Below, piece by piece: positions 1 to 64,000 of a stretch of DNA of 64,000 nucleotides. The stretch is from Paraburkholderia acidisoli (GTDB taxonomy: Bacteria > Pseudomonadota > Gammaproteobacteria > Burkholderiales > Burkholderiaceae), in NCBI RefSeq assembly GCF_009789675.1, contig NZ_CP046913.1, positions 3,176,104-3,240,103 on the forward strand. The letters run 5' to 3'. Position 1 is the stretch's first letter. Each line of letters starts with the position of its first letter. The notes beneath the pieces are model-generated. The model did no database searches. It was given only the letters and a program-made list of their open reading frames with translations, and had not been told where the DNA came from. The position numbers were made by a program, and so were the translations under genes.

Positions 1-845
1 AGCACGATCGCCATGATCACGAACACCACGGTCGCCGACGCCTCGGGCCAGAACACGCGCGTGAAGCCTTCGATCACGCCGAGCAGCAACCCCGTGAGGA
101 TCGAGCCCATGATCGAGCCCATGCCGCCGATCACGACCACGGCGAACACGGTGATGATCATCGGCTGGCCCATGAGCGGCGACACCTGGATCACGGGCGC
201 GGCGAGCACGCCCGCGAACGCCGCGAGCGCCACGCCGAAGCCGTAGGTGAGCGTGATCATGAGCGGCACGTTGATGCCGAACGCCTCCACGAGTTTCGGG
301 TTCTCGGTGCCCGCGCGCAGATAGGCGCCCAGCCGGGTCTTCTCGATCACGAACCACGTGGCGAAGCACACCGCGAGCGACGCCACCACGACCCACGCGC
401 GATAGTTGGGCAGATACATGAAGCCGAGATTGGTGGCGCCCGAAAGCAGATCGGGCGTGTCGTACGGTTGCCCCGACGCGCCGTAGATCGAGCGGAACAC
501 GCCCTCCACCACGAGCGTCAGACCGAAGGTCAGCAGGAGTCCGTACAAATGATCGAGCCGATACAGCCAACGCAGCATCGAGCGCTCGATCACCACGCCG
601 ATCAGTCCCACCACGAGCGGCGCGATGACGAGCATCGCCCAGTACGGCAGATTGAAATAGGCGAGGCCCATCCACGTGAGCATCGCGCCCAGCATGAACA
701 ACGCGCCGTGCGCGAAGTTGATCACGTTGAGCATGCCGAAGATCACCGCGAGGCCAAGGCTCAGGATCGCGTAGAACGAGCCGTTCACCAGCCCGAGCAA
801 CAACTGGCTCAGCATTGCCGGAAGCGGAATGCCAAAGATCGTCAT
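1..845 (-). CDS. livH: Branched-chain amino acid ABC transporter permease LivH (partial at window edge)
   Basis: Inner-membrane permease of a branched-chain amino acid (HAAT) uptake system. The frame opens with MTIFGIPLPAML and reads through hydrophobic helices; family-typical stretches are visible, for example GLAVIFGMLNVINFAHGA, and a VIGGMGSIMGS loop of the kind that contacts the ATPase. About 281 codons are visible and the frame is still open at base 1, so only a short C-terminus is missing compared with a usual length near 290-310. The ATG at 845 is preceded by an AGAGG ribosome site. It follows the binding-protein gene by about 105 bases on the same strand; a LivM partner would be expected beyond the edge. 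Substrate class is inferred from family and neighbours. Confidence 0.9.
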   Translation of the reverse strand, partial: MTIFGIPLPAMLSQLLLGLVNGSFYAILSLGLAVIFGMLNVINFAHGALFMLGAMLTWMGLAYFNLPYWAMLVIAPLVVGLIGVVIERSMLRWLYRLDHLYGLLLTFGLTLVVEGVFRSIYGASGQPYDTPDLLSGATNLGFMYLPNYRAWVVVASLAVCFATWFVIEKTRLGAYLRAGTENPKLVEAFGINVPLMITLTYGFGVALAAFAGVLAAPVIQVSPLMGQPMIITVFAVVVIGGMGSIMGSILTGLLLGVIEGFTRVFWPEASATVVFVIMAIV

Positions 846-950
846 GAAAGCCGCCTCTGAAGGCACGAATAACGGTTTGCGCACGCATGCGGCGTCCGGC
901 GCGAATGGCCGCCGAACGCCGCACACCACCATCGCATCACACGCGCGCGC

Positions 951-2168
951 TTACTTCCACAGCGCGCACTTCGATTCCGCCTTGGTCGTGTACGCCTGCT
1001 CGCCCGGAATCGTCTGCACGACCTTGTACAGATCCCACGGCCCCTTCGACTCGGACGGCTTCTTCACCTCGACGAGATACATGTCGTGGATCAGCACGCC
1101 GTCCTGGCGGATATAGCCGTTGCTCGTGTAGAAGTCGTTGATCTTCGTTTTCTTCAGCTGCGCCATGACCTTGTCGGCGTCGGTCGAACCCACGGCCTGC
1201 ACCGCCTTCAGGTAGTTCATCACCACCGAATAGTCGGCGGCCTGAAGTTCCGACGGTTCCTTCTTCGTCTGCTCGTAATAGCGCTGCGCCCACTTGCGCG
1301 TGGCGTCGTTCTGATCCCAGTACCAGCCCGTCGTGAGCACGAGGCCCTGCGTGGTCTCGAGCCCGAGGCTCTTCACGTCGGGCAGGAACATCAGCAGCGC
1401 GGCGATCTTCATCGACTTGGTAATGCCGAATTCCTTGGCCGCCTTGATCGAGTTGACCGAGTCGCCGCCCGCGTTCGCGAGGCCGAGCACCTGGGCCTTC
1501 GACGCCTGCGCCTGCAACAGGAACGACGAGAAGTCCGAGGCCGAAAGCGGATGCCGCACTTCGCCGAGCACCTGGCCGCCGTTCGCCTTCACGACGTCGG
1601 CCGTGTTCTTTTCGAGCGACTTGCCAAACGCGTAGTCGGCGGTGAGGAAGAACCAGCTCTTGCCGCCCTGCTTGACCACGGCGAGGCCCGTGCCCTTGGC
1701 GAGCGCGACCGTGTCGTAGCCGTAGTGCACCGTGTAGGGCGTGCACTGCTCGTTGGTGAGCGCGTCCGTGCCCGCGCCCGTGTTGAAGTAGACGCGTTTC
1801 TTCTCGTTCGCGACCTGGTTCATCGAGAGCGCCGTGGCCGAGTTCGTGCCGCCGAGCAGCATGTCGAGGCCGTCGCGGTCCATCCATTCGCGCGCCTTCG
1901 ACGCGGCGATGTCCGCCTTGTTCTGGTGGTCCGCGTAGAGGATCTCGATCGGCTTGCCGTTGACCTTGCCGCCGAAGTCGGCGATCGCCATCTTGATCGC
2001 GGTGAGGCCGCCCTGGCCGTCGTCGTCGGCATACAGACCCGACATGTCGGTGATGAAGCCGATCTTCACCGCGTTGTCGGCGGCTTGCGCGTTCCCCGCG
2101 CAGAACGCCGTGGCGGCCGCCGTAGCGGCGAACAGTGCCGCGAGCCGCGCGAACGTGGTTTTCTTCAT
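951..2168 (-). CDS. Branched-chain amino acid ABC transporter substrate-binding protein (LivK-like)
   Basis: Periplasmic ligand-binding protein of 405 residues. It starts MKKTTFARLAALFAA with a classic signal peptide ending near AGNAQA, and the mature part opens VKIGFITDMSGLYADDDG, the usual first strand of type I periplasmic binding proteins (Peripla_BP_6). The ATG at 2168 is chosen over an in-frame upstream start at 2225 because an AAGGAGA ribosome site sits just before it and because it gives a clean signal peptide. It lies between the ATPase genes and livH on the same strand, so it should deliver the ligand to that transporter. Homologues bind amino acids, amides, urea or aromatic acids; the ligand cannot be read from sequence. 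Confidence 0.92.
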   Translation of the reverse strand: MKKTTFARLAALFAATAAATAFCAGNAQAADNAVKIGFITDMSGLYADDDGQGGLTAIKMAIADFGGKVNGKPIEILYADHQNKADIAASKAREWMDRDGLDMLLGGTNSATALSMNQVANEKKRVYFNTGAGTDALTNEQCTPYTVHYGYDTVALAKGTGLAVVKQGGKSWFFLTADYAFGKSLEKNTADVVKANGGQVLGEVRHPLSASDFSSFLLQAQASKAQVLGLANAGGDSVNSIKAAKEFGITKSMKIAALLMFLPDVKSLGLETTQGLVLTTGWYWDQNDATRKWAQRYYEQTKKEPSELQAADYSVVMNYLKAVQAVGSTDADKVMAQLKKTKINDFYTSNGYIRQDGVLIHDMYLVEVKKPSESKGPWDLYKVVQTIPGEQAYTTKAESKCALWK

Positions 2169-2274
2169 TGCAGTCTCCTTGGTTGCGTTGTTATTCAGGA
2201 ACACTTCATGAACTGACTCAGGCAAGACGACGCGCGCGGCAGAGTGGTGTCGCGCGGAAAAACCAGACAGGAAC

Positions 2275-3047
<773 letters not shown>

Positions 3048-3051
<4 letters not shown>

Positions 3052-3827
3052 GCGTGCGCTCCCGCGAGCGCCGCGTCCGCGCTGCCCATGTAGGCTTCGG
3101 CCACGAGCGGATTCTTCGAGACTTCGGCGTAGCTGCCTTCGGCCAGCACTTCGCCGCGTTGCAGCACGGTGATGGTGTCGGAGATGCCGGCGATCACATT
3201 CATGTTGTGCTCGACCATCAGGATCGTGCGCCCCGCCGAGACCTTCTTGATGAGCGCCGTCACGCGGTCGACGTCCTCGTGACCCATGCCCTGGGTCGGC
3301 TCGTCGAGCAGCATGAGTTCGGGCTCCATGGCGAGCGTGGTCGCGATCTCGAGCGCGCGCTTGCGGCCGTAGGCGAGTTCGACGGTCGGCACGTCGGCGA
3401 AATCCGTGAGGCCCACCTGCGTGAGCAGGTCCATCGCGCGGTCGTTGAGTTCGGCGAGCGAGCGCTCGGTTTTCCAGAAGTGATACGCGGTGCCGAGCGT
3501 GCGCTGCAAGCCGATGCGCACGTTCTGCAACGCGGTGAGATGCGGGAACACGGCCGAGATCTGGAACGAGCGGATAATGCCGCGCCGCGCGATCTGCGCC
3601 GGCCGCTCGCTGGTGATGTCGATGCCGTTGAACACGATGCGCCCCGCGCTCGGCACGAGGAACTTCGTGAGCAGATTGAAACAGGTGGTCTTGCCCGCGC
3701 CGTTCGGTCCGATGAGCGCGTGTATCGAACCGCGGCACACGCGCAGGTTCACGCCGTTCACGGCCGTGAAGCCCTTGAACTGTTTCGTGAGGTCGCGCGT
3801 CTCCAGAATCGTGTCGCCGAGAATCAT
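3048..3827 (-). CDS. livG: Branched-chain amino acid ABC transporter ATP-binding protein LivG
   Basis: ATPase subunit of 259 residues and first gene of the operon in transcription order. Walker A is GPNGAGKTTCFNLL, the signature motif is the atypical LAYGRKRALEIATTLA seen in LivG proteins, Walker B is LMLLDEPTQGMGHED, and the H-loop is ILMVEHNMNVI. The ATG at 3827 is preferred, preceded by GGAAGGGGAC; an in-frame GTG at 3839 is the alternative. The stop overlaps the livF start. It should energise import through LivH and LivM. Confidence 0.92.
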
Positions 3828-4133
3828 GTCCCCTTCCACGCGAAGTAAGGCGTAACACTGAAGACCTGCAAGCGTGCGGATCTCGCACGACGAGGTCCGG
3901 CGCGGACGTTCCGGCGCGCCTCCCGCTGCGCGCCACGCGCGCTGCCGACTTTTGTTTCACCGCATTGTCGCGCCAATGATGCAGCGCAATCATTGGGATT
4001 TGCACTTAATCGCGGCCCGAGCTCCGCACGCGCCTTCGACTGAACACTTACAGATAGATTCACGCAATATGCGCGCAAGTTAGACGAAGATGCGCCATAC
4101 ATCACCGTTTACCCGGAATGTGAGGAATGCATA
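3828..4133. other. Intergenic region upstream of livG with an inverted repeat
   Basis: Non-coding leader of the liv operon. It contains a perfect 8-base inverted repeat, CCAATGAT at 3973-3980 and ATCATTGG at 3989-3996, separated by 8 bases. The spacing fits two turns of helix and suggests an operator for a dimeric regulator. I could not identify a convincing sigma-70 promoter. Confidence 0.4.
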
Positions 4134-4170
4134 AAACCCCGCGCGGAACCGGACCTTCCGCACGGGGTTT
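4134..4170 (-). terminator. Rho-independent terminator after the GMC oxidoreductase gene
   Basis: Inverted repeat with arms 4134-4147 and 4157-4170 (AAACCCCG... and ...CGGGGTTT, one mismatched pair) and U-rich flanks on both strands. It lies 16 bases past the stop of the minus-strand oxidoreductase gene and may work in both directions. Confidence 0.8.
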
Positions 4171-4185
4171 TTTGTTGCGCACGAA

Positions 4186-5880
4186 TCACACGGTCGAGAG
4201 CGTCGCGGCCGTTCGCGCCTCCACGATCGCGGGCGCGCCCTCGCGGCGATCGGCGCGCATCATCTCCGCAGCGCGTTCGGCGATCATCAGCGTGGGCGAA
4301 TTCGTGTTGCCGGAGGTAATGGTCGGCATCACCGAGGCATCCACCACGCGCAAGCCCGCCACGCCGCGCACGCGCAGCCGCGCGTCGACCACGGCGTCGG
4401 CGTCGTCGGGGCGGCCCATGCGGCAGGTGCCCACGGGGTGGAAAATCGTCGTGCCGATGTTGCCCGCCGCTTCGCGCAATTCCTCGTCGGTCTGATAGGC
4501 GAGGCCCGGCAGGATCTCGTGCGGCTGATAACGCGCGAGCGCCGCCGAAGCCGCAATGCGCCGCGTGAGCCGCAGCGAATTCGCGGCCACGCTGAGGTCG
4601 TGATCCGTCGCCAGATAATTGGGCGCGATCGCGGGCGCCTGCAACGGGTCCGCCGACACCGCGTGAATGCTGCCGCGCGACGTGGGCCGCAGGTTGCACA
4701 CCGAAGCCGTGAACGCGTTGAAGCGATGCAGCGGCTCGCCGAAACGATCGAGCGAGAGCGGCTGCACGTGGTATTGCAGATCGGGGCGCGTGAGTTCGGG
4801 GTCGTCGGGATTCGACTTCGCGAACGCGCCCAGTTGCGAGGGCGCCATCGACATCGGCCCGCTTTGCATCAGCGCGTATTGCATGCCGATCATGAGCTTG
4901 CCCCACCAATGCGCCGAAGCCGTATTCAGCGTGCGCACGCCGTTCACGCGATACGCCATGCGCAATTGCAGGTGATCCTGCAGGTTTTCGCCCACGCCGC
5001 GCAGGTCCTGCACGACGCTCACGCCGAGTTGCGCGAGCCGCCCGGCCTCGCCGATGCCCGACAGCTCCAGCAGCTTGGGCGAATTCACGGCGCCCGCGCT
5101 GAGGATTACCTCGCAGCGCGCCCGCGCGACGTAGGGCACGTCGCCGCGATATTCGACGCCCACGCAGCGTTTGCCCTCGAAGATCACGCGTTCCGTGAGC
5201 GCGCCCGTGACGACGGTGAGATTGGGCCGTTTCATTGCCGCGCGCAGAAACGCCTTCGCGGCGTTCCAGCGGATGCCGCGTTTCTGGTTCACCTCGAAAT
5301 AACCGATGCCGCTGTTGTCGCCGCGATTGAAGTCGTCGGTGGCGGCAATGCCCTGCTCCTGCGCGGCGCGCGAAAACGATTCGAGAATTTCCCACTTGAG
5401 GCGCTGTTTTTCGACGCGCCATTCGCCGCCCGCGCCGTGAAACTCGCTCGCTCCGCCGTGGTGGTCTTCGCTGCGGCGAAACACGGGCAGCACGCTGTCC
5501 CAGGACCAACCGGCGTCGCCCGTGGCGCGCGCCCAGCCGTCGTAGTCGTCGCGCTGGCCGCGCATGTAGATCATGCCGTTGATCGACGACGATCCGCCGA
5601 GCACGCGCCCGCGCGGATACGCGAGGGCGCGGCCGTTGAGGCCTTTTTCGGCGGCGGTCTTGTAGAGCCAGTCGGTGCGCGGATTGCCGATGCAATACAG
5701 ATAGCCGACCGGAATGTGGATCCAGTGATAGTCGTCCTTGCCGCCTGCCTCGATGAGCAGGACGGTGACGTCGGCGTCTTCGGTGAGCCGGTTGGCGAGC
5801 ACGCAGCCCGCCGTGCCGGCGCCCACGATCACGTAATCGAACTCGCCTTCGAGGCGACGTTTTGCAGCGTCTGCACTCAT
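4186..5880 (-). CDS. GMC-family FAD-dependent oxidoreductase (choline/alcohol dehydrogenase-like)
   Basis: Flavoprotein of 564 residues. The N-terminus carries the FAD Rossmann motif DYVIVGAGTAGC; GMC signature 1 is GRVLGGSSSINGMIYMRG and signature 2 is LSAGAVNSPKLLELSGIG. The C-terminal active-site region has HPVGTCRMG and GNTNSPTLMIAERA. The ATG at 5880 follows a GGAGAC ribosome site; upstream in-frame starts are rejected because they read through the intergenic hairpin. Homologues oxidise choline, aliphatic alcohols or polyethylene glycol; the substrate here is not determinable. It lies downstream of an aldehyde dehydrogenase gene on the same strand, which fits an alcohol-to-aldehyde-to-acyl route. 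Confidence 0.9.
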   Translation of the reverse strand: MSADAAKRRLEGEFDYVIVGAGTAGCVLANRLTEDADVTVLLIEAGGKDDYHWIHIPVGYLYCIGNPRTDWLYKTAAEKGLNGRALAYPRGRVLGGSSSINGMIYMRGQRDDYDGWARATGDAGWSWDSVLPVFRRSEDHHGGASEFHGAGGEWRVEKQRLKWEILESFSRAAQEQGIAATDDFNRGDNSGIGYFEVNQKRGIRWNAAKAFLRAAMKRPNLTVVTGALTERVIFEGKRCVGVEYRGDVPYVARARCEVILSAGAVNSPKLLELSGIGEAGRLAQLGVSVVQDLRGVGENLQDHLQLRMAYRVNGVRTLNTASAHWWGKLMIGMQYALMQSGPMSMAPSQLGAFAKSNPDDPELTRPDLQYHVQPLSLDRFGEPLHRFNAFTASVCNLRPTSRGSIHAVSADPLQAPAIAPNYLATDHDLSVAANSLRLTRRIAASAALARYQPHEILPGLAYQTDEELREAAGNIGTTIFHPVGTCRMGRPDDADAVVDARLRVRGVAGLRVVDASVMPTITSGNTNSPTLMIAERAAEMMRADRREGAPAIVEARTAATLSTV

Positions 5881-5896
5881 GGTTTGTCTCCTGTCG

Positions 5897-5928
5897 ACTG
5901 GAGTTACTGCTTCAGCAGTTACTCCAGT
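5897..5928. promoter_or_regulatory. Near-perfect 15-bp inverted repeat between aldehyde dehydrogenase and GMC genes
   Basis: Arms are 5897-5911 and 5914-5928, matching at 14 of 15 positions around a 2-base centre. It sits 17 bases before the oxidoreductase start codon, in the 129-base gap after the aldehyde dehydrogenase stop. No U-run follows, so it looks more like an operator or an RNA hairpin affecting translation or mRNA processing than a terminator. Confidence 0.5.
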
Positions 5929-6009
5929 CCCATGCAAAGCCGTCCTAATCGCTCGAGCGACCGATATATTTCGGTTTCCTGATGATGCGCCCGGCGCCGT
6001 CACCTGCGC

Positions 6010-7533
6010 CTACTTCGCCACCGGCATCGTGAACTCCGCGCCCTTCGCGATGCTGTCCGGCCAGCGCTGCATGATGCTCTTGTAGCGCGTATAAAAGCGC
6101 ACGCCTTCCTCGCCGTACGCGTGATGGTCGCCGAACAGCGAGCGCTTCCAGCCGCCGAACGAATGCCACGCCATCGGCACGGGAATCGGCACGTTGATGC
6201 CCACCATCCCCACCTTGATCTGCCGCGAGAACGCACGCGCCACGCCGCCATCGGAGGTGAAACATGAAACACCGTTGCCGAACTCGTGCGCGTTGATGAG
6301 ATCGACCGCGCTCGCGAAATCCGCCACGCGCACGACCGAAAGCACCGGCCCGAAAATCTCGTCCTTGTAGATCGTCATGTCGGTGGCGACGTGATCGAAC
6401 AGCGTGCCGCCCAGGAAGAAACCCTCCTCGTGACCCTGCACGCTGTGCCCGCGCCCATCCACCACGAGCTTCGCGCCCGCCGTGACGCCCGCCTCGATAT
6501 AGCCTTCCACTTTCGCGCGATGCGCGCCCGTGACGAGCGGCCCCATTTCCGAGTTGCCGTCCATGCCGCTGCCGATCTGCAGCGACTGCACGCGCGGCGT
6601 GAGACGCTCGATCAGTTCGTCGGCGATATGGCCCACGGCCACCGCCACCGAGATCGCCATGCAGCGCTCGCCCGCCGAGCCGTACGCCGCGCCAATCAGC
6701 GCATCCACGGCCTGGTCGAGATCGGCGTCGGGCATCACGACGAGGTGGTTCTTCGCGCCGCCCAGCGCCTGCACGCGCTTGCCGTGCTTCGTGCCTTCCG
6801 TGTAGATGTATTCGGCGATGGGCGTCGAACCCACGAACGAGAGCGCGGCGACGTCGGGATGCGCGAGCAGCGCGTCGACCGCCGTTTTATCGCCGTGCAC
6901 GACGTTGAACACGCCGTCGGGCAGACCCGCTTCCTTGAGCAGTTCTGCGAGCCGCAGCGAAGCCGACGGATCGCGCTCGGAAGGCTTCAGCACGAAGGTG
7001 TTGCCGCACGCGAGCGCGACCGGGAACATCCAGCACGGCACCATCATCGGAAAGTTGAACGGCGTGATGCCCGCGACCACGCCGAGCGGCTGGCGCAGAT
7101 TCCAGTTGTCGATGCCGCCGCCAATCTGATCGGTGAAATCGGTCTTGAGCAGGTTGGGAATGCCGCACGCGAACTCGACCACTTCGATGCCGCGCATGAC
7201 CTCGCCTTTCGCATCCGAGAACACCTTGCCGTGCTCGCGCGTGATGAGTTCGGCCAGTTCGTCGTGATGCTGGTCGAGCAGATCCTTGAACTTGAAGAGG
7301 ATGCGCGCGCGTTTGATGGGCGGCGTTTCGGCCCATGCCACGGAGGCGGCCTGCGCGGCGGCCACGGCCGCGTCGACTTCGGCCACGCTCGCGAGCGGCA
7401 CGCGCGCACTGACCTTGCCGAACGCGGGATTGAAGACTTCGCCGAATCGCTCGCTCGTGCCCGCCACCGGCTTGCCGTTGATGAAATGCGTGAGCGTGCG
7501 CACGCCCGCCTCGCTTTGATGTGTCTCGCCCAT
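6010..7533 (-). CDS. mmsA: Methylmalonate-semialdehyde dehydrogenase (CoA-acylating)
   Basis: Cytoplasmic aldehyde dehydrogenase of 507 residues, full length for the MmsA family. It converts methylmalonate semialdehyde to propionyl-CoA, and malonate semialdehyde to acetyl-CoA, using NAD and CoA in valine, myo-inositol or beta-alanine breakdown. Visible signatures are [31 protein letters not shown], and the catalytic cysteine in [14 protein letters not shown]. The ATG at 7533 follows GAAAGAGG. It is divergent from a LysR gene and upstream of the GMC oxidoreductase; the LysR product probably regulates it. The natural substrate could be another semialdehyde. Confidence 0.9.
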
Positions 7534-7730
7534 ATGTGCCTCTTTCGTGGAGGAATCTGTATGCAGCTACGGATGCGGTTTCAGCGCGGCTCCCGTGCTT
7601 CCGCGGTGTTTCTCGCCGTACTTCTGCTGAAAGCTTAGGCGCAACCCGGACAACTAGCGTAATCGCGAGGCACACGCGCGATCCAATGATTAATGCTCAA
7701 TTGCGATATAAGCCGGTTTAATATCAGCGC
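7534..7730. promoter_or_regulatory. Divergent promoter region between mmsA and the LysR gene
   Basis: A 197-base divergent gap. The stretch 7680-7725 is notably AT-rich for this genome (ATTAATGCTCAATTGCGATA and following), as expected for LysR binding and overlapping promoters. No single T-N11-A box can be assigned with confidence. Confidence 0.45.
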
Positions 7731-8615
7731 ATGGACCTGACCTTGCTTCGCGCTTTCGTCACGGTCGCGCGCGAGGGCAACCTCACGCGCGCGGCCGCGC
7801 ATCTGCATCTCACGCAACCGGCCGTGAGCTTGCAGATCAAGCATTTGCAGGAAACGCTCGGCGTCACGCTGTTCACGCGCACCTCGCACGGCCTCGCGCT
7901 CACGCGCGACGGCCAGGCGCTGCTGCCGCACGCCGAACGCGCGCTCGCCGCCGCCGGCGACGTGCTGCGCGCCGCTGCTGCGCTGCGGCATGAAGTGCGC
8001 GGGCGCCTGCGTATCGGCACGATCCTCGACCCCGCGTTTCTGCGGCTGGGCGGCTTTCTGCGCGAACTCGTGGAAACCTGGCCGCAGATCGAAACGGCGC
8101 TGCGCCACGGCATGTCGGGCTGGGTGCTCGACCAGTTGCGTTCGCGCGAACTCGACGTCGGGTATTACATTGGCCGCCCCGCTCCCGACGAAGCGTTTCA
8201 CGCGCTCACGCTCACGCGCTTCCAGTACCGCGTGCTGGCACCCGCCGGCTGGAAGGATCGCGTGAAGGGCGCGCGCGACTGGCGCTCGCTCGCGGCGCTG
8301 CCGTGGATCTGGACGCCGCCCGCCTCCGCTCACAATCGTCTGCTCACCACCTTGTTCGAAGCCGCGCAGGCGAAGCCCGTGAAGGTTGCCGAAGTGGATC
8401 AGGAACCGTCGATGCTCGATCTCGTGAAGTCGGGCGTGGGACTCTCGCTCGCGCGCGACGCGATCGCCATTGCCGAGGCGCATGCGCACGCGCTCACCAT
8501 CGTCGAAGGCGTGACGGTGCCCACCGAACTCACCTTCGTCACGCTCGCCGCGCGCCGCGACGAGCCCGTGATCGCGGCGGCGCTCAAGGCGATCGAAACG
8601 CAATGGGCGATATGA
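7731..8615 (+). CDS. LysR-family transcriptional regulator
   Basis: DNA-binding regulator of 294 residues. The N-terminal winged HTH reads LTRAAAHLHLTQPAVSLQIK, typical of LysR, and is followed by a periplasmic-binding-protein-like effector domain from about residue 90. It is transcribed away from mmsA, the usual arrangement for a LysR regulator and its target, so it probably controls mmsA and the GMC gene in response to a pathway intermediate. No clear Shine-Dalgarno sequence precedes the ATG. Confidence 0.9.
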   Translation: MDLTLLRAFVTVAREGNLTRAAAHLHLTQPAVSLQIKHLQETLGVTLFTRTSHGLALTRDGQALLPHAERALAAAGDVLRAAAALRHEVRGRLRIGTILDPAFLRLGGFLRELVETWPQIETALRHGMSGWVLDQLRSRELDVGYYIGRPAPDEAFHALTLTRFQYRVLAPAGWKDRVKGARDWRSLAALPWIWTPPASAHNRLLTTLFEAAQAKPVKVAEVDQEPSMLDLVKSGVGLSLARDAIAIAEAHAHALTIVEGVTVPTELTFVTLAARRDEPVIAAALKAIETQWAI

Positions 8616-8981
8616 CGCGATGTGGGCAGAACACGCGCGCGGGAAAGCCCTCGCGATATGAGCCGCGCTCATGACGGCGCACGCTCGATGCGCGGGAATC
8701 GCGCATTCGTCATCCGCCATCGCCCTCGCCTGCGCTTTCGCGCGTCACGCGTCGCACTTCGCACTTCGCACTTCGGCCGCCGCCGGTCGCCCGCCACCCG
8801 CCGCCGGTCGCGAGGCGTCGAACGCGATTTATCGATCATGCCGATGACCGTGTAACTGCGCTGTCACGCGAGTTTTGCTAGATTGGGCGTTCGCTCCGCG
8901 TTTTCGTCACGCTTTTGGCGTGCGTCCCATCACGCCGAAGGCGTGCCACCTCCATCGTTCCCTCGTGCTACAGGAGCTTGC
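8616..8981. other. Gene-free stretch with short GC-rich tandem repeats
   Basis: No gene is supported. It contains three tandem copies of CACTTCG near 8757-8777 and a duplicated GCCGCCGGTCGC motif around 8780-8812. An AT-richer segment around 8830-8880 probably holds the promoter of the next gene. Confidence 0.5.
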
Positions 8982-9512
8982 ATGGCCCGCAACATCGAAA
9001 TCAAAGCCCGCGCCCGTCAGTTCGACGCTCTGCGCGACCGCGCCGCCCAGCTCGCGCCGGACGCGCCGCTCATCTTCCGTCAGCAGGACTTCTTCTACGA
9101 CGTGCCGCGCGGCCGTCTGAAGCTGCGCCAGTTCGACGACGGCACGCCGCCCGAACTGATCTTTTATCAGCGCGACGACCGCGAAGGACCGAAGGCGTCG
9201 TACTACACGCGCAGCCCCGTGACCAATGCGGAAGCGATGCACTCGCTGCTCGCCACGGCGCTCACCACGCGCGGCATCGTCTCGAAGGAGCGCCACGTGT
9301 ATCTCGCGGGACGCACGCGCATTCACCTCGACCGCGTGGACGGTCTCGGCGACTTCGTGGAACTCGAAGTCGTGCTCGGCCCCGACGACGACGAGCAAGG
9401 CGGCGAAGCCGAAGCCCACGAGATGTTCGCGAAGCTCGGCGTGGCGGAAAGCGATCTCGTCTCGGTCGCCTATGTCGATCTGCTGAACACCGCGAACGCG
9501 AACGCCGCGTAA
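8982..9512 (+). CDS. CYTH-domain protein (class IV adenylate cyclase / CyaB-like)
   Basis: Cytoplasmic protein of 176 residues whose N-terminus MARNIEIKAR is the ExExK-type strand of CYTH enzymes, a tunnel fold acting on triphosphates. Further charged strands follow (KLRQFD, ELIFYQRDD, RIHLDRVDGLGDFVELEV), matching the alternating acidic and basic layout of the family. Members include class IV adenylate cyclases, thiamine triphosphatases and inorganic triphosphatases; which one this is cannot be read. The ATG at 8982 follows CAGGAG. An upstream in-frame ATG at 8883 adds an unlikely extension. Confidence 0.82.
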   Translation: MARNIEIKARARQFDALRDRAAQLAPDAPLIFRQQDFFYDVPRGRLKLRQFDDGTPPELIFYQRDDREGPKASYYTRSPVTNAEAMHSLLATALTTRGIVSKERHVYLAGRTRIHLDRVDGLGDFVELEVVLGPDDDEQGGEAEAHEMFAKLGVAESDLVSVAYVDLLNTANANAA

Positions 9513-9543
9513 GGCGTCCGCACGGGCAAGCGTCGAGACCGCC

Positions 9544-10050
9544 TCAAGGCGCCGGCGCGCCCGGCTCCAGATGCCCGAGCGGCAGCGGCCCATTGCGCTT
9601 GAATGTCGTGAGCACGATGTTCGAGCGCACGCTGTCCACCCCGGGCACGCGCATGAGCTTCTTCATGACGAAGGTCGACAGCGCGTTCAGATCGGGCGCG
9701 ACGATGCGCAGCAGATAGTCGGCGTCGCCCACCACCGCATGACATTCGAGCACTTCGGGCAGCACGTCGATCTGCTGCTGGAACTGCTCGATGATCGAAT
9801 CCCCGTGATGCTTGAGCTTGAGGCTCGTGAACGCCGTCACGCCCAGCCCGAGCTTCTCCGGCCGCAACACCACGCGATAGCCGTCGATCACCCCCGCCGC
9901 CTCCAGACGCTGCAGGCGCCGCCCGATCTGCGAAGGCGAAAGCGGCACCTGTTCGCCGAGTTGCTGATGCGTGGCGCGGCCGAAGCGCTGAAGCACGTCG
10001 AGCAGCGCGAGATCGAAGTGATCGAGTTCGAGCATGATGGAAATCTGCAT
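9544..10050 (-). CDS. Lrp/AsnC-family transcriptional regulator
   Basis: Regulator of 168 residues with an N-terminal HTH (THQQLGEQVPLSPSQIGRRLQRLEAAGVI) and a C-terminal RAM ligand-binding domain (VVGDADYLLRIVAPDLNALSTF). It is divergent from phhA across a 124-base AT-rich gap, so it is the likely aromatic-amino-acid-responsive regulator of phhAB; that role is inference. The start could be 10050 or an internal ATG at 10035; neither has a strong ribosome site. Confidence 0.88.
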   Translation of the reverse strand: MQISIMLELDHFDLALLDVLQRFGRATHQQLGEQVPLSPSQIGRRLQRLEAAGVIDGYRVVLRPEKLGLGVTAFTSLKLKHHGDSIIEQFQQQIDVLPEVLECHAVVGDADYLLRIVAPDLNALSTFVMKKLMRVPGVDSVRSNIVLTTFKRNGPLPLGHLEPGAPAP

Positions 10051-10066
10051 GTAAATGGCTTAATAC

Positions 10067-10089
10067 GCGTAATTATTGCATATTTACGC
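10067..10089. promoter_or_regulatory. Candidate Lrp-type operator between the regulator and phhA
   Basis: Perfect inverted repeat GCGTAA (10067-10072) and TTACGC (10084-10089) with an 11-base AT-rich spacer. It is nested in a wider GTAAAT/ATTTAC pair at 10051-10056 and 10082-10087. It lies in the divergent gap where an Lrp protein would regulate itself and phhA. Confidence 0.45.
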
Positions 10090-10174
10090 ACTATCTCATT
10101 GAAAATGCGCGCATACCGCGTGCCTCCCGCTCTAGACTTTCAGGCTTTGACCAGCCTCGAGTGGAGCACCCAGC

Positions 10175-11068
10175 ATGGCCGCCGCAACCGCGAAACTGCA
10201 GGAGCAGTTCGACGCGGGTCTCACCACCCGTCCCGACTTCACGATCGACCAGCCGTACGAGCGTTATAGCGCGGCCGATCACGCCGTCTGGGACCTGTTG
10301 TACCGCCGCCAACGCGCGCTGCTCGAAGGCCGCGCCTGCGACGCGTTTATCGAAGGCGCGCTGCGCATCGGCCTGAACGTCGCGCACGTGCCTTCGTTCG
10401 AGGCGGTGAGCGAGCGCCTGATGGCGGCCACGGGCTGGCGTATCGTCGCGGTGCCGGGCCTCGTGCCCGACCGCATCTTCTTCGAGCATCTCGCGAACCG
10501 CCGCTTTCCGGTGACCTGGTGGATGCGCCGTCCCGACCAGCTCGACTATCTGCAGGAGCCGGACTGCTTCCACGACCTGTTCGGCCACGTGCCGCTCCTT
10601 GCCGACCCCGTTTTCGCCGATGCCATCCAGGCCTACGGTCGCGCCGCGCTCGGCGTGGAAGCCCGCGCGCTGCCGCTGCTCGCGCGCCTCTACTGGTACA
10701 CCGTGGAATTCGGCTTGATGCGCGAACCGAACGCGCCCAACGGCGTGAAGATCTACGGCGCGGGCATCGTCTCCAGCAAGGGCGAAACGCTGTATAGCGT
10801 GGAAAGCGCCGCGCCCAACCGGCTCGCGTTCGATCTCGACCGCGTGCTGCACACGCGTTATCGCATCGACACGTTCCAGAAAACCTACTTCGTGATCGAT
10901 TCGTTCGCACAGCTATTCGACGCGCTCGGCGCCGGGATCGAGTCGCGGCTCGGCAGTGCGGCGCGCCTGATCGACGTCGCGCCGCACGCCGCCGGCGACG
11001 TGCTGCCCGGCGACATCGTCATCACGCGCGGCACGCGCGAAGGCTGGCCGGCCGGCGACGACATGTGA
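10175..11068 (+). CDS. phhA: Phenylalanine 4-monooxygenase
   Basis: Tetrahydropterin-dependent non-haem iron enzyme of 297 residues converting phenylalanine to tyrosine with oxygen. The iron ligands are visible as the two histidines of [10 protein letters not shown] and the glutamate of [20 protein letters not shown] is typical of the C-terminal part. Length matches monomeric bacterial enzymes. It is followed by phhB, which recycles the oxidised cofactor, and preceded by a divergent Lrp gene. Confidence 0.95.
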
Positions 11069-11213
11069 CGGACGACGCGCGAGGCGAGCGGCGCATCACG
11101 CCGGCCGCGCGCATCCGCAAAAACATCGACAATTCCTTGATGCGGCGGGCGCAACGCATGCGCGTTCGCGGGCGTCCCGCTGTTTCCTTCCACGTCCGAT
11201 ACGAGGTGTCATC

Positions 11214-11510
11214 ATGATCAACCGACTCACATCCGAAGAGCGCACGCAGCAACTTGCCACGCTGCGCGACTGGCAGGCCGTCGCGGGCCGCGACGCGATC
11301 CAGCGTCAGCTCAAGTTCGCCGACTTCAACGCCGCGTTCGGCTTCATGACGCGCGTGGCGATCAAGGCGCAGGAAATGGATCACCATCCCGAGTGGTTCA
11401 ACGTCTACAACCGCGTGGAGATCACGCTCTCGACGCACGAGGCGGACGGCCTCACCACGCGCGACCTCGAGCTGGCGCGCTTCATCGATTCGATCGCGCC
11501 CGACGCTTGA
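11214..11510 (+). CDS. phhB: 4a-hydroxytetrahydrobiopterin dehydratase (pterin carbinolamine dehydratase)
   Basis: Small enzyme of 98 residues that dehydrates the 4a-hydroxypterin made by phenylalanine hydroxylase so the cofactor can be re-reduced. The family active-site motif is intact: [13 protein letters not shown], followed by [14 protein letters not shown]. It is 145 bases downstream of phhA on the same strand, forming the phhAB pair. The ATG at 11214 follows ACGAGGTG. Confidence 0.94.
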
Positions 11511-12013
11511 ACCCGCAACGACCGCACGACAACTGCGCAGCGACGGCGCGGCGGCAACGCAAAAACCGCGCACCCCGCGCGCAAGGTCGTTCGGCAACGT
11601 CTATGCTGGAATGAAAGCCTTTTGCAAAGCATCAGGGGTCCAAACCTTCAGTTCTAGAGGCTGTTGTTAAGGGACACGTAAGACTGCGTCACGGCACGCG
11701 CAAACAGGTCCAAAACGTCACTGTCCCTTCCGGTGTCAGGACCGTCCTACGCTGTACAATCAGCGACGCATAGGGCCTGGAGCGCGCTCCGGGCACAACG
11801 TGAGTTCATCGTCGCTCGAAGGCGAGCGGTTGCGCACGAGTGGCGCGCGGCTTTGGGTTCGATGATCGAAATATCGGACATGTGGATCGTGATCGTGCAA
11901 CTGTCGCACGCGGCGCCGCCCGGTCGCCGCATCCCTGCGCTGTTTCCTGTCGCGAGCGACGCTTCGCGAACTGCCTGCCTGAACGCTAAACCTTTTGTAC
12001 TTGAGCGAATCCC
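11511..12013. other. Gene-free region upstream of the response regulator
   Basis: About 500 bases with no supported gene. A TACAAT -10-like hexamer lies at 11755-11760, with no good -35 at the right distance; it could be the promoter of the two-component operon with a ~250-base leader. No terminator was seen after phhB. Confidence 0.4.
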
Positions 12014-12700
12014 ATGCGACTCCTTCTGATCGAAGACGACCGCCCCATCGCACGCGGTATCCAGTCCAGCCTCGAACAAGCCGGCTTCACGGTCGACATG
12101 GTCCACGACGGCATCTTCGCCGAACAGGCTCTCACGCAAAACCGTCATGAGCTGGTGATCCTCGACCTCGGCTTGCCGGGCATCGACGGCATGACGCTGC
12201 TCTCGCGCTTTCGCCAAAGCAACCGTCACACGCCCGTGATCGTGCTGACCGCGCGCGACGAACTCAACGACCGCGTCCAGGGCCTCAATTCGGGCGCCGA
12301 CGACTACATGCTCAAGCCGTTCGAGCCGGCCGAACTCGAAGCGCGCATTCGCGCCGTGATGCGCCGCAGCGGCCCGCACGGCGACGTGCCGCGCCCCGAA
12401 GTTTCGCTGGGCGGCGTGCGCCTGTCGGGCGTCGACCGCCGCATCTTCAACGACGACAAGCCGCTCGAACTCTCGCCGCGCGAATTCGCCGTGCTGGAAA
12501 TGCTGCTGCTGCGTCACGGCCGCGTGGTGAGCAAGGCGCAACTGCAGGATCACCTCACGCATTTCGGCGGCGATCTGGGCGACACCGCCATTGAAGTCTA
12601 CGTGCACCGCGTGCGTAAAAAGCTCGAGAGCTGCCGGGTGGAAATCGTCACGGTGCGCGGCTTCGGCTATCTGCTCCAGGAAATCCGCCAGGCGGCCTGA
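12014..12700 (+). CDS. OmpR-family two-component response regulator
   Basis: Regulator of 228 residues. The receiver domain has the acidic pair in LLLIEDDR, the phospho-acceptor Asp51 in VILDLGLPGIDG, Thr79 in VLTARDE and Lys101 in DYMLKPFEP. The C-terminal winged helix has LELSPREFAVLEMLL and VYVHRVRKKLES. It precedes a TctE-like sensor kinase on the same strand, so the two form a phosphorelay. Closest in layout to TctD/QseB regulators; the signal is unknown. Confidence 0.93.
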   Translation: MRLLLIEDDRPIARGIQSSLEQAGFTVDMVHDGIFAEQALTQNRHELVILDLGLPGIDGMTLLSRFRQSNRHTPVIVLTARDELNDRVQGLNSGADDYMLKPFEPAELEARIRAVMRRSGPHGDVPRPEVSLGGVRLSGVDRRIFNDDKPLELSPREFAVLEMLLLRHGRVVSKAQLQDHLTHFGGDLGDTAIEVYVHRVRKKLESCRVEIVTVRGFGYLLQEIRQAA

Positions 12701-12935
12701 GGCCGCGCCAGACCGGCCACCGGCGCGCTACACGCGCTGATCGAGCCTCTCGATGGGCAAGGCCAGCCGCGCTCCACCGCGCGGCCTGGCTGGCGCCACG
12801 CGCCCGGGCGGGCGCTTTCGGGCCGCTTGCGCACTCGCCGCGCGGCCCGCGTACAATGACCGATGCCGTGTGGATCGCAGCCCAGCGCGCGATCCGCGCC
12901 TTGTCCATCGTCGCCTGAAACCGCCCGCCACCATC

Positions 12936-14513
12936 ATGTCCCAACCGGCCGCAACGAGTCTGCGGCGCACCCTGCTGCGGCGCCTCGCCGCCCCGCTCTC
13001 GCTGCTCGCGCTCATGAGCGGTTTGATCGCCTATTGGCTGGCGTGGCAATACACGCAACACGTGGTCGATCGCTCGCTCGCCGACCTCGCCACGGCCATC
13101 TCGCGACAGATCCAGATTGCCGGCGCCGACGCGCCCGAGAGCGTGCCGCCGCTCGCGCAAGCCATGTTCTCCGACCCCGTCGAGCACCTCGTCTATCGCA
13201 TCAGCAACGGCGACACCGAAATCGCCGGCGACCACGACCTGCCGCTGCAAGGCACCAACGTGCGCCGCATGCACTACGCGTACGTGTTCGAAACCGTCTA
13301 CAAGGGCGTGAGCGTGCGCGTGGCGCAAGTGCGCGTGCCGCAGCCCACCGGCAACCCCATCGTCGTGGAAGTGGGTCAGCCCGTGCATCACCGCTTTCGT
13401 ATCGCCGCCGAGTTTCTCGTCGCGATCATGATGCCGCTGCTGCTGTTGCTGCTCGCGGGCTGGGTGATCGTGTGGCGTGTGGTGAACCAGCAGCTCAACC
13501 CGCTCACCGCCCTCGCCGACTCGCTCAACCGTCAGACGCACACCTCGCTCGAGCCAGTCGACGAAACCTATGTGCCGGTCGAGATCCGGCCGCTCACCGG
13601 CGCGCTCAACGCGCTGCTCGGGCGCCTGAAGACCGCGCTCGAGGGCCAGCGCAAGTTCATCGCCGACGCCGCGCATCAATTGCGTACGCCGCTCACCGCC
13701 GTGAAGCTGCACGCGGAGCAGGCCGTGAACGCGCGCGAGCCGCAAAAGGTCAGCGACGCCGTGCGCGAGTTGCGTGCCGCCGCGGACCGCGCGGTGCGTC
13801 TCTCGAATCAGCTGCTCTCGCTCGCGCGGGCGGAGCCGGGCGAACAGGCGGCGCGTTTCGTCGATATCGACATGGCCGCGCTCGCGTTCGAGACCGGCGC
13901 GGAATGGGTGCCGCGCGCGCTCGCCTGGCATGTCGACCTGGGCTTCCAGCGTCTCGACGATCCCGACAACGACACGCCGCTGATGGCGCGCGGCAATCCC
14001 GTGCTGCTGCACGAAGTGATCGCCAATCTGCTCGACAACGCGCTCAAGTATCTGCCGCCCGCGCGCGCCGAAGGCGGCCGCATTACCGTGACGGTCTCGC
14101 AGTCGCTCGTCGAAGGCGTGCCGATGGCCGAGATCGTCGTGGAGGACAACGGCCGCGGCGTGCCCGGCGCCCAGCAAGCCGATCTCTTCAAACGCTTCTT
14201 CCGCGGCGACGGTCAGACCGAGAGCGGCGTGGATAGCGGCGCGGGCCTCGGTCTCGCCATCGTCCACGACATCATGACGTTGCATCGCGGCAGCGTGCAT
14301 TACGAAGACGCGCCCGACGGCGGCGCGCGCTTCATCGTGCGGGTGCCGCTCACGAGCCGCCGCGCATTGCCGCTGAAGGACAGGCCCGCGAACCACGCGA
14401 AGGACGCGAAAGACGCGAGGGACGCGAAGGACCTCGAGGAAGCGGACATCGACGAAACGCAGGACGCGCCGCAAGACGCGAACAAGCCCGCGCACCAGAC
14501 GAGCATCGACTAA
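12936..14513 (+). CDS. Sensor histidine kinase (TctE/QseC-like)
   Basis: Membrane kinase of 525 residues. An N-terminal helix near residues 15-38 starts a 2CSK_N-type sensor region, a second membrane helix spans about 160-182, then a HAMP-like linker. The phospho-acceptor is His247 in FIADAAHQLRTPLT, the N box is ANLLDNALKYLPPA, and the G boxes are VEDNGRGVPG and GAGLGLAIVHDI. The C-terminus carries an unusual charged tail with repeated AKDAKDARDAKD. The ATG at 12936 is chosen because the upstream in-frame extension has no membrane or conserved sequence. Confidence 0.92.
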   Translation: MSQPAATSLRRTLLRRLAAPLSLLALMSGLIAYWLAWQYTQHVVDRSLADLATAISRQIQIAGADAPESVPPLAQAMFSDPVEHLVYRISNGDTEIAGDHDLPLQGTNVRRMHYAYVFETVYKGVSVRVAQVRVPQPTGNPIVVEVGQPVHHRFRIAAEFLVAIMMPLLLLLLAGWVIVWRVVNQQLNPLTALADSLNRQTHTSLEPVDETYVPVEIRPLTGALNALLGRLKTALEGQRKFIADAAHQLRTPLTAVKLHAEQAVNAREPQKVSDAVRELRAAADRAVRLSNQLLSLARAEPGEQAARFVDIDMAALAFETGAEWVPRALAWHVDLGFQRLDDPDNDTPLMARGNPVLLHEVIANLLDNALKYLPPARAEGGRITVTVSQSLVEGVPMAEIVVEDNGRGVPGAQQADLFKRFFRGDGQTESGVDSGAGLGLAIVHDIMTLHRGSVHYEDAPDGGARFIVRVPLTSRRALPLKDRPANHAKDAKDARDAKDLEEADIDETQDAPQDANKPAHQTSID

Positions 14514-14559
14514 GCGAATCGTCGCGCGGGTTGTGTGTCTGCCTCAGCGCGCAATAAAA

Positions 14560-14582
14560 AAGGGCCGCTCGATGCGGCCCTT
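14560..14582. terminator. Bidirectional Rho-independent terminator
   Basis: Perfect 9-base stem AAGGGCCGC (14560-14568) and GCGGCCCTT (14574-14582) with a 5-base loop, preceded by six A residues and followed by TCTCATTTT. It lies between the convergent sensor kinase and SET-domain genes and can serve both. Confidence 0.85.
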
Positions 14583-14621
14583 CTCATTTTCCAGCAGCGC
14601 AACGCTCAACGCGCATCGCGC

Positions 14622-15113
14622 TCACTTCTTCTTTTTGCTCTTCTTCGCACCCTTGTCCTTCTCTTTCTCGGGCGGCGCGAGCATGGTGCCGCGGCACTTG
14701 CGCGCGCCGCAGCGGCATTCGTATTCGCGCTTGAGCTTCTTGGTCTGCTTCGCGTCGATCACGAGACCGTAGTCGTAGAACAGTTCCTCGCCTTCGGCGA
14801 TGTCGTTCAGCGCGTGAATGTAGACGTGGCCTTCGATCTCTTCGGCTTCGCAGTTCGGCGCGCACGAATGGTTGATCCAGCGCGCGCTGTTGCCGTTCAC
14901 CTTGCCGTCGATCACGTCGCCTTCTTCGAGCGCGAAGTAGAACGTGTGATTCGGTTCGTCGGGATTATGCGGATGACGCCGCAGCGCTTCCTTCCACGAA
15001 ATGCGCTCGCCCTTGTATTCGATCAGCCGCTCGCCCGCGGCGATCGGCGCTGCCGCAAACACGCCCTTGCCGTGCACGCCCGACTGGCGCACGACGATCC
15101 TGCGTCCGCTCAT
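14622..15113 (-). CDS. SET-domain protein with post-SET cysteines (putative lysine methyltransferase)
   Basis: Cytoplasmic protein of 163 residues. It has SET landmarks: GKGVFAAAPIAAGERLIEYKG, the RWINHSCAPNCEAE motif (NHSC 81-84) and ELFYDYG (111-116). A post-SET cluster C133-x-C135-x4-C140 follows and with Cys84 would form the zinc site known from eukaryotic SET enzymes. The tail is lysine-rich (EKEKDKGAKKSKKKK). SET proteins methylate protein lysines using S-adenosylmethionine; the bacterial target is unknown. The ATG at 15113 follows AAGGACT. It stands alone between convergent neighbours. Confidence 0.9.
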   Translation of the reverse strand: MSGRRIVVRQSGVHGKGVFAAAPIAAGERLIEYKGERISWKEALRRHPHNPDEPNHTFYFALEEGDVIDGKVNGNSARWINHSCAPNCEAEEIEGHVYIHALNDIAEGEELFYDYGLVIDAKQTKKLKREYECRCGARKCRGTMLAPPEKEKDKGAKKSKKKK

Positions 15114-15438
15114 TGATGAGTCCTTGTGAAGTACCGAGGGGAGACCGTTCCGACGCTGCGAGCGCCGCACGCGCCCTGCGCGGATTCATTCTCACGCCGT
15201 CTTGTGCCGCTTGATTCGCTGACGATCGATCCGCGCGACGGTCTGCGTAACCGCCGCCGGGGCCGCGCGTTGCATGAGTCCTCATGCAAACGCGGCGCCA
15301 CGTGGGCGCCGCGCTCATGCGACGCTCCGCGCGCCACAGACGGCATCGTACACGCTCGCGCGGGCTTCGTTCAACCCGTGCGGCGTTCAACGCTACGCGA
15401 GCCGCACCGCGATACCTGCACGCGGCGCACTGCGCGCA
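15114..15438. other. Gene-free stretch between the SET and reductase genes
   Basis: About 325 bases with no supported gene. It must hold the SET-gene promoter on the minus strand and the end of the reductase transcript. No terminator or repeat stands out. Confidence 0.4.
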
Positions 15439-16551
15439 TCAACGTTGGCCCAGCGTCGTCTCGCCGAACAGGTTCTTTTGATCGCGCGGTTGCGAGCGCC
15501 AGTACTGCGGCGGCGCGTTGACGGTCGCGCCCAGTTGCGCGGCCGCGTGCCACGGCCAGCGCGGATCGTAGAGCATGGCGCGCGCCATCGCGATCATGTC
15601 GGCGTCGCCGTCTTCGAGAATCTGGTTGGCCTGCAACGCGTCGGTGATGAGGCCCACGGCAATGGTCGGCACGCCGGTTTCGGCCTTCACCTTGCGCGCG
15701 AACTGCACCTGATAGCCGGGTCCGAGCGCGATCTTCTGCAGCGGCGAGACACCGCCCGAAGACACGTCGATCCAGTCCACGCCGCGCTGCTTGAGTTCGA
15801 GTGCGAACGCCACCGTGTCTTCCGGCGTCCAGCCGCCGTCGACCCAGTCGGTGGCGGAAACGCGCACGCCCACGGGGCGATCCGCCGGGAATTCGGCGCG
15901 TACCGCTTCGAACACTTCGAGCGGAAAACGCATGCGGTTTTCGCGCGAGCCGCCGTATTCGTCGGTGCGCTGATTCGCGATGGGCGAGAGGAATTGATGC
16001 AGCAGATAGCCGTGCGCCGCATGCACTTCGAGCGCGTCGATACCGAGCCGCGCGGCCCGCCGCGCCGTGGCCACGAACGCGTCGCGCACGCGATTCAGAC
16101 CCGCGACGTCGAGCGCGAGCGGCGGCGTTTCGTCTTCCTTGTGGGGCAGCGCGGAAGGCGCGTGCGGCAACCAGCCGCCTTCGGCCACGGGGATCAGTTG
16201 ACCGCCTTCCCAGGGCACGTGGCTCGACGCCTTGCGGCCCGCATGCGAGATCTGCATGGCGATGCGGATGGGCGAATGACGGCGGATCGCTTCGATCACC
16301 GGCTTGAGCGCGGCTTCGGTCACGTCGTCCCAGAGACCGAGGTCGCCGGGCGTGATGCGGCCGTCGGGTTCCACGGCCGTGGCTTCGATGCAGAGCATGG
16401 CCGCGCCCGAGAGCGCGAGATGGCCGAGATGGATCATGTGCCAGTCGGTGGCTTCGCCGCGCTCGGCGGAGTACTGGCACATCGGCGAGACGACGATGCG
16501 ATTCGCGAGCGTCATGCCACGAAGTTCGAGCGGAGAAAAGAGCGTGCTCAT
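15439..16551 (-). CDS. NADH:flavin oxidoreductase, old yellow enzyme family (NamA/YqjM-like)
   Basis: FMN enzyme of 370 residues, a full-length TIM barrel. It begins MSTLFSPLELRGMTLANRIV, with the YqjM-class cysteine in VSPMCQYSAERG and the substrate-binding HAAHGYLLHQFLSP segment. RTDEYGGSRENR and the C-terminal phosphate-binding AVGLITD and MARAMLYDPRWPW are also present. Such enzymes reduce activated C=C bonds of enones or nitro compounds, often in electrophile stress. It is transcribed alone. Confidence 0.92.
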   Translation of the reverse strand: MSTLFSPLELRGMTLANRIVVSPMCQYSAERGEATDWHMIHLGHLALSGAAMLCIEATAVEPDGRITPGDLGLWDDVTEAALKPVIEAIRRHSPIRIAMQISHAGRKASSHVPWEGGQLIPVAEGGWLPHAPSALPHKEDETPPLALDVAGLNRVRDAFVATARRAARLGIDALEVHAAHGYLLHQFLSPIANQRTDEYGGSRENRMRFPLEVFEAVRAEFPADRPVGVRVSATDWVDGGWTPEDTVAFALELKQRGVDWIDVSSGGVSPLQKIALGPGYQVQFARKVKAETGVPTIAVGLITDALQANQILEDGDADMIAMARAMLYDPRWPWHAAAQLGATVNAPPQYWRSQPRDQKNLFGETTLGQR

Positions 16552-16917
16552 GAAGAGTCCACGGACGGTTGGCGGAAGCGTCCGAGAATAGCACGCGTGT
16601 TTTGCGCGCGCTTGGAGCGGCCCGAGGCGCAGCGGCCGAGAGGTTGCCGCGTGGGTTGCCGTGAGGTGTGAAGGCTTCGGGCGCGATGTGTCGACGGCAG
16701 GACGTATGCGCGGAAGCTACGGCGCATGTGCGACGCGGCACGTGCGCGCGATTTCGCGCAATTGGGCGCGATCAGGCATGACTGGACACGACGGGTCACA
16801 TGCGTACGCCGCGTTCGCTGCGCGCGCCGAGGCTCCGCGCATCGAGCGAGTCGCATTCGACCCGTTCGCGGTGCACGCGCTACGCGCGCGCGATTGGCGA
16901 CGGGCCAATCCGGCCCA
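16552..16917. other. Gene-free GC-rich stretch
   Basis: About 366 bases between the reductase start and the amidotransferase stop. No gene, clear promoter or terminator could be supported; open frames here are shadow frames. Confidence 0.4.
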
Positions 16918-17649
16918 TCAAGGCTGCTGGCGCGCGGCCGCGATCCCATCGACGATATCGAGCCACTCGCCGAACATGCGGCTCGCCTGCGCTTCGAGTT
17001 GCGGACCGTGGCGCGCGGTGTCGGCGCGCAACGCATTCACGTCCACGCCCGCCGCGCCGATCTCGGCCGCGTGACCGATGAGCCAGGGCTCGAAGCGATC
17101 GGCGCGCACTTCCGGATGACATTGCAGACCGAGCACGTGCTCGCCCCACGCGAACGCCTGGTTCTCGCACAGCGGCGTGGACGCGAGGCGCGTGGCGCCG
17201 TTCGGCAGGTCGAAGGTGTCGCCGTGCCAATGCAGCATGGAGGTCGCCGCGGCGTCGAGGTGCGCGAGCGGCGAGGCGCGGCCCGCGTCGGTGAGCGTGA
17301 GCGGCGTCCAGCCGATCTCGGGCTGCGGGCCCGCATACACGCGCGCACCGAGCACGCGCGCGATGAGCTGCGCGCCGAGACAGATGCCGAGCGTGGGCAG
17401 CCCCGCCGCGATGCGCTTTTCGATCATGCCGGCGAGCGGCGTGAGGGTGGGATAACGCGCGTCGTCGACGGCGTTGATCGGGCCGCCGAGAATCACCATC
17501 AGCGAAGCCGACAAGGGATTGAGCGCAGCCACGCGTGCGAAACCGACATCGACGTAACGCACGGGACGTCCACGGTCGCCGAGCACGCGCTCGAAGCTGC
17601 CGAGGTCCTCGAAATAGACATGGCGAACGGCCAATACTTCGCGATTCAT
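16918..17649 (-). CDS. Class I glutamine amidotransferase-like protein
   Basis: Protein of 243 residues. The nucleophile elbow is LGICLGAQLIARVLG with its cysteine, and the catalytic histidine-glutamate pair is in GLQCHPEVRAD. It therefore has a complete GATase1 triad and probably hydrolyses glutamine or a gamma-glutamyl substrate. Free-standing members are annotated as GMP synthase-like or as gamma-glutamyl hydrolases; no synthetase partner is adjacent. The ATG at 17649 follows AGGAAAG. Confidence 0.88.
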   Translation of the reverse strand: MNREVLAVRHVYFEDLGSFERVLGDRGRPVRYVDVGFARVAALNPLSASLMVILGGPINAVDDARYPTLTPLAGMIEKRIAAGLPTLGICLGAQLIARVLGARVYAGPQPEIGWTPLTLTDAGRASPLAHLDAAATSMLHWHGDTFDLPNGATRLASTPLCENQAFAWGEHVLGLQCHPEVRADRFEPWLIGHAAEIGAAGVDVNALRADTARHGPQLEAQASRMFGEWLDIVDGIAAARQQP

Positions 17650-17976
17650 CAGCACTTTCCTGGGGACGGCGGGAGAGGCCACGCACGCGAACCGGGCAGG
17701 TCCGGCGTGGCGAAGACGGTGGCGACGACAGTGGCCGTGGCGGGCGAATGGCCGCCCGGCCGTGCCAGCCTGGAACCCGCACTTCGTGTGACCGCGCCGC
17801 CTGCTATGGCAGCGCGTTCCCCGCACGAAGCGCGTGGCGCGAACGGCGTCGAACACAAGGCAGTCGCGCAGCGAGGCGCGAGGTCAGCCGCGAGTTTGCC
17901 GATCCCGCGCGCGCCGTTTGCCGTGAAAACACGCACGCGGCGCACGCAGGTAGTAAAACGCGGCACGCTTGCGCGC
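17650..17976. other. Gene-free stretch between amidotransferase and MarR genes
   Basis: About 327 bases of high GC content. No gene, terminator or repeat is supported here. Confidence 0.4.
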
Positions 17977-18615
17977 TTACTGCGCGAAGATCTTCCAGTT
18001 CTTTTTCTGGGTCGTCGCGTCGGCCTGCTGGTACACCGAACAGTCGAGACGCAGATCGGTATCGGCCATGTCGAGGTTCAGCAAGCTGCAGTGGCTCGGC
18101 GTCTTCTTCGAATTCTTGCTCGGCTCGAAGTGCGCGCAGGTGAGGCACATGCGGTGCTGCGGGCTGGTTTCCTGCGCTTCGAGCAGGTAGACGGTCTTGA
18201 GCAGCGTGCGATACAGCACCGATTGCTCGTCGGCCTTCAGCGTGCCGACCGCCTTCGAGAGGAAGTCCGGCCATTGCGACGCCTTCTTCGCGGCCGTGCG
18301 GCCACGCGTGGTCAGGCGCACGGCGAGCGCGCGGCCGTCGTCGAGCGCGCGGCGCTTTTCGACGAGTCCCTTGGTTTCGAGCGTGCTCACCGCGTCGCTC
18401 GTGGTGGCCGCCGTGAGTGCCGTTTCACGGGCGATCTCGCCGAGGCGCATCGGCCCCTTGCGCTGCATCAGCAGCACGAGAATTTCGCCCTGGGTAGGCG
18501 TGAGCCCTGCCCCTTCGGCCCAGTCCCACGCCTGGCTCCGCATTGCCGTGCTAAGTCGCAGCAGGCTATGGGTCACCCGCCCGGCTGCCTGCTCTCCGTA
18601 TACGCCTTCGCTCAT
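17977..18615 (-). CDS. MarR-family transcriptional regulator with a C-terminal cysteine-rich segment
   Basis: Regulator of 212 residues, longer than the usual 140-160. Residues 12-145 form a MarR winged helix (LTPTQGEILVLLMQRKG, LTAATTSDAVSTLETKGLVEKR). After it comes a tail with four cysteines, C157-x2-C160-x15-C176-x15-C192, in MCLTCAHFE, PSHCSLLN and LRLDCSVY. Spaced this way the cysteines could bind zinc or iron or sense redox state. The start at 18615 gives MSEGVYGEQ; an in-frame ATG at 18651 is possible. Its 874-base upstream gap is unusually long. Target genes are unknown. Confidence 0.88.
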   Translation of the reverse strand: MSEGVYGEQAAGRVTHSLLRLSTAMRSQAWDWAEGAGLTPTQGEILVLLMQRKGPMRLGEIARETALTAATTSDAVSTLETKGLVEKRRALDDGRALAVRLTTRGRTAAKKASQWPDFLSKAVGTLKADEQSVLYRTLLKTVYLLEAQETSPQHRMCLTCAHFEPSKNSKKTPSHCSLLNLDMADTDLRLDCSVYQQADATTQKKNWKIFAQ

Positions 18616-18883
18616 AGTCTTTCGCTGGTTTATTGGCAGCTTGCGCTGCATCGTCAGCCGCCTGTTGTTCGGCAGCCTGTGGGGAACGCCGGCGCCCGGT
18701 CTGCCCGAACGCCGCACCATCTCAAAAATTTACGGCTCGTACTGCGCAAAACGCGGTGCGCTGCCCAGTCTCGTTGCCTTGCCGCTCGAGCCCAAAACGT
18801 CCTTCCCGTCCTGATGCCTTCGCAGCAAACCGCCATTCTATGCGAGAGTGAGAAATCGCACAGCTAACTTATCCCGGCTCAAT

Positions 18884-18892
18884 TGTGGATAA
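18884..18892 (-). promoter_or_regulatory. Perfect DnaA box match
   Basis: TGTGGATAA is the reverse complement of TTATCCACA, the strong DnaA-box consensus. It lies about 270 bases upstream of the MarR start codon. Binding is inferred only from the match. Confidence 0.5.
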
Positions 18893-19307
18893 CCCGTTGA
18901 TAAGCGGGTGATTGCAATCGAACAACCGTCGCGCAGCGCGCGATTGGCACCGCAAACGTGTGCCGGTACGCGCCGCGGCACGCCGCCCGAATCGCCTGAA
19001 AACCCCTGAAAAATGCCCGGAAAACGCCAATTGTCGCGCGCGTTCGTGCACGCAGTCCATTGAGTTTGCAGGGATTTCGAACCTTACCCACGACCGCGTA
19101 CGGATTTCGTCAGCGAACCGAACAAAAAGACTGGTCTGGATCAAAAAAGTAAGAACAACCAGGTACCTTCAGCTTGCCAAAAAAAATTCCGGGTGCGGCA
19201 AAAAAGTGTGGCCTGGTTCGCACTCCGTTGCATTCGGTCGCGCTTTTGGCGGCTTGCCGCGCCTTGGCGGCGTGCAACCTCACGAAGCTTTCAGACGGCT
19301 GAAAGCA

Positions 19308-19346
19308 CGAAGGGCGGCACGCGGTTTCCCGCCGTGCCGCCCTTCG
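19308..19346. terminator. Strong GC-rich hairpin downstream of ybdK
   Basis: Arms CGAAGGGCGGCACGCGG (19308-19324) and CCGCCGTGCCGCCCTTCG (19329-19346) pair almost completely. A similar GAAGGGCGGC stem occurs at 40538-40570. A pyrimidine-rich run follows on the plus strand. It lies about 145 bases past the ybdK stop and may end that transcript or stabilise its 3' end. Confidence 0.55.
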
Positions 19347-19489
19347 TCTCCCTTTCGTTCCAGAATGCGTCTTCCGGCGTTCTGGCTCTTGCCTTTATTT
19401 CGCCAAAACCGCATCACCAAAAATTACTCAGTGGTCCTTGAGGTTCGCCCTCGTATTGCCGTTCGTTACGAACATGGCGCGGCTCGAAC

Positions 19490-20605
19490 TCAAGCGCGCC
19501 ATTGCAGGCACTGCTGACGCACCGCCTCGTGCAGCGACTTTTCCTCGGCCACCACGTTGCGCAACCAGCTCGCGTCGTTGTTCTGCGCGCGTGCGAGCGT
19601 CGCGATTTCGGCCAGTGCGCGCGTCGAGCCGAGTGCTTCGCCGTGTGGCGCGATGGTGTCGAGCGTTTCGAGGATGTCCTCGGAAATCGTGCGACGCTCG
19701 CCCGTTTGCGGATTCACGCAGGTGCCGGCCAGACCGAATCGGCACGCCTGGAAACGGTTGAACGTGTAGACGAGGTAGTCGTCCTCGCGCGGCGTGATCG
19801 GCCGGTCGGTGAGCAGATGGCGCGCGAGCGTCTGGATGTAGCACGCGATCGCGGCCGCGCGCTCGACCGAGAGCGGCGTGTCCATCACGCGCACTTCGAT
19901 CGTGCCGAAACCGGGCTTCGGGCGAATGTCCCAGTAGAAGTCTTTCATGCTGTTGACGACGCCCGTGTGCACCATCTTCGAGAAGTAGTCCTTGAAGTCT
20001 TCCCAGCTGAGCACGAACGGCGCGCGGCCCGACAACGGGAACGCGAACACGGAATTCAGGCGGGCCGAATGGAAGCCCGTGTCCACGCCCTGCACGTACG
20101 GCGAGGACGCCGAGAGCGCGATGAAATGCGGAATGAAGCGCGAAAGCGAATGCAGCAGGAACAGTGCGCTGTCGGCGTCGGGGCAACCGATATGCACGTG
20201 CTGGCCGAACACCGTGAACTGCTTCGCGAGATAGCCGTACAGCTCCGACAGATACTGAAAGCGCGGGGTATCGACGATACGCCGGTCGCTCCATTGCTGG
20301 AACGCGTGCGTCCCGCCGCCGCACAGCCCGACGTTGAGCCGGTCGGCCGCGGCCACCAGCACGTCGCGAATCTTGCGCAGGTCGGTGACGGCCTGCTCGT
20401 GGTGCGTGCAGATACCGGTGGACAGCTCGATCATGCTTTCGGTGATTTCGGGCGTGATGTTGCCCGGAATCTCCTGATCCTTGATGAGCCGCATGATGTC
20501 GCTGCCCGCTTTGGTCAGGTCGTAGTCGTGCGTGTTGACGATCTGCATTTCGAGTTCGACGCCGAACGTGAACGGCTTCGAATCGACAAATGTTTCTAGT
20601 GACAT
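19490..20605 (-). CDS. ybdK: YbdK-family carboxylate-amine ligase (glutamate--cysteine ligase type 2)
   Basis: ATP-dependent ligase of 371 residues, normal length for YbdK. Motifs are [13 protein letters not shown] at the N-terminus, [22 protein letters not shown] and [18 protein letters not shown]. The family has weak gamma-glutamylcysteine synthetase activity in Escherichia coli and is distinct from the main GshA, which this window also carries at 47.3-48.9 kb. The ATG at 20605 follows AGGGGAC. It lies 118 bases downstream of a KefB-like antiporter gene on the same strand. Confidence 0.88.
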
Positions 20606-20723
20606 GGCGTCCCCTGTTGGACGGCGCGATGCCCGCGCGCGCGACTGCGCTGCGGGCCCGCGCGATGTGGCAAGGCGGCGCGCGCGGCAGCGCCATTCAG
20701 CGCCGCCGCGCGCACCGCGTCTT

Positions 20724-21935
20724 TCATGGTTCGTCGCGTTCGCCGACGAGCGCGAGCACGCGGTACACGACCCACGGCGCGAACAGCTGGAGCACGACGA
20801 TCGCGCACAGAATGATGGCGCGCAGGCTCGGATCGAAGTTCGGATAGAGGTCGTAAGTATCTTCGACAAGCAGGAAGGCCAGCGCCGACATTGGTGTCAG
20901 GGCGAGACCGAGCGCCACGCCCTGCTTCCATTCGAGGCCGCTCGGCTTGGCGAACATCAGCACGCCGAGGAGCTTGGCCACGAGCCGCGCGACGATCAGC
21001 CCCGCCGCCGCGAGCCCGCCCACCGCAATGTCGTGCCACTGGAACGTGGTGAGCGTGAGCACGAACAGAATCACGGTGAGCAGCCACCCGGCCGTGCCGA
21101 AGTGCTGCGGCCACAGCTGCGGGCGCGCCTCGCGATTTTTCACGATGATGCCGGCCGCGAGCAGGCTCAGGATGGTCGAGAGCTTGAGCAGATGCGCTAC
21201 CGCAATCGCGAGCAGCACGAGACCGAACAGCGCGACGAACGAATGCTCGTCCTGCGGGCTCAGGCTGAAGCGCCGGTAGAACAGCGTGCAGGCGCGCGCG
21301 AGCAGATACGCGAGCACGATCGAGCCCACCAGCAGGTAGAGCGGCTGGAGGATCGTCGCGAACACGTTGCCGTAGATTTCCTGATGCAGCCAGCTCGAGG
21401 CGAGCTTTTCGATCACCACGGCATAGATGCTGTTGAGCGCCGTGAGCGTGAGCAGGCGCTGCGTGACCTGGCCTTCGGCGCGCAGCTCGACTTTGAGCTG
21501 GATCACCATGGCGGGCGAGGTGGCCATGGCGATCGACGCCACGACGATCGAGATCATCGCCGGCACGGAAAGGAACAGCAGCACGACGAGCACGAAAACG
21601 AACGTGAGCGTCGACTCGGCCACGCTGGAAAGGATCAGCCACGGGTTGCGGCGAATCCAGCGCAAATCGAGCCGGCTGCCCAGCTCGAACAGCAGCAGCC
21701 CGAGCGCGACGTCGAGCAGGGGCCGCGCGGAGGTCGCGACGTCGGCGTCGATCACGCCGAAGCCGGCCGAACCGGCAATCAAGCCGATCACGCCATAGCC
21801 CGAAATGCGCGGCAAACGCCACGCGCGATAGCAGAGCTCACCGAAGAGACCCGCGGCGAGCAACGCAAGCCCGGCCCAGAAAATACCGTCGAGCTGCAAC
21901 GGCCAGGCGGGAAAGAACGAAAACGCCGACTTCAT
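20724..21935 (-). CDS. Cation:proton antiporter, CPA2 (KefB/KefC-like)
   Basis: Integral membrane protein of 403 residues with about a dozen hydrophobic helices and no TrkA-N domain, so it is the transport core only. The family patterns [21 protein letters not shown] and [21 protein letters not shown] are present. It probably exchanges K+ or Na+ for protons. Full-length KefC channels are gated by glutathione; here the gene is followed by a gamma-glutamyl ligase gene, a suggestive but unproved link. The ATG at 21935 follows GGAGAAG. Confidence 0.88.
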
Positions 21936-22716
21936 CGTGGAGGCTTCTCCTTGGCAAGAAGACAGTCCGGCTGTCCGACGTTAGAGCGACAGCGATTCGC
22001 ACTCAGGGCAAGCGGCGTGCCGCGCGTCCCGAGCGCCGCTACCCGAACCGTATGCGACCCGGGGTTACCCTGGGAAACGGAGCGGATCACGGAGCGAACC
22101 ACGCCGCGCCTCGTGCGCCCGCGATGCGGCGCCGACACGCGCTGAAGGCACCCGCGGCACCTGCGCGCGCCCACGCGCTCATACGCGACCGGGTTCGGTC
22201 CGACAGACAGAACCTCGCGCAGGGCGGCGGCGAGTGCGGGAACCATTGCACCGGCACGGTAGTGCGGCGAACAGCCGGTACGGGCGCGTCCTGTGCGCGG
22301 TTCTGCGCGACAGTGACGCCCGAGGTGGAGAAACGAACGCAGCCGGCTTCCTGAGCACTCAGATTCAGGTCACGCGGCATCCGTTCCTTGGATGCGTCAG
22401 CCGTTCTGATGCGGCATTCGACGCGGAAAAGTCCGGCGATTGTGCCATAGCTTTTTTGCAATTGTCCCGGCTAAACCGAAAGCCAGCGCGAAGACGGTAA
22501 TTACGTCCAGTTTGCACACATTTGATGACAGTGGTGGAAAAAATGACCGGAAATTTTCCGCTGATGTCGCGTTGCGCGAGCTTGCGGTTTCGTCGCGATT
22601 CTTCAGCCGATTATCGGCCTGCGCGGTTGGGCATTCCCGATACCGGTGGCGCTAGCTTCGGGTTTACGGTTTACCGTATGTATACGTAGTAATAGTTAAC
22701 AAGTCCCTGGATTTTC

Positions 22717-22725
22717 TGTGGATAA
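22717..22725 (-). promoter_or_regulatory. Perfect DnaA box match
   Basis: TGTGGATAA followed by CCCGTG; reverse complement of the TTATCCACA consensus. Paired in opposite orientation with the box at 22898. Confidence 0.55.
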
Positions 22726-22897
22726 CCCGTGTTTACCTCGGGATATCAGCGAGTTGGCGCGCGCACAACCGGACGGTTTGCATGTGCGGACCGCAAGCGC
22801 TTCGAAGAACAACTTTCTGGGGGCGCGAAGCGTCGCTCGACTTACCCCGTTTACGTCCACATCGGTTCCACACTTCGTTCGCCTGCAATCCGCGCGG

Positions 22898-22906
22898 TTA
22901 TCCACA
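22898..22906 (+). promoter_or_regulatory. Perfect DnaA box match
   Basis: TTATCCACA, the strong consensus box, with a second related GGGGATAACCCGTG element eight bases further on. It lies 36 bases past the mnmC stop. Confidence 0.55.
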
Positions 22907-22941
22907 GCTTCGCGGGGATAACCCGTGCACGGCCCGATTGC

Positions 22942-25029
22942 TTACACGTCGCGTTGGCGCAGCGCCCGTTGCAGAAAGCGCGCGGGATCGAGGTGATCGG
23001 CGAGTTCGTGTTCGAGCGGCCACGGTTCGCCTTCGAGCTGCGCGGCGATCAGTTCCGCGCCCAGCGACGCCCACACGAGCCCGCGCGAGCCGAACGCGTA
23101 CGCGCCGTACAGACCGTGCGCGCGCGGCAGGTCGAGCGGCCACGCGCCGGCGAGCCGTTGCGCGTCGCGGCGGGCGGCGGCTTCGTCGCCGAGCTGGCCG
23201 AGCATCGGCATGCGGTCGCTCGTCACGCAGCGAAACGCCACGCGGCCCGCGTACTGCGCCACCCGGTGTTCGTCGCAAGGCGCCTCGCCGCGGTCCCCAT
23301 CGCGTTGGGCACCGGCTGGCACGGCCGCGAGTTCGGGCAGCATCTGCGCGACGCGCTCGATGTTTTCGGCATGACCGGCGGCGCGCAGGTCGGTGCCGGT
23401 GTCGTCCACTTCGTAGGTCGCGCCCACGAGCGTCACCTCTTGCGGCAGCGGCACCGCGTAGCCCTCGCCGATCACCGGCACGCGCAAGCCGTCGAGCGGA
23501 CTGGCATCCACGAGCGTGAGCTGGCCGCGCACGATGCGCGTGGGCGCGTGATCGAGCGCGGCGAGACGCGAGGCGTCCTGCGCGTTCGCGAAGATCACGA
23601 CGCCCGCTTGCGCGACGCGCTGCCCGGCATCGTCGAAGAGTTGCCAGTCGCTCGCGGTATCGCCGTTCTTCTCACGCTCGATACGTGCGATTCGGACACC
23701 GAAGCGCATTTCCACCTGCGCGCCGGGCAGTGCCGTGGCGTAGTCCAGTTGCGCGCGGCACAGCGAAGCGGGATCGATCGCGCCGCCGAGTGGATAGAAC
23801 CAGCCGCCGTGCGCGAGCGCGACGCCCGCGATGGACTCGGCTTCCTCGCGCGAGACGGGCGTGACGAATTCCTTCGGATACCGTAACGCGGCGTCGGGCG
23901 CGCGCCCGGACGAGGCGAGCGCCGCGGCGACCGCGCGTGACTCGTCGTCGGTGGCGAGATGCAGGAGACCCGCGTTCGAGCGCACCGGCGCGTGGCCCGC
24001 CGCTTCGAGCGCGGCCCAGCGTTGCCGCGCATACAGAAAGCCCGCGCGCGTGATGCGCGAGGCGCTGTTGTCGTCGCGCGCGATGAGCGGATGAAACACG
24101 CCGGCGGGATTGCCCGAGGCCTCGCGCGCGGGCGCGTCGTTGCGCTCCACGAGCGTGACTTTCCAGCCACGCGCGGCGAGCCGTTCGACCAGCGCGCAGC
24201 CGGCCAGCCCCGCGCCCACCACCACCGCATGCCGTTCCCGGAGCGCGAGCGGCAGTGGCGGCTCGTGCCGGCGCACGCGCCAGCGCGGCGCGAAGCGGCC
24301 GACCAGCATCGCCCATTTGCCGCTCGTGCCCGCCACCTTGCGGTATTCGAAGCCGCATTGTTCGAGCGCGCGCTTCACGTCGCCGGCACTGCTCCAGGTG
24401 GCGAAGGTCGCGCCCTCGCCCGCGATGCGCGCGAGCGCCTTGAAGATCGGCAGCGACCAGAGTTCGGGATTTTTCGCGGGCGCGAAACCGTCGAGATAGA
24501 TCGCGTCGGCGCGCATCCACAGTTTGGGAAACAGGTCGATGGCGTCGCCGAACGCGAGCGTGAGCGTGACGCGGCCGCCTTCGAATTCGAGCCGATGCAC
24601 GCCCGGCACGAGCATGGGCCAGGCGTCGACGAGCGCTTGCGCGAGCGGCAGCGCTTTCGAATGGCCGCTCTCGTCAACGCCTGCGCCAACGTCCTTGCCA
24701 ACGACGGCCCCGAGCGCCGCGCGCAGATCGTCGCGCGAAAACGGATGTTTTTCGACCGAGACGAAGTGCAGCCGCTCGCAGCGCGCCGGGTCGTCGCGCC
24801 ATGCGGCCCATGTCGCGAGGAAGTTCACGCCCAGACCGAATCCCGTTTCCACCACGGTGAACACGCGCCGGTTCTGCCAGCGCTGCGGCAGTTCGTTGCC
24901 GCGCAGGAAGACGTCTTCGGCCTGCGTGAAGGCGCCCGACATGCCGTGATAGACGTCGTCGTAGTGGGGCGAAAACGGCATGCCGTCGTCGCGAAATGCG
25001 AGCGTGGCGGGAATCAGCGTGGCGGTCAT
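22942..25029 (-). CDS. mnmC: Bifunctional tRNA (5-methylaminomethyl-2-thiouridine) biosynthesis protein MnmC
   Basis: Fusion enzyme of 695 residues acting on the wobble uridine of certain tRNAs. The N-terminal DUF752 methyltransferase part has FSPHYDDVYHGMSGAFTQAE and ETGFGLGVNFLATW, and DAIYLDGFAPAKNPELW. The C-terminal FAD oxidase part opens with HAVVVGAGLAGCALVERLA and ends in RCVTSDRMPMLG and GLYGAYAFGSRGL. The oxidase removes the carboxymethyl group and the methyltransferase adds the final methyl. MnmE, which starts this modification, is encoded at 58.4 kb. The ATG at 25029 is chosen because MTATLIPATLAFRDDGMPFS matches the family N-terminus. Confidence 0.94.
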   Translation of the reverse strand: MTATLIPATLAFRDDGMPFSPHYDDVYHGMSGAFTQAEDVFLRGNELPQRWQNRRVFTVVETGFGLGVNFLATWAAWRDDPARCERLHFVSVEKHPFSRDDLRAALGAVVGKDVGAGVDESGHSKALPLAQALVDAWPMLVPGVHRLEFEGGRVTLTLAFGDAIDLFPKLWMRADAIYLDGFAPAKNPELWSLPIFKALARIAGEGATFATWSSAGDVKRALEQCGFEYRKVAGTSGKWAMLVGRFAPRWRVRRHEPPLPLALRERHAVVVGAGLAGCALVERLAARGWKVTLVERNDAPAREASGNPAGVFHPLIARDDNSASRITRAGFLYARQRWAALEAAGHAPVRSNAGLLHLATDDESRAVAAALASSGRAPDAALRYPKEFVTPVSREEAESIAGVALAHGGWFYPLGGAIDPASLCRAQLDYATALPGAQVEMRFGVRIARIEREKNGDTASDWQLFDDAGQRVAQAGVVIFANAQDASRLAALDHAPTRIVRGQLTLVDASPLDGLRVPVIGEGYAVPLPQEVTLVGATYEVDDTGTDLRAAGHAENIERVAQMLPELAAVPAGAQRDGDRGEAPCDEHRVAQYAGRVAFRCVTSDRMPMLGQLGDEAAARRDAQRLAGAWPLDLPRAHGLYGAYAFGSRGLVWASLGAELIAAQLEGEPWPLEHELADHLDPARFLQRALRQRDV

Positions 25030-25489
25030 GAAAAACGCTCGAGGCGGAAAAAATGCGGTGCGGGCCTCGAAGCGGTTCGCGGCGCCTTTGAAACGCGCCG
25101 CGAAGGGTGCCGCGGCGCTTGCCTGGCGCGGCCGCAATCGCTTGCTGGGCCGGGGTTTGCGGCGATGCTGCGTTGGCACGGCGCAACGCGCGAGGGGCGT
25201 TTGGCGGGGGCGATCGGGCAAAAACATCGCCGTACGCCAAAAAACCGTCCAAAACCGCGCGAAATCTTCGAAACCCTTGTCGTTATTGGGTTTGCGCTGC
25301 GCTATCATAGCAAGCGCCGCCCAGGGAAGCGGCAGCACGGCCGTTGCGGCGAAAGCGCTCATGCGCGCCGCCGCAACGCGAAACGCCGGGGAGCTCCGGG
25401 TCCGTCGCTGCTCGACGGCGCGGCACGCGTCCGTATAATCGGCGCGTTCGCGCTGTTCGTGTCAACCTAAACCAGAAAGGAACTTCTCA
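25030..25489. promoter_or_regulatory. Divergent region with the HU-gene promoter
   Basis: About 460 bases between mnmC and the HU gene. A perfect TATAAT lies at 25434-25439, 51 bases before the HU start, with a weak CTCGAC -35 at 25411-25416 (17-base spacer). A second AT-rich spot, CTATCATAG near 25302, could be another promoter. Confidence 0.5.
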
Positions 25490-25768
25490 ATGAATAAACA
25501 GGAACTGATCGATGCCGTCGCGGGACAGACGGGCGCAAGCAAGGCACAAACCGGCGAAACGCTGGACACGCTTCTCGAAGTGATCAAGAAGTCGGTGTCG
25601 AAGGGCGACGCAGTGCAGCTGATCGGCTTCGGCAGCTTCGGTTCGGGCAAGCGTGCAGCGCGTACGGGTCGCAACCCGAAGACCGGCGAAACCATCAAGA
25701 TTCCCGCAGCCAAGACCGTCAAGTTCACGGCTGGCAAGGCGTTCAAGGACGCCGTCAACAAGCGCTAA
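25490..25768 (+). CDS. hup: DNA-binding protein HU
   Basis: Histone-like nucleoid protein of 92 residues. It starts [20 protein letters not shown] and contains the HU signature [22 protein letters not shown] with the DNA-binding arm, ending [10 protein letters not shown]. It bends and compacts DNA as a dimer. A strong AGAAAGGAAC ribosome site precedes the ATG and a terminator follows, so it is a single-gene unit. HU and IHF are similar; the sequence fits HU-beta. Confidence 0.97.
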
Positions 25769-25789
25769 GTCTTGCCGCTCCAAGTTGAC

Positions 25790-25812
25790 ACCCGCCCCTG
25801 GCGGGTTTTTTC
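25790..25812 (+). terminator. Rho-independent terminator of the HU gene
   Basis: Stem ACCCGCC (25790-25796) and GGCGGGT (25800-25806) followed by a run of six T residues, 22 bases after the stop codon. Confidence 0.9.
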
Positions 25813-25830
25813 GCCTAGTGCGGGAAAACA

Positions 25831-25855
25831 AAACGGCGCCTTCAAGGCGCCGTTT
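25831..25855. terminator. Bidirectional terminator between HU and CobW-type genes
   Basis: Near-perfect palindrome AAACGGCGCCTT / AAGGCGCCGTTT with A-rich upstream and GTCTTTTT downstream flanks. It serves mainly the convergent minus-strand gene that ends at 25908. Confidence 0.8.
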
Positions 25856-25907
25856 GTCTTTTTGCGAGGCCGGGCTGTCCGGCTCGCAGCGTTGTGTATC
25901 GACGCGA

Positions 25908-27263
25908 TCAATGCGGACGATGCACGATCTGCCCGTCGTCATGATGGTCGTGATCGTGGTCGTCGTCGTCGAGTTCCCAGGACGGGAACGGGTCGGCGAA
26001 ACCTTGCCACGCCGCGGGACCCGCTTCGTATTCGGCTTCGCTGAGCAGGCACGCGTCGAGCTTCGCCCGCCATGCGTCGCGATCGAGGTCGAGGCCGATC
26101 ATCACCAGTTCCTGACGCCGGTCGCCAATGCGCGCGTCGTTCAGGTCGTCGCCGAACCAGTCGGCCGCGATCTCCTGTTCCAGCTCCGCGTCCTGCGGCC
26201 ATTCCTCGCGCGGCAGCGCCGCCCACCACGTGCCCGCCGGACCGTGACGGCACACGCCGCCCGCCTGCGAAAGCGTGCCCGTCACGTCGTTGCGCGTGGC
26301 GAGCCAGAAGAAACCCTTCGAACGCAGCACGCCCTTCCATTCCTGATTCAGCAGCGCCCACAGGCGCTCGGGATGAAACGGGCGGCGCGCGCGATACACG
26401 AAATTGGCGATGCCAGATTCGCCGGCGTCATGGCGATGCGCGTGGCCGTGATCGTGCGTGGGATCGTCGCACTGCGCGTGATCGTCATCGTGGGCGTGCT
26501 CATGCTCGTGCTCGGCGCGCAGCGAAGCGAGCCAGCCCGGCGCGCTCGACGCCGCGTCGAAATCGAAGCGGCCCGTGTTGATGACGGCCTCGAGCGGCAC
26601 CGCGCCGAAGCGGCTGACCACCTGCTGCGCGCGCGGATTGATGCGCGCGAGAATGCGTTGCAGATGCGCGAGTTCGTCCTCGCTCACGAGATCGGCCTTG
26701 TTGATGACGAGCACGTCGCAAAACTCCACCTGCTCGACCAGCAGTTCGACGATGGTGCGGTCGTCCTCCTCGTCTTGCGCGACGCCGCGCTCCGCGAGTT
26801 GTTCGGCGCTCGCGTAGTCGCGCAGGAAGTTGAATGCGTCGACCACCGTGACCATCGTGTCGAGGCGCGCGTGCTCGTGAAGCGCGCTCTCGCCGTCGCC
26901 GTCGAACGTCAAGCTTTCGGCGATCGGCATTGGCTCGGCCACGCCCGTGGATTCGATCACGATGGCGTCGAAGCGCTGGCCGGCTTGCGCGGGATCGGCC
27001 AGACGCCGCACTTCGCCAGGCAGGTCGTCGCGCAGCGTGCAGCAGATGCAGCCGTTCGACAATTCGACGAGCGGATTTTCCACGCGCGTGAGCGCCGAGG
27101 CGTCGCGCACCAGCGCGGCGTCGATATTGACGGCGGCCAGATCGTTGACGATCACGGCCACGCGCAGGCCCGCGCGGTTAGAGAGGAGATGGTTGAGCAG
27201 CGTGGTCTTGCCCGCGCCCAGAAAACCGGAGAGCACGGTGACGGGCAGTGGCGGCTGAGTCAT
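25908..27263 (-). CDS. CobW/COG0523-family GTP-binding metallochaperone (YjiA/ZigA/ZNG1-like)
   Basis: P-loop GTPase of 451 residues. The N-terminal G domain has GFLGAGKTTLLNHLL, the metal-binding SNGCICCTLRDDL (CxCC), IESTGVAEPMP and NKADLVSEDEL. A CobW C-terminal domain follows. Two histidine-aspartate-rich stretches, about residues 250-282 (EHEHEHAHDDDHAQ...) and the C-terminus (DDDDHDHDHHDD), are likely metal-binding. Relatives hand zinc or another metal to target enzymes under starvation. No Zur box was recognised. The gene starts at 27263 and stands alone. Confidence 0.9.
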   Translation of the reverse strand: MTQPPLPVTVLSGFLGAGKTTLLNHLLSNRAGLRVAVIVNDLAAVNIDAALVRDASALTRVENPLVELSNGCICCTLRDDLPGEVRRLADPAQAGQRFDAIVIESTGVAEPMPIAESLTFDGDGESALHEHARLDTMVTVVDAFNFLRDYASAEQLAERGVAQDEEDDRTIVELLVEQVEFCDVLVINKADLVSEDELAHLQRILARINPRAQQVVSRFGAVPLEAVINTGRFDFDAASSAPGWLASLRAEHEHEHAHDDDHAQCDDPTHDHGHAHRHDAGESGIANFVYRARRPFHPERLWALLNQEWKGVLRSKGFFWLATRNDVTGTLSQAGGVCRHGPAGTWWAALPREEWPQDAELEQEIAADWFGDDLNDARIGDRRQELVMIGLDLDRDAWRAKLDACLLSEAEYEAGPAAWQGFADPFPSWELDDDDHDHDHHDDGQIVHRPH

Positions 27264-27376
27264 TGCGGTGGCATGCAGATAAGAAGACAGGAACGCGCCC
27301 GGCGCGCGTGGGCGCGGCGCAAGCCTGCATTTTGCACCATGCGCGCGGGCGGCGCGTGGCGCACCGCCCTACCGCG

Positions 27377-27823
27377 TTACTTCATCAAACGCCACTTGCG
27401 CAGAATGTTGGCGATGTCTTGCGCATATTCGTCGCGCAGCGAAGGCGTTTCGGAGTGGTAAGCGCCCACGGCCGCCCACGTGTTGCCGTACTTGTTCATC
27501 TTCTGGCGCAGATGCCACGCGGCAATGTAGACGTTCTTGCACGGCTCCATCAGCGTGGACGACGAAATACCGTACTGCGAAAGCGCCGGCAGATGGATCG
27601 AGTTGATCTGCATGACGCCGTAGTCGATCGAGCCGTTGGCGTTCTTGTGCAGGGCGTCGCCGCGATTGTGCGATTCCTGCCAGGCGATGGCGCGCAGGAT
27701 GAGCGGATTGACCTTCTGGTAACGCGCGGCTTCGTCGAAGCAGTCGGCGCGTGCGAGCGTGCTCGCGCTCCCGAGAACGAGCGCGGCGGCAACGGCAAGC
27801 GAAACAGACCCGAGGTTTTTCAT
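27377..27823 (-). CDS. Lytic transglycosylase (SLT/IagB-like)
   Basis: Secreted peptidoglycan-cleaving enzyme of 148 residues. A signal peptide (MKNLGSVSLAVAAALVLGSA) ends near ARA. The SLT fold shows the catalytic glutamate at residue 50 in AIAWQESHNR, then YGVMQINSIHLP and AYHSETPSLRDEYA. Small enzymes of this type open peptidoglycan for secretion or pilus machines. It lies about 600 bases from, and divergent to, the type II secretion operon, so a role there is possible but unproved. Confidence 0.9.
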   Translation of the reverse strand: MKNLGSVSLAVAAALVLGSASTLARADCFDEAARYQKVNPLILRAIAWQESHNRGDALHKNANGSIDYGVMQINSIHLPALSQYGISSSTLMEPCKNVYIAAWHLRQKMNKYGNTWAAVGAYHSETPSLRDEYAQDIANILRKWRLMK

Positions 27824-28428
27824 TGCATGTTCTGCAAAACGACGATTGAGCGGCCGAAACGGCGCGCGCGGAAACGATGCTGTGGCTTTCCCGCGACGAC
27901 AACCGCGGATCCTTGCGCGGACGAACGCGCCCGCTCCCGTCATCCGACGCAACCCGGCGACGAATCCCACGCAACCAGCGGCGAACGTCGCCAAAAAACG
28001 CGCAAACCACACGGGCTCGCAGCCGGACCGGGTTCCAGGCCGCTCGTATGATACCGGCAGACGATGACGCGTCAAGCTGGCCAATCGGTCAAAACGTACG
28101 GAAAAACGAAGCGCCGTCGCGACGAATCGGCAACATCGTGACAGATTAACGACACCGAACGCGCGGCACTTTAGCGAAAGATTACAAATAGCTTGGAAGC
28201 GTTGCGGGACGGCTCACTCGCGCGATTAGAAGGGTTTCCCGGAGATTCCTTTTTTGTGACAATTTCGACACGAAAAGCTGCTACTGTTGCACCTTTTGCG
28301 GATGCGCGAACGCCTGGATTGAGGAGATCCGGGACCGGTCGGCGCGGCTCTGGCGACGCGGCCCACCGGCTGTTCGTCGAGGACGAATGTGGCCGGACGC
28401 CTTCGCTGCCGGCATCGATATGACACCC
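27824..28428. promoter_or_regulatory. Divergent region upstream of the type II secretion operon
   Basis: About 600 bases without a gene. The part from 28165 to 28290 is AT-richer and carries TTTTTTGTGACAATTTCGAC, a plausible regulatory or -35 region. I could not fix a single promoter. Confidence 0.4.
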
Positions 28429-30858
28429 ATGAGAAGAAAACGTATGGCTTTGCGTCGCCGCGCCCTGGCGCTGCTGGTAAGCGGACTCCTGACGGCGCAG
28501 GTCGCTTATGCGCAGGTCACGCTCAATTTTGTCAACGCCGATATCGATCAGGTCGCAAAGGCCATCGGCGCGGCCACGGGCAAGACGATCATCGTCGACC
28601 CGCGCGTGAAGGGGCAGCTCAATCTCGTTTCCGAGAACCCCGTGCCGGAAGACCAGGCGCTCAAGACGCTGCAGTCGGCGCTGCGCATGCAAGGTTTCGC
28701 GCTGGTGCAGGATCACGGCGTGTTGAAGGTCGTGCCGGAAGCCGACGCCAAGCTCCAGGGCGTGCCCACCTACGTGGGCAATACGCCCGCGGCGCGCGGC
28801 GACCAGGTGGTCACGCAGGTGTTCACGCTGCGCAACGAGTCGGCGAACAACCTGCTGCCGGTGCTGCGCCCGCTCATCTCGCCGAACAACACGATCGCCG
28901 CGTATCCCGGCAACAACACGCTCGTCGTGACCGACTACGCCGACAACGTGCGCCGTATCGCCTCGATCATCGCGGGGGTGGACACGGCCGCGGGCCAGCA
29001 GGTGCTGGTCGTGCCGCTCAAGAACGCCAACGCGCTCGACATCGCGCCCACGCTGCAGAAAATGCTCGACCCGGGCGCTATCGGCGGCTCGGACGCCACG
29101 CTCAAGGTTTCGGTGATCGCCGACCCGCGCACGAACTCGGTCATGCTGCGCGCCTCGAACCCGCAACGCCTCGCGGCCGCGAAGAAGCTCACGGAGCAAC
29201 TGGACGCGCCCACCAGCATGCCGGGCAACATGCACGTGGTGGCGCTGCGCAACGCCGACGCCGTGCAGCTCGCCAAGACCCTGCGCGGCATGCTCGGCAA
29301 GGGCGGCAACGACTCGTCCTCGGGCGGCGGCGCGAACTCGTTCAACCAGAACGGCAACGGCGGCGGCAGCGGCAACAACAGCAGCAGTTCGACCGGCATG
29401 TCCGGTTCGCCGCCGCTGCCCAGCTCGCTCGGCGGCAGCAGCTCGTCGAGCAGCAACCCGATGTCGGGCGGTACCTCGGGCAACAACGGCAACAGCGACT
29501 TCCTCGGCAGCAACGACAAGGACAAGAGCGACGACAATTCGTCGGGCGGCGGCATGATCCAGGCCGACGCGGCGACCAACTCGCTCATCATCACGGCGCC
29601 GGACCCGGTCTATCGCAACCTGCGCAGCGTGATCGATCAGCTCGACGCGCGCCGCGCCCAGGTCTATATCGAAGCGCTGATCGTCGAGCTGAACTCGAAC
29701 ACCAACGCCAATCTCGGCATTCAGTGGCAGATCGGCAACGGCAATCTGCTGGCCGGCACCAATCTCACCACGGGCGGCACGGGCAACAGCATCATCAACC
29801 TGACAGCGGGCGCGGTCACCGGCGGCGGGCTCGTGAACTCGCTCGCGAGCCTCCAGCAAGGCCTGAACGTGGGTTGGGTACACAACCTGTTCGGCGTGCA
29901 AGGTCTGGGCGCGTTGCTGCAGGCGCTTTCGCAGTCGAGCGACGCCAACGTGCTCTCCACGCCTAACCTGGTCACGCTCGACAACCAGGAAGCGAAGATC
30001 GTCGTGGGCACCAACGTGCCGATCCAGACGGGCTCGTACTCGAACCTCACGAGCGGCACGAGCAGCGCGGCGTTCAATACCTACGACCGCGTGGACGTGG
30101 GCCTGACGCTGCACATCAAGCCGCAGATCACCGAAGGCGGCATCCTCAAGCTGCAGCTGTACACGGAGGATTCGGCGATCGTGTCCGGCACGACCAATGT
30201 GTCGACCAATCCGGCCGGTCCCGACTTCACCAAGCGTTCGATCCAGTCCACCGTGCTGGCCGACAACGGCGAGATCATCGTGCTCGGCGGCCTGATGCAG
30301 GACAACTATCAGGTCAGCAACAGCAAGGTGCCGCTGCTCGGCGACATTCCGTGGATCGGCCAGCTGTTCCGCTCGGAAGCCAAGACGCGCCAGAAGACCA
30401 ACCTGATGGTGTTCCTGCGCCCCGTGATCATCAACGACCGCAACACGGCGCAGGCGGTCACGTCGAACCGCTACGACTACATCCAGGGCGTGACGGGCGC
30501 GTACAAGTCCGACAACAACCTCGTGAAGGACCGCGACGATCCGGTCGTGCCGCCCATGCCGCTGGGTCCGGCCGAAGGCGGTTCGGCCGTGAATCTGTTC
30601 GACCTCGACAAGATGCGCCGCGAGCAGATCGTGCGCTCGCTGCCCGCGCAGATGCAGCCCGCGTATCCGGTCCAGTCGCCGGCGCAGTCACCGGTCCAAA
30701 CCGCGCCGGTGCAAACGGCCCCGATCCAGACCGCGCCCGTGCCGGTGCAGACCTTGCCGCAAAACGGTCCGGTGCCGGTCCAGACGCTGCCCGCGCAAGT
30801 GTCGCCCGCCGCGGCCGATCAGCAGCCGGCCACCACCGCGCCGAGGGTGCAGCCTTGA
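28429..30858 (+). CDS. gspD: Type II secretion system secretin GspD
   Basis: Outer-membrane secretin of 809 residues, forming the multimeric exit channel. After a signal peptide (ALLVSGLLTAQVAYAQ) come the N0 domain (VTLNFVNADIDQVAKAIG) and N1-N3 domains (GQLNLVSENPVPEDQ, VFTLRNESANNLLPVLRPLI, VVALRNADAVQLAKTLRG). The N3 domain holds a long Gly/Ser/Asn insert at 29300-29560. The secretin core has SSDANVLSTPNLVTLDNQEA, GGLMQDNY and VPLLGDIPWIGQLFRS. The C-terminus is a Pro-Gln-Thr-rich repeat tail. Start choice among 28387, 28420, 28429 and 28444 is uncertain. First gene of the operon. Confidence 0.93.
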   Translation: MRRKRMALRRRALALLVSGLLTAQVAYAQVTLNFVNADIDQVAKAIGAATGKTIIVDPRVKGQLNLVSENPVPEDQALKTLQSALRMQGFALVQDHGVLKVVPEADAKLQGVPTYVGNTPAARGDQVVTQVFTLRNESANNLLPVLRPLISPNNTIAAYPGNNTLVVTDYADNVRRIASIIAGVDTAAGQQVLVVPLKNANALDIAPTLQKMLDPGAIGGSDATLKVSVIADPRTNSVMLRASNPQRLAAAKKLTEQLDAPTSMPGNMHVVALRNADAVQLAKTLRGMLGKGGNDSSSGGGANSFNQNGNGGGSGNNSSSSTGMSGSPPLPSSLGGSSSSSSNPMSGGTSGNNGNSDFLGSNDKDKSDDNSSGGGMIQADAATNSLIITAPDPVYRNLRSVIDQLDARRAQVYIEALIVELNSNTNANLGIQWQIGNGNLLAGTNLTTGGTGNSIINLTAGAVTGGGLVNSLASLQQGLNVGWVHNLFGVQGLGALLQALSQSSDANVLSTPNLVTLDNQEAKIVVGTNVPIQTGSYSNLTSGTSSAAFNTYDRVDVGLTLHIKPQITEGGILKLQLYTEDSAIVSGTTNVSTNPAGPDFTKRSIQSTVLADNGEIIVLGGLMQDNYQVSNSKVPLLGDIPWIGQLFRSEAKTRQKTNLMVFLRPVIINDRNTAQAVTSNRYDYIQGVTGAYKSDNNLVKDRDDPVVPPMPLGPAEGGSAVNLFDLDKMRREQIVRSLPAQMQPAYPVQSPAQSPVQTAPVQTAPIQTAPVPVQTLPQNGPVPVQTLPAQVSPAAADQQPATTAPRVQP

Positions 30859-32360
30859 GCACGCCTTCGTCCGCGTCCGGCGCGACGCCTGCGGCCCACG
30901 GCGAGCGCGCCGCGCCCTCGCCGCTGGCCGCGCGTCTCGTGCCCTACGCGTTCGCGCGCGGCGGACAGATTCTCGTTGCGCAACAGCACGCCGACGGCCT
31001 CGAAGTCTGGATCAGCGAACGCACGACCCAGGCCGCGATCGCCGAAGTCGCGCGCAACTTCGGCGCGTTCTCGCTCGTTCGTGTTGCCGCCGACGAACTC
31101 GCGCTCGCCATCAACCAGGCCTACGCGCGCCAGGACGGCAGCGCGGCGCAGGTGGTGGGCGAAGTCGAAGGCGAAGTCGATCTGTCGCGCCTCATGCAGG
31201 ACATTCCCGAAGTGGAAGACCTGCTCGAATCCGAAGACGACGCGCCGATCATCCGCATGATCAACGCGCTGCTCACGCAGGCCGCGCGCGAGCAGGCGTC
31301 CGATATCCACATCGAGCCGTTCGAAACGTCGTCGGTGGTGCGCTTTCGCGTGGACGGCACGTTGCGCGACGTCGTGCGTCCGAAGAAGGCGCTGCACGGC
31401 GCGCTGATCTCGCGGATCAAGATCATGGCGCAGCTCGACATCGCCGAAAAACGTCTGCCGCAGGACGGCCGCATCACGCTGCGCGTGGGCGGGCGGCCGG
31501 TGGACGTGCGCGTTTCCACGCTGCCCACGGGCCACGGCGAGCGCGCGGTGCTGCGTCTGCTCGAGAAAGACGCGCAACGCCTGAACCTCGAAACGCTCGG
31601 CATGGCCGGCGACACGCTGCGCCAGTTCGACCAGTTGATCGGCAAGCCGCACGGCATCGTGCTCGTGACCGGGCCCACCGGCTCGGGCAAGACGACCACG
31701 CTGTATGCGTCGATGTCGCGTCTGGAAACGGCCACGACCAACATCATGACCGTGGAAGACCCGATCGAGTACGACCTCTCGGGCATCGGCCAGACCCAGG
31801 TGAACGAGCGCATTGGCATGACGTTCGCGCGCGCGCTGCGCTCGATCCTGCGTCAGGATCCGGACATCATCATGATCGGCGAAATCCGCGACCTCGAAAC
31901 CGCGCAGATCGCCGTGCAGGCTTCGCTCACGGGCCACCTCGTGCTCGCCACGCTGCACACCAACGACGCCGCCTCGGCGGTCACGCGTCTGACCGACATG
32001 GGCGTGGAGCCGTACCTGCTCGCTTCGTCGCTGCTCGGCGTGCTCGCGCAGCGGCTCGTGCGCCAGCTCTGCCCCGTGTGCAAGGAAGCGCGCGTGGAGG
32101 AAGACGGCCGCACGCGCTATCACCCGGTCGGGTGCGAGCGTTGCGGCAACACGGGTTACGTGGGCCGGCGCGGCGTGTACGAACTCTTGACCATCGACGA
32201 GCCGATCCGCGCGCTGATCCACCGCAACGCGGCGGACGCTGAGATTCTCGCGGCCGGCCGCGCGCAGGGCATGCGCACGCTGCGCGAGGACGGCGAACGC
32301 TGGCTCGACGCGGGCACCACGTCGCTCGAAGAAGTGCTGCGCGTGACGGGCGGCGTTTGA
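30855..32360 (+). CDS. gspE: Type II secretion system ATPase GspE
   Basis: Cytoplasmic ATPase of 501 residues powering pseudopilus assembly. The N-terminal domain precedes Walker A GPTGSGKTTTLYAS, then the Asp box EDPIEYDLSGIGQTQV, Walker B DPDIIMIGEIRDLETAQ, the His box TGHLVLATLHTNDA and a four-cysteine zinc motif (LCPVCKEA and CERCGNTGY). The frame has no ATG near its start; a TTG at 30855 that overlaps the gspD stop (TTGA) fits best, implying coupling to gspD. Confidence 0.93.
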   Translation: MSTPSSASGATPAAHGERAAPSPLAARLVPYAFARGGQILVAQQHADGLEVWISERTTQAAIAEVARNFGAFSLVRVAADELALAINQAYARQDGSAAQVVGEVEGEVDLSRLMQDIPEVEDLLESEDDAPIIRMINALLTQAAREQASDIHIEPFETSSVVRFRVDGTLRDVVRPKKALHGALISRIKIMAQLDIAEKRLPQDGRITLRVGGRPVDVRVSTLPTGHGERAVLRLLEKDAQRLNLETLGMAGDTLRQFDQLIGKPHGIVLVTGPTGSGKTTTLYASMSRLETATTNIMTVEDPIEYDLSGIGQTQVNERIGMTFARALRSILRQDPDIIMIGEIRDLETAQIAVQASLTGHLVLATLHTNDAASAVTRLTDMGVEPYLLASSLLGVLAQRLVRQLCPVCKEARVEEDGRTRYHPVGCERCGNTGYVGRRGVYELLTIDEPIRALIHRNAADAEILAAGRAQGMRTLREDGERWLDAGTTSLEEVLRVTGGV

Positions 32361-32407
32361 TGACGCCTTCGTATTTGATGACGTACCGTAATTAAAGGGC
32401 GACGAGC

Positions 32408-33625
32408 ATGCCGGCATTTCGCTTCGAAGCCATCGACGCCACGGGCAAGGCGCAAAAAGGCGTACTCGACGCCGACAGCGCCCGCAACGCGCGCGCGCAA
32501 CTGCGCGGCCAGGGCCTCACGCCGCTCGTGGTGGAACCGGCCGCGAGCCGCACGCGCGGCGCGCGCCAGCAGCGCCTCGCGCTCGGCCGCAAGCTCTCGC
32601 AGCGCGAGCAGGCCATTCTCACGCGGCAGCTTGCCAGTCTGCTGGTGGCGGGCCTGCCGCTCGGCGAAGCGCTCGCGGTGCTCACGGAGCAGTCCGAGCG
32701 CGACTACATTCGCGAACTGATGGCCGCGATTCGCGCCGAAGTGCTCGGCGGCCATTCGCTCGCCAACGCGCTTTCGCAGCATCCGCGCGACTTCCCCGAC
32801 ATCTACCGCGCGCTCGTCGCGGCGGGCGAGCACACCGGCAAGCTCGGTCTCGTGCTCTCGCGTCTCGCCGACTACATCGAGCAGCGCAACGCGCTCAAGC
32901 AGAAGATCGTGCTCGCCTTCACGTATCCGGCGATCGTCACGCTCATCGCGTTCGGCATCGTCACGTTCCTGCTGAGCTACGTGGTGCCGCAGGTCGTGAA
33001 CGTGTTCGCGAGCACCAAGCAGCAACTGCCGTTTCTCACCATCATGATGATGGCGCTCTCGGGCTTCGTGCGGCACTGGTGGTGGGCCGTGCTGATCGCG
33101 GTGGCGATCGTCGCGTGGATCGTGCGCGCGACCTTGAGCCGGCCGGGACCGCGCCTCGCGTTCGACCGCTGGATGCTCACGGCGCCGCTCGCGGGCAAGC
33201 TCGTGCGCGGCTACAACACGGTGCGGTTCGCGAGCACGCTCGGCATTCTGAGCGCCGCGGGCGTGCCCATTCTGCGCGCGCTGCAGGCGGCCGGCGAAAC
33301 GCTCTCGAACAACGCGATGCGCGCCAATATCGACGAAGCCATCGTGCGCGTGCGCGAAGGCACGTCGCTGTCGCGCGCGCTCAACAACACGAAGACGTTT
33401 CCGCCCGTGCTCGTGCATCTGATCCGTTCGGGCGAGGCAACCGGCGACGTCACCACCATGCTCGACCGCGCCGCGGAAGGCGAAGCGCGCGAGCTGGAGC
33501 GCCGCACGATGTTCCTGACGAGCTTGCTGGAGCCGCTCCTGATTCTGGCGATGGGGGGCGTGGTGCTCGTGATCGTGCTCGCGGTGATGCTGCCGATCAT
33601 CGAGTTGAACAATCTCGTGCAGTAA
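32408..33625 (+). CDS. gspF: Type II secretion system inner-membrane protein GspF
   Basis: Polytopic platform protein of 405 residues with two GspF/PilC domains. Visible landmarks are MPAFRFEAIDATGKAQKG, LTRQLASLLVAGLPLGEAL, a membrane helix around TLIAFGIVTFLLSYVVPQVV, FASTLGILSAAGVPILRAL and the final helix LLILAMGGVVLVIVLAVMLP. It links the ATPase to the pseudopilins. It follows gspE by 47 bases. Confidence 0.94.
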   Translation: MPAFRFEAIDATGKAQKGVLDADSARNARAQLRGQGLTPLVVEPAASRTRGARQQRLALGRKLSQREQAILTRQLASLLVAGLPLGEALAVLTEQSERDYIRELMAAIRAEVLGGHSLANALSQHPRDFPDIYRALVAAGEHTGKLGLVLSRLADYIEQRNALKQKIVLAFTYPAIVTLIAFGIVTFLLSYVVPQVVNVFASTKQQLPFLTIMMMALSGFVRHWWWAVLIAVAIVAWIVRATLSRPGPRLAFDRWMLTAPLAGKLVRGYNTVRFASTLGILSAAGVPILRALQAAGETLSNNAMRANIDEAIVRVREGTSLSRALNNTKTFPPVLVHLIRSGEATGDVTTMLDRAAEGEARELERRTMFLTSLLEPLLILAMGGVVLVIVLAVMLPIIELNNLVQ

Positions 33626-33685
33626 GCCGGCGGGCAATGGCCGTCTTACTGCGCGGCTTGCGCCACGGGATGGCGCGCGCCGGAA

Positions 33686-34096
33686 TCAGCGCACGTAGAT
33701 GGTGGGACCGGCGGCGTTGGCGGGCAGGAAGACTTCCGAGTGCACGCCCTTGCGGTCGACGATGATCGAGCGCGGGCGCACTTCGTAGAGCTTCGAATTG
33801 GCGTCGAGCGGGCCGCCCAGCGAAATGGCCCGGGCCGGTTCGCCGCCCACGCTCACGATGGCGGCCGCGCCCTGCTGCAGCGCGAGAATGCCGAACAGGC
33901 GAATGTCCTGCGAGGCGCTGCGGTCGAGCTTGCCGCCGAACAGCGTGCCGGCCTGATCGAGCGAAACCGGCGGCTGCGCCGCGGCGGCCTGCACGGGTGC
34001 CTGATGCGCGCTGAGCGTGATCGCCCACCACGTGGCGGTGGCGCAGAACACCGCGAACGCGGCGAGGGACAGGAGGCGGATTTGCAGTGGGTTCAT
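33686..34096 (-). CDS. gspC: Type II secretion system protein GspC, encoded on the opposite strand
   Basis: Bitopic inner-membrane protein of 136 residues. It has one N-terminal membrane helix (LLSLAAFAVFCATATWWAITL), then the homology region (LDRSASQDIRLFGILALQQ... AISLGG...SKLYEVRPRSIIVDRKGV) and ends without a PDZ domain, as in Burkholderia/Xanthomonas-type short GspC. It contacts the secretin and recruits substrates. It is inverted between gspF and gspG, so it needs its own promoter in the 34097-34360 gap. Confidence 0.88.
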   Translation of the reverse strand: MNPLQIRLLSLAAFAVFCATATWWAITLSAHQAPVQAAAAQPPVSLDQAGTLFGGKLDRSASQDIRLFGILALQQGAAAIVSVGGEPARAISLGGPLDANSKLYEVRPRSIIVDRKGVHSEVFLPANAAGPTIYVR

Positions 34097-34360
34097 CCGT
34101 TCATTGTACGAAGGTTTATGAAAAATTTGATGTCGCGATGCGGTTCGTCATGCGCGCCGTAATACGCGGAAAGGTTGCGTAAGACATGAGACCGGGGCGG
34201 CGTCGGAAAGCCGTCATCGTGTGACATTACAATGACCCGTCATGCGCGCGCGAACCCGTAAAACGGGGCGCGTTGCGAGCGTGACGAAGTCCAGGCTGTA
34301 CCGCAGGCGCGGCGCCCATTGCGCGCGCCGCAACCCAATCCAGAGAGGGAGGAAGTACTC

Positions 34361-34846
34361 ATGTCCATGTGGGCGAATCTACCGAGCCGTCGTGCGCAAA
34401 CCGTGGCGGCGCGCGAAGGTCTGCGCGCGCGCCGTCAACGCGGCTTCACGCTCATCGAAATCATGGTGGTGATCGCGATTCTCGGCATTCTCGCCGCGCT
34501 GATCGTGCCGAAGATCATGAGCCGCCCCGACGAAGCACGCCGCGTGGCCGCGAAGCAGGACATCGGCACGATCATGCAGGCAATGAAGCTCTACCGGCTC
34601 GACAACGGCCGCTATCCGACCCAGGACCAGGGCCTGCAATCGCTCGTGCAAAAGCCCACCACCGACCCGGTGCCGAACAACTGGAAGGACGGCGGCTATC
34701 TCGAGCGCCTGCCCAACGATCCGTGGGGCAACGCGTATCAGTATCTGAATCCGGGCGTGCACGGCGAGATCGACGTGTTCAGCTATGGCGCCGACGGCAA
34801 ACCGGGCGGCGAAGGCAACGACGCCGACATCGGGTCGTGGCAATAG
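34361..34846 (+). CDS. gspG: Type II secretion system major pseudopilin GspG
   Basis: Major pseudopilin of 161 residues. The prepilin peptidase site is RQRGFTLIEIMVVIAILGIL, cleaved after Gly with Glu at +5. The C-terminal part has the calcium-binding-loop pattern DPWGNAYQYLNPG and SYGADGKPGGEGNDADIGSW. The ATG at 34361 follows GAGGGAGG; the leader is unusually long (about 28 residues before the cleavage site). Confidence 0.95.
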   Translation: MSMWANLPSRRAQTVAAREGLRARRQRGFTLIEIMVVIAILGILAALIVPKIMSRPDEARRVAAKQDIGTIMQAMKLYRLDNGRYPTQDQGLQSLVQKPTTDPVPNNWKDGGYLERLPNDPWGNAYQYLNPGVHGEIDVFSYGADGKPGGEGNDADIGSWQ

Positions 34847-34958
34847 CGTTGTGAGCGGCCGCGCACGGCGCGGCCCGCTCGTCTGACGTCGATAGACAAG
34901 ACACCCGCCCACGCGCCCCGCAACGCCATTCCTCCGAACTCCGTCCCCGATCCTGCCC

Positions 34959-35471
34959 ATGCCTGAGCGCCGTTCTCCGATCAGCCGATCCCGTCGCCGT
35001 CCGCGCACGCCTGCGCGCGCGGCGGGCTTCACGCTGCTCGAAATGCTCGTCGTGCTGCTGATCGCGGGGCTGCTCGTGTCGCTCGCGTCGCTCTCGCTCA
35101 CGCGCAATCCGCGCACCGATCTGAACGAAGAGGCGCAGCGGCTCGCGCTGCTGTTCGAGTCGGCCGGCGACGAAGCCCAGGTGCGCGCGCGGCCGATCGC
35201 GTGGCAGCCGCTCTCGGGCGGCTTTCGCTTCGACGTGCGCACCGAGGACGGCTGGCGCCCGCTGCGCGACGACCTGCTCGGCCCGCGCCGCTGGGACGGC
35301 GGCGTGACGGGCGTGGCGATCACGTATCCGGGCGGCGGCGACGACACCCGCGCGAGCCGTCTCGTGTTCGGCACCGAAGCCGTGGACGTGCCGGTGCAGG
35401 TCACGCTCTACTCGGCGGCCGGCCGCGCGACGATCGTCGGCACCGGCACCGGCCGCTACGAGGTGCGCTGA
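34959..35471 (+). CDS. gspH: Type II secretion system minor pseudopilin GspH
   Basis: Minor pseudopilin of 170 residues. The leader is arginine-rich and the cleavage site is AAGFTLLEMLVVLLIAGLLV. The rest resembles the GspH/FimT C-terminal domain (NEEAQRLALLFESAGDEAQVRARPI). It is part of the pseudopilus tip group with I, J and K. Confidence 0.92.
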   Translation: MPERRSPISRSRRRPRTPARAAGFTLLEMLVVLLIAGLLVSLASLSLTRNPRTDLNEEAQRLALLFESAGDEAQVRARPIAWQPLSGGFRFDVRTEDGWRPLRDDLLGPRRWDGGVTGVAITYPGGGDDTRASRLVFGTEAVDVPVQVTLYSAAGRATIVGTGTGRYEVR

Positions 35472-35473
35472 GC

Positions 35474-35938
35474 ATGCGTCGCGCTAACGGCATGAACAGG
35501 CATACGCGCGAGCGTATCGATACGCGACTGAAGCATCGCGCCGGTGTGCGCACGCGCCAGGCCACGCCCGCGCGCGGCTTCACCATGATCGAAGTGCTGG
35601 TCGCGCTCGCGATCGTCGCCATCGCGCTCGCGGCTTCGCTGCGCGCCGTGGGCAGTCTCGCCGCGAGCGAAGCCGATCTGCACGATCGCCTGCTCGCGGG
35701 CTGGAGCGCCGACAACACGCTCGCGCAACTGAGCCTCGCCCATACCTGGCCGGACCTCGGCGAGCGCCGCTTCGACTGCTCGCAGGGCAACCTGCGCCTC
35801 ACCTGCACGCAGCACGTGACGGCCACGCCCAACCCCATTTTTCGCCGCGTGGAGGTGTCGGTGACGACGCCCGGCCGCGCCGGCAATCTCGCGCAACTCG
35901 TCACGGTGCTCGGCAATGAAACGAACCGATCGCTGTGA
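35474..35938 (+). CDS. gspI: Type II secretion system minor pseudopilin GspI
   Basis: Minor pseudopilin of 154 residues with cleavage site ARGFTMIEVLVALAIVAIAL and the family feature ADNTLAQLSL in the globular part. It begins two bases after the gspH stop and its end overlaps gspJ by 23 bases, showing tight coupling. The long arginine-rich leader (about 36 residues) is unusual; a start further in at MNRHTRERI is possible. Confidence 0.9.
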   Translation: MRRANGMNRHTRERIDTRLKHRAGVRTRQATPARGFTMIEVLVALAIVAIALAASLRAVGSLAASEADLHDRLLAGWSADNTLAQLSLAHTWPDLGERRFDCSQGNLRLTCTQHVTATPNPIFRRVEVSVTTPGRAGNLAQLVTVLGNETNRSL

Positions 35939-36611
35939 CCGCCCGCGCGGGCGCGCGCGCTCCCGCCGGTACGGCGCGCGCGGCTTCACGCTCATCGAAC
36001 TGCTCGTCGCCATCGCCATTCTCGCCGTGGTGGCGCTGCTCGCGTGGCGCGGGCTCGACCAGATCATGCGCGGGCGCGACGTGCTCACGCGCTCGATGGC
36101 CGAGGAACGCGTGTTCGCGCAGATGTTCGACCAGATGCGCATCGACGCGCGCGAAGCCGCTTCCGACGACGAAGCGGCCGGCCTCGCCATCTCCCTCGAA
36201 GGCGGCGCGCTGCAGATCGTGCGCGCGTTCGCCGTGCCGCCCGGCGCGGCGCCGCGGCTGCAAGTCGTGCGCTACCGCGTGCAGGACGGCCAGGTCGTGC
36301 GTTACGCCTCGCCGCCGCTCGCCAACCTCGGCCAGCTGCGCAGCGCGTTGCGCGGCGAGAGCGGCAACTGGAGCGCCTTGCCGATGATGCGCGGTGTGGA
36401 CTCGATCAGCGCGCGCCTCTACGTGCCCAAGACGGGCTGGACCTCGAACATGCAGGACGTGCGCGCGCAGCTCACCGGCAACAACAACGGCGCGAAGGTG
36501 CCGCAGCTCGGCAATGCGCCGATCCCGCGTTCCGTGACGGGCGTGCAGGTGAGCGTGGGTTCGCACTCGCTCGCGCACGTGGTCACGCGCATCTTCCTCG
36601 TGGGCGAATGA
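35916..36611 (+). CDS. gspJ: Type II secretion system minor pseudopilin GspJ
   Basis: Minor pseudopilin of 231 residues. The cleavage site is ARGFTLIELLVAIAILAVVAL, followed by the GspJ-typical RGLDQIMRGRDVLTRSM and RLQVVRYRVQDGQVVRY. It overlaps gspI at its start and gspK at its end (ATGA). Confidence 0.93.
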   Translation: MKRTDRCDRPRGRARSRRYGARGFTLIELLVAIAILAVVALLAWRGLDQIMRGRDVLTRSMAEERVFAQMFDQMRIDAREAASDDEAAGLAISLEGGALQIVRAFAVPPGAAPRLQVVRYRVQDGQVVRYASPPLANLGQLRSALRGESGNWSALPMMRGVDSISARLYVPKTGWTSNMQDVRAQLTGNNNGAKVPQLGNAPIPRSVTGVQVSVGSHSLAHVVTRIFLVGE

Positions 36612-37744
36612 CGATGCGCGCGCAACCGTTTCCCGTTCGCCGGCGCTCGCGCAACCGCGCACGTCCCAGCACGCGCAAAGCCGCGGGCAAAGGCGCGGCC
36701 ATCATCACCGCGTTGCTCGTGGTCGCGCTCTCGGCCATTCTGGTTTCGGGCATGCTGTGGCGCCAGCAGGTGCAGTTGCGGCGCATCGAGAATCAGCGGC
36801 TGCTCGCGCAGGCGCAGTGGATCGCGCGCGGCGCGCTCGACTGGACGCGTCTCGTGCTGCGCTCGGAAGCCGACACCTCGGCGGGCATCACCTATCTCGG
36901 CGGCACATGGGGCGTGCCGGTCGCGAAAACGCGCTTGTCCGACTTCCTCGGCCAGATCGGCGAGGTGCGCGCCGACCAGGGCGCGGACACGTACCTCTCC
37001 GGCTCGATCGAAGACGCGCAGGCGCGCTTCAATTTGCGCGATCTCGTGGCCATCTCGGCACCGGGCATGCTGCAACTCAACGTCACCGAAATCGAGTCGT
37101 TCGCGCGGCTGCTCGCGATCGTCGGGCTCGACGGCTCGCTCGCGAAAAACACGGCCACCTATCTGCGCTCGAGTCTCGCCTATTCGGCCACGCGCTACCA
37201 GGCGCAGAGCACGAGCAACGGCACGCAGTCGCAGCAGCTCGCGGGCGGCGGCGGTCAGGGCGGCGCGAATTTCACCAGCAATCCCGGTCTCGCCGATGCC
37301 GGCAGCAACAGCGCCGTCGCGCCGCTGCAAATGACGAGCGTCGACTCGCTGCTCGACGTGCCCGGCTTCACGGCCGACGCCGTCGCGCGCCTGCGCCCGT
37401 TCGTCACGATATTGCCGACGGCCACGCCCGTGAACATGAACACCGCGAGCGCCGAAGTCGTGGCCGCCGTGGTGCCGGGCATGAACGTCTCGCAGGCGCA
37501 GGGCTTCGTCGCGCGCCGTCAAACCGTGTTCTTCCACAATGTCGGCGACGTGCAACTCGCGCTGCAAGGCTCGGGCGTGCAGCAGACCACCATCGACACC
37601 ACGCAGCTCGACGTCAACACGAGTTATTTTCTGGTGCATGGCCGCGTGCAGCACGAGCGCGCCGTCGTGGACCGGACCACGCTCGTGTGGCGCGATCCGC
37701 TCACCCATACGACGCGCATCGTGCGCGTGCGCGACGAACCATGA
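36608..37744 (+). CDS. gspK: Type II secretion system minor pseudopilin GspK
   Basis: Largest minor pseudopilin, 378 residues, thought to cap the pseudopilus tip. The N-terminal helix KGAAIITALLVVALSAILVS lacks the +5 glutamate of other pseudopilins, as usual for this subunit. Further on are RFNLRDL and PVNMNTASAEVVAAVVPG from the helix-hairpin part. The ATG at 36608 overlaps the gspJ stop. A Gly/Gln/Ser-rich stretch occurs near LAGGGGQGGANFTSNP. Confidence 0.92.
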   Translation: MTMRAQPFPVRRRSRNRARPSTRKAAGKGAAIITALLVVALSAILVSGMLWRQQVQLRRIENQRLLAQAQWIARGALDWTRLVLRSEADTSAGITYLGGTWGVPVAKTRLSDFLGQIGEVRADQGADTYLSGSIEDAQARFNLRDLVAISAPGMLQLNVTEIESFARLLAIVGLDGSLAKNTATYLRSSLAYSATRYQAQSTSNGTQSQQLAGGGGQGGANFTSNPGLADAGSNSAVAPLQMTSVDSLLDVPGFTADAVARLRPFVTILPTATPVNMNTASAEVVAAVVPGMNVSQAQGFVARRQTVFFHNVGDVQLALQGSGVQQTTIDTTQLDVNTSYFLVHGRVQHERAVVDRTTLVWRDPLTHTTRIVRVRDEP

Positions 37745-37788
37745 AGCCGTCTTTGTCCACCATCGTCATTGAAAAGAGGTGCGTTTGA
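37741..37788 (+). CDS. 15-codon relay reading frame between gspK and gspL
   Basis: The ATG at 37741 overlaps the gspK stop (ATGA), and the frame MKPSLSTIVIEKRCV ends in a TGA at 37786-37788 that overlaps the gspL TTG start (TTGA). It bridges the only sizeable gap between gspK and gspL and contains the gspL ribosome site AAGAGG. It probably serves translational coupling rather than making a functional peptide. Expression is inference. Confidence 0.35.
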   Translation: MKPSLSTIVIEKRCV

Positions 37789-39182
37789 GCACGCTGATCG
37801 TTCTCATGCCGCCCCGCGACCCGGCGGTTCATTCGCAGGAATGGCAGCTCCCCGAGCTGCCGTTCGTCCTGCTCGACAAGGCGGGCCACAGCCAGCGCGC
37901 CGGTCGCTCGACGCTCGGCCTGCTGCCGAAGGCGTCGGCCACCATCATGCTGATCGCCGCGCGCGACCTGCTCACGCTCGCCGCCGTGGTGCCGCCGCTC
38001 AAGGGTCCGCGGCTGCGCCAGGCGCTGCCGAACGTGGTCGAGGATCATCTGATCCAGGACGCGCAGACCTGCCATCTGGCGCTCGATCCGCAGCGTCTCG
38101 CCGACGGGCGCCAGATCGTCACGGCCATCGACCGCGGCTGGTTCCGCTTCCTCGTCGAGGCGTTCACGAGCGCCGGGCATCGCAACCTGCGCGCGGTGCC
38201 GGTGTCGCGCTGCCTGCCCGTGCCCGAAGTCGCGCCGCCCGCGGTGGCCTCGCCGGAACCGGCCGAAGCGATCGCGGCCACGGCGCCGAACGCGAGCGCG
38301 GCCAGCGCGAAGACCGTGGTCGCCGACGTGCCCGCGCTCGAACCCGTCACGGCCTGCGTGCTCGGCCCCGTGATCTCGACCGCGCCCGCGCTGCTCGCGG
38401 GCGTGGCGCCGGAACAATCGGCGGTGGCCGTGCAAACGGCGCTCGAAATCGCGGTCGTGCGCGGCGCGCTCGCCGAAGGGTTCGCCGTGCCGGCCGCGAG
38501 CGTGGCCGCCACGGTCACGGCGCTCGCCGGTGCCGCGCCGCTCACCTCGTGGGTGCTGACCAATCTGCCGGGCGAACCGGCCAGCGCTGCCGCCCGCGCG
38601 GCGCTGGTCGCCACGCTGCCCGGCGCGCAGACGCTCGCGTTCGAGGCGCTCGCGCGCCGCGCGCTCGCCTGCCGCTTCGACCTGTGCCAGTTCGAGTTCG
38701 CCGCGCAGCCGTGGCGTCTGGACCGCGCGACGTTGCGCCGTCTGCGCGTGCCCATCGCGCTGGTGGTCGCGTCGCTGGTGGTGGCCATCGTCGGCGCGAA
38801 CGTGCAGTGGCTCATGATGGCGCGCCAGCGCGACGCCATCAGCACGCAAATGACGGAACTGCTGCTCAACGCGTTCCCGAAAACGACGGTCGTGCTCGAC
38901 CCCGCCGGGCAGATGTCGCGCCAGCTCCAGCAACTGCGTCTCGCGGCCGGCGAGCCTTCGCCCGACGACTTCCTCGCGCTAGCCGACACCTTCGCGCGTT
39001 CGCTCGGCCCCGTGCCCGTGAACGGCATCGCCGCGCTCGACTATCACGACCGGCGGCTGGAGGTGACCTTCAAGCCGGGCGTCAATGTCGATGCCGATCT
39101 CACCAAACGCCTCGCGCGTAACGGCCTCGCGGGCACCCAGGATTCAAGCACCGGTAAATGGACCATCAGGAGCGCATCGTGA
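37785..39182 (+). CDS. gspL: Type II secretion system assembly protein GspL
   Basis: Bitopic protein of 465 residues linking the ATPase to GspM. The cytoplasmic part has LIQDAQTCHLALDPQ and ends before a membrane helix (RVPIALVVASLVVAIVGANV), followed by a periplasmic ferredoxin-like domain (NGIAALDYHDRRLEVTFKPG). The TTG at 37785 sits 5 bases after AAGAGG and is preferred over a GTG at 37779. An Ala/Val-rich insert occupies about residues 150-230. Confidence 0.9.
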   Translation: MSTLIVLMPPRDPAVHSQEWQLPELPFVLLDKAGHSQRAGRSTLGLLPKASATIMLIAARDLLTLAAVVPPLKGPRLRQALPNVVEDHLIQDAQTCHLALDPQRLADGRQIVTAIDRGWFRFLVEAFTSAGHRNLRAVPVSRCLPVPEVAPPAVASPEPAEAIAATAPNASAASAKTVVADVPALEPVTACVLGPVISTAPALLAGVAPEQSAVAVQTALEIAVVRGALAEGFAVPAASVAATVTALAGAAPLTSWVLTNLPGEPASAAARAALVATLPGAQTLAFEALARRALACRFDLCQFEFAAQPWRLDRATLRRLRVPIALVVASLVVAIVGANVQWLMMARQRDAISTQMTELLLNAFPKTTVVLDPAGQMSRQLQQLRLAAGEPSPDDFLALADTFARSLGPVPVNGIAALDYHDRRLEVTFKPGVNVDADLTKRLARNGLAGTQDSSTGKWTIRSAS

Positions 39183-39697
39183 AGACAACGGCTTTGGGCG
39201 GCGCATGGGCCGAAATCTGGACCGACTTCTGGGAAGCGCGGGCGCCGCGCGAGAAAGTGCTGCTCTCGTGGGGCGGCGCGGTGCTCGCGCTGGCGATCGG
39301 CTATTCGGTGCTGTGGGAACCGGCGGCGGACGGCCGCGCGCGCCTGCGCGAGAGCTTGCCCGCCATGCAGCGTCAACTCGCGCTGATGACGGCGCAGGCC
39401 GACGAGGCGCGCACGCTCACGGGCGCGGCGGCGAGCGTCGCGCCGAGCGGCCAGGCGCTGCGCGACGCGCTCACGGCGTCGCTCACCGACCATGGTCTCG
39501 GCGGCGCGCAGGTGCAGCTGATCGGCACGACGGTGCAGGTGCAGATCAAGAACGCGTCGTTCCCGGCGTTCGCCCTGTGGCTCGACGACGTACGCAAGCA
39601 GTTCAAGGTGCAGGCGGTCGAGGCGCACATCACCGCGCTCAAGACCGACGGTCAGGTCGACCTGACGGCCTCGATGCAGCCCGCCAACACGCGCTGA
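39179..39697 (+). CDS. gspM: Type II secretion system protein GspM
   Basis: Bitopic protein of 172 residues with one membrane helix (VLLSWGGAVLALAIGYSVLW) and a small periplasmic domain (FPAFALWLDDVRKQFKVQAVEAHIT). It pairs with GspL. The GTG at 39179 overlaps the gspL stop (GTGA) and follows CAGGAG by 8 bases; an ATG at 39158 is the alternative start. Confidence 0.9.
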   Translation: MKTTALGGAWAEIWTDFWEARAPREKVLLSWGGAVLALAIGYSVLWEPAADGRARLRESLPAMQRQLALMTAQADEARTLTGAAASVAPSGQALRDALTASLTDHGLGGAQVQLIGTTVQVQIKNASFPAFALWLDDVRKQFKVQAVEAHITALKTDGQVDLTASMQPANTR

Positions 39698-39707
39698 GGA
39701 CCGAGGC

Positions 39708-40487
39708 ATGAGTTACTGGATGCGGCGCCTGCGCGCCGTGGTGCCCTGGTTGATCGTGGGCGTGGTGTCGTGCGGGGTCGTGCTGCTCGCGCGCCTGCCT
39801 GCCGCGTGGATCGCGCCGCAGTTCGCGCGCGTGACGCAAGGACACGTCAATCTCGTCGACGCAGAAGGTTCGCTCTGGCACGGCTCCGCCACGCTGATGC
39901 TGGCCGCGGGCCGCGACGCGAGCGGCGCGACGCTGCTGCCGGGCCGGATCGTCTGGCGCACGGCGTTCTGGCCGCTGTTCACGGGCCGCGTGCGCATGAC
40001 GATGCTGCAAACCGAGGCGATGCCCGACGCCATCACGCTCGACGCCACGCCGCGCGGCGCGAACGTGAGCGCGGGCGGTATCGCCGTGCCGGCTTCGCTG
40101 CTCGCGGGGCTGGGCGCGCCGTTCAACACGCTCAATTTCGACGGCAACGTGCGGCTCTCGTGGAGCGACTGGCGCGTGTTCGGCAACGACGCGTTCGGCC
40201 GCCTGACCGTCTCGCTCGCCGACATGAGTTCGCGCGTCTCGCTCGTGAAGCCGCTCGGCACGTATCAGGTGGTGTTGCAGGCGCAAGGCGCGGCGTCCAC
40301 GCTCGATCTGTCGACGCAAAAAGGCCCGCTCATGCTCGAAGGCCACGGCACGTTTTCGCAGACGATGGCGTCGTTTGCGGGCACCGCGAGCGCCGCGCCC
40401 GATCAGCGCGACAATCTCGCGGGCTTGCTGAATCTGCTGGGCCGGCCGATCTCGCCGGGCACGGTGGCGCTGACGTTCGTGCACTGA
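39708..40487 (+). CDS. gspN: Type II secretion system protein GspN
   Basis: Inner-membrane-anchored protein of 259 residues, last gene of the operon. One N-terminal helix (VVPWLIVGVVSCGVVLLARL) is followed by a periplasmic beta-rich domain starting VNLVDAEGSLWHGSATLML, typical of GspN. It is not essential in all type II systems. A terminator follows. Confidence 0.9.
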   Translation: MSYWMRRLRAVVPWLIVGVVSCGVVLLARLPAAWIAPQFARVTQGHVNLVDAEGSLWHGSATLMLAAGRDASGATLLPGRIVWRTAFWPLFTGRVRMTMLQTEAMPDAITLDATPRGANVSAGGIAVPASLLAGLGAPFNTLNFDGNVRLSWSDWRVFGNDAFGRLTVSLADMSSRVSLVKPLGTYQVVLQAQGAASTLDLSTQKGPLMLEGHGTFSQTMASFAGTASAAPDQRDNLAGLLNLLGRPISPGTVALTFVH

Positions 40488-40537
40488 GGCGCGCCAAGGC
40501 GCGCTGAACGCATCGAAATGCGCGGCACGGAAACGAC

Positions 40538-40576
40538 GAAGGGCGGCTCGCGCAAGGCAAGCCGCCCTTCTTGTTT
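40538..40576. terminator. Terminator at the end of the type II secretion operon
   Basis: Stem GAAGGGCGGCT (40538-40548) and AGCCGCCCTTC (40560-40570) with an 11-base loop, then TTGTTTAT. It lies between convergent gspN and the efflux factor gene and can act for both. Confidence 0.8.
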
Positions 40577-40602
40577 ATCGGCGATGAATACGGTCGCGCC
40601 GT

Positions 40603-42189
40603 TCAGGAACCCGGCGCGCTCGCGGCGTTCGCGGCCGCCGCCGTGGACGAAGCCGCCGAAGCCGCAACGGGCGCCGCCACGCTGCCCGTTTCGCGATCCA
40701 TCTGCGTGGCGTCCCAGCCGCCGCCGAGCGACTTCACGAGTCCCACCGACGACACCATGCGCTGACCGCCGATACTCGCGAGCTTCTGCTGCGCGGTGAA
40801 CGCCGTGGTTTGCGCGGTCAGCACGTTCTGGTAATCGATCGTGCCGGCCTTGTACTCGTTCGTGACGATCGCGAGCGCGTGCTGCGCGGAGTCCACGGCC
40901 TGCTGCTGCACCACGATTTCCTGCGCGAGGATGCGCTGCGAAGCGAGGTTGTCCTCCACGTCCTGGAACGCGGCCAGCACCGTCTGCCGATACGTGGCCA
41001 CCTGCTGGTCGTAGGCGGCGCGCGCGGCTTCGGTCTGCGCGCGGCGCAAGCCCGCGTCGAAGACCGTCGCGGCCAGCGAAGGCCCGAGCGTCCAGAAACG
41101 CGACGGCATTTGCAGCAGTTGCGAGAACACCGAGCTTTCGAAGCCGCCGCTCGCGGAGAGATCGAGCGTGGGGAAGAACGCGGCGATGGCCACGCCAATC
41201 TGCTCGTTGGCCGAGGCGGCCTTGCGCTCGGCCGAGGCGATGTCCGGGCGGCGTTCGAGCAGCGCCGAAGGCATTGTGAGTGGCACCGTGGGCGGCGTGG
41301 CCGTGAGCGGCATGGGCGGAATCGAGAACATGGACGCGGGCTGGCCGACCAGCACCGCGATCGCGTGCTCGTCCTGGGCGCGCGCCACGCCGTTGTCGAT
41401 CGACGAAGCCTGCGCCGACTGCAATTGCGTTTGCGCCTGGATCACGTCGGCGCGGCCCGCCACGCCTTGCGCGTACTGGTTCTGCGTGAGTTGCAGCGAC
41501 TTCTGGTACGCGGCCACCGTGTCGTCGAGCAGCTTCTGCTGGGCGTCGAGCGAGCGCAGCGTGAAGTAGGTCTGCGCGAGCGTGGCTTGCGCCGAAAGGC
41601 GCGCGTTCGCAAGGTCGGCGGCGGCGCCCTGCTGGCTCGCCTCCTGCGAACTGACGGTGCGGCTCACCTTGCCCCAGAGGTCGGGTTCCCAGGTGGCGTC
41701 GAGGCCCAGATTGACGTTGTTCGAGATCGAGCCGCCCGCCGAGGAACTGGTCACGCTCGACACGCGCGACGGCGTGCGCGAACGCGTGCCCGAGAACGAC
41801 GCGCTCACCACCGGGAAATACGCGGCGCGCGCCTCGCCGACCAGCGCGCGCGCCTGGCGGTACGCGGCGGCGTACTGCGCGACGGTCTGGTTGTTCGCGT
41901 TGAGCTGATCCATCAGCGTGTTGAGCTGCGGATCGTCGTAGATGAGCCACCATGCGCCGCGGTCGGCGCTGTCGGCCGGTTGCGCGACCTTCCAGCCTTC
42001 GGGTGCTTCCTTGTACGACGCGGGCACGGCGGCGGCCGGCCGATGATAGTCGGGACCGACGGCGCAGCCTGTGAGCTGGAACGTGAGCGCGGCGGCCGCG
42101 CACAGCAAGGCGAGCGTGGGCGCGCGGCGCGCCACGGACCCGGCGTGAGCGCTGCGGCGGGCGCCGGATTGGACAAAGCGGCAAGGCAT
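40603..42189 (-). CDS. Outer-membrane efflux lipoprotein, RND/NodT family (OprM-like)
   Basis: TolC-type channel of 528 residues. The N-terminal signal ends in a lipobox (FQLTGC), then GPDYHRPAAAVPASYKEA, the usual start of mature NodT lipoproteins. Two OEP repeats follow, with NVNLGLDATWEPDLWGKV and QNQYAQGVAGRADVIQAQTQ, LLERRPDIASAERKAASAN and PSLAATVFDAGLRRAQTEA. The C-terminus is an Ala/Ser-rich extension. It would work with an inner-membrane pump and an adaptor, but no adaptor gene is in the window. The ATG at 42189 follows AGGAATC. Confidence 0.92.
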   Translation of the reverse strand: MPCRFVQSGARRSAHAGSVARRAPTLALLCAAAALTFQLTGCAVGPDYHRPAAAVPASYKEAPEGWKVAQPADSADRGAWWLIYDDPQLNTLMDQLNANNQTVAQYAAAYRQARALVGEARAAYFPVVSASFSGTRSRTPSRVSSVTSSSAGGSISNNVNLGLDATWEPDLWGKVSRTVSSQEASQQGAAADLANARLSAQATLAQTYFTLRSLDAQQKLLDDTVAAYQKSLQLTQNQYAQGVAGRADVIQAQTQLQSAQASSIDNGVARAQDEHAIAVLVGQPASMFSIPPMPLTATPPTVPLTMPSALLERRPDIASAERKAASANEQIGVAIAAFFPTLDLSASGGFESSVFSQLLQMPSRFWTLGPSLAATVFDAGLRRAQTEAARAAYDQQVATYRQTVLAAFQDVEDNLASQRILAQEIVVQQQAVDSAQHALAIVTNEYKAGTIDYQNVLTAQTTAFTAQQKLASIGGQRMVSSVGLVKSLGGGWDATQMDRETGSVAAPVAASAASSTAAAANAASAPGS

Positions 42190-42384
42190 GCAAGGATTCC
42201 TGTCGATGCGACCGGCGACCGATGCCTCGCGAAGCGCGCAGCGTGGTGCAGCGGTATCGGAGGCGCCGGCGCGCACGGGGTTGTCGCGTTGCGGCAATGG
42301 TAGCGCACGCGCCGCGCGCTGCGCGGAATCCGCAAGCTTACGCTTTGGAAGGGCGGGAAGGTGTGACGGAGCGCGGCGCGCGGG

Positions 42385-42936
42385 TTACGCGTCGTTACGG
42401 CGAGGGCGGCGCACGGGCAGCATGCGGCCGAGCGCCTCCGCGGTGCCGGTCTTGCCCACGGCGCGCAGCGCTCGTGTGGCAGCGGCCGCCGATCCTGCAG
42501 AAAGGGACGAGACCGCCGACGCAGCCGACGCGGACAATAGCGACACCGCAGCCGCCGCCGGGCGCGCCTGCGCCGAAGCCGTTGTTCCGCAGGCCGCGCG
42601 GCAGGCCGGTTGCGCCGCATCGCAAGCCTGGGAAGCCTGGGAAGTGGGCGCCGCATTCGCCGCGCTGGCTGCGCTAGCCTGGGCGGTTGGTGCCGGCAGC
42701 AGCGCCGGCGCCATTGATCCGGCCGTTGCCGCCGCCGCCGCCGCCTTTCTGGCGCGCCGGTTCTGCGCCCATACGATCGCCACCACGGCGAGCGAGCCGC
42801 CGGGCAGCGCGAACATCGCCGCATACAACGCGAACTTGCGCCAACGCGACGCGGCGCTGCCTTGCGTGAGCGCAAGACGGGCCGACTCGGTGACGGAGCG
42901 GCCGAGGCCGCCGAGCGCGTTGATCAGATAAAGCAT
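42385..42936 (-). CDS. Hypothetical single-pass membrane protein with Ala-rich tail
   Basis: Protein of 183 residues I do not recognise by name. The first 65 residues look constrained (MLYLINALGGLGRSVTESAR, then a membrane helix YAAMFALPGGSLAVVAIVWA, then NRRARK). The remainder is alanine-rich low complexity. No strong ribosome site precedes the ATG. It lies between the efflux factor gene and a divergent MarR gene. It is probably a real gene, judging by the membrane helix and the sharp contrast between halves. Confidence 0.6.
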   Translation of the reverse strand: MLYLINALGGLGRSVTESARLALTQGSAASRWRKFALYAAMFALPGGSLAVVAIVWAQNRRARKAAAAAATAGSMAPALLPAPTAQASAASAANAAPTSQASQACDAAQPACRAACGTTASAQARPAAAAVSLLSASAASAVSSLSAGSAAAATRALRAVGKTGTAEALGRMLPVRRPRRNDA

Positions 42937-43004
42937 GGCGCGAAGAACCGGAGCGAGGACGAAAAGTAAACGGAACAGTGTAGAAACGATTGCCTATCAT
43001 AATA

Positions 43005-43033
43005 TTGACTATGCAAGCAAACCTCAACATACT
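43005..43033 (+). promoter_or_regulatory. Sigma-70-like promoter upstream of the MarR-transporter unit
   Basis: TTGACT at 43005-43010 and CATACT at 43028-43033 with a 17-base spacer, inside an AT-rich divergent region. A TATAAT at 43152-43157 nearer the gene could be a second -10 but lacks a good -35. Confidence 0.5.
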
Positions 43034-43201
43034 TTGCAGCGCATCAATCGATCTGTTGTTTTTTGGCTGCTAACGTGGGAGGCGCGCGGTTCAACGCAGA
43101 GGCGAGCCGGTTTTCTCTGCCTGAGCAGCGATCAGATCGCTATCGAGCGTCTATAATTCGACCGTTTTTTTGAGATGTATTGAGAGAGTGAGCGAGCTTT
43201 C

Positions 43202-43717
43202 ATGAGCGACGGTCTTTTCGTCCCGGCGAAGTTCGGCGTCGAGCCGAGTCTCGGCTATTACCTGTCGACGGCGCGTAACGTGCTTGCCACGCGCATCGAT
43301 CGCGCGGTGGCGCCGCTGGGCCTGACGTCGTCGCAAATCGGCATCATGCTGCTGCTGTGGTTCGAGCGCGCGCGCACGCCCAACGAGATGTCGCGCGTGC
43401 TGTCGTACGACACCGGCTCCATGACGCGCATGCTCGACCGGCTCGAGCGCAAGGGTTTTCTGGTGCGCCAGCGCAGCCAGTCGGACCGGCGCGTGGTCGA
43501 ACTCGCGCTCACCGACCAGGGCCGCGACGCAGCGCAGCAACTGCCCGACCTGGTGGCGGCGGTGATGAGCGATCAGCTGCGCGGCTTCGCGCCCGAGGAA
43601 ATCGCCACGCTGGTCGGCTTGTTGCAGCGGTTCATTGCCAACGACGCGTCGACGGTGCCGGTTTGCGGCGCCGCCGGCGGGCCGGAAGCACCGCCAGAGG
43701 GCCAGATCGATGATTAA
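43202..43717 (+). CDS. MarR-family transcriptional regulator
   Basis: Winged-helix regulator of 171 residues, normal MarR length. The recognition region is TPNEMSRVLSYDTGSMTRMLDRLERKG, with the wing QRSQSDRRVVELALTDQGRD. It lies 190 bases upstream of an EmrB-type transporter gene, the classic layout for a repressor released by the drug or phenolic ligand. A ribosome site is not obvious. Confidence 0.9.
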   Translation: MSDGLFVPAKFGVEPSLGYYLSTARNVLATRIDRAVAPLGLTSSQIGIMLLLWFERARTPNEMSRVLSYDTGSMTRMLDRLERKGFLVRQRSQSDRRVVELALTDQGRDAAQQLPDLVAAVMSDQLRGFAPEEIATLVGLLQRFIANDASTVPVCGAAGGPEAPPEGQIDD

Positions 43718-43906
43718 ACGCCACTAGACAGCCCGCACGCCCCGCGCCGGAGCAATCAGGCGCACGGGGCCGCAGTCTAATCATTTAACTGTCTGGGCAG
43801 AGAATGCACAGACATGAAACGTCAGCGCTGTTTTGCGCACTACATGCGTGCAACGGCAATGGATCGATCGCAACCGAAACAGAATCAGAAATCAGGGAAC
43901 GCGAAC

Positions 43907-45463
43907 ATGGACGCCACCACCACAGTGCCCGCGCAGGCCGAACCCGCCCCGCTCTCCGGCGGCACGCTCGCGCTGCTCACCGTCGGACTCGCGCTCGGCA
44001 CCTTCATGGAAGTGCTCGACACTTCCATCGCGAACGTGGCCGTACCGACCATCTCGGGCAACCTGGGCGTTGCCAATAGCGAAGGCACGTGGGTGATCTC
44101 GTCGTATTCGGTCGCCTCGGCCATCGCGGTGCCGCTCACGGGCTGGCTCGCACGCCGCGTGGGCGAAGTGCGGCTCTTCACGCTCTCCGTGCTGCTGTTC
44201 ACGCTCGCCTCGGCGGCGTGCGGCTTCGCGAGCAACTTCGAAATGCTGATCGCCTTCCGGCTGATTCAGGGTCTCGTTTCCGGGCCGATGGTGCCGCTCT
44301 CGCAAACCATCCTCATGCGCTCGTATCCGCCCGAAAAACGCGGGCTCGCGCTCGGGCTCTGGGCGATGACGGTGATCGTCGCGCCGATCTTCGGCCCGGT
44401 GATGGGCGGCTGGATCACCGACAACTACACGTGGCCGTGGATCTTCTACATCAACGTGCCGATCGGGCTCTTTTCGGGCGTGTGCGCGTACCTGCTGCTG
44501 CGCGGCCGCGAAACGAAAACGACGAAGCAGCGCATCGACGCGGTGGGCCTCGCGCTGCTCGTGATCGGCGTGTCCTGCCTGCAGATGGTGCTCGACCTCG
44601 GCAAGGACCGCGACTGGTTCAATTCGACCTTCATCACGACGCTGGCGATCATCGCGGTGGTGTCGCTGGCGTTCATGCTGGTGTGGGAAGCCACGGAGAA
44701 GGAGCCCGTGGTCGATCTCTCGCTGTTTCGCGACCGCAATTTCGCGCTCGGGGCGCTGATCATCTCGTTCGGCTTCATGGCCTTTTTCGGCTCGGTCGTG
44801 ATCTTTCCGCTCTGGCTGCAAACGGTGATGGGCTACACGGCCGGCATTGCCGGTCTCGCGACCGCGCCGGTCGGGCTGCTCGCGCTCGTGCTCTCGCCGC
44901 TGATCGGACGCAACATGCACCGGCTGGATTTGCGGATGGTGGCGAGTTTCGCGTTCATTGTGTTCGCGCTCGTGTCGATCTGGAATTCGACCTTCACGCT
45001 CGACGTGCCGTTCGGTCACGTGATCTTGCCGCGTCTCGTACAAGGTATCGGCGTGGCGTGCTTCTTCGTGCCAATGACGACGATCACGCTCTCCAGCGTG
45101 TCCGACGACCGGCTCGCGAGCGCCTCGGGGTTATCGAATTTCCTGCGCACGCTCTCGGGCGCGATCGGCACGGCGGCGAGCACGACGTTCTGGGAAGACG
45201 ACGCGATCTATCACCACGCGGTGCTCTCGGAGTCGGTGAGCCAGTATTCGCAGGCGACGGTGGCGTACCGCGACGCGCTCACGAACCTCGGCTACACGGG
45301 CGCGAGTCTCACGGCCAAGCTCAACGACGTGGTCACGACGCAGGGCTACATGATGGCCACGAACGACTTCTTCCGGCTTTCGTGCGTGGTGTTCTGCGTG
45401 CTGGCCGTACTCGTGTGGATCACGAAGCCCAAAAAAGGCGCGGGACCGTCGATGGGGCATTGA
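43907..45463 (+). CDS. MFS multidrug transporter, DHA2 family (EmrB/QacA-like)
   Basis: Membrane protein of 518 residues with 14 predicted helices. DHA2 motifs are FMEVLDTSIANVAVPTISG at helix 1, GTWVISSYSVASAIAVPLTG, RLIQGLVSGPMVPLSQTIL and GPVMGGWITDNYTWPWIF. It uses the proton gradient to expel drugs or toxic lipophiles. EmrB usually needs an EmrA adaptor and TolC-like channel; no EmrA is adjacent, but an outer-membrane factor is encoded 1.7 kb away. The ATG at 43907 is used; an upstream ATG at 43814 adds a non-conserved extension. Confidence 0.92.
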   Translation: MDATTTVPAQAEPAPLSGGTLALLTVGLALGTFMEVLDTSIANVAVPTISGNLGVANSEGTWVISSYSVASAIAVPLTGWLARRVGEVRLFTLSVLLFTLASAACGFASNFEMLIAFRLIQGLVSGPMVPLSQTILMRSYPPEKRGLALGLWAMTVIVAPIFGPVMGGWITDNYTWPWIFYINVPIGLFSGVCAYLLLRGRETKTTKQRIDAVGLALLVIGVSCLQMVLDLGKDRDWFNSTFITTLAIIAVVSLAFMLVWEATEKEPVVDLSLFRDRNFALGALIISFGFMAFFGSVVIFPLWLQTVMGYTAGIAGLATAPVGLLALVLSPLIGRNMHRLDLRMVASFAFIVFALVSIWNSTFTLDVPFGHVILPRLVQGIGVACFFVPMTTITLSSVSDDRLASASGLSNFLRTLSGAIGTAASTTFWEDDAIYHHAVLSESVSQYSQATVAYRDALTNLGYTGASLTAKLNDVVTTQGYMMATNDFFRLSCVVFCVLAVLVWITKPKKGAGPSMGH

Positions 45464-45471
45464 CGGTCCCG
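45441..45471 (+). terminator. Hairpin spanning the transporter stop codon
   Basis: Stem CGGGACCGTC (45441-45450) and GACGGTCCCG (45462-45471) with an 11-base loop. A second GCGCTTCGC/GCGAAGCGC stem follows near 45477-45501. No U-run, so termination is uncertain. Confidence 0.4.
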
Positions 45472-45560
45472 CAAGCGGCGCTTCGCGCGATGAGGCGAAG
45501 CGCTGGCCGTGGCGCAGCCTGGCGGAGCGATTCCGCTGCTGCTGCCACGGCAAAACCTGG

Positions 45561-45626
45561 CCGCAACCCAGCTGCAACTCAACTGCGACTTAGCTGCAAC
45601 TTAGCCGCGACTCAGTTGCAACTCAG
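45561..45626. repeat. Tandem array of six 11-bp units
   Basis: Six consecutive 11-base units of the form (C/T)(T/C)GC(A/G)ACT(C/T)A(G/A), starting CCGCAACCCAG and ending TTGCAACTCAG. The last unit contains the stop codon of the OmpA-like gene on the minus strand, so most of the array lies just downstream of that gene. Confidence 0.75.
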
Positions 45627-46339
45627 CGCACCGTGACGCCGTTCGTCTGGATCTCGACGCGGCGGTTTTTGGCGCGGCCTTCCGCCGTGGCGTTCGTGTC
45701 GACCGGCTTCGAGAAGCCGTAGCCGTGCATTTCGTACTGACCGGCGTGCAGGCCGCGCGACTGGAGGTAGTTGCGCACGGTTTGCGCGCGGCGCAGCGAG
45801 AGGCGGTCGTTATACGCCTTCGAACCCTTCGAGTCGGTGTGGCCGTCGATCGTGACCGTGCCGATGTTCACGCCGTCGCTTTCCGCGACGAAGCGATCGA
45901 GCGCCTGCTTGCCGGCGGGCAGCAGGTCCGACTTGTCGAACGCGAAGTTGGCGTCGGCGTTCAGCGTGATGTTGCGCGGCTGCGTGGAAGGCTGGGGTTG
46001 CGCGACGGGCTTCTCGGCCGGCGGCGGCGGTGCGGCTTGCGGCGTCTGGCAGATGAAGACGATCTCGCGCGGGTCGTTTTCCGGCTTGAAGCCCGCGGCG
46101 GCGAGGTCGGTGGACGAGACGCGCAGCGGCGTCTTGCTGCCGCAGACCTCATTGACCTTCTTCATGCAGGCCTTGGAGCTTTCGAGCAGGCCGAGACATT
46201 GCACGCGATACGCCTGCGTGCCGTTCGCCAGCGTGAGAACGTCGAGATTATGGAGGGGCCCCGATGCGGTGGTACAGCCAGCGGCGCCGACGATGAGCGC
46301 AGCCAGGGCACCGGCTGCGGGCAGAAGTCGCAGTTTCAT
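45623..46339 (-). CDS. OmpA-family lipoprotein
   Basis: Cell-envelope protein of 238 residues. The signal peptide ends in a lipobox VGAAGC with Cys22. A middle region with cysteines (YRVQCLGLL...KACMKKVNEVCG) leads to a Pro-rich linker and a C-terminal OmpA peptidoglycan-binding domain (TVTIDGHTDSKGSKAYNDRL, LSLRRAQTVRNYLQSRG, EGRAKNRRVEI). It should tether the outer membrane to peptidoglycan. It is a single-gene unit. Confidence 0.92.
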   Translation of the reverse strand: MKLRLLPAAGALAALIVGAAGCTTASGPLHNLDVLTLANGTQAYRVQCLGLLESSKACMKKVNEVCGSKTPLRVSSTDLAAAGFKPENDPREIVFICQTPQAAPPPPAEKPVAQPQPSTQPRNITLNADANFAFDKSDLLPAGKQALDRFVAESDGVNIGTVTIDGHTDSKGSKAYNDRLSLRRAQTVRNYLQSRGLHAGQYEMHGYGFSKPVDTNATAEGRAKNRRVEIQTNGVTVR

Positions 46340-46544
46340 TGTCGATTGATTTTGTAGATGAGGGTGAGCCGTTCGGCGCGGGCCGAAGCAGGCTCACGAT
46401 ACGTGCCCCCCATTTACTCGCTCAATCAGACGATGCTTAAATCGTCAATCGAATGGATTCGATCTCCGTCTTATCTCCCGCCATTTTCTTGCACAAAGGG
46501 CGCGCGAACTTGCGGCCGTCGGGGCCGTCACGCCGAGTGCGCAC

Positions 46545-47027
46545 TCAGTGCGCGCTCGACGCCGGCGCGGCCACGGTCGCGCCGCTCATGCCCGTTTCGT
46601 CGTCGCCGGAAACCGCTTTGCCCTCGCCCTGAAGCGGTGCGTCGACGCCCGTGCGCACGTACTGCTTGAACGCGGCGCCCGCCGTCCACGGGTTCGGTTT
46701 GCAGCCGAGCGAACTGTCGCAGTGCGCGGCGAAGCCGATCGTCGCGGTGCCGTCGTTATTGGCCGTTTTGGTGATTTCGTAGGCGAGCAGACGCTTGCCG
46801 CCGCCGGGGCCGGACGTCTGGATCAGCGTGTCGGTGGCGGTCTGCACTTCGTACTTCGAATGATTGCGCACCCAGTCGCCGGCGCGCTGCCACCAGAGCG
46901 CGCACTCGCTCGCGTTCGAGCAGGTGAGCGGCGCCGTGGCGATCTGCATGACGTCGGGGTTGACCTGGCCGCGCGGCGCGCAGGCCACGGCCGTGGCGCA
47001 CAGCAGGATCGCAAGAATTCGTTTCAT
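46545..47027 (-). CDS. Hypothetical small lipoprotein
   Basis: Protein of 160 residues with an N-terminal signal MKRILAILLCATAVAC whose last residue is a plausible lipidation cysteine. Two further cysteine pairs occur in LTCSNASECALWWQRAG and AAHCDSSLGCKPNPW, suggesting disulfides in the periplasm. I recognise no named family. The ATG at 47027 follows GAGGACC; the upstream open frame is non-coding. Confidence 0.75.
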   Translation of the reverse strand: MKRILAILLCATAVACAPRGQVNPDVMQIATAPLTCSNASECALWWQRAGDWVRNHSKYEVQTATDTLIQTSGPGGGKRLLAYEITKTANNDGTATIGFAAHCDSSLGCKPNPWTAGAAFKQYVRTGVDAPLQGEGKAVSGDDETGMSGATVAAPASSAH

Positions 47028-47298
47028 CGCGTGGGTCCTCCAGAAAAAGCCGCTCTGTGCGGCTCGCGTGTGTTTCGCGATTGGATCGATTTGACGTTTC
47101 ATGAAGCCCGATACCGGCGGATTCCGTGCCCGGCATGGCGTGCGAGCGTTTCCGCGCACGGGGAAGGCCACGCGGCGCCAACCCGTAGGACCTCGTTTGG
47201 ACCACAACGTATCGTATCCGTTGCGAGCAAACGAGGTTCCCGGAGCGAGCGGTGCGCGGCGAGCGGTGCGCGGCAAGCGTCACGCCGACGGATGCCGG

Positions 47299-48921
47299 TC
47301 AGACGCTGAAGCGGTTGAGCGTATAAGCGCGGTAAGCGGCGACGAAGGCGTCGAACGAACCGACTTCGTCGCGTTCGAGTTGCGCCTGCTGGTCGAGCGA
47401 TTCGCGCGCGAGCGTTTCGAAACGCGCGATGGTCGCGGCGTCGAGCGGCCGCGCGAGGAAATGCGCGGCGTGACGCTCGCTTTGCGCGAGGGCGAATTGC
47501 AGGAAGCTTTGCCGTTCGTCCTTCATCGTCTGCAGCACGCGCGCCGAAGGCGTGAGCGACGCGTCGGCGAGCTTCAGGCGCTGCGCCGCCACCGAGCGCG
47601 TGTGCTCGTCGGTGCCGCGCACGGCGTCGAGCGTCGCGGCCGCGTGGCCGATCTTCTCGAAAAGCTCGCCGGCCCAGTCGAGCATTGGCACATCCTGGCC
47701 GTCGTGCTTGAGCACGAGGCCCGGGCGGCGCCCTTCCTTCGTCACGAGGCCGAAGTTCTCGTTCGATTCGTTGTAGGCGTCGGCGGGCAGCAGCGGGCTT
47801 TCGTCGAGCGCGCACGCGAGCAGGTAGGCGTCGAGAAAGCGCGCGGTTTCGAGCGAGATGCCCGTGGGCTCGAACGGGTCAATGTCCATGCAGCGCACTT
47901 CCACGTACTGCACGCCGCGCGCGGCGAGCGCATGCAGCGGCCGCTCGCCCGGATGCGTGACGCGTTTCGGGCGAATGGTCGAATAGAACTCGTTCTCGAT
48001 CTGCAGTACGTTGGTGTTGATCTGCACCCACTCGCCGTCGCGGTGCGTGCCAATTGCCTCGTACGGCGGATACGGCTGGCTCACGGCCTGCGCGAGCGCT
48101 TCGAGGTAACCGGGCAGCGTGTCGTAATCCGCGCGCAACGCCGACTGGCCCGTGGTGTTCGAGTAGCCGAGGTCGCTCATGCGCAGGCTCGTGGCGTACG
48201 GCAGATAGAGCGTCTCGGCGTCGAAGGCTTCGAGCTTGTGCTCGCGGCCGCGCAGGAAGCGCGCGTCGAGCGCGGGCGACGCGCCGAACAGGTACATCAG
48301 CAGCCAGCTCGTGCGGCGGAAATTGCGGATCAGCGCGAGATAGCGCTCCGACTGATAGTCGGTGAGCGTGGCCGTGGACTGATGATGCGCGTGCAGCGCG
48401 CGCCACACTTCGTCGTCGAGCGAATAGTTGTAGTGAATGCCGGCGATGCACTGCATCGTGCGCCCGTAACGCAGCGCGAGACCCATGCGATACACGTACT
48501 TGAGACGGCCGATGTTCGAGTCGCCGTAACGCGCGATGGGAATGCCGTCGTCGGTCGCGGGCAACAGGCCCGGCATCGATTCGTTCCAGAGCATTTCACC
48601 GTTGCGCGCGAGCACGGCGTAGACGTAGCGATGCAGTTCGTCGAGCTTCTCGAGCGTGATGGACGCGTCGCTTTCCGCCGACGTGATGATCTCGATCAAC
48701 GCTTCCGAATAGTCGGTGGTGAGCGACGGATGCGTGAGCGCCGAACCGAGCGCCGTTGCATGCGGCGACATCGCGAGACGGCCGTCGCGCGTCACGCGCA
48801 GGCTCTCTTTTTCAATGCCGCGCAATCCGCGCGCGAGCGCGCCGCGAGAAGGCCCGTCGCCCAGCACGGAAAGGCGCTGTGCGAGAACGTCGTTCGTGCG
48901 TGTAGTAGTCGTGTCTGACAT
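47299..48921 (-). CDS. gshA: Glutamate--cysteine ligase, type 1
   Basis: First enzyme of glutathione synthesis, joining glutamate and cysteine with ATP. The protein has 540 residues, full length for the E. coli-type family. Landmarks are RGIEKESLRVTRDGRLA at the N-terminus, LTTDYSEALIEIIT, AGIHYNYSL and QYVEVRCMDIDPFEPTGI. The ATG at 48921 (MSDTTTTRT) is used; upstream sequence is low-complexity. With ybdK at 19.5 kb the window carries two unrelated gamma-glutamyl ligases. Confidence 0.95.
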   Translation of the reverse strand: MSDTTTTRTNDVLAQRLSVLGDGPSRGALARGLRGIEKESLRVTRDGRLAMSPHATALGSALTHPSLTTDYSEALIEIITSAESDASITLEKLDELHRYVYAVLARNGEMLWNESMPGLLPATDDGIPIARYGDSNIGRLKYVYRMGLALRYGRTMQCIAGIHYNYSLDDEVWRALHAHHQSTATLTDYQSERYLALIRNFRRTSWLLMYLFGASPALDARFLRGREHKLEAFDAETLYLPYATSLRMSDLGYSNTTGQSALRADYDTLPGYLEALAQAVSQPYPPYEAIGTHRDGEWVQINTNVLQIENEFYSTIRPKRVTHPGERPLHALAARGVQYVEVRCMDIDPFEPTGISLETARFLDAYLLACALDESPLLPADAYNESNENFGLVTKEGRRPGLVLKHDGQDVPMLDWAGELFEKIGHAAATLDAVRGTDEHTRSVAAQRLKLADASLTPSARVLQTMKDERQSFLQFALAQSERHAAHFLARPLDAATIARFETLARESLDQQAQLERDEVGSFDAFVAAYRAYTLNRFSV

Positions 48922-49272
48922 TGAGGCTGGTCGGGCTCTGGCCGGCGGGCGCGGTGCTGCGCGGGGCCGCCGGCGGGGATTTTTTTCGGTAGCGGGCACT
49001 TTAACATCTCGCCGGAAGACCTGCTTGAGGCCGCTTCGGCGCGGATTTCGGGCGCCGCCGAGGTGCCGTTTCAGGCGCCTTCGGCGTGCCGTTTTCCTGC
49101 CGATTCAAGGCGTTGGCGTCGCGTTCGTGTTCCGCTCGCGCTCCGTTCGTGCCCGGTTCCCGCCGGGTTTCCCCGCGCTTTTCCCAACCTGCTTTTCTCT
49201 GTCGATAGCGCGTGTTTCAAGGCAGCGCGCTCACGGTTCAGGCCACCGTGCGGCCAACCTCGCGGCGCGCCT
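48922..49272. other. Gene-free stretch between gshA and alkA
   Basis: About 350 bases. It should contain the gshA promoter and the end of the ada-alkA transcript. No clear terminator or repeat was identified. Confidence 0.4.
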
Positions 49273-50346
49273 TCAGCCGCCGCGCGCCGCGCCCGCGCGA
49301 TCGGCGATCTCGTTCCACAAGTGCATGGCCGCATACGCGCGAAACGGCTGCCAGGTGTCGGTGCGCGCGCGCTGCTGGGTCGGGCGCACGAGCGCCGGGT
49401 CGCGCGCCACGATGGCCTGCATCAGCACGAGATCGGTCGCGGGCCACGCGTTGGGGTCGCGCCACGCGCGCATCGCCACGTATTCCACCGTCCATGGACC
49501 GATGCCGGGCAGCGCGAGCAACGCGGCGCGCATCGCGTCGAGATCGTCCTTCTGGACGGCGCTGGCTGCGCGTACGTCGGTTCGTCCGCTGCGGCGTTGC
49601 GCGCGCGGCTGGCCCGCGTCCACGGCGGCGTGGCTGCGCTCGATCGTGACGGCGCCGCTCGCGACGGCCTGCGCGAAGCCCTGCAAGGCCGCGACGCGCT
49701 TGCCCGGCATGCCGATGCCCGCGAGATCGGCGGCGGCGAGCGCGGCGGGCGTGGGGAAGCGCCAGGCCGTGAGCGCATGCGGATGCGACTCGATGCGCTC
49801 GCCCACGCGCGTGACGAGCCGCCCGACGATGGTGGTGGCCGCCTTCACGCTCACCTGCTGCCCGACGATCGCGCGCACCACGAGTTCGAAGCCCGACCAC
49901 GCGCCGGGCACGCGCAGACCCGGCGCGGCCTCGACGAGCGGCGCGAGCCACGGGTCGGTGGCGAGCTGCGCGGCGACGGCGGCGGGATCGGTTTGCAGAT
50001 CGAACATGCGCGAGAGCGGCGCGGCGAGCGCGTGGGCGTGAGCGCTCACGGGTCCGTCGATCTCGACCACGAGGCAACGCTTGCGCGCATGACGGCGCAC
50101 GGCGAGCGTGCCGCTCGCGCCCGCGAACTCGATGGCGCGCAGCCACGCGTCGTCTTCCACCGCTTCGACGCCCGGGATGGCGCGGCCGCGAAAGAACCGC
50201 AACACGCGCGGCCAGTCGTAGGGCGCGCGAAACGGCAGTTCGAGCGTGGCGTGCTGGCTTGCTGGCCGAATTTCAGTCGGGACATCGGCTTGTACGCTGG
50301 TTTGTACGTCGGCTGGGGTATCGGCCTGTGCGGCGGTAGCGCTCAA
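49273..50346 (-). CDS. alkA: DNA-3-methyladenine glycosylase II (AlkA-like)
   Basis: Base-excision enzyme of 357 residues that removes alkylated purines. The N-terminal TATA-box-like domain begins LELPFRAPYDWPRVLRFFRGRAI, followed by FELVVRAIVGQQVSVKAATTIVGRLV. The helix-hairpin-helix is LLALPGIGPWTVEYVAMRAW and the catalytic aspartate lies in PATDLVLMQA. No ATG fits; a TTG at 50346 overlapping the ada stop (TTGA) and preceded by GGAG is the best start. The first 30 residues repeat QADTPADVQTSVQADVP and look unstructured. Cotranscribed with ada. Confidence 0.88.
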   Translation of the reverse strand: MSATAAQADTPADVQTSVQADVPTEIRPASQHATLELPFRAPYDWPRVLRFFRGRAIPGVEAVEDDAWLRAIEFAGASGTLAVRRHARKRCLVVEIDGPVSAHAHALAAPLSRMFDLQTDPAAVAAQLATDPWLAPLVEAAPGLRVPGAWSGFELVVRAIVGQQVSVKAATTIVGRLVTRVGERIESHPHALTAWRFPTPAALAAADLAGIGMPGKRVAALQGFAQAVASGAVTIERSHAAVDAGQPRAQRRSGRTDVRAASAVQKDDLDAMRAALLALPGIGPWTVEYVAMRAWRDPNAWPATDLVLMQAIVARDPALVRPTQQRARTDTWQPFRAYAAMHLWNEIADRAGAARGG

Positions 50347-51539
50347 ACGGTGGTCTCCGGGGTGTCGCTGCGGTTGCGCCGAAGGTGGCGTCCGTCGGTA
50401 TGCGCGTCGTGCGCGTTCGCGGCGGGCTGGATCTCGCCCGCGCGCGCTTCGGCGTCGAGCAGCGCGGCCTTGCGCGTGAGCCCCCAGCGATAGCCGGCGA
50501 GCGAGCCGCCCTTTTGCACGACGCGATGGCACGGGATCGCGAGCGCCACCGGATTCGACGCGCACGCGCTCGCCACGGCACGCACCGCGCGCGGCGCGCC
50601 CAGCGCTTCGGCGAGCTGCGAGTAGCTGCGCGTTTCGCCGTAGGGAATGCGCTGGAGCGCGTCCCAGACGCGTTGCTGGAACGCCGTGGGCGCGACGTCG
50701 AGCGGCAGGTCGAAGCGCTCGCGGCGGCCATGCAGATAGGCGTCGATCTGGGCGACGAACGGCGCGACGGCCTGCTCGTCCTCCACGCATTGCGCGTTGG
50801 CGAAATCGGACTTGAGCGCGCCGATCAAGGCTTCGACGTCGTCGTCGAACGCAATGCGGCAGATGCCTTTGTCCGTCGATGCGATCAGCACGCGGCCGAG
50901 CGGCGTGGGCGCGCAGCCGTAGCGGATCGTGAGGCCCGCCCCTTTACGCCGATACGCGGACGGCGCCATGCCGAGTTCGCCCGGCACGCTGTGATAGAGC
51001 CGCGACGAGGAACCGAAACCGGCGTCGGCGCTGGCGCGCGTGACGTCGGTGCCCTCGCCCAGCGCGTTGCGCAGCACGGCGCCGCGGCGCGCGGCCTGGT
51101 ATTGACGCGGCGACACCCCGAGCACGCGCTTGAACAGGCGTTGCAAATGGAACGGGCTCAGGTGCACGGCGTCGCTCAATTGCGCGAGCGTGAGGCGTTG
51201 CTGCGGATCGGCGTCGAGCGCCGCGCAGGCGCGCTGCACGATCTCGAGCTCGCGCGGCAGGCCGCCGGGGCGGCAGCGTTTGCATTCGCGATACCCGGCG
51301 GCGCGTGCGCCGTCGGCATCGGCGAAAAACTCGATGTTCTCGCGCAGCGGCAGACGCGACGCGCACGACGGGCGGCAGAACACGCCGGTCGTGCGCACGG
51401 CGTAGAAAAAGGCGCCGTCGGCGCTCACGTCGCGCGAAGCGACGGCGCGCCAGCGTTCGGCGTCGCTCGACCACGCGGTGCTTGCCCCGCGTTCGGCGCG
51501 CGCGGGCTTCGTGGGTTTCGTGGGTTGGGTGGCGCTCAT
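50343..51539 (-). CDS. ada: Bifunctional methylation regulator / O6-methylguanine-DNA methyltransferase Ada
   Basis: Adaptive-response protein of 398 residues. The N-terminal Ada domain has the zinc cysteines C55, C59, C86 and C89 (GVFCRPSC, YRECKRCR), of which the first takes a methyl group from phosphotriesters. An AraC-type HTH follows (LTLAQLSDAVHLSPFHLQRLFKRVLG). The C-terminal methyltransferase has its acceptor Cys337 in AIPCHRVV. Methylated Ada activates its own operon, which here includes alkA by overlap. The ATG at 51539 follows GAGGAGTGACG. Confidence 0.95.
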   Translation of the reverse strand: MSATQPTKPTKPARAERGASTAWSSDAERWRAVASRDVSADGAFFYAVRTTGVFCRPSCASRLPLRENIEFFADADGARAAGYRECKRCRPGGLPRELEIVQRACAALDADPQQRLTLAQLSDAVHLSPFHLQRLFKRVLGVSPRQYQAARRGAVLRNALGEGTDVTRASADAGFGSSSRLYHSVPGELGMAPSAYRRKGAGLTIRYGCAPTPLGRVLIASTDKGICRIAFDDDVEALIGALKSDFANAQCVEDEQAVAPFVAQIDAYLHGRRERFDLPLDVAPTAFQQRVWDALQRIPYGETRSYSQLAEALGAPRAVRAVASACASNPVALAIPCHRVVQKGGSLAGYRWGLTRKAALLDAEARAGEIQPAANAHDAHTDGRHLRRNRSDTPETTV

Positions 51540-51797
51540 CTCGTCACTCCTCGAAAAGCCGGTTGGGATGGCTTCACTGTAGCCGCGCACGCCGAACGCA
51601 GCGCGCCGGATCTTGCGCTGTCATTTTGCCCTCCGGTTCGCGTGTTTTCGCCAGCCTTCGTCTCGCGGTTGCGCTGCATTGGCTGTCATTCGGACGCTGC
51701 GGCGGCGGTTTCGCGGCCTTCGGTGAATCCCGAATGGCGCGATGGGCCGCGTCGTGCGACAAAATGCCCAACTATCGGGTTTTCCCTTAAAAAGTTG
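51540..51797. promoter_or_regulatory. Upstream region of the ada-alkA operon
   Basis: Minus-strand promoter region of ada, shared with the plus-strand small RNA promoter at 51798. It contains CAAAATGCCCAACT near 51759-51773. No canonical Ada box was identified with confidence. Confidence 0.4.
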
Positions 51798-51826
51798 TTG
51801 CGTCGCGTCAGGCGGCTGTGTATAGT
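51798..51826 (+). promoter_or_regulatory. Promoter of the small RNA gene
   Basis: TTGCGT at 51798-51803 and TATAGT at 51821-51826 with an optimal 17-base spacer. Transcription would start near 51832-51833, directly at the pyrimidine-rich repeat. Confidence 0.75.
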
Positions 51827-51832
51827 GGTTCT

Positions 51833-51893
51833 TGTCTCCTCCATGTCTCCTCCTGATATGGATTAAGCCCGCTCACAGCAGCGGGCTTTTTTT
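51833..51893 (+). ncRNA. Small RNA with two tandem anti-Shine-Dalgarno motifs
   Basis: A compact unit of about 61 nt. The predicted 5' end consists of two direct repeats of TGTCTCCTCC (51833-51842 and 51844-51853) separated by one A. TGATATGGATT follows, then a terminator stem AAGCCCGCT/AGCGGGCTT with seven or more T residues. CUCCUCC is complementary to GGAGG ribosome sites, so the RNA could block translation starts broadly. From memory it resembles the Betaproteobacteria toxic small RNA family, whose members carry anti-SD motifs; membership needs a covariance-model search. No open frame fits; the gene lies between divergent ada and the VOC gene. Confidence 0.75.
51865..51893 (+). terminator. 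Rho-independent terminator of the small RNA
   Basis: Nine-base stem AAGCCCGCT (51865-51873) and AGCGGGCTT (51880-51888), six-base loop CACAGC, followed by an uninterrupted T run to 51893. Confidence 0.92.
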
Positions 51894-52140
51894 CGTCCAG
51901 CGTTTGTGGCAGGCGTTGCCCGTTTTCGGCTTTTTGCCTTCGCCCGCCCGCCGCGCCGCGTCTATTTTCCCCTGCTTCATTCATTCGTGCCGAAGCGCTC
52001 CGTCAAGGCGAGTCGGCGCGCGCCGTTGCGTGCCCTCATCGCCTGTCGATGTCGATGCCGATGTCGCGTGTCAATGCCGATAGCCGCGCGCCGCGCACGA
52101 GTTCACCATGCAAGGCGTGCCAATGCAAAACGGAGGCGTC

Positions 52141-52548
52141 ATGCGTATCCCGATTCGCGAAATCGACCATGTGGTCATCCGCGCCGCCGATCCGGCCGCG
52201 CTCACGCGTTTTTATTGCGACGTGATCGGCTGCACGCTCGAGCGCGAACAGCGCGACATCGGCCTCGTGCAGCTGCGCGCGGGGCGTTCGCTCATCGACA
52301 TCATCGGTGCGGGCGGCAAGCTCGATCGCGACGCCGGCATGGCCACGGGCACGGGCCGCAACATGGATCACCTGTGTCTGCGCGTGGAGCCGTTCGACGC
52401 CGCGGCGCTCAGCGCGCATCTCGCGCGGCACGGCGCGCGTCCCGGCGAGGTGGTCGAGCGCTACGGCGCGGAAGGACTCGGGCCGTCGCTCTATTGTTTC
52501 GACCCGGAGGGCAACATGGTGGAGCTGAAAGGACCGCCGCGCACGTGA
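52141..52548 (+). CDS. VOC-superfamily (glyoxalase/dioxygenase-like) protein
   Basis: Metal-dependent-fold protein of 135 residues. It starts MRIPIREIDHVVIRAADPAA with the first metal-ligand histidine, has a second in GRNMDHLCLRVEPFD and a C-terminal acidic ligand in CFDPEGNMVELKGP. This is the layout of glyoxalase I or fosfomycin-resistance-like enzymes; the reaction is unknown. The ATG at 52141 is chosen because CGGAGG lies just upstream; earlier in-frame ATGs at 52108 and 52123 lack such a site. Confidence 0.88.
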   Translation: MRIPIREIDHVVIRAADPAALTRFYCDVIGCTLEREQRDIGLVQLRAGRSLIDIIGAGGKLDRDAGMATGTGRNMDHLCLRVEPFDAAALSAHLARHGARPGEVVERYGAEGLGPSLYCFDPEGNMVELKGPPRT

Positions 52549-52626
52549 ATCGTCCGCGCGAGGCGCATCCTTCGAAAAGACGGTCAAACGCCCATCAGGC
52601 GCCGTTCAGGCACGCTGCGAGCGCCA

Positions 52627-53181
52627 TCAAACGTTCTCGGGCGCCTTCAGCACGCTCCACTCGACAGCCACCGGCTCCGCGTTCGACGAGCCGATCCACG
52701 CCTCGCCGTCCTGCACCGTGCATTGCAGGCGCATGGTGCGTTCGGCGATCTTGCCCAGCGCCTCGGCCACCTCTTCGCCCAGCGACCACACGGTCACGTT
52801 GCGAAGGCGCTCGACCTTGCTGCGCACGCCTTGCCACCAGATGTCCGACGTGCGGCCGCCGTACGCGATCACGATGACGTCGTTGGCGCGCCCGCTCGCC
52901 TTGGCGATGCGGCGCTCGTCGGGCTGGCCCACTTCGATCCACGTTTCGATCGCGCCGGTGTAGTCCTTGCGCCAGAGATCGGGTTCGTCGACGTCGGAGA
53001 GGCCTTTGCAGAATTCGAGGCGATCGCTCGCGAACAACGCGAACGCCGCGATGCGGACCATCATGCGGTCGTCGGTTTCGGACGGATGACGCGCGATCGT
53101 GAGCGCATGGTCGGCGTAATAATGCCGGTCCATGTCCGCGATCTGCAATTCCGCTTTGTAGATGGTCGATTTGAGGGCCAT
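52627..53181 (-). CDS. yaeQ: YaeQ family protein
   Basis: Protein of 184 residues, normal for YaeQ, starting MALKSTIYKAELQIADMDRH. It contains SETDDRMMVRIAAFALFA and EPDLWRKDYTGAIETWIEVG, typical of this family, whose fold is PD-(D/E)XK nuclease-like. YaeQ of E. coli has been linked to RfaH-related phenotypes, but no enzymatic activity is established. The start at 53181 matches the family N-terminus; the upstream extension is non-coding. Confidence 0.92.
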   Translation of the reverse strand: MALKSTIYKAELQIADMDRHYYADHALTIARHPSETDDRMMVRIAAFALFASDRLEFCKGLSDVDEPDLWRKDYTGAIETWIEVGQPDERRIAKASGRANDVIVIAYGGRTSDIWWQGVRSKVERLRNVTVWSLGEEVAEALGKIAERTMRLQCTVQDGEAWIGSSNAEPVAVEWSVLKAPENV

Positions 53182-53445
53182 GCCGGTTCCCGGGCGCGCA
53201 AAAGCCGCACATGATAGCGAAGATTCGAGCAATCGACGTGCCGATGCGGGCACGCGAGCGCCTCCGCAAAACGAATCGACGTGAATCCGACGCAACTCGA
53301 CGCGAACCGACGCAACGCGGACGCGTTTCGAGCGATGAACGGGAAGGATCGGGCGGAAAGATGACGGCGGTTTGAAAATCGATCACACAGCGTTCACCCG
53401 GCGCGCGGCGCCGGGTGGCGATCAATTTCGCGCGAGAGGCAGGCG

Positions 53446-53796
53446 TTACTGCTTGATGAAGCGGTCGTTGGTCCAGAGACCTTGCTCGTCGGCGTTGGCG
53501 GCGTTCACGAATTCGATGTCGTGGCCGACCACCTGGACCACGCGGAACGACTGGCCTTCCGGCGTGGAAAGGCACTGGAAGCCCGAGAAGTATTCCTGCA
53601 TCTGCTGATGCTCGCCGGCCTGCTCGTGCGAGGCCACGGCGTCGAGCTTGTCCTTCGAGAGGCAACCGTAGGAGCCGGGCTTGAGCTGCACCGTTTGCTG
53701 CGGTTTGACGACGTCGTCCTGCGCTTGCGCGGCAACCGCGCACGTGACACTGGCGGCCGCAAAAACCAGCGCTGCCGGCGCGAATCGCATTTTCAT
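53446..53796 (-). CDS. Hypothetical secreted protein
   Basis: Protein of 116 residues with a signal peptide (MKMRFAPAALVFAAASVTCAVAAQAQ, probably cleaved after AQA). The mature part has two cysteines (GSYGCLSKDK and GFQCLSTPEG), likely a disulfide, and no recognised domain. The ribosome site GCAGGAGG is strong. It stands alone; a periplasmic role is inferred from the signal only. Confidence 0.8.
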   Translation of the reverse strand: MKMRFAPAALVFAAASVTCAVAAQAQDDVVKPQQTVQLKPGSYGCLSKDKLDAVASHEQAGEHQQMQEYFSGFQCLSTPEGQSFRVVQVVGHDIEFVNAANADEQGLWTNDRFIKQ

Positions 53797-54277
53797 GGTT
53801 TGCCTCCTGCGGATTTTATTCAGGTTAGCTATGTATTTAACTTTGACGCCAAACCCGCGTCTTTAAACATAGAAGAGCGGATAAGGACTGCAAGACAATC
53901 TTGTGTGCGAGCGCAATAGCCGCGTGCCTTGGGCACTTCGCGAGGCGTACGTTGGTGACGGGAATTCGCGAAAACCAGGTTGATTTCCGCTAATCCGAAG
54001 TCATGAATCGCCTTGAGTGGATTGCCTGCCAAGGATCGAAATCGTACTGCCGATACAGCGCGAATGGATTTAAACCGCTTAATACAAACCATGACGCGCC
54101 GCATATAAAGTCGTGCGCCCACGCACGCCTTCTCCAAGCCCGGAACGTGCCGGTCACCGAAGAAAAACGATGCCAGCGCGCGAATGAGCATCGGATTCCC
54201 GAACACGAAAATCGCCCTTGCGCGCCGGAAAATTTCATGGATAACTCGGGCTTCGCAAAAAGACTCTGGAGACTTCC
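53797..54277. other. Low-GC region with dubious open frames
   Basis: About 480 bases of atypical, AT-richer composition. Minus-strand frames are open over 53829-54206 and further frames run through 53990-54250, but none has a recognised domain, a ribosome site and neighbour-like codon use together. It could be a decayed gene or simple regulatory DNA for the two flanking divergent genes. Confidence 0.4.
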
Positions 54278-54904
54278 ATGACCCTCGCTCACTGGCTGCC
54301 GTTCGCGATCGCGTCGGCGATACTGGTTGCCATTCCCGGCCCCACGGTGCTGCTCGTCGTTTCGTATGCGCTCGGCCATGGCCGCCGCTATGCGCTCGCC
54401 ACGACGGCCGGCGTCGCGCTCGGCGATTTCACGGCCATGACCGCGTCGATGCTCGGCCTTGGCGTGATCCTCGCGGCTTCGGCCACGCTGTTTTCCCTGC
54501 TCAAATGGGTCGGTGCCGCGTACCTGATCTATCTGGGCGTGAAGCTCTGGCGCGCGCCCGTGGGCGTGGCCGAAGCCGCCGACACCTCCGAAACGCGCAC
54601 GGGCCGCATCTTCGCGCACGCCTACGCCGTCACGGCGCTCAACCCGAAGAGCATCATTTTCTTCGTCGCGTTCGTGCCGCAGTTCATCGACCCGCACGTG
54701 GCCGCCACCTCGCAGATCGTCGTGTTCGAAGCGACCTTCCTCGTGCTCGCGACGCTCAACGCCTTCGGTTACGCGCTGCTCGCCGCGGCAGCGCGCAAGG
54801 CGGTGCGCAGCCCGCGCGTGCAGCGCGCGATCAATCGCACGGGCGGCACGCTGCTGATCGGCGCGGGCTTGTTCGCGGCAGCGTGGAAAAAGGCGGCGGC
54901 CTGA
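54278..54904 (+). CDS. LysE/RhtB-family amino acid exporter
   Basis: Membrane protein of 208 residues with about six helices. It has the LysE/RhtB pattern FAIASAILVAIPGPTVLLVVSYALGHG at the N-terminus, WVGAAYLIYLGVKLWRAP in the middle and ALNPKSIIFFVAFVPQFI after a loop. It probably exports an amino acid such as homoserine or threonine; substrate unknown. The ATG at 54278 follows CTGGAGAC. Confidence 0.9.
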   Translation: MTLAHWLPFAIASAILVAIPGPTVLLVVSYALGHGRRYALATTAGVALGDFTAMTASMLGLGVILAASATLFSLLKWVGAAYLIYLGVKLWRAPVGVAEAADTSETRTGRIFAHAYAVTALNPKSIIFFVAFVPQFIDPHVAATSQIVVFEATFLVLATLNAFGYALLAAAARKAVRSPRVQRAINRTGGTLLIGAGLFAAAWKKAAA

Positions 54905-55251
54905 GCCGCGAGCGGCGCTACACGTCGCGAGCCGCCTTGCCGATCGAACCGCGGGCTTCGCGCGCCGTCGATTACAGGCGGTGCGCACTTCCAAGGTTTT
55001 CCAGGTGTTATCCAGTACTTATCCTGGTGTGAGCGGCGAGTTATCCCAGGCGTTATCCCCATGACGTTGCCCGCGGCATTCGCGCGCCATTTTTCCGGTT
55101 CGATCGATTGTCGATCGGGCACGTCCGCTGCTGTGGCTCGCTGTGACGGTTGGCGAACATTGTTATTGCGGTTCAGTGTGCGCCATATGGGCAAACTGTC
55201 GCGCCGCGACTACAATGCAATGGCAAACCGCTTGACAACCAGGAGGTTATC
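54905..55251. promoter_or_regulatory. Intergenic region with a phased TTATCC array
   Basis: About 350 bases. It holds four TTATCC motifs in the same orientation starting at 55008, 55019, 55041 and 55053, that is at intervals of 11, 22 and 12 bases. The last reads TTATCCCCA, one base from a DnaA box. A TACAAT -10 candidate lies at 55211-55216, upstream of the small membrane protein gene. Confidence 0.5.
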
Positions 55252-55422
55252 GTGACCGAACACGTAATACTGGGTGCGTTTCTGGTGATCCCCCTTGTGC
55301 TTGTCGTCTTCCTTTTCTCCGACGAGATCATCGAGGAACACAGACAGCGCGTGCACGATCAAGCGGACACGGCACATCACATTGACTGGCGTCATCCGTT
55401 GCGCAGCATTCTGCATCACTGA
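55252..55422 (+). CDS. Small single-pass membrane protein (56 aa)
   Basis: Begins at a GTG five bases after a perfect AGGAGG, stronger than any other start nearby; the longer in-frame ATG at 55150 lacks this. The peptide MTEHVILGAFLVIPLVLVVF forms one membrane helix, followed by an acidic and histidine-containing amphipathic stretch (DEIIEEHRQRVHDQADTAHH) ending RSILHH. I know no family name. It is monocistronic by spacing. Confidence 0.75.
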   Translation: MTEHVILGAFLVIPLVLVVFLFSDEIIEEHRQRVHDQADTAHHIDWRHPLRSILHH

Positions 55423-55667
55423 ACCGCACGCTTTCTCGACGCGTTTCGATGGCACGGGCGGCACGAATTACCTGCCGCCCGACTTCCCGCGGTCCGTTCG
55501 GACCCGCCTGAACGCGGTCTTTTTCATCTCACCCAGGCGCCGCGCCACTTTGCGGCTGTATTACGTGGATTACGCCGCGTAATCCGTCGTTACCACTTGC
55601 AGCACCTGTATCGCGGAGAAACGCCGACAATCCTTCACATGTTTTCAAAGTTCTCAAGGAGAACGAC

Positions 55668-56042
55668 ATGCGAAAGATAGCGGCCGTATTGGTGCTGGCA
55701 GGATGCGCGGTGGCGGCCGGTCCCGCAAGCGCGCACGATCATGGCGGCGACGTGGTGGGCGCGCTCGTGGGCGGGGCGTTGATCGGCGCCGCCGTGGGCG
55801 CGATTGTCAACAGCGGACCGGTGGTGGCCGTGCCCGCGCAACCGGTTTATGCGCAACCCGCGCCGGTGTATGCGCAGCCCGCTTACGCGGCCGCGCCGGC
55901 GGGTGCGTGCTACGACCAGTATTCGGGCCGCTACGTGGCGTGCGGCGCGCCGCCGCCCCCGCCGCCGCAATACGACGACGGCTACATGCAGCGGCCGGGC
56001 TATGCGCAGCCCGTGTACGCGCAGCCGGGCGGCGGCTGGTAA
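55668..56042 (+). CDS. Hypothetical secreted protein with glycine zipper and YAQP repeats
   Basis: Protein of 124 residues. It has a signal peptide (MRKIAAVLVLAGCAVAAGPASA), a histidine-bearing junction (HDHGGD), a Gly/Ala zipper (VVGALVGGALIGAAVGAIV) that could insert in a membrane, and then repeats of VYAQPA/YAQP with a proline run before the C-terminus. The ribosome site is AAGGAGAACGAC. Function unknown; likely envelope-associated. Confidence 0.75.
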   Translation: MRKIAAVLVLAGCAVAAGPASAHDHGGDVVGALVGGALIGAAVGAIVNSGPVVAVPAQPVYAQPAPVYAQPAYAAAPAGACYDQYSGRYVACGAPPPPPPQYDDGYMQRPGYAQPVYAQPGGGW

Positions 56043-56183
56043 GCCGCTCCAGGGCGTGTCAGGCGCGATCGAGCGCGCCGGTTCTCACGGACCGGCGCGC
56101 TTCGTTTTTACACACTGCGCTTTTTACGCCGCGCGGTTTAAAAGCAGGCAAGCAAGTCGGTGCAGCGTGGACGATTGCGCCGC

Positions 56184-57212
56184 TCAACCCGTTTGTTCGA
56201 CCGGCGTGACGCGCAGATTGAGCCGTTGCGTGAGCCGCACCACGCCGATTTCCACTTCGCGGTCGATGCGCGAAAAGTCGAGCAGCCTTTGCACCGCGTC
56301 GATGCCGTCCACGCTCACGCCGTCGATCGTCACGATGGTGTCGTCCACGCGCAGGCCGCCCAGCGCGGCCGGACTGCCTTTGACGATTTCCATCACGCGC
56401 ACGCCGCTCGTCGAAGCGAGATCGAAATAACGCTGTACCTTGCGCGCGATCGGCACCGTGGTTCCCGCCATGCCGATATAGGCGCGCCGCACGCGCCCAT
56501 GCGCGAACAGCTGCGTGATGACCCATTTCGCGCTGTCGATGGCGGTGGCGAAGCAGATCGCCTGCGCGCCCGGAATGATGGCCGTGTTCACGCCGATCAC
56601 CTGACCCGCCGAATTGACGAGCGGGCCGCCCGAATTGCCGGGATTGAGCGCCGCATCGGTTTGAATCACGTCGTAGATCATGCGGCCCGACGTCGAGCGC
56701 AACGAGCGACCGAGCGCCGACACCACGCCGGTGGTGACCGTCTGCGCGAGCCCCAGCGGGCTCCCGACGGCAATGGCGATCTGCCCGACGCGCAAGCTCG
56801 CCGAATCGCCGAGCTGCGCATGCGGCAGCGTTTCCGTCGCCCCGATGCGCAACACCGCGAGGTCGGTGCTCGGGTCGTCGCCCACGAGATCGGCCGCGTA
56901 CGTCGAGCCGTCCGCGAGCGTCACGCGCAGGTCGGTCGCGCCGTGCACGACGTGGCTGTTGGTCAGCAGATAGCCGTCGGGCGTGAAGAGGAAACCCGAG
57001 CCGCTGCCGCCGCGCGCGCCGCCTTGCGCTTGCGGCGTCGCGCGGCGTTCCACGGCGATATGCGCGACGGATTGTTGAACGCGTTCGAGCGCGCCAATGA
57101 CGGTGCGGGAATAGGCGTCGAGGACGGCGTCGTCGTCGATGCCGCTGCGCTGGGTCGCGCTGCCGGGCGTTGCGCGAGCCAGATCGTCGATAAAAGAGGG
57201 TCGATTGCCCAC
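56184..57212 (-). CDS. Trypsin-like serine protease, HtrA/DegP family (S1C) with PDZ domain
   Basis: Protein of about 342 residues. The catalytic triad is visible in LLTNSHVVHG (His), DPSTDLAVLRIG (Asp) and NPGNSGGPLVNSAGQV (Ser). A single PDZ domain follows (SGVRVMEIVKGSPAALGGLR, VDDTIVTIDGVSVDGIDAV). No signal peptide or membrane helix precedes the protease domain with either the GTG at 57212 (after GGAG) or the ATG at 57245, unusual for this periplasmic family. It may be cytoplasmic. Confidence 0.85.
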   Translation of the reverse strand: MGNRPSFIDDLARATPGSATQRSGIDDDAVLDAYSRTVIGALERVQQSVAHIAVERRATPQAQGGARGGSGSGFLFTPDGYLLTNSHVVHGATDLRVTLADGSTYAADLVGDDPSTDLAVLRIGATETLPHAQLGDSASLRVGQIAIAVGSPLGLAQTVTTGVVSALGRSLRSTSGRMIYDVIQTDAALNPGNSGGPLVNSAGQVIGVNTAIIPGAQAICFATAIDSAKWVITQLFAHGRVRRAYIGMAGTTVPIARKVQRYFDLASTSGVRVMEIVKGSPAALGGLRVDDTIVTIDGVSVDGIDAVQRLLDFSRIDREVEIGVVRLTQRLNLRVTPVEQTG

Positions 57213-57359
57213 GATCCGAATCTCCAGAAAAAGTGGGCAGTACATGCAGGGACGGCGCGCGCTTTTTCAAGTGCGCGCGCGGCGCGGCTTGCGGCGCTGG
57301 CGGCAGCTAATCAGGGCGTGAACGCTTCGCGGGCGACTGGCGTCTGCGCAAAGAAAGAA

Positions 57360-57375
57360 GCCCGCTTGCGCGGGC
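57360..57375 (-). terminator. Terminator downstream of the 78-aa gene
   Basis: Stem GCCCGC (57360-57365) and GCGGGC (57370-57375); on the minus strand it is followed by TTCTTTCTTT. It lies about 100 bases past the 57475 stop and before the protease gene. Confidence 0.6.
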
Positions 57376-57474
57376 GAATCCATGCTCGGGTGACATGGCG
57401 AGGTTAGACGTAGCGGGTTGGCGCGATCCGCCGCGAAGGCGTACGGGCACGAATGCGTAAATGGCGAATCGCGT

Positions 57475-57711
57475 TCAGGCGGCGATCGCTTCGACCGCGT
57501 CGGCGGCAATGGTGGCTTGAATGGCTTCCAGTTCCAGCATGAGTTTGTCGATCGTGCGGAACTGCAGCGGAGAAACCTGCGGAGCGTCGAGCAGCGCGGA
57601 AAGGCGCGCGTACCAGTAATCGAATGAAAACACCGTCGGCGCGATGCCGTTGGACAAAGACGGTGCTACGGCGCGCGTGATGTGCGCGATCTCTGCTTCG
57701 ATAAAGGTCAT
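57475..57711 (-). CDS. Hypothetical protein (78 aa)
   Basis: Small acidic soluble protein, MTFIEAEIAHITRAVAPSLS to the end EAIAA, with no membrane segment or known motif. A GGGGGCG ribosome-like site precedes the ATG at 57711 and codon use fits the genome. The C-terminal half is predicted helical (TIDKLMLELEAIQATIAADA). Function unknown. Confidence 0.65.
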   Translation of the reverse strand: MTFIEAEIAHITRAVAPSLSNGIAPTVFSFDYWYARLSALLDAPQVSPLQFRTIDKLMLELEAIQATIAADAVEAIAA

Positions 57712-57915
57712 GCTCGCCCCCGGATGCGATGGTCCAATCTATCGTTGTACGAACGTATGGCGCCACTTTAGTGGCATGTCGCACAGTGCAATAGCTATCA
57801 CATCGGATAGGGGCGGATTACCCGCATCGGCCTAAAGTTTTTAAAGCTTTCGAATGGCTTGTCGCAACGCGTTTGTCACGGTGCGCTTATTACGGCCACC
57901 TGAATTACGGTAACC

Positions 57916-58116
57916 TTAATGTCGCCAGCCGCCGTGACCGCCGTAATAGCCGCCGACACCCACACCAATATCCACGGACGGCGCGGCGTAATAACCGGGC
58001 GCGTAACCGTAGCCGTAAGCCGGCGCGGGCGCGTACGCGTAAGGCGGCGCGACCACACAGCCGGACAGGCCGGCGCCGACCGCGAGCAGGGTGATTGCAC
58101 TAATGATTGCTTTCAT
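57916..58116 (-). CDS. Small lipoprotein with Gly/Tyr/Pro-rich tail (66 aa)
   Basis: A lipoprotein signal with lipobox GLSGC (MKAIISAITLLAVGAGLSGC) is followed by a Tyr/Pro/Ala stretch (APPYAYAPAPAYGYGYAPGY) and a Gly-rich end (GVGVGGYYGGHGG). The ribosome site AGGAGAACGAC matches that of the secreted protein at 55668. It resembles other small unstructured envelope lipoproteins; function unknown. Confidence 0.8.
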   Translation of the reverse strand: MKAIISAITLLAVGAGLSGCVVAPPYAYAPAPAYGYGYAPGYYAAPSVDIGVGVGGYYGGHGGWRH

Positions 58117-58351
58117 CGTCGTTCTCCTATTCGCTCATTATTGGCGTCTCGCGCGCGTTTGAGCGTTTGCAATCGCAACGATGTGTGTCGGTTAATTACA
58201 GCAAGCGGCATTTAATTTCGCGCCGTTTTGCGCCCGTTTCGTGCCCGTTTCGTGCCGTCTGGCGCGTGAATTTCGCGTGACATCGCGGGCCGTTTTACGG
58301 GAGGCTTTGCAGCAAAGAAAAATTAGTTTGGATTGCGAATTAATGATGATT

Positions 58352-58374
58352 GCATGGCGTGTGGCGCGCCATGC
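58352..58374 (-). terminator. Possible terminator of mnmE
   Basis: Eight-base stem GCATGGCG/CGCCATGC with a 7-base loop, seven bases past the mnmE stop; an AT-rich tract follows on the minus strand but with only a weak U-run. Confidence 0.4.
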
Positions 58375-58380
58375 GTCGTG

Positions 58381-59781
58381 TTATTTGCCGATACAAAACC
58401 GGCTGAAAATCACGCCGAGCAAATCGTCGGACGTGAACTCGCCGGTGATCGAATTGAGCGCTTCCTGCGCGAGTCGCAACTCTTCCGCGAAGAGGTCGAG
58501 CACCTGCGCTTCCTGATCCGCGTGCGCCGCCGCCGTGGCGAGATGCTCGCGCGCCGCGCGCAACGCGATCAGATGCCGCTCGCGCGCGAGATAGACGCTT
58601 TGCGCGTCCGCCTGCCAGCCCGCGATGCGCAACAGTTCCGCGCGCAGCAGGCTCACGCCGTCGCCTTGTTTCGCCGAGAGACGCAGTTCGCACACTTCGC
58701 GGCCGTCGGCGGCCAGGCGCTTCGTGACGGCCGGCGCGACGGCAGTGAGGTCGGTTTTGTTGAGCACGCGCACGACGGGCACGCCGGCGGGAAAGCGCGC
58801 GGCGATCGTGTCGTCGTCGGCGGTCATGCCGTCGCGCGCGTCGAGCAGATGCAGCACGACGTCGGCGCGCCCGATTTCGTTCCACGTGCGCTCGATGCCG
58901 ATCTTCTCCACTTCGTCTTCGGTCTCGCGCAGGCCCGCCGTATCGATGATATGCAGCGGAATGCCTTCGATCTGGATCGTCTGCGAAATCTTGTCGCGCG
59001 TGGTGCCGGCCACGGGCGTGACGATCGCGAGCTCGGCGCCCGCGAGCGCGTTGAGCAACGACGACTTGCCCACGTTCGGCTGCCCCGCGAGCACGACCGC
59101 GAGGCCTTCGCGCAGGAGCGCGCCCTGACGCGCCTCGGCGAGCACGTGGTCGAGCTGGGCGCGAATGTGCGTGAGCTTGCCGCGCGCGTCGGCAGCTTCG
59201 AGAAAGTCGATCTCTTCCTCGGGGAAATCGAGCGTCGCCTCCACGAGCATGCGCAGCGTCACGACGTCGTCCACGAGCGCGTGGATGTCGCGCGAAAACG
59301 CGCCGTCGAGCGAGCGGCCCGCCGAGCGCGCGGCGGCCTCGGTGCTGGCCTCGATGAGGTCGGCCACGGCCTCGGCCTGGGCCAGATCGAGCTTGTCGTT
59401 CAAGAACGCGCGGCGCGTGAATTCGCCCGGTTCGGCGAGCCGCAAGCCGAAGGCACGACCGGCTTCCACGCAACGTTGCAGCACGAGCTGCAGCACGATC
59501 GGGCCGCCGTGGCCTTGCAGCTCGAGCACGTGCTCGCCGGTGTACGAATGCGGCGCCGGAAACGAGAGGGCGATGCCGCGGTCGAGCACGGTGCCGCTCG
59601 CGTCGAGGAACGGCACGTAGCTCGCGTGCCGCGCGGCGAGCAACTGGCCCGTGAGCGCCTGCATCAGCGCTTCGGTGAGCGCCGCGCCGGCGCGCCCGGC
59701 CGACACGCGCACGACACCGATCCCGCCGCGTCCGGGCGCAGTGGCAATGGCGACGATGGGATCGGAGTCGGTGGCGAGCAT
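58381..59781 (-). CDS. mnmE: tRNA modification GTPase MnmE
   Basis: GTPase of 466 residues that with MnmG adds the carboxymethylaminomethyl group to wobble uridine. It has the N-terminal folate-binding domain ([20 protein letters not shown]), then the G domain with [38 protein letters not shown] and LNKTDL, and ends in the conserved CIGK. The ATG at 59781 matches the family start; the upstream extension is a shadow. MnmC at 22.9 kb acts later in the same pathway. Confidence 0.96.
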
Positions 59782-60213
59782 GGCGAAAGCGGGTCGTGGA
59801 GCAGGGAAGGGCACGCCGCGGGAGCCGCAATCGCGGTCGAGGCGGCGCAAGCGGAAAGCGGCACGTGGCGCGTGACCGCCGTCGAGCGATAGGGGCAACG
59901 GCTCGCAGCGGACGAAAAGCAGCGCCCGGAAGCGACGCATTGTATCGCGACGCATGCGTGACGCCTGACGAGGGCGCAAGTCAAGCTTTCGCGTTTTATC
60001 TTGATTTGGCTAAGATTGATCTTATGACGTTCTGTCAGATTTCGGAGGCCGCCACGGCCAGAAAGGGCTTCAGCACGGGGCTCGTGGCGCATTTGCACTG
60101 CCTGCGACAGAAATCATAAGATGATTAACTTTGGGCGAATTATCACTTATATGGGCTAAATATAGCCTAAGTGGTTGTCTTCTTCGCCGATCTCGGGTTG
60201 CACAATCTGGCCC
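59782..60213. promoter_or_regulatory. AT-rich, palindrome-rich region upstream of the HTH regulator
   Basis: From about 59985 on the sequence is far more AT-rich than its surroundings. It contains TAAGAT-TG-ATCTTA at 60011-60024, ATCAT-AAG-ATGAT at 60113-60125, and GGCTA-AATA-TAGCC at 60154-60167 flanked by CACTTA (60144-60149) and TAAGTG (60168-60173). These look like operators for the downstream regulator. No further gene is supported. Confidence 0.55.
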
Positions 60214-60636
60214 ATGCCGACTCCCGAAGAAAAAGCCGCGTTTGCCGAACGTCTCAAGTTCGCGATGAAGCGCGCGCCAGAAAAACTGCGTGGCAGCACC
60301 GACCTGTCCAATCAATTCAATTTGCGGCATCACGGCGAGCAGCCGGTGTCGCCGCAAACCGCGCACAAGTGGTTGAGCGGGCGCACCATCCCGACGCACG
60401 ACAAGCTGGAGACGCTGGCCAGATGGTTCGGCGTGGATGTGCACTGGCTGCACTACGGCCCGCCGCCGGGCAACGTCACCGCCGCGGTGCCGAGGCCGCG
60501 CAAGCTCGACGAGAAGTATCCGCTTTCCGAGGAGTCGCTGGAGCTGGCCTCGAAGATCGAGTCCTTGAGCGCGCATCATCGTTATCTGGTGCAGGAACTC
60601 ATCGCCCAGTTTTACGGCGACGCCGACACGGACTGA
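60214..60636 (+). CDS. Helix-turn-helix transcriptional regulator, phage-repressor-like
   Basis: Protein of 140 residues. The first half resembles a Cro/C1-type domain in which the HTH carries HHGEQPVSPQTAHKWLSGRT IPTHDKLETLARWF, a layout seen in repressors of phage or conjugative-element origin. The second half (residues 85-140) has no recognised domain. No Shine-Dalgarno sequence precedes the ATG at 60214; a TTG at 60175 is in frame. It faces an AT-rich region with several palindromes and ends in its own terminator, and it lies between mnmE and yidC, normally adjacent genes. Confidence 0.8.
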   Translation: MPTPEEKAAFAERLKFAMKRAPEKLRGSTDLSNQFNLRHHGEQPVSPQTAHKWLSGRTIPTHDKLETLARWFGVDVHWLHYGPPPGNVTAAVPRPRKLDEKYPLSEESLELASKIESLSAHHRYLVQELIAQFYGDADTD

Positions 60637-60681
60637 GGCGCTCGCGCCCGCGGCATCGGTGGAAAACAGCCGCGCAAAACG

Positions 60682-60715
60682 AAAAAGCCGTCCGATTTTC
60701 ACCGGACGGCTTTTT
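60682..60715. terminator. Bidirectional terminator between the HTH gene and yidC
   Basis: Stem AAAAAGCCGTCCG (60682-60694) and CGGACGGCTTTTT (60703-60715) with an 8-base loop, A-rich on the left and T-rich on the right. It serves both convergent genes. Confidence 0.9.
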
Positions 60716-60791
60716 TTGTGCCTTGATGGCGCCTTGGGCGGCGCCGTATCCAGAAGCGCGCCGATCGTGAAAACCGGCGCGGCCCCACAAC

Positions 60792-62465
60792 TCAGGACAC
60801 GACTTCCTTCTTCTTGCCCTTGCCCATCATGCGCGTGATGTAGTACTGCTGCGCGATCGAGAGCACGTTGTTCACGACGTAGTACAGCACGAGACCCGCC
60901 GGGAAGAAGAAGAACATGACCGAGAACGCGATCGGCATGAACATCATCATCTTGGCCTGGACGGGGTCCGGCGGCGTCGGGTTCAGACGCGTCTGCAGGA
61001 ACATCGAGACGGCCATCAGCACCGGCAGGATGAAGAACGGATCCTGCTGCGACAGATCGTGAATCCACAGAATCCACGGCGCGCCGCGCATTTCCACCGA
61101 GGAGAGCAGCACCCAGTACAGCGAGATGAACACCGGAATCTGGATCACCACCGGCAGACAGCCGCCGAACGGATTCACCTTCTCGGTCTTGTACAGCTCC
61201 ATCAGCGCCGCGTTCATCTTCTGCGGGTCGCTCTTGAAGCGCTCGCGCAACGCCTGCATGCGCGGCGTGATTTCCTTCATGCGCGCCATCGACTTGTAGC
61301 TGGCGGCGGAGAGCGGGAAGAACACGGCCTTGATGAGCAGCGTGAGCAGCACGATCGCCCAGCCCCAGTTGCCCACGTAGCTGTGGATCTTCTCGAGCAG
61401 CCAGAACAGCGGCTTGGCGATGATCGTCACCCAGCCGTAGTCCTTCACGAGTTCGAGACCCGGCGCGATGCCTTCGAGCATGCGCTCTTCTTCCGGACCC
61501 GCGAAGAGGCGCGCCTGCACGTTGTCGGTCGCACCCGGCGCGATCGTGCCGAGCGGCTGCTTGACGCCCACGCGATACAGCGAGTTGTCGAACTTCTCGA
61601 CGTAGATGTCACGCTTCGCGCCTTGCTGCGGAATCCACGCGGTCGCGAAGTAGTGCTGCACCATCGCGATCCAGCCGTTGTCCGCCTGGTTCACGAAATC
61701 GGCCTTGTTCTTGTCGATGTCGCTGAACGAGATCTTCTGGAAGTGATGCTGTTCCGAGTAGACCGCCGGCCCGATGAAGGTGTGCGAGAAGCGCGGCGTT
61801 TCGACCGGCTGGCTGTCGCGCACGAGTTCCATGTAGAGCGTGGGCGACACCGGCGTGCTGCCGACGTTCTGCACCTTCGTGTCCACGCCGATCACGTAGC
61901 TGCCCTTCGTGAACGTGTAGGTCTTGGTGACCTTCACGCCGCCCTTCACCGGCGAGTCGAAGCTCATCTGGAACGAGTTGGCGTCGCCCGTGAGTTCGTG
62001 CGCGCCCGGCTGGGCCGTGAACACGTCGTTGTGATTCGGGAAGTCGCCGCCGAGCAGGCCCGTGCGCGCGAGGTACGTGTGGTCGTTCGTGTGATCGAAC
62101 AGCGTGATGTACTGGTTCGGCTGCTTGCCTTCGCCTTCCTTCACGAGCGAAAGCTTCACGAGCGTACCGCCGCGCGTGTCGATCAAACCGTCGTAGACGT
62201 CGGTGTGGAACGGCACGAGCTGTGCGGCGGCCGCGGCCGGCTGGGCGGTGTTCGTCGGCGCCTGGCCCGCGGCGGCGGCCGGCAGGTCGGACGCGCCGTT
62301 AGCGGCGCTGGCGGGCGCGGCGCCGCTGGCGGCGGTTTGCGTCTGCGTTTGCGTCGCGCTCGGGAAGAACATCGACTGACGTCCATGGTCGCGCTGCCAG
62401 TTGTCGTACAGCAGGACAGCTGACATGAAGAAGATGACCCATAGGACGGTGCGTTTGATATCCAT
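60792..62465 (-). CDS. yidC: Membrane protein insertase YidC
   Basis: Inner-membrane insertase of 557 residues. The N-terminal helix [20 protein letters not shown] leads to an Ala/Gln/Thr-rich linker and a large periplasmic domain (from about [19 protein letters not shown]). The conserved insertase core has [43 protein letters not shown] and [20 protein letters not shown]. Length is normal for a proteobacterial YidC. It is part of the rpmH-rnpA-yidD-yidC series. Confidence 0.97.
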
Positions 62466-62495
62466 GCGTTGTCTCAGTGTCGATGGAGTGGCGCC

Positions 62496-62735
62496 TCAGC
62501 GCTTTTTCGGTGATGCAGACGGAACAGGCGGAACGAGATCGATGCCGCCCGCCGAAAACGGATGGCAGCGACACAACCGCCGCGCGGCGAGGTAAGTCCC
62601 ACGCGCGGCGCCATGATACTGGATTGCCTCGCGTGCGTAGTCCGAACAGGAAGGATAAAAACGGCAGCGGTTGCCGAGCAGGGGACTCACGGCAAGCTTG
62701 TAGAAACGCAGAACTGCGATCAGGACCGTTTGCAT
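62496..62735 (-). CDS. yidD: Membrane protein insertion efficiency factor YidD
   Basis: Small amphipathic protein of 79 residues, starting [20 protein letters not shown] and containing the signature [18 protein letters not shown] and GCHPF-type [13 protein letters not shown]. It assists YidC-dependent insertion. The conserved N-terminus is at 62735, but that ATG lacks a ribosome site; an in-frame ATG at 62831 overlaps the rnpA stop (ATGA) and would add 32 residues, so translation by coupling to rnpA is possible. Confidence 0.93.
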
Positions 62736-62827
62736 GGCGTTGCGGCCCGACTGCGCCGCGCTCGAAGACGAACGTCGTGCCGCTTGCGCGGCGGATGCGT
62801 GGATCAGACCGGACTCCCGCGACGCCT

Positions 62828-63337
62828 TCATGACGCGCGCGAGGGACCGGTCTGCGTTGCGCCGGATTCCGGCGGCAGGGCTTGCGCGGCGTCTTGCCGC
62901 ACTGGCGCCGGGGCCGCACTCGCCGCAGCGGACGAAGCCGGCGCGGCGCGGCGCGCGACCTCGCGCACGGCTTTCTCGAAGAGCGACTCGATTTCGGACC
63001 GGCAGAGCGCCTTGAGCCCCGGCGACGACGCGCCGGGCAGCGCCTTGCGGTCGAATTTCGTGTGCAGGCGCAGCAGCAGGTCGAAACCTTCGAACTGCGC
63101 CCGGCGCACGCGAAACGCCTCGCGGGCGATCCGTCGCACCAGATTGCGCGTGACGGCGCGCGGCGCGAACTTCTTGCCGATCACGAGCCCGAGCCGTGCC
63201 TCGTTGCCGGTTTCCCGGCCGTACACGACGAAATGCGCGGACCGGCGCCAGGGGCGCAAACGAAAAACGGATGAGAACTCATCCGTTTTCAGTAGCCTTG
63301 CGGCCTTCGGAAAAGCGGCTTGCGTTCGCGACGGCAT
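62828..63337 (-). CDS. rnpA: Ribonuclease P protein component
   Basis: Protein subunit of RNase P, 169 residues, longer than the usual ~120 because of an Ala/Pro/Gln-rich C-terminal tail. The conserved part starts [13 protein letters not shown], and the RNR motif region is [27 protein letters not shown]. It processes tRNA 5' ends with the RNA subunit. The ATG at 63337 (MPSRTQAAF) is chosen from family length. Located between rpmH and yidD. Confidence 0.95.
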
Positions 63338-63419
63338 GACGTCGGACTCGATCGCCCTGTTCGTCTCGTTCGCGATCCGGCCGCTACCGGTGATCTCGCT
63401 GATAGCGACGCTGCCCGAC

Positions 63420-63554
63420 TTAGACGGCGAGGCGCTTGCGACCCTTCGCACGGCGTGCGTTGATCACTTTGCGGCCACCAGCGGTCTTCATGCGCACGCG
63501 GAAACCGTGGGTACGCTTACGACGGGTAACGGAAGGTTGGAAAGTACGTTTCAT
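63420..63554 (-). CDS. rpmH: Large ribosomal subunit protein bL34
   Basis: Ribosomal protein of 44 residues: it opens [20 protein letters not shown] and closes AKGRKRLAV, a full-length arginine/lysine-rich bL34. The ATG is at 63554 and the stop (TAA) at 63420-63422. First gene of the rpmH-rnpA-yidD-yidC cluster; its promoter lies in the region shared with the gene beyond the right edge, normally dnaA. Confidence 0.98.
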
Positions 63555-64000
63555 GTTGCTCTCACTCGTTGAATTTGACCGCGGCGAGCATCGCGGAAAA
63601 AAGCAATGGCCGGTGGTACAAGGGATTCGGTTTTGACGGAACCCGCTATTTAATCCGGTTTTTCTTTGGCCGTCAATAGTTTAGGGCATCGAAGCGTTCA
63701 CGAAGGCTTCGCCACGCGCTCCCGAACGGTGCGTCACGGGGTGATGGGGAGCCGTACAAGCCGAACGTCCGTGCTTTGATCCGTCCCTGTGGATAACTCC
63801 CAGGACGGCGGGAATCGGCGGTAGAATCTCGCCTATCCCAAGAATCCTGCATGCCGCTCTGGCCCGCCTGCTTGCCGCAAAACCCTTGCCGCGCGGGCGT
63901 CCGGAGCATTTGGCGTCGCCTCGTCAGGGCCTCGTCGCCATGTGGCGACAGTGCGAAGTGCGCGCCGAACGTATGCAAACAAAACGACCACAGCAATTCG
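63555..64000. promoter_or_regulatory. Region between rpmH and the expected dnaA gene
   Basis: About 445 bases with no complete gene. It holds a perfect DnaA box TGTGGATAA at 63788-63796, an AT-rich part at 63600-63690 upstream of rpmH, and a TAGAAT -10-like element near 63831. In related genomes this is the dnaA promoter/origin-proximal region; dnaA itself is not in the window. Confidence 0.6.

Follow-up and report, generated by a model that had tools for sequence, protein, structure and literature searches.

The name of the Rfam family RF02278, 'Betaproteobacteria toxic small RNA', reportedly goes back to Kimelman 2012. In Burkholderia cenocepacia, four homologues are transcribed, and the double-hairpin RNAs ncS03, ncS05, ncS27 and ncS62 of this species have CU-rich parts that are predicted to cover ribosome sites (PMC5688073, PMC4603805, as far as their accessible text goes). 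Overexpression of ncS27 is reported to slow growth and antisense silencing to speed it (PMC5688073), and follow-up work on this RNA is covered by a review (PMC10987360). Four family members are described for Herbaspirillum (PMC7011215), and bdhR1 is named as another (PMC11722255). According to the accessible text of the latter source, S17 of Bordetella represses BP2158 through base pairing at a segment termed Site 1, and direct repression returns once the two strands carry matching changes. Hfq is involved, as is RNase E, which cuts the RNA from a 190-nt precursor, and the gene adjoins coq7 (PMC11722255). Since S17 had only modest effects on the growth of E. coli (PMC11722255), the term 'toxic' is not of general validity. 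In the Alphaproteobacteria, the αr14 or cuckoo RNAs carry anti-Shine–Dalgarno (anti-SD) motifs, CCUCCUCCC, in unpaired regions, and transport mRNAs are among their reported predicted targets (PMC10746234).

A family member between ada and a glyoxalase-family gene

The window, i.e. the whole 64-kb stretch of DNA analysed here, was searched against Rfam, and RF02278 was the sole family found at gathering scores. The match is of full length (model positions 1–64 of 64) and scores 76.5 bits, above the gathering score of 50. The earlier sequence-only reading of this DNA had pointed to a toxic anti-SD family of the Betaproteobacteria and had proposed an Rfam search of the region; that family exists as RF02278, and the window copy is a member of it. 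The structural features of the family are present, namely two hairpins, the second of which is an intrinsic terminator, and a CU-rich 5′ end and loop. The mmgR/suhB family RF00519, which we take to be that of the αr14/cuckoo RNAs, was rejected at 15.5 bits against a gathering score of 41. The following features lie in this part of the window.

50343..51539, minus strand: ada, divergent neighbour (Pfam Ada_Zn_binding, HTH_18, DNA_binding_1)
51788..51796, plus strand: A-rich element TAAAAAGTT upstream of the −35 box, with few changes across 29 loci
51798..51803, plus strand: −35 box TTGCGT, letters confirmed at this position
51821..51826, plus strand: −10 box TATAGT, spacer to TTGCGT of 17 bases
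51833..51894, plus strand: RF02278 small RNA (covariance-model score 76.5 bits, fold z −5.95)
51833–51842 and 51844–51853, plus strand: two copies of the CU-rich repeat TGTCTCCTCC, read directly
51833..51839, plus strand: unpaired 5′ segment UGUCUCC, beginning the first CU-rich pairing segment (51833–51842)
51840..51862, plus strand: hairpin 1, with loop UCCUCCU (51848–51854) as second CU-rich pairing segment
51865..51893, plus strand: intrinsic terminator, nine-pair stem 51865–51873/51880–51888, 6-nt loop and T run
52141..52548, plus strand: glyoxalase/VOC-family gene (Pfam Glyoxalase), with 52108 as a possible alternative in-frame ATG

It is apparent that the minimal unit claimed in the sequence-only reading (TTGCGT, 17 bases, TATAGT, two repeats, and a nine-pair terminator with T run) is present in all its parts. 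A generic sigma-70 scan, requiring at least 9 of 12 matches, reported no promoter at the window RNA, the −35 box being weak. To judge from the sequence, transcription probably starts near 51833, and TAAAAAGTT may play the part of an UP element, which it resembles. The 62-nt RNA is predicted to fold into two hairpins at −25.7 kcal/mol, compared with a mean of −11.7 for shuffled sequences (z −5.95; 0 of 200 shuffles as good). In this fold the two repeats are unequally exposed. The first has seven unpaired bases (UGUCUCC), its last three bases, like the start of the second TGTCTCCTCC, go into the stem of hairpin 1, and UCCUCCU of the second makes up the 7-nt loop. The earlier statement on exposed CUCCUCC motifs is qualified to that extent.

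The window RNA shares with the B. cenocepacia RNAs the full-length model match, the two hairpins, the CU-rich 5′ end and loop, and the occurrence of several copies per genome. It differs from them in that it comes from another species and lies beside ada. The CU-rich 5′ segment and loop are also shared with S17, to whose Site 1 the segment 51833–51839 corresponds by position (PMC11722255, accessible text); in contrast to the processed S17, the window copy carries a promoter immediately ahead of its CU-rich end. The window RNA and the cuckoo RNAs both present anti-SD motifs in unpaired regions, but the latter have three hairpins rather than two. The window RNA is an additional, well-conserved paralog in a known family, the role of which is only partly known.

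The home genome (7.95 Mb, 5 contigs) contains four copies over the RF02278 cut-off (76.5, 73.2, 70.6 and 68 bits), and another, at 48.3 bits, falls slightly short of it; this supplies the paralog count that had been proposed as a check. TTGC occupies the −35 place before the other four copies (L010–L013) as well. These are situated beside ArgC-like and response-regulator-like genes (L010) and a membrane-protein gene (L011), these three labels being readings of the sequence rather than Pfam assignments, and beside OsmC and rplM-rpsI (L012) and a short-chain dehydrogenase (L013).

Matches to RF02278 over the cut-off were found in 42 of 59 genomes, home genome included, and relaxing the limit to E 0.01 raised this to 50 of the 59. 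Each of the 34 same-genus genomes listed had 3–9 matches at E up to 0.01. A copy lay between ada and the glyoxalase-family gene in each of the 30 same-genus genomes fetched from these 34; 29 were chosen through the best-scoring copy per genome, which favours sameness, L258 was the thirtieth, and four were left out. The first 32 nt are identical in all 30 orthologous copies and TTGC is kept at −35 in all of them, with a −10 box of TATAGT or TATATT in 29 and TATACT in one. The motifs and promoter are thus conserved in relatives; a lack of conservation of the motifs had been named in the sequence-only reading as a refutation. The exact pattern (first 32 nt plus a near-identical terminator) was found in 26 named records, 25 from Paraburkholderia and one from Burkholderia sp., which makes Paraburkholderia the probable genus of the window.

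Complementary sites and the proposed mode of action

The window copy is very probably an independently transcribed, trans-acting RF02278 sRNA of about 62 nt that blocks the ribosome sites of many mRNAs, as one of four or five paralogs. We infer its transcription, pairing and targets, and any role of Hfq. A sigma-70-type promoter would start the RNA directly at its CU-rich 5′ end, and the intrinsic terminator would end it. Both the free 5′ segment and the hairpin 1 loop copy the anti-SD motif. Through them the RNA would base-pair with many mRNAs at ribosome sites of the GGAG(GAGACA) type, leaving 30S subunits unable to bind. The four or five paralogs would probably act on overlapping sets of mRNAs.

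The exact complement of the repeat, GGAGGAGACA, occurs at 32 places in the home genome, compared with 2 for the reversed word; five of these places are within RNA copies and 27 elsewhere. Among the latter, 15 lead immediately to an ATG opening at least 250 codons, and 19 do so when any start codon is allowed, the start codon lying at the last base of GGAGGAGACA or up to 5 nt after it. Controls were taken from an 864-kb sample of the same genome. There, the ATG rule was satisfied by 129 of 2677 GGAG sites (4.8%; Fisher p 4e-13 against 15 of 27) and by 1.2% of 20000 random places, and the corresponding values for any start codon were 8.0 and 4.6%. Most perfect complements of the repeat are ribosome sites, and the complementarity to ribosome sites that had been read from this one locus holds genome-wide. 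The ATG rule fails at 12 of the 27 sites, and at eight even with GTG or TTG. Five of these eight startless sites (L004, L008, L081, L091 and L097) are copies of one repeated element that carries GGAGGAGACA in identical context; it is probably a mobile element.

Start windows of the sampled genome gained little over internal windows in predicted pairing with the RNA (means of −9.8 and −8.8 kcal/mol), the starts having been chosen crudely; values at or below −16 kcal/mol were obtained for 53 of 633 start windows versus 26 of 633 internal windows. ACA follows GGAG in 15 of 266 cases before crude gene starts versus 1.1% elsewhere, and is thus about five times commoner there. No tuning of ribosome sites to the exact word GGAGACA is claimed, because TCA is favoured about as much as ACA, on 8 cases.

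The 19 genes led by GGAGGAGACA include MFS, SDF and NCS1 transporters, dehydrogenases and a LacI-type regulator. Transporters, sorted by hand from Pfam names, account for 9 of the 19 and for 9 of 30 GGAG-led genes drawn randomly from the same genome (Fisher p 0.24), and no enrichment is claimed. For MFS alone the numbers were 6 of 19 versus 2 of 30 (p 0.04, uncorrected).

Alternative functions were considered. The main role of the RNA might be growth arrest: it would compete with the 3′ end of 16S rRNA for every SD-led mRNA and so hold down translation overall in starvation, rather than control a defined set of genes. The loop does repeat the anti-SD core, ncS27 overexpression is reported to slow respiration as well as growth, and the levels of several homologues are reportedly higher in biofilms, under starvation or in glucose medium (PMC5688073, accessible text). 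According to the available S17 text, however, exponential growth of E. coli is unimpaired by S17 overexpression, and about 91 genes, rather than all, went up when S17 was deleted (PMC11722255), and exact complement sites number just 27 in the 7.9-Mb genome studied here. Such a general brake on growth is rather unlikely, and the blocking of ribosome sites of many mRNAs is preferred.

That the RNA serves as a dedicated regulator of ada or of alkylation repair appears very improbable. None of the 30 same-genus genomes fetched departs from the place beside ada, and ada has a CGAGGAG ribosome site, but in pairing strength the ada start is among the top 14% of 633 start windows, just as the neighbouring glyoxalase-family gene is, so that the special status of ada suggested earlier is not supported; other copies, moreover, lie beside argC-like, rplM and other genes. 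Equally little can be said for a cis element, i.e. an attenuator or leader of the glyoxalase-family gene, which we consider most improbable: the strand is the same and the terminator ends about 250 nt before the gene start at 52141, but homologues are reported as separate transcripts (PMC5688073, PMC4603805, accessible text) and the 5′ end is kept while the neighbours differ between copies. The short length and weak −35 box might speak for a chance pattern in GC-rich intergenic DNA, a notion that the RF02278 score and the conservation refute and that we hold to be practically negligible.

Relatives outside the order and the rplM-side position

A class-wide search with RF02278 gave matches at E up to 1e-6 in 23 of 274 genomes, home genome included. 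Three were over the cut-off, two of them, besides the home genome, belonging to its order. The remaining 20 are from outside the order, which we take to mean outside the Betaproteobacteria in GTDB usage, and score 40.6–48.7 bits, under the gathering score of 50. In 58 further outside-order genomes no match at the RF02278 cut-off was found over the RNA, and these RNAs are not filed as members. The RNAs of the 20 genomes share CTCCTCC and a GC-rich terminator, with CCATC-CTCCTTT-GGTGG between the two in most of them. In many copies the loop is CUCCUUU on a CCAYC/GGUGG stem, and presumably repeats the 16S 3′ end.

For a covariance model, R1, we used 20 sequences, which came from 19 of these sub-threshold outside-order genomes. 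As these genomes had been found with RF02278, R1 is not independent of that family; the gene-neighbourhood test given below, unlike R1, is. With a limit of E 1e-4, R1 picked up 136 of the 369 genomes searched. Of these, 112 lie outside the order and score at least 40 bits; 78 of the 112 were fetched and 34 left out. Counts were limited to at least 40 bits because weak matches of 33–36 bits in Pseudomonas-like genomes proved to be a stretch of Pseudomonas-type PrrF (RF00444), a separate family that scores 127–162 bits against its own model. In a phylum-wide sample, R1 matched 25 of 299 genomes, in-class genomes being included in that total; two of the matches were outside the class and near the limit (E 9e-5 to 1e-4). 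No Rfam 15 family reached its gathering score over the RNA in the 78 fetched genomes. At one outside-order RNA there is an overlapping match to anti-hemB, weak at 29 bits against a cut-off of 49.5.

In an alignment of 38 R1 matches (34 distinct rows), which was fitted to R1 and includes the training genomes and six same-order loci, 98.9% of cells pair. Changes on both sides were seen in 46 cells, and none of 500 shuffles was as high. Helix 1 adds little to this covariation since it is hardly variable; most is in the terminator stem.

It is apparent from the gene neighbourhoods that the RNA lies just upstream of rplM, on the same strand, in 60 of the 78 outside-order genomes (L101–L151, L153, L199–L238); this holds for 16 of the 19 genomes used for R1 and for 44 of the remaining 59. 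The L13 gene is situated about 87–691 nt downstream (median 162), RNA ends being approximate and some genomes counted twice. Of the 18 genomes without L13, one had just 128 nt of downstream sequence and 17 had at least 1000 nt. Every locus with an L13 match also had an S9 match. COQ7 is near the RNA in a subset of outside-order loci, and relatives on the OsmC/COQ7 side, like S17 with its coq7, occur in several other genomes. One outside-order genome (G180) was assigned through an identical Coq7 to Thiohalobacter sp. IOR34, of the Gammaproteobacteria. The rplM gene of E. coli is reported to be regulated through a 157-nt leader bound by L13, a different device (PMC10931766, accessible text).

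The rplM-side neighbourhood is common to these relatives and to RF02278-member copies of the window's genus. Twenty other copies were fetched from nine same-genus genomes, the ninth contributing an argC-side copy only. Eight of the nine have an OsmC-side copy, seven with L13 and S9 in the stretch, and five of these eight copies carry CTCCTTTGGTGG, as do the outside-order relatives. Unlike the ada-side copies, those on the rplM side lack a −10 box immediately ahead of the CU-rich end, an absence that would fit a longer precursor like that of S17. In the rplM-side copy of the home genome, the CTCCTTTGGTGG-type loop has been lost and the promoter is compact. Because one copy in the genus keeps the rplM-side place, the ada-side copy is probably a duplicate, and the ada side would be the apparent site of an old duplication rather than a tie to alkylation repair.

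Taken together, these data make it fairly likely that RF02278 is the betaproteobacterial branch of an older anti-SD sRNA with its ancestral place at coq7/rplM-rpsI, persisting, without an entry in Rfam 15, in many families of Gammaproteobacteria, and that the compact copies on the ada and argC sides in Burkholderia-type genomes are later duplicates in which the 5′ hairpin was lost. The rplM-side RNAs, putative as they are on sequence grounds, are a more interesting outcome than the window RNA. In the literature surveyed, which included few subscription papers and some sources in part only, no treatment of an RF02278-like RNA in Gammaproteobacteria or upstream of rplM was found; a paper on Aeromonas genomes contains the family's name once, and the S17 preprint text mentions neither Gammaproteobacteria nor rplM. 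If true, the 'betaproteobacterial toxic RNA' would become a widespread regulator of Beta- and Gammaproteobacteria beside a ribosomal-protein operon, a pattern that would call for a revised Rfam family and can be checked in existing Gammaproteobacteria RNA-seq data. It might be speculated that synthesis beside the L13–S9 operon could couple the translational repression of genes for uptake and catabolism to the production of ribosomes.

Several further observations were made at the outside-order loci. A simple promoter pattern matched at 18 of 35, and a TTGAC...TTA-type promoter word stands 47–119 nt before the RNA core in L139, L132, L133, L123 and others. Some of the RNAs have an extra 5′ hairpin before the CU-rich part. 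Three tandem RNA copies, about 100–120 nt apart, are present in L212 (G342, 1280–1558), and a second copy in L111. Glycine-riboswitch-like matches of 70 bits, below the gathering score of 110, are near the RNA in L114 and L119. In L234 (G120), the RNA (1501–1567) lies beside the 6S RNA gene (1218–1404), both on the minus strand.
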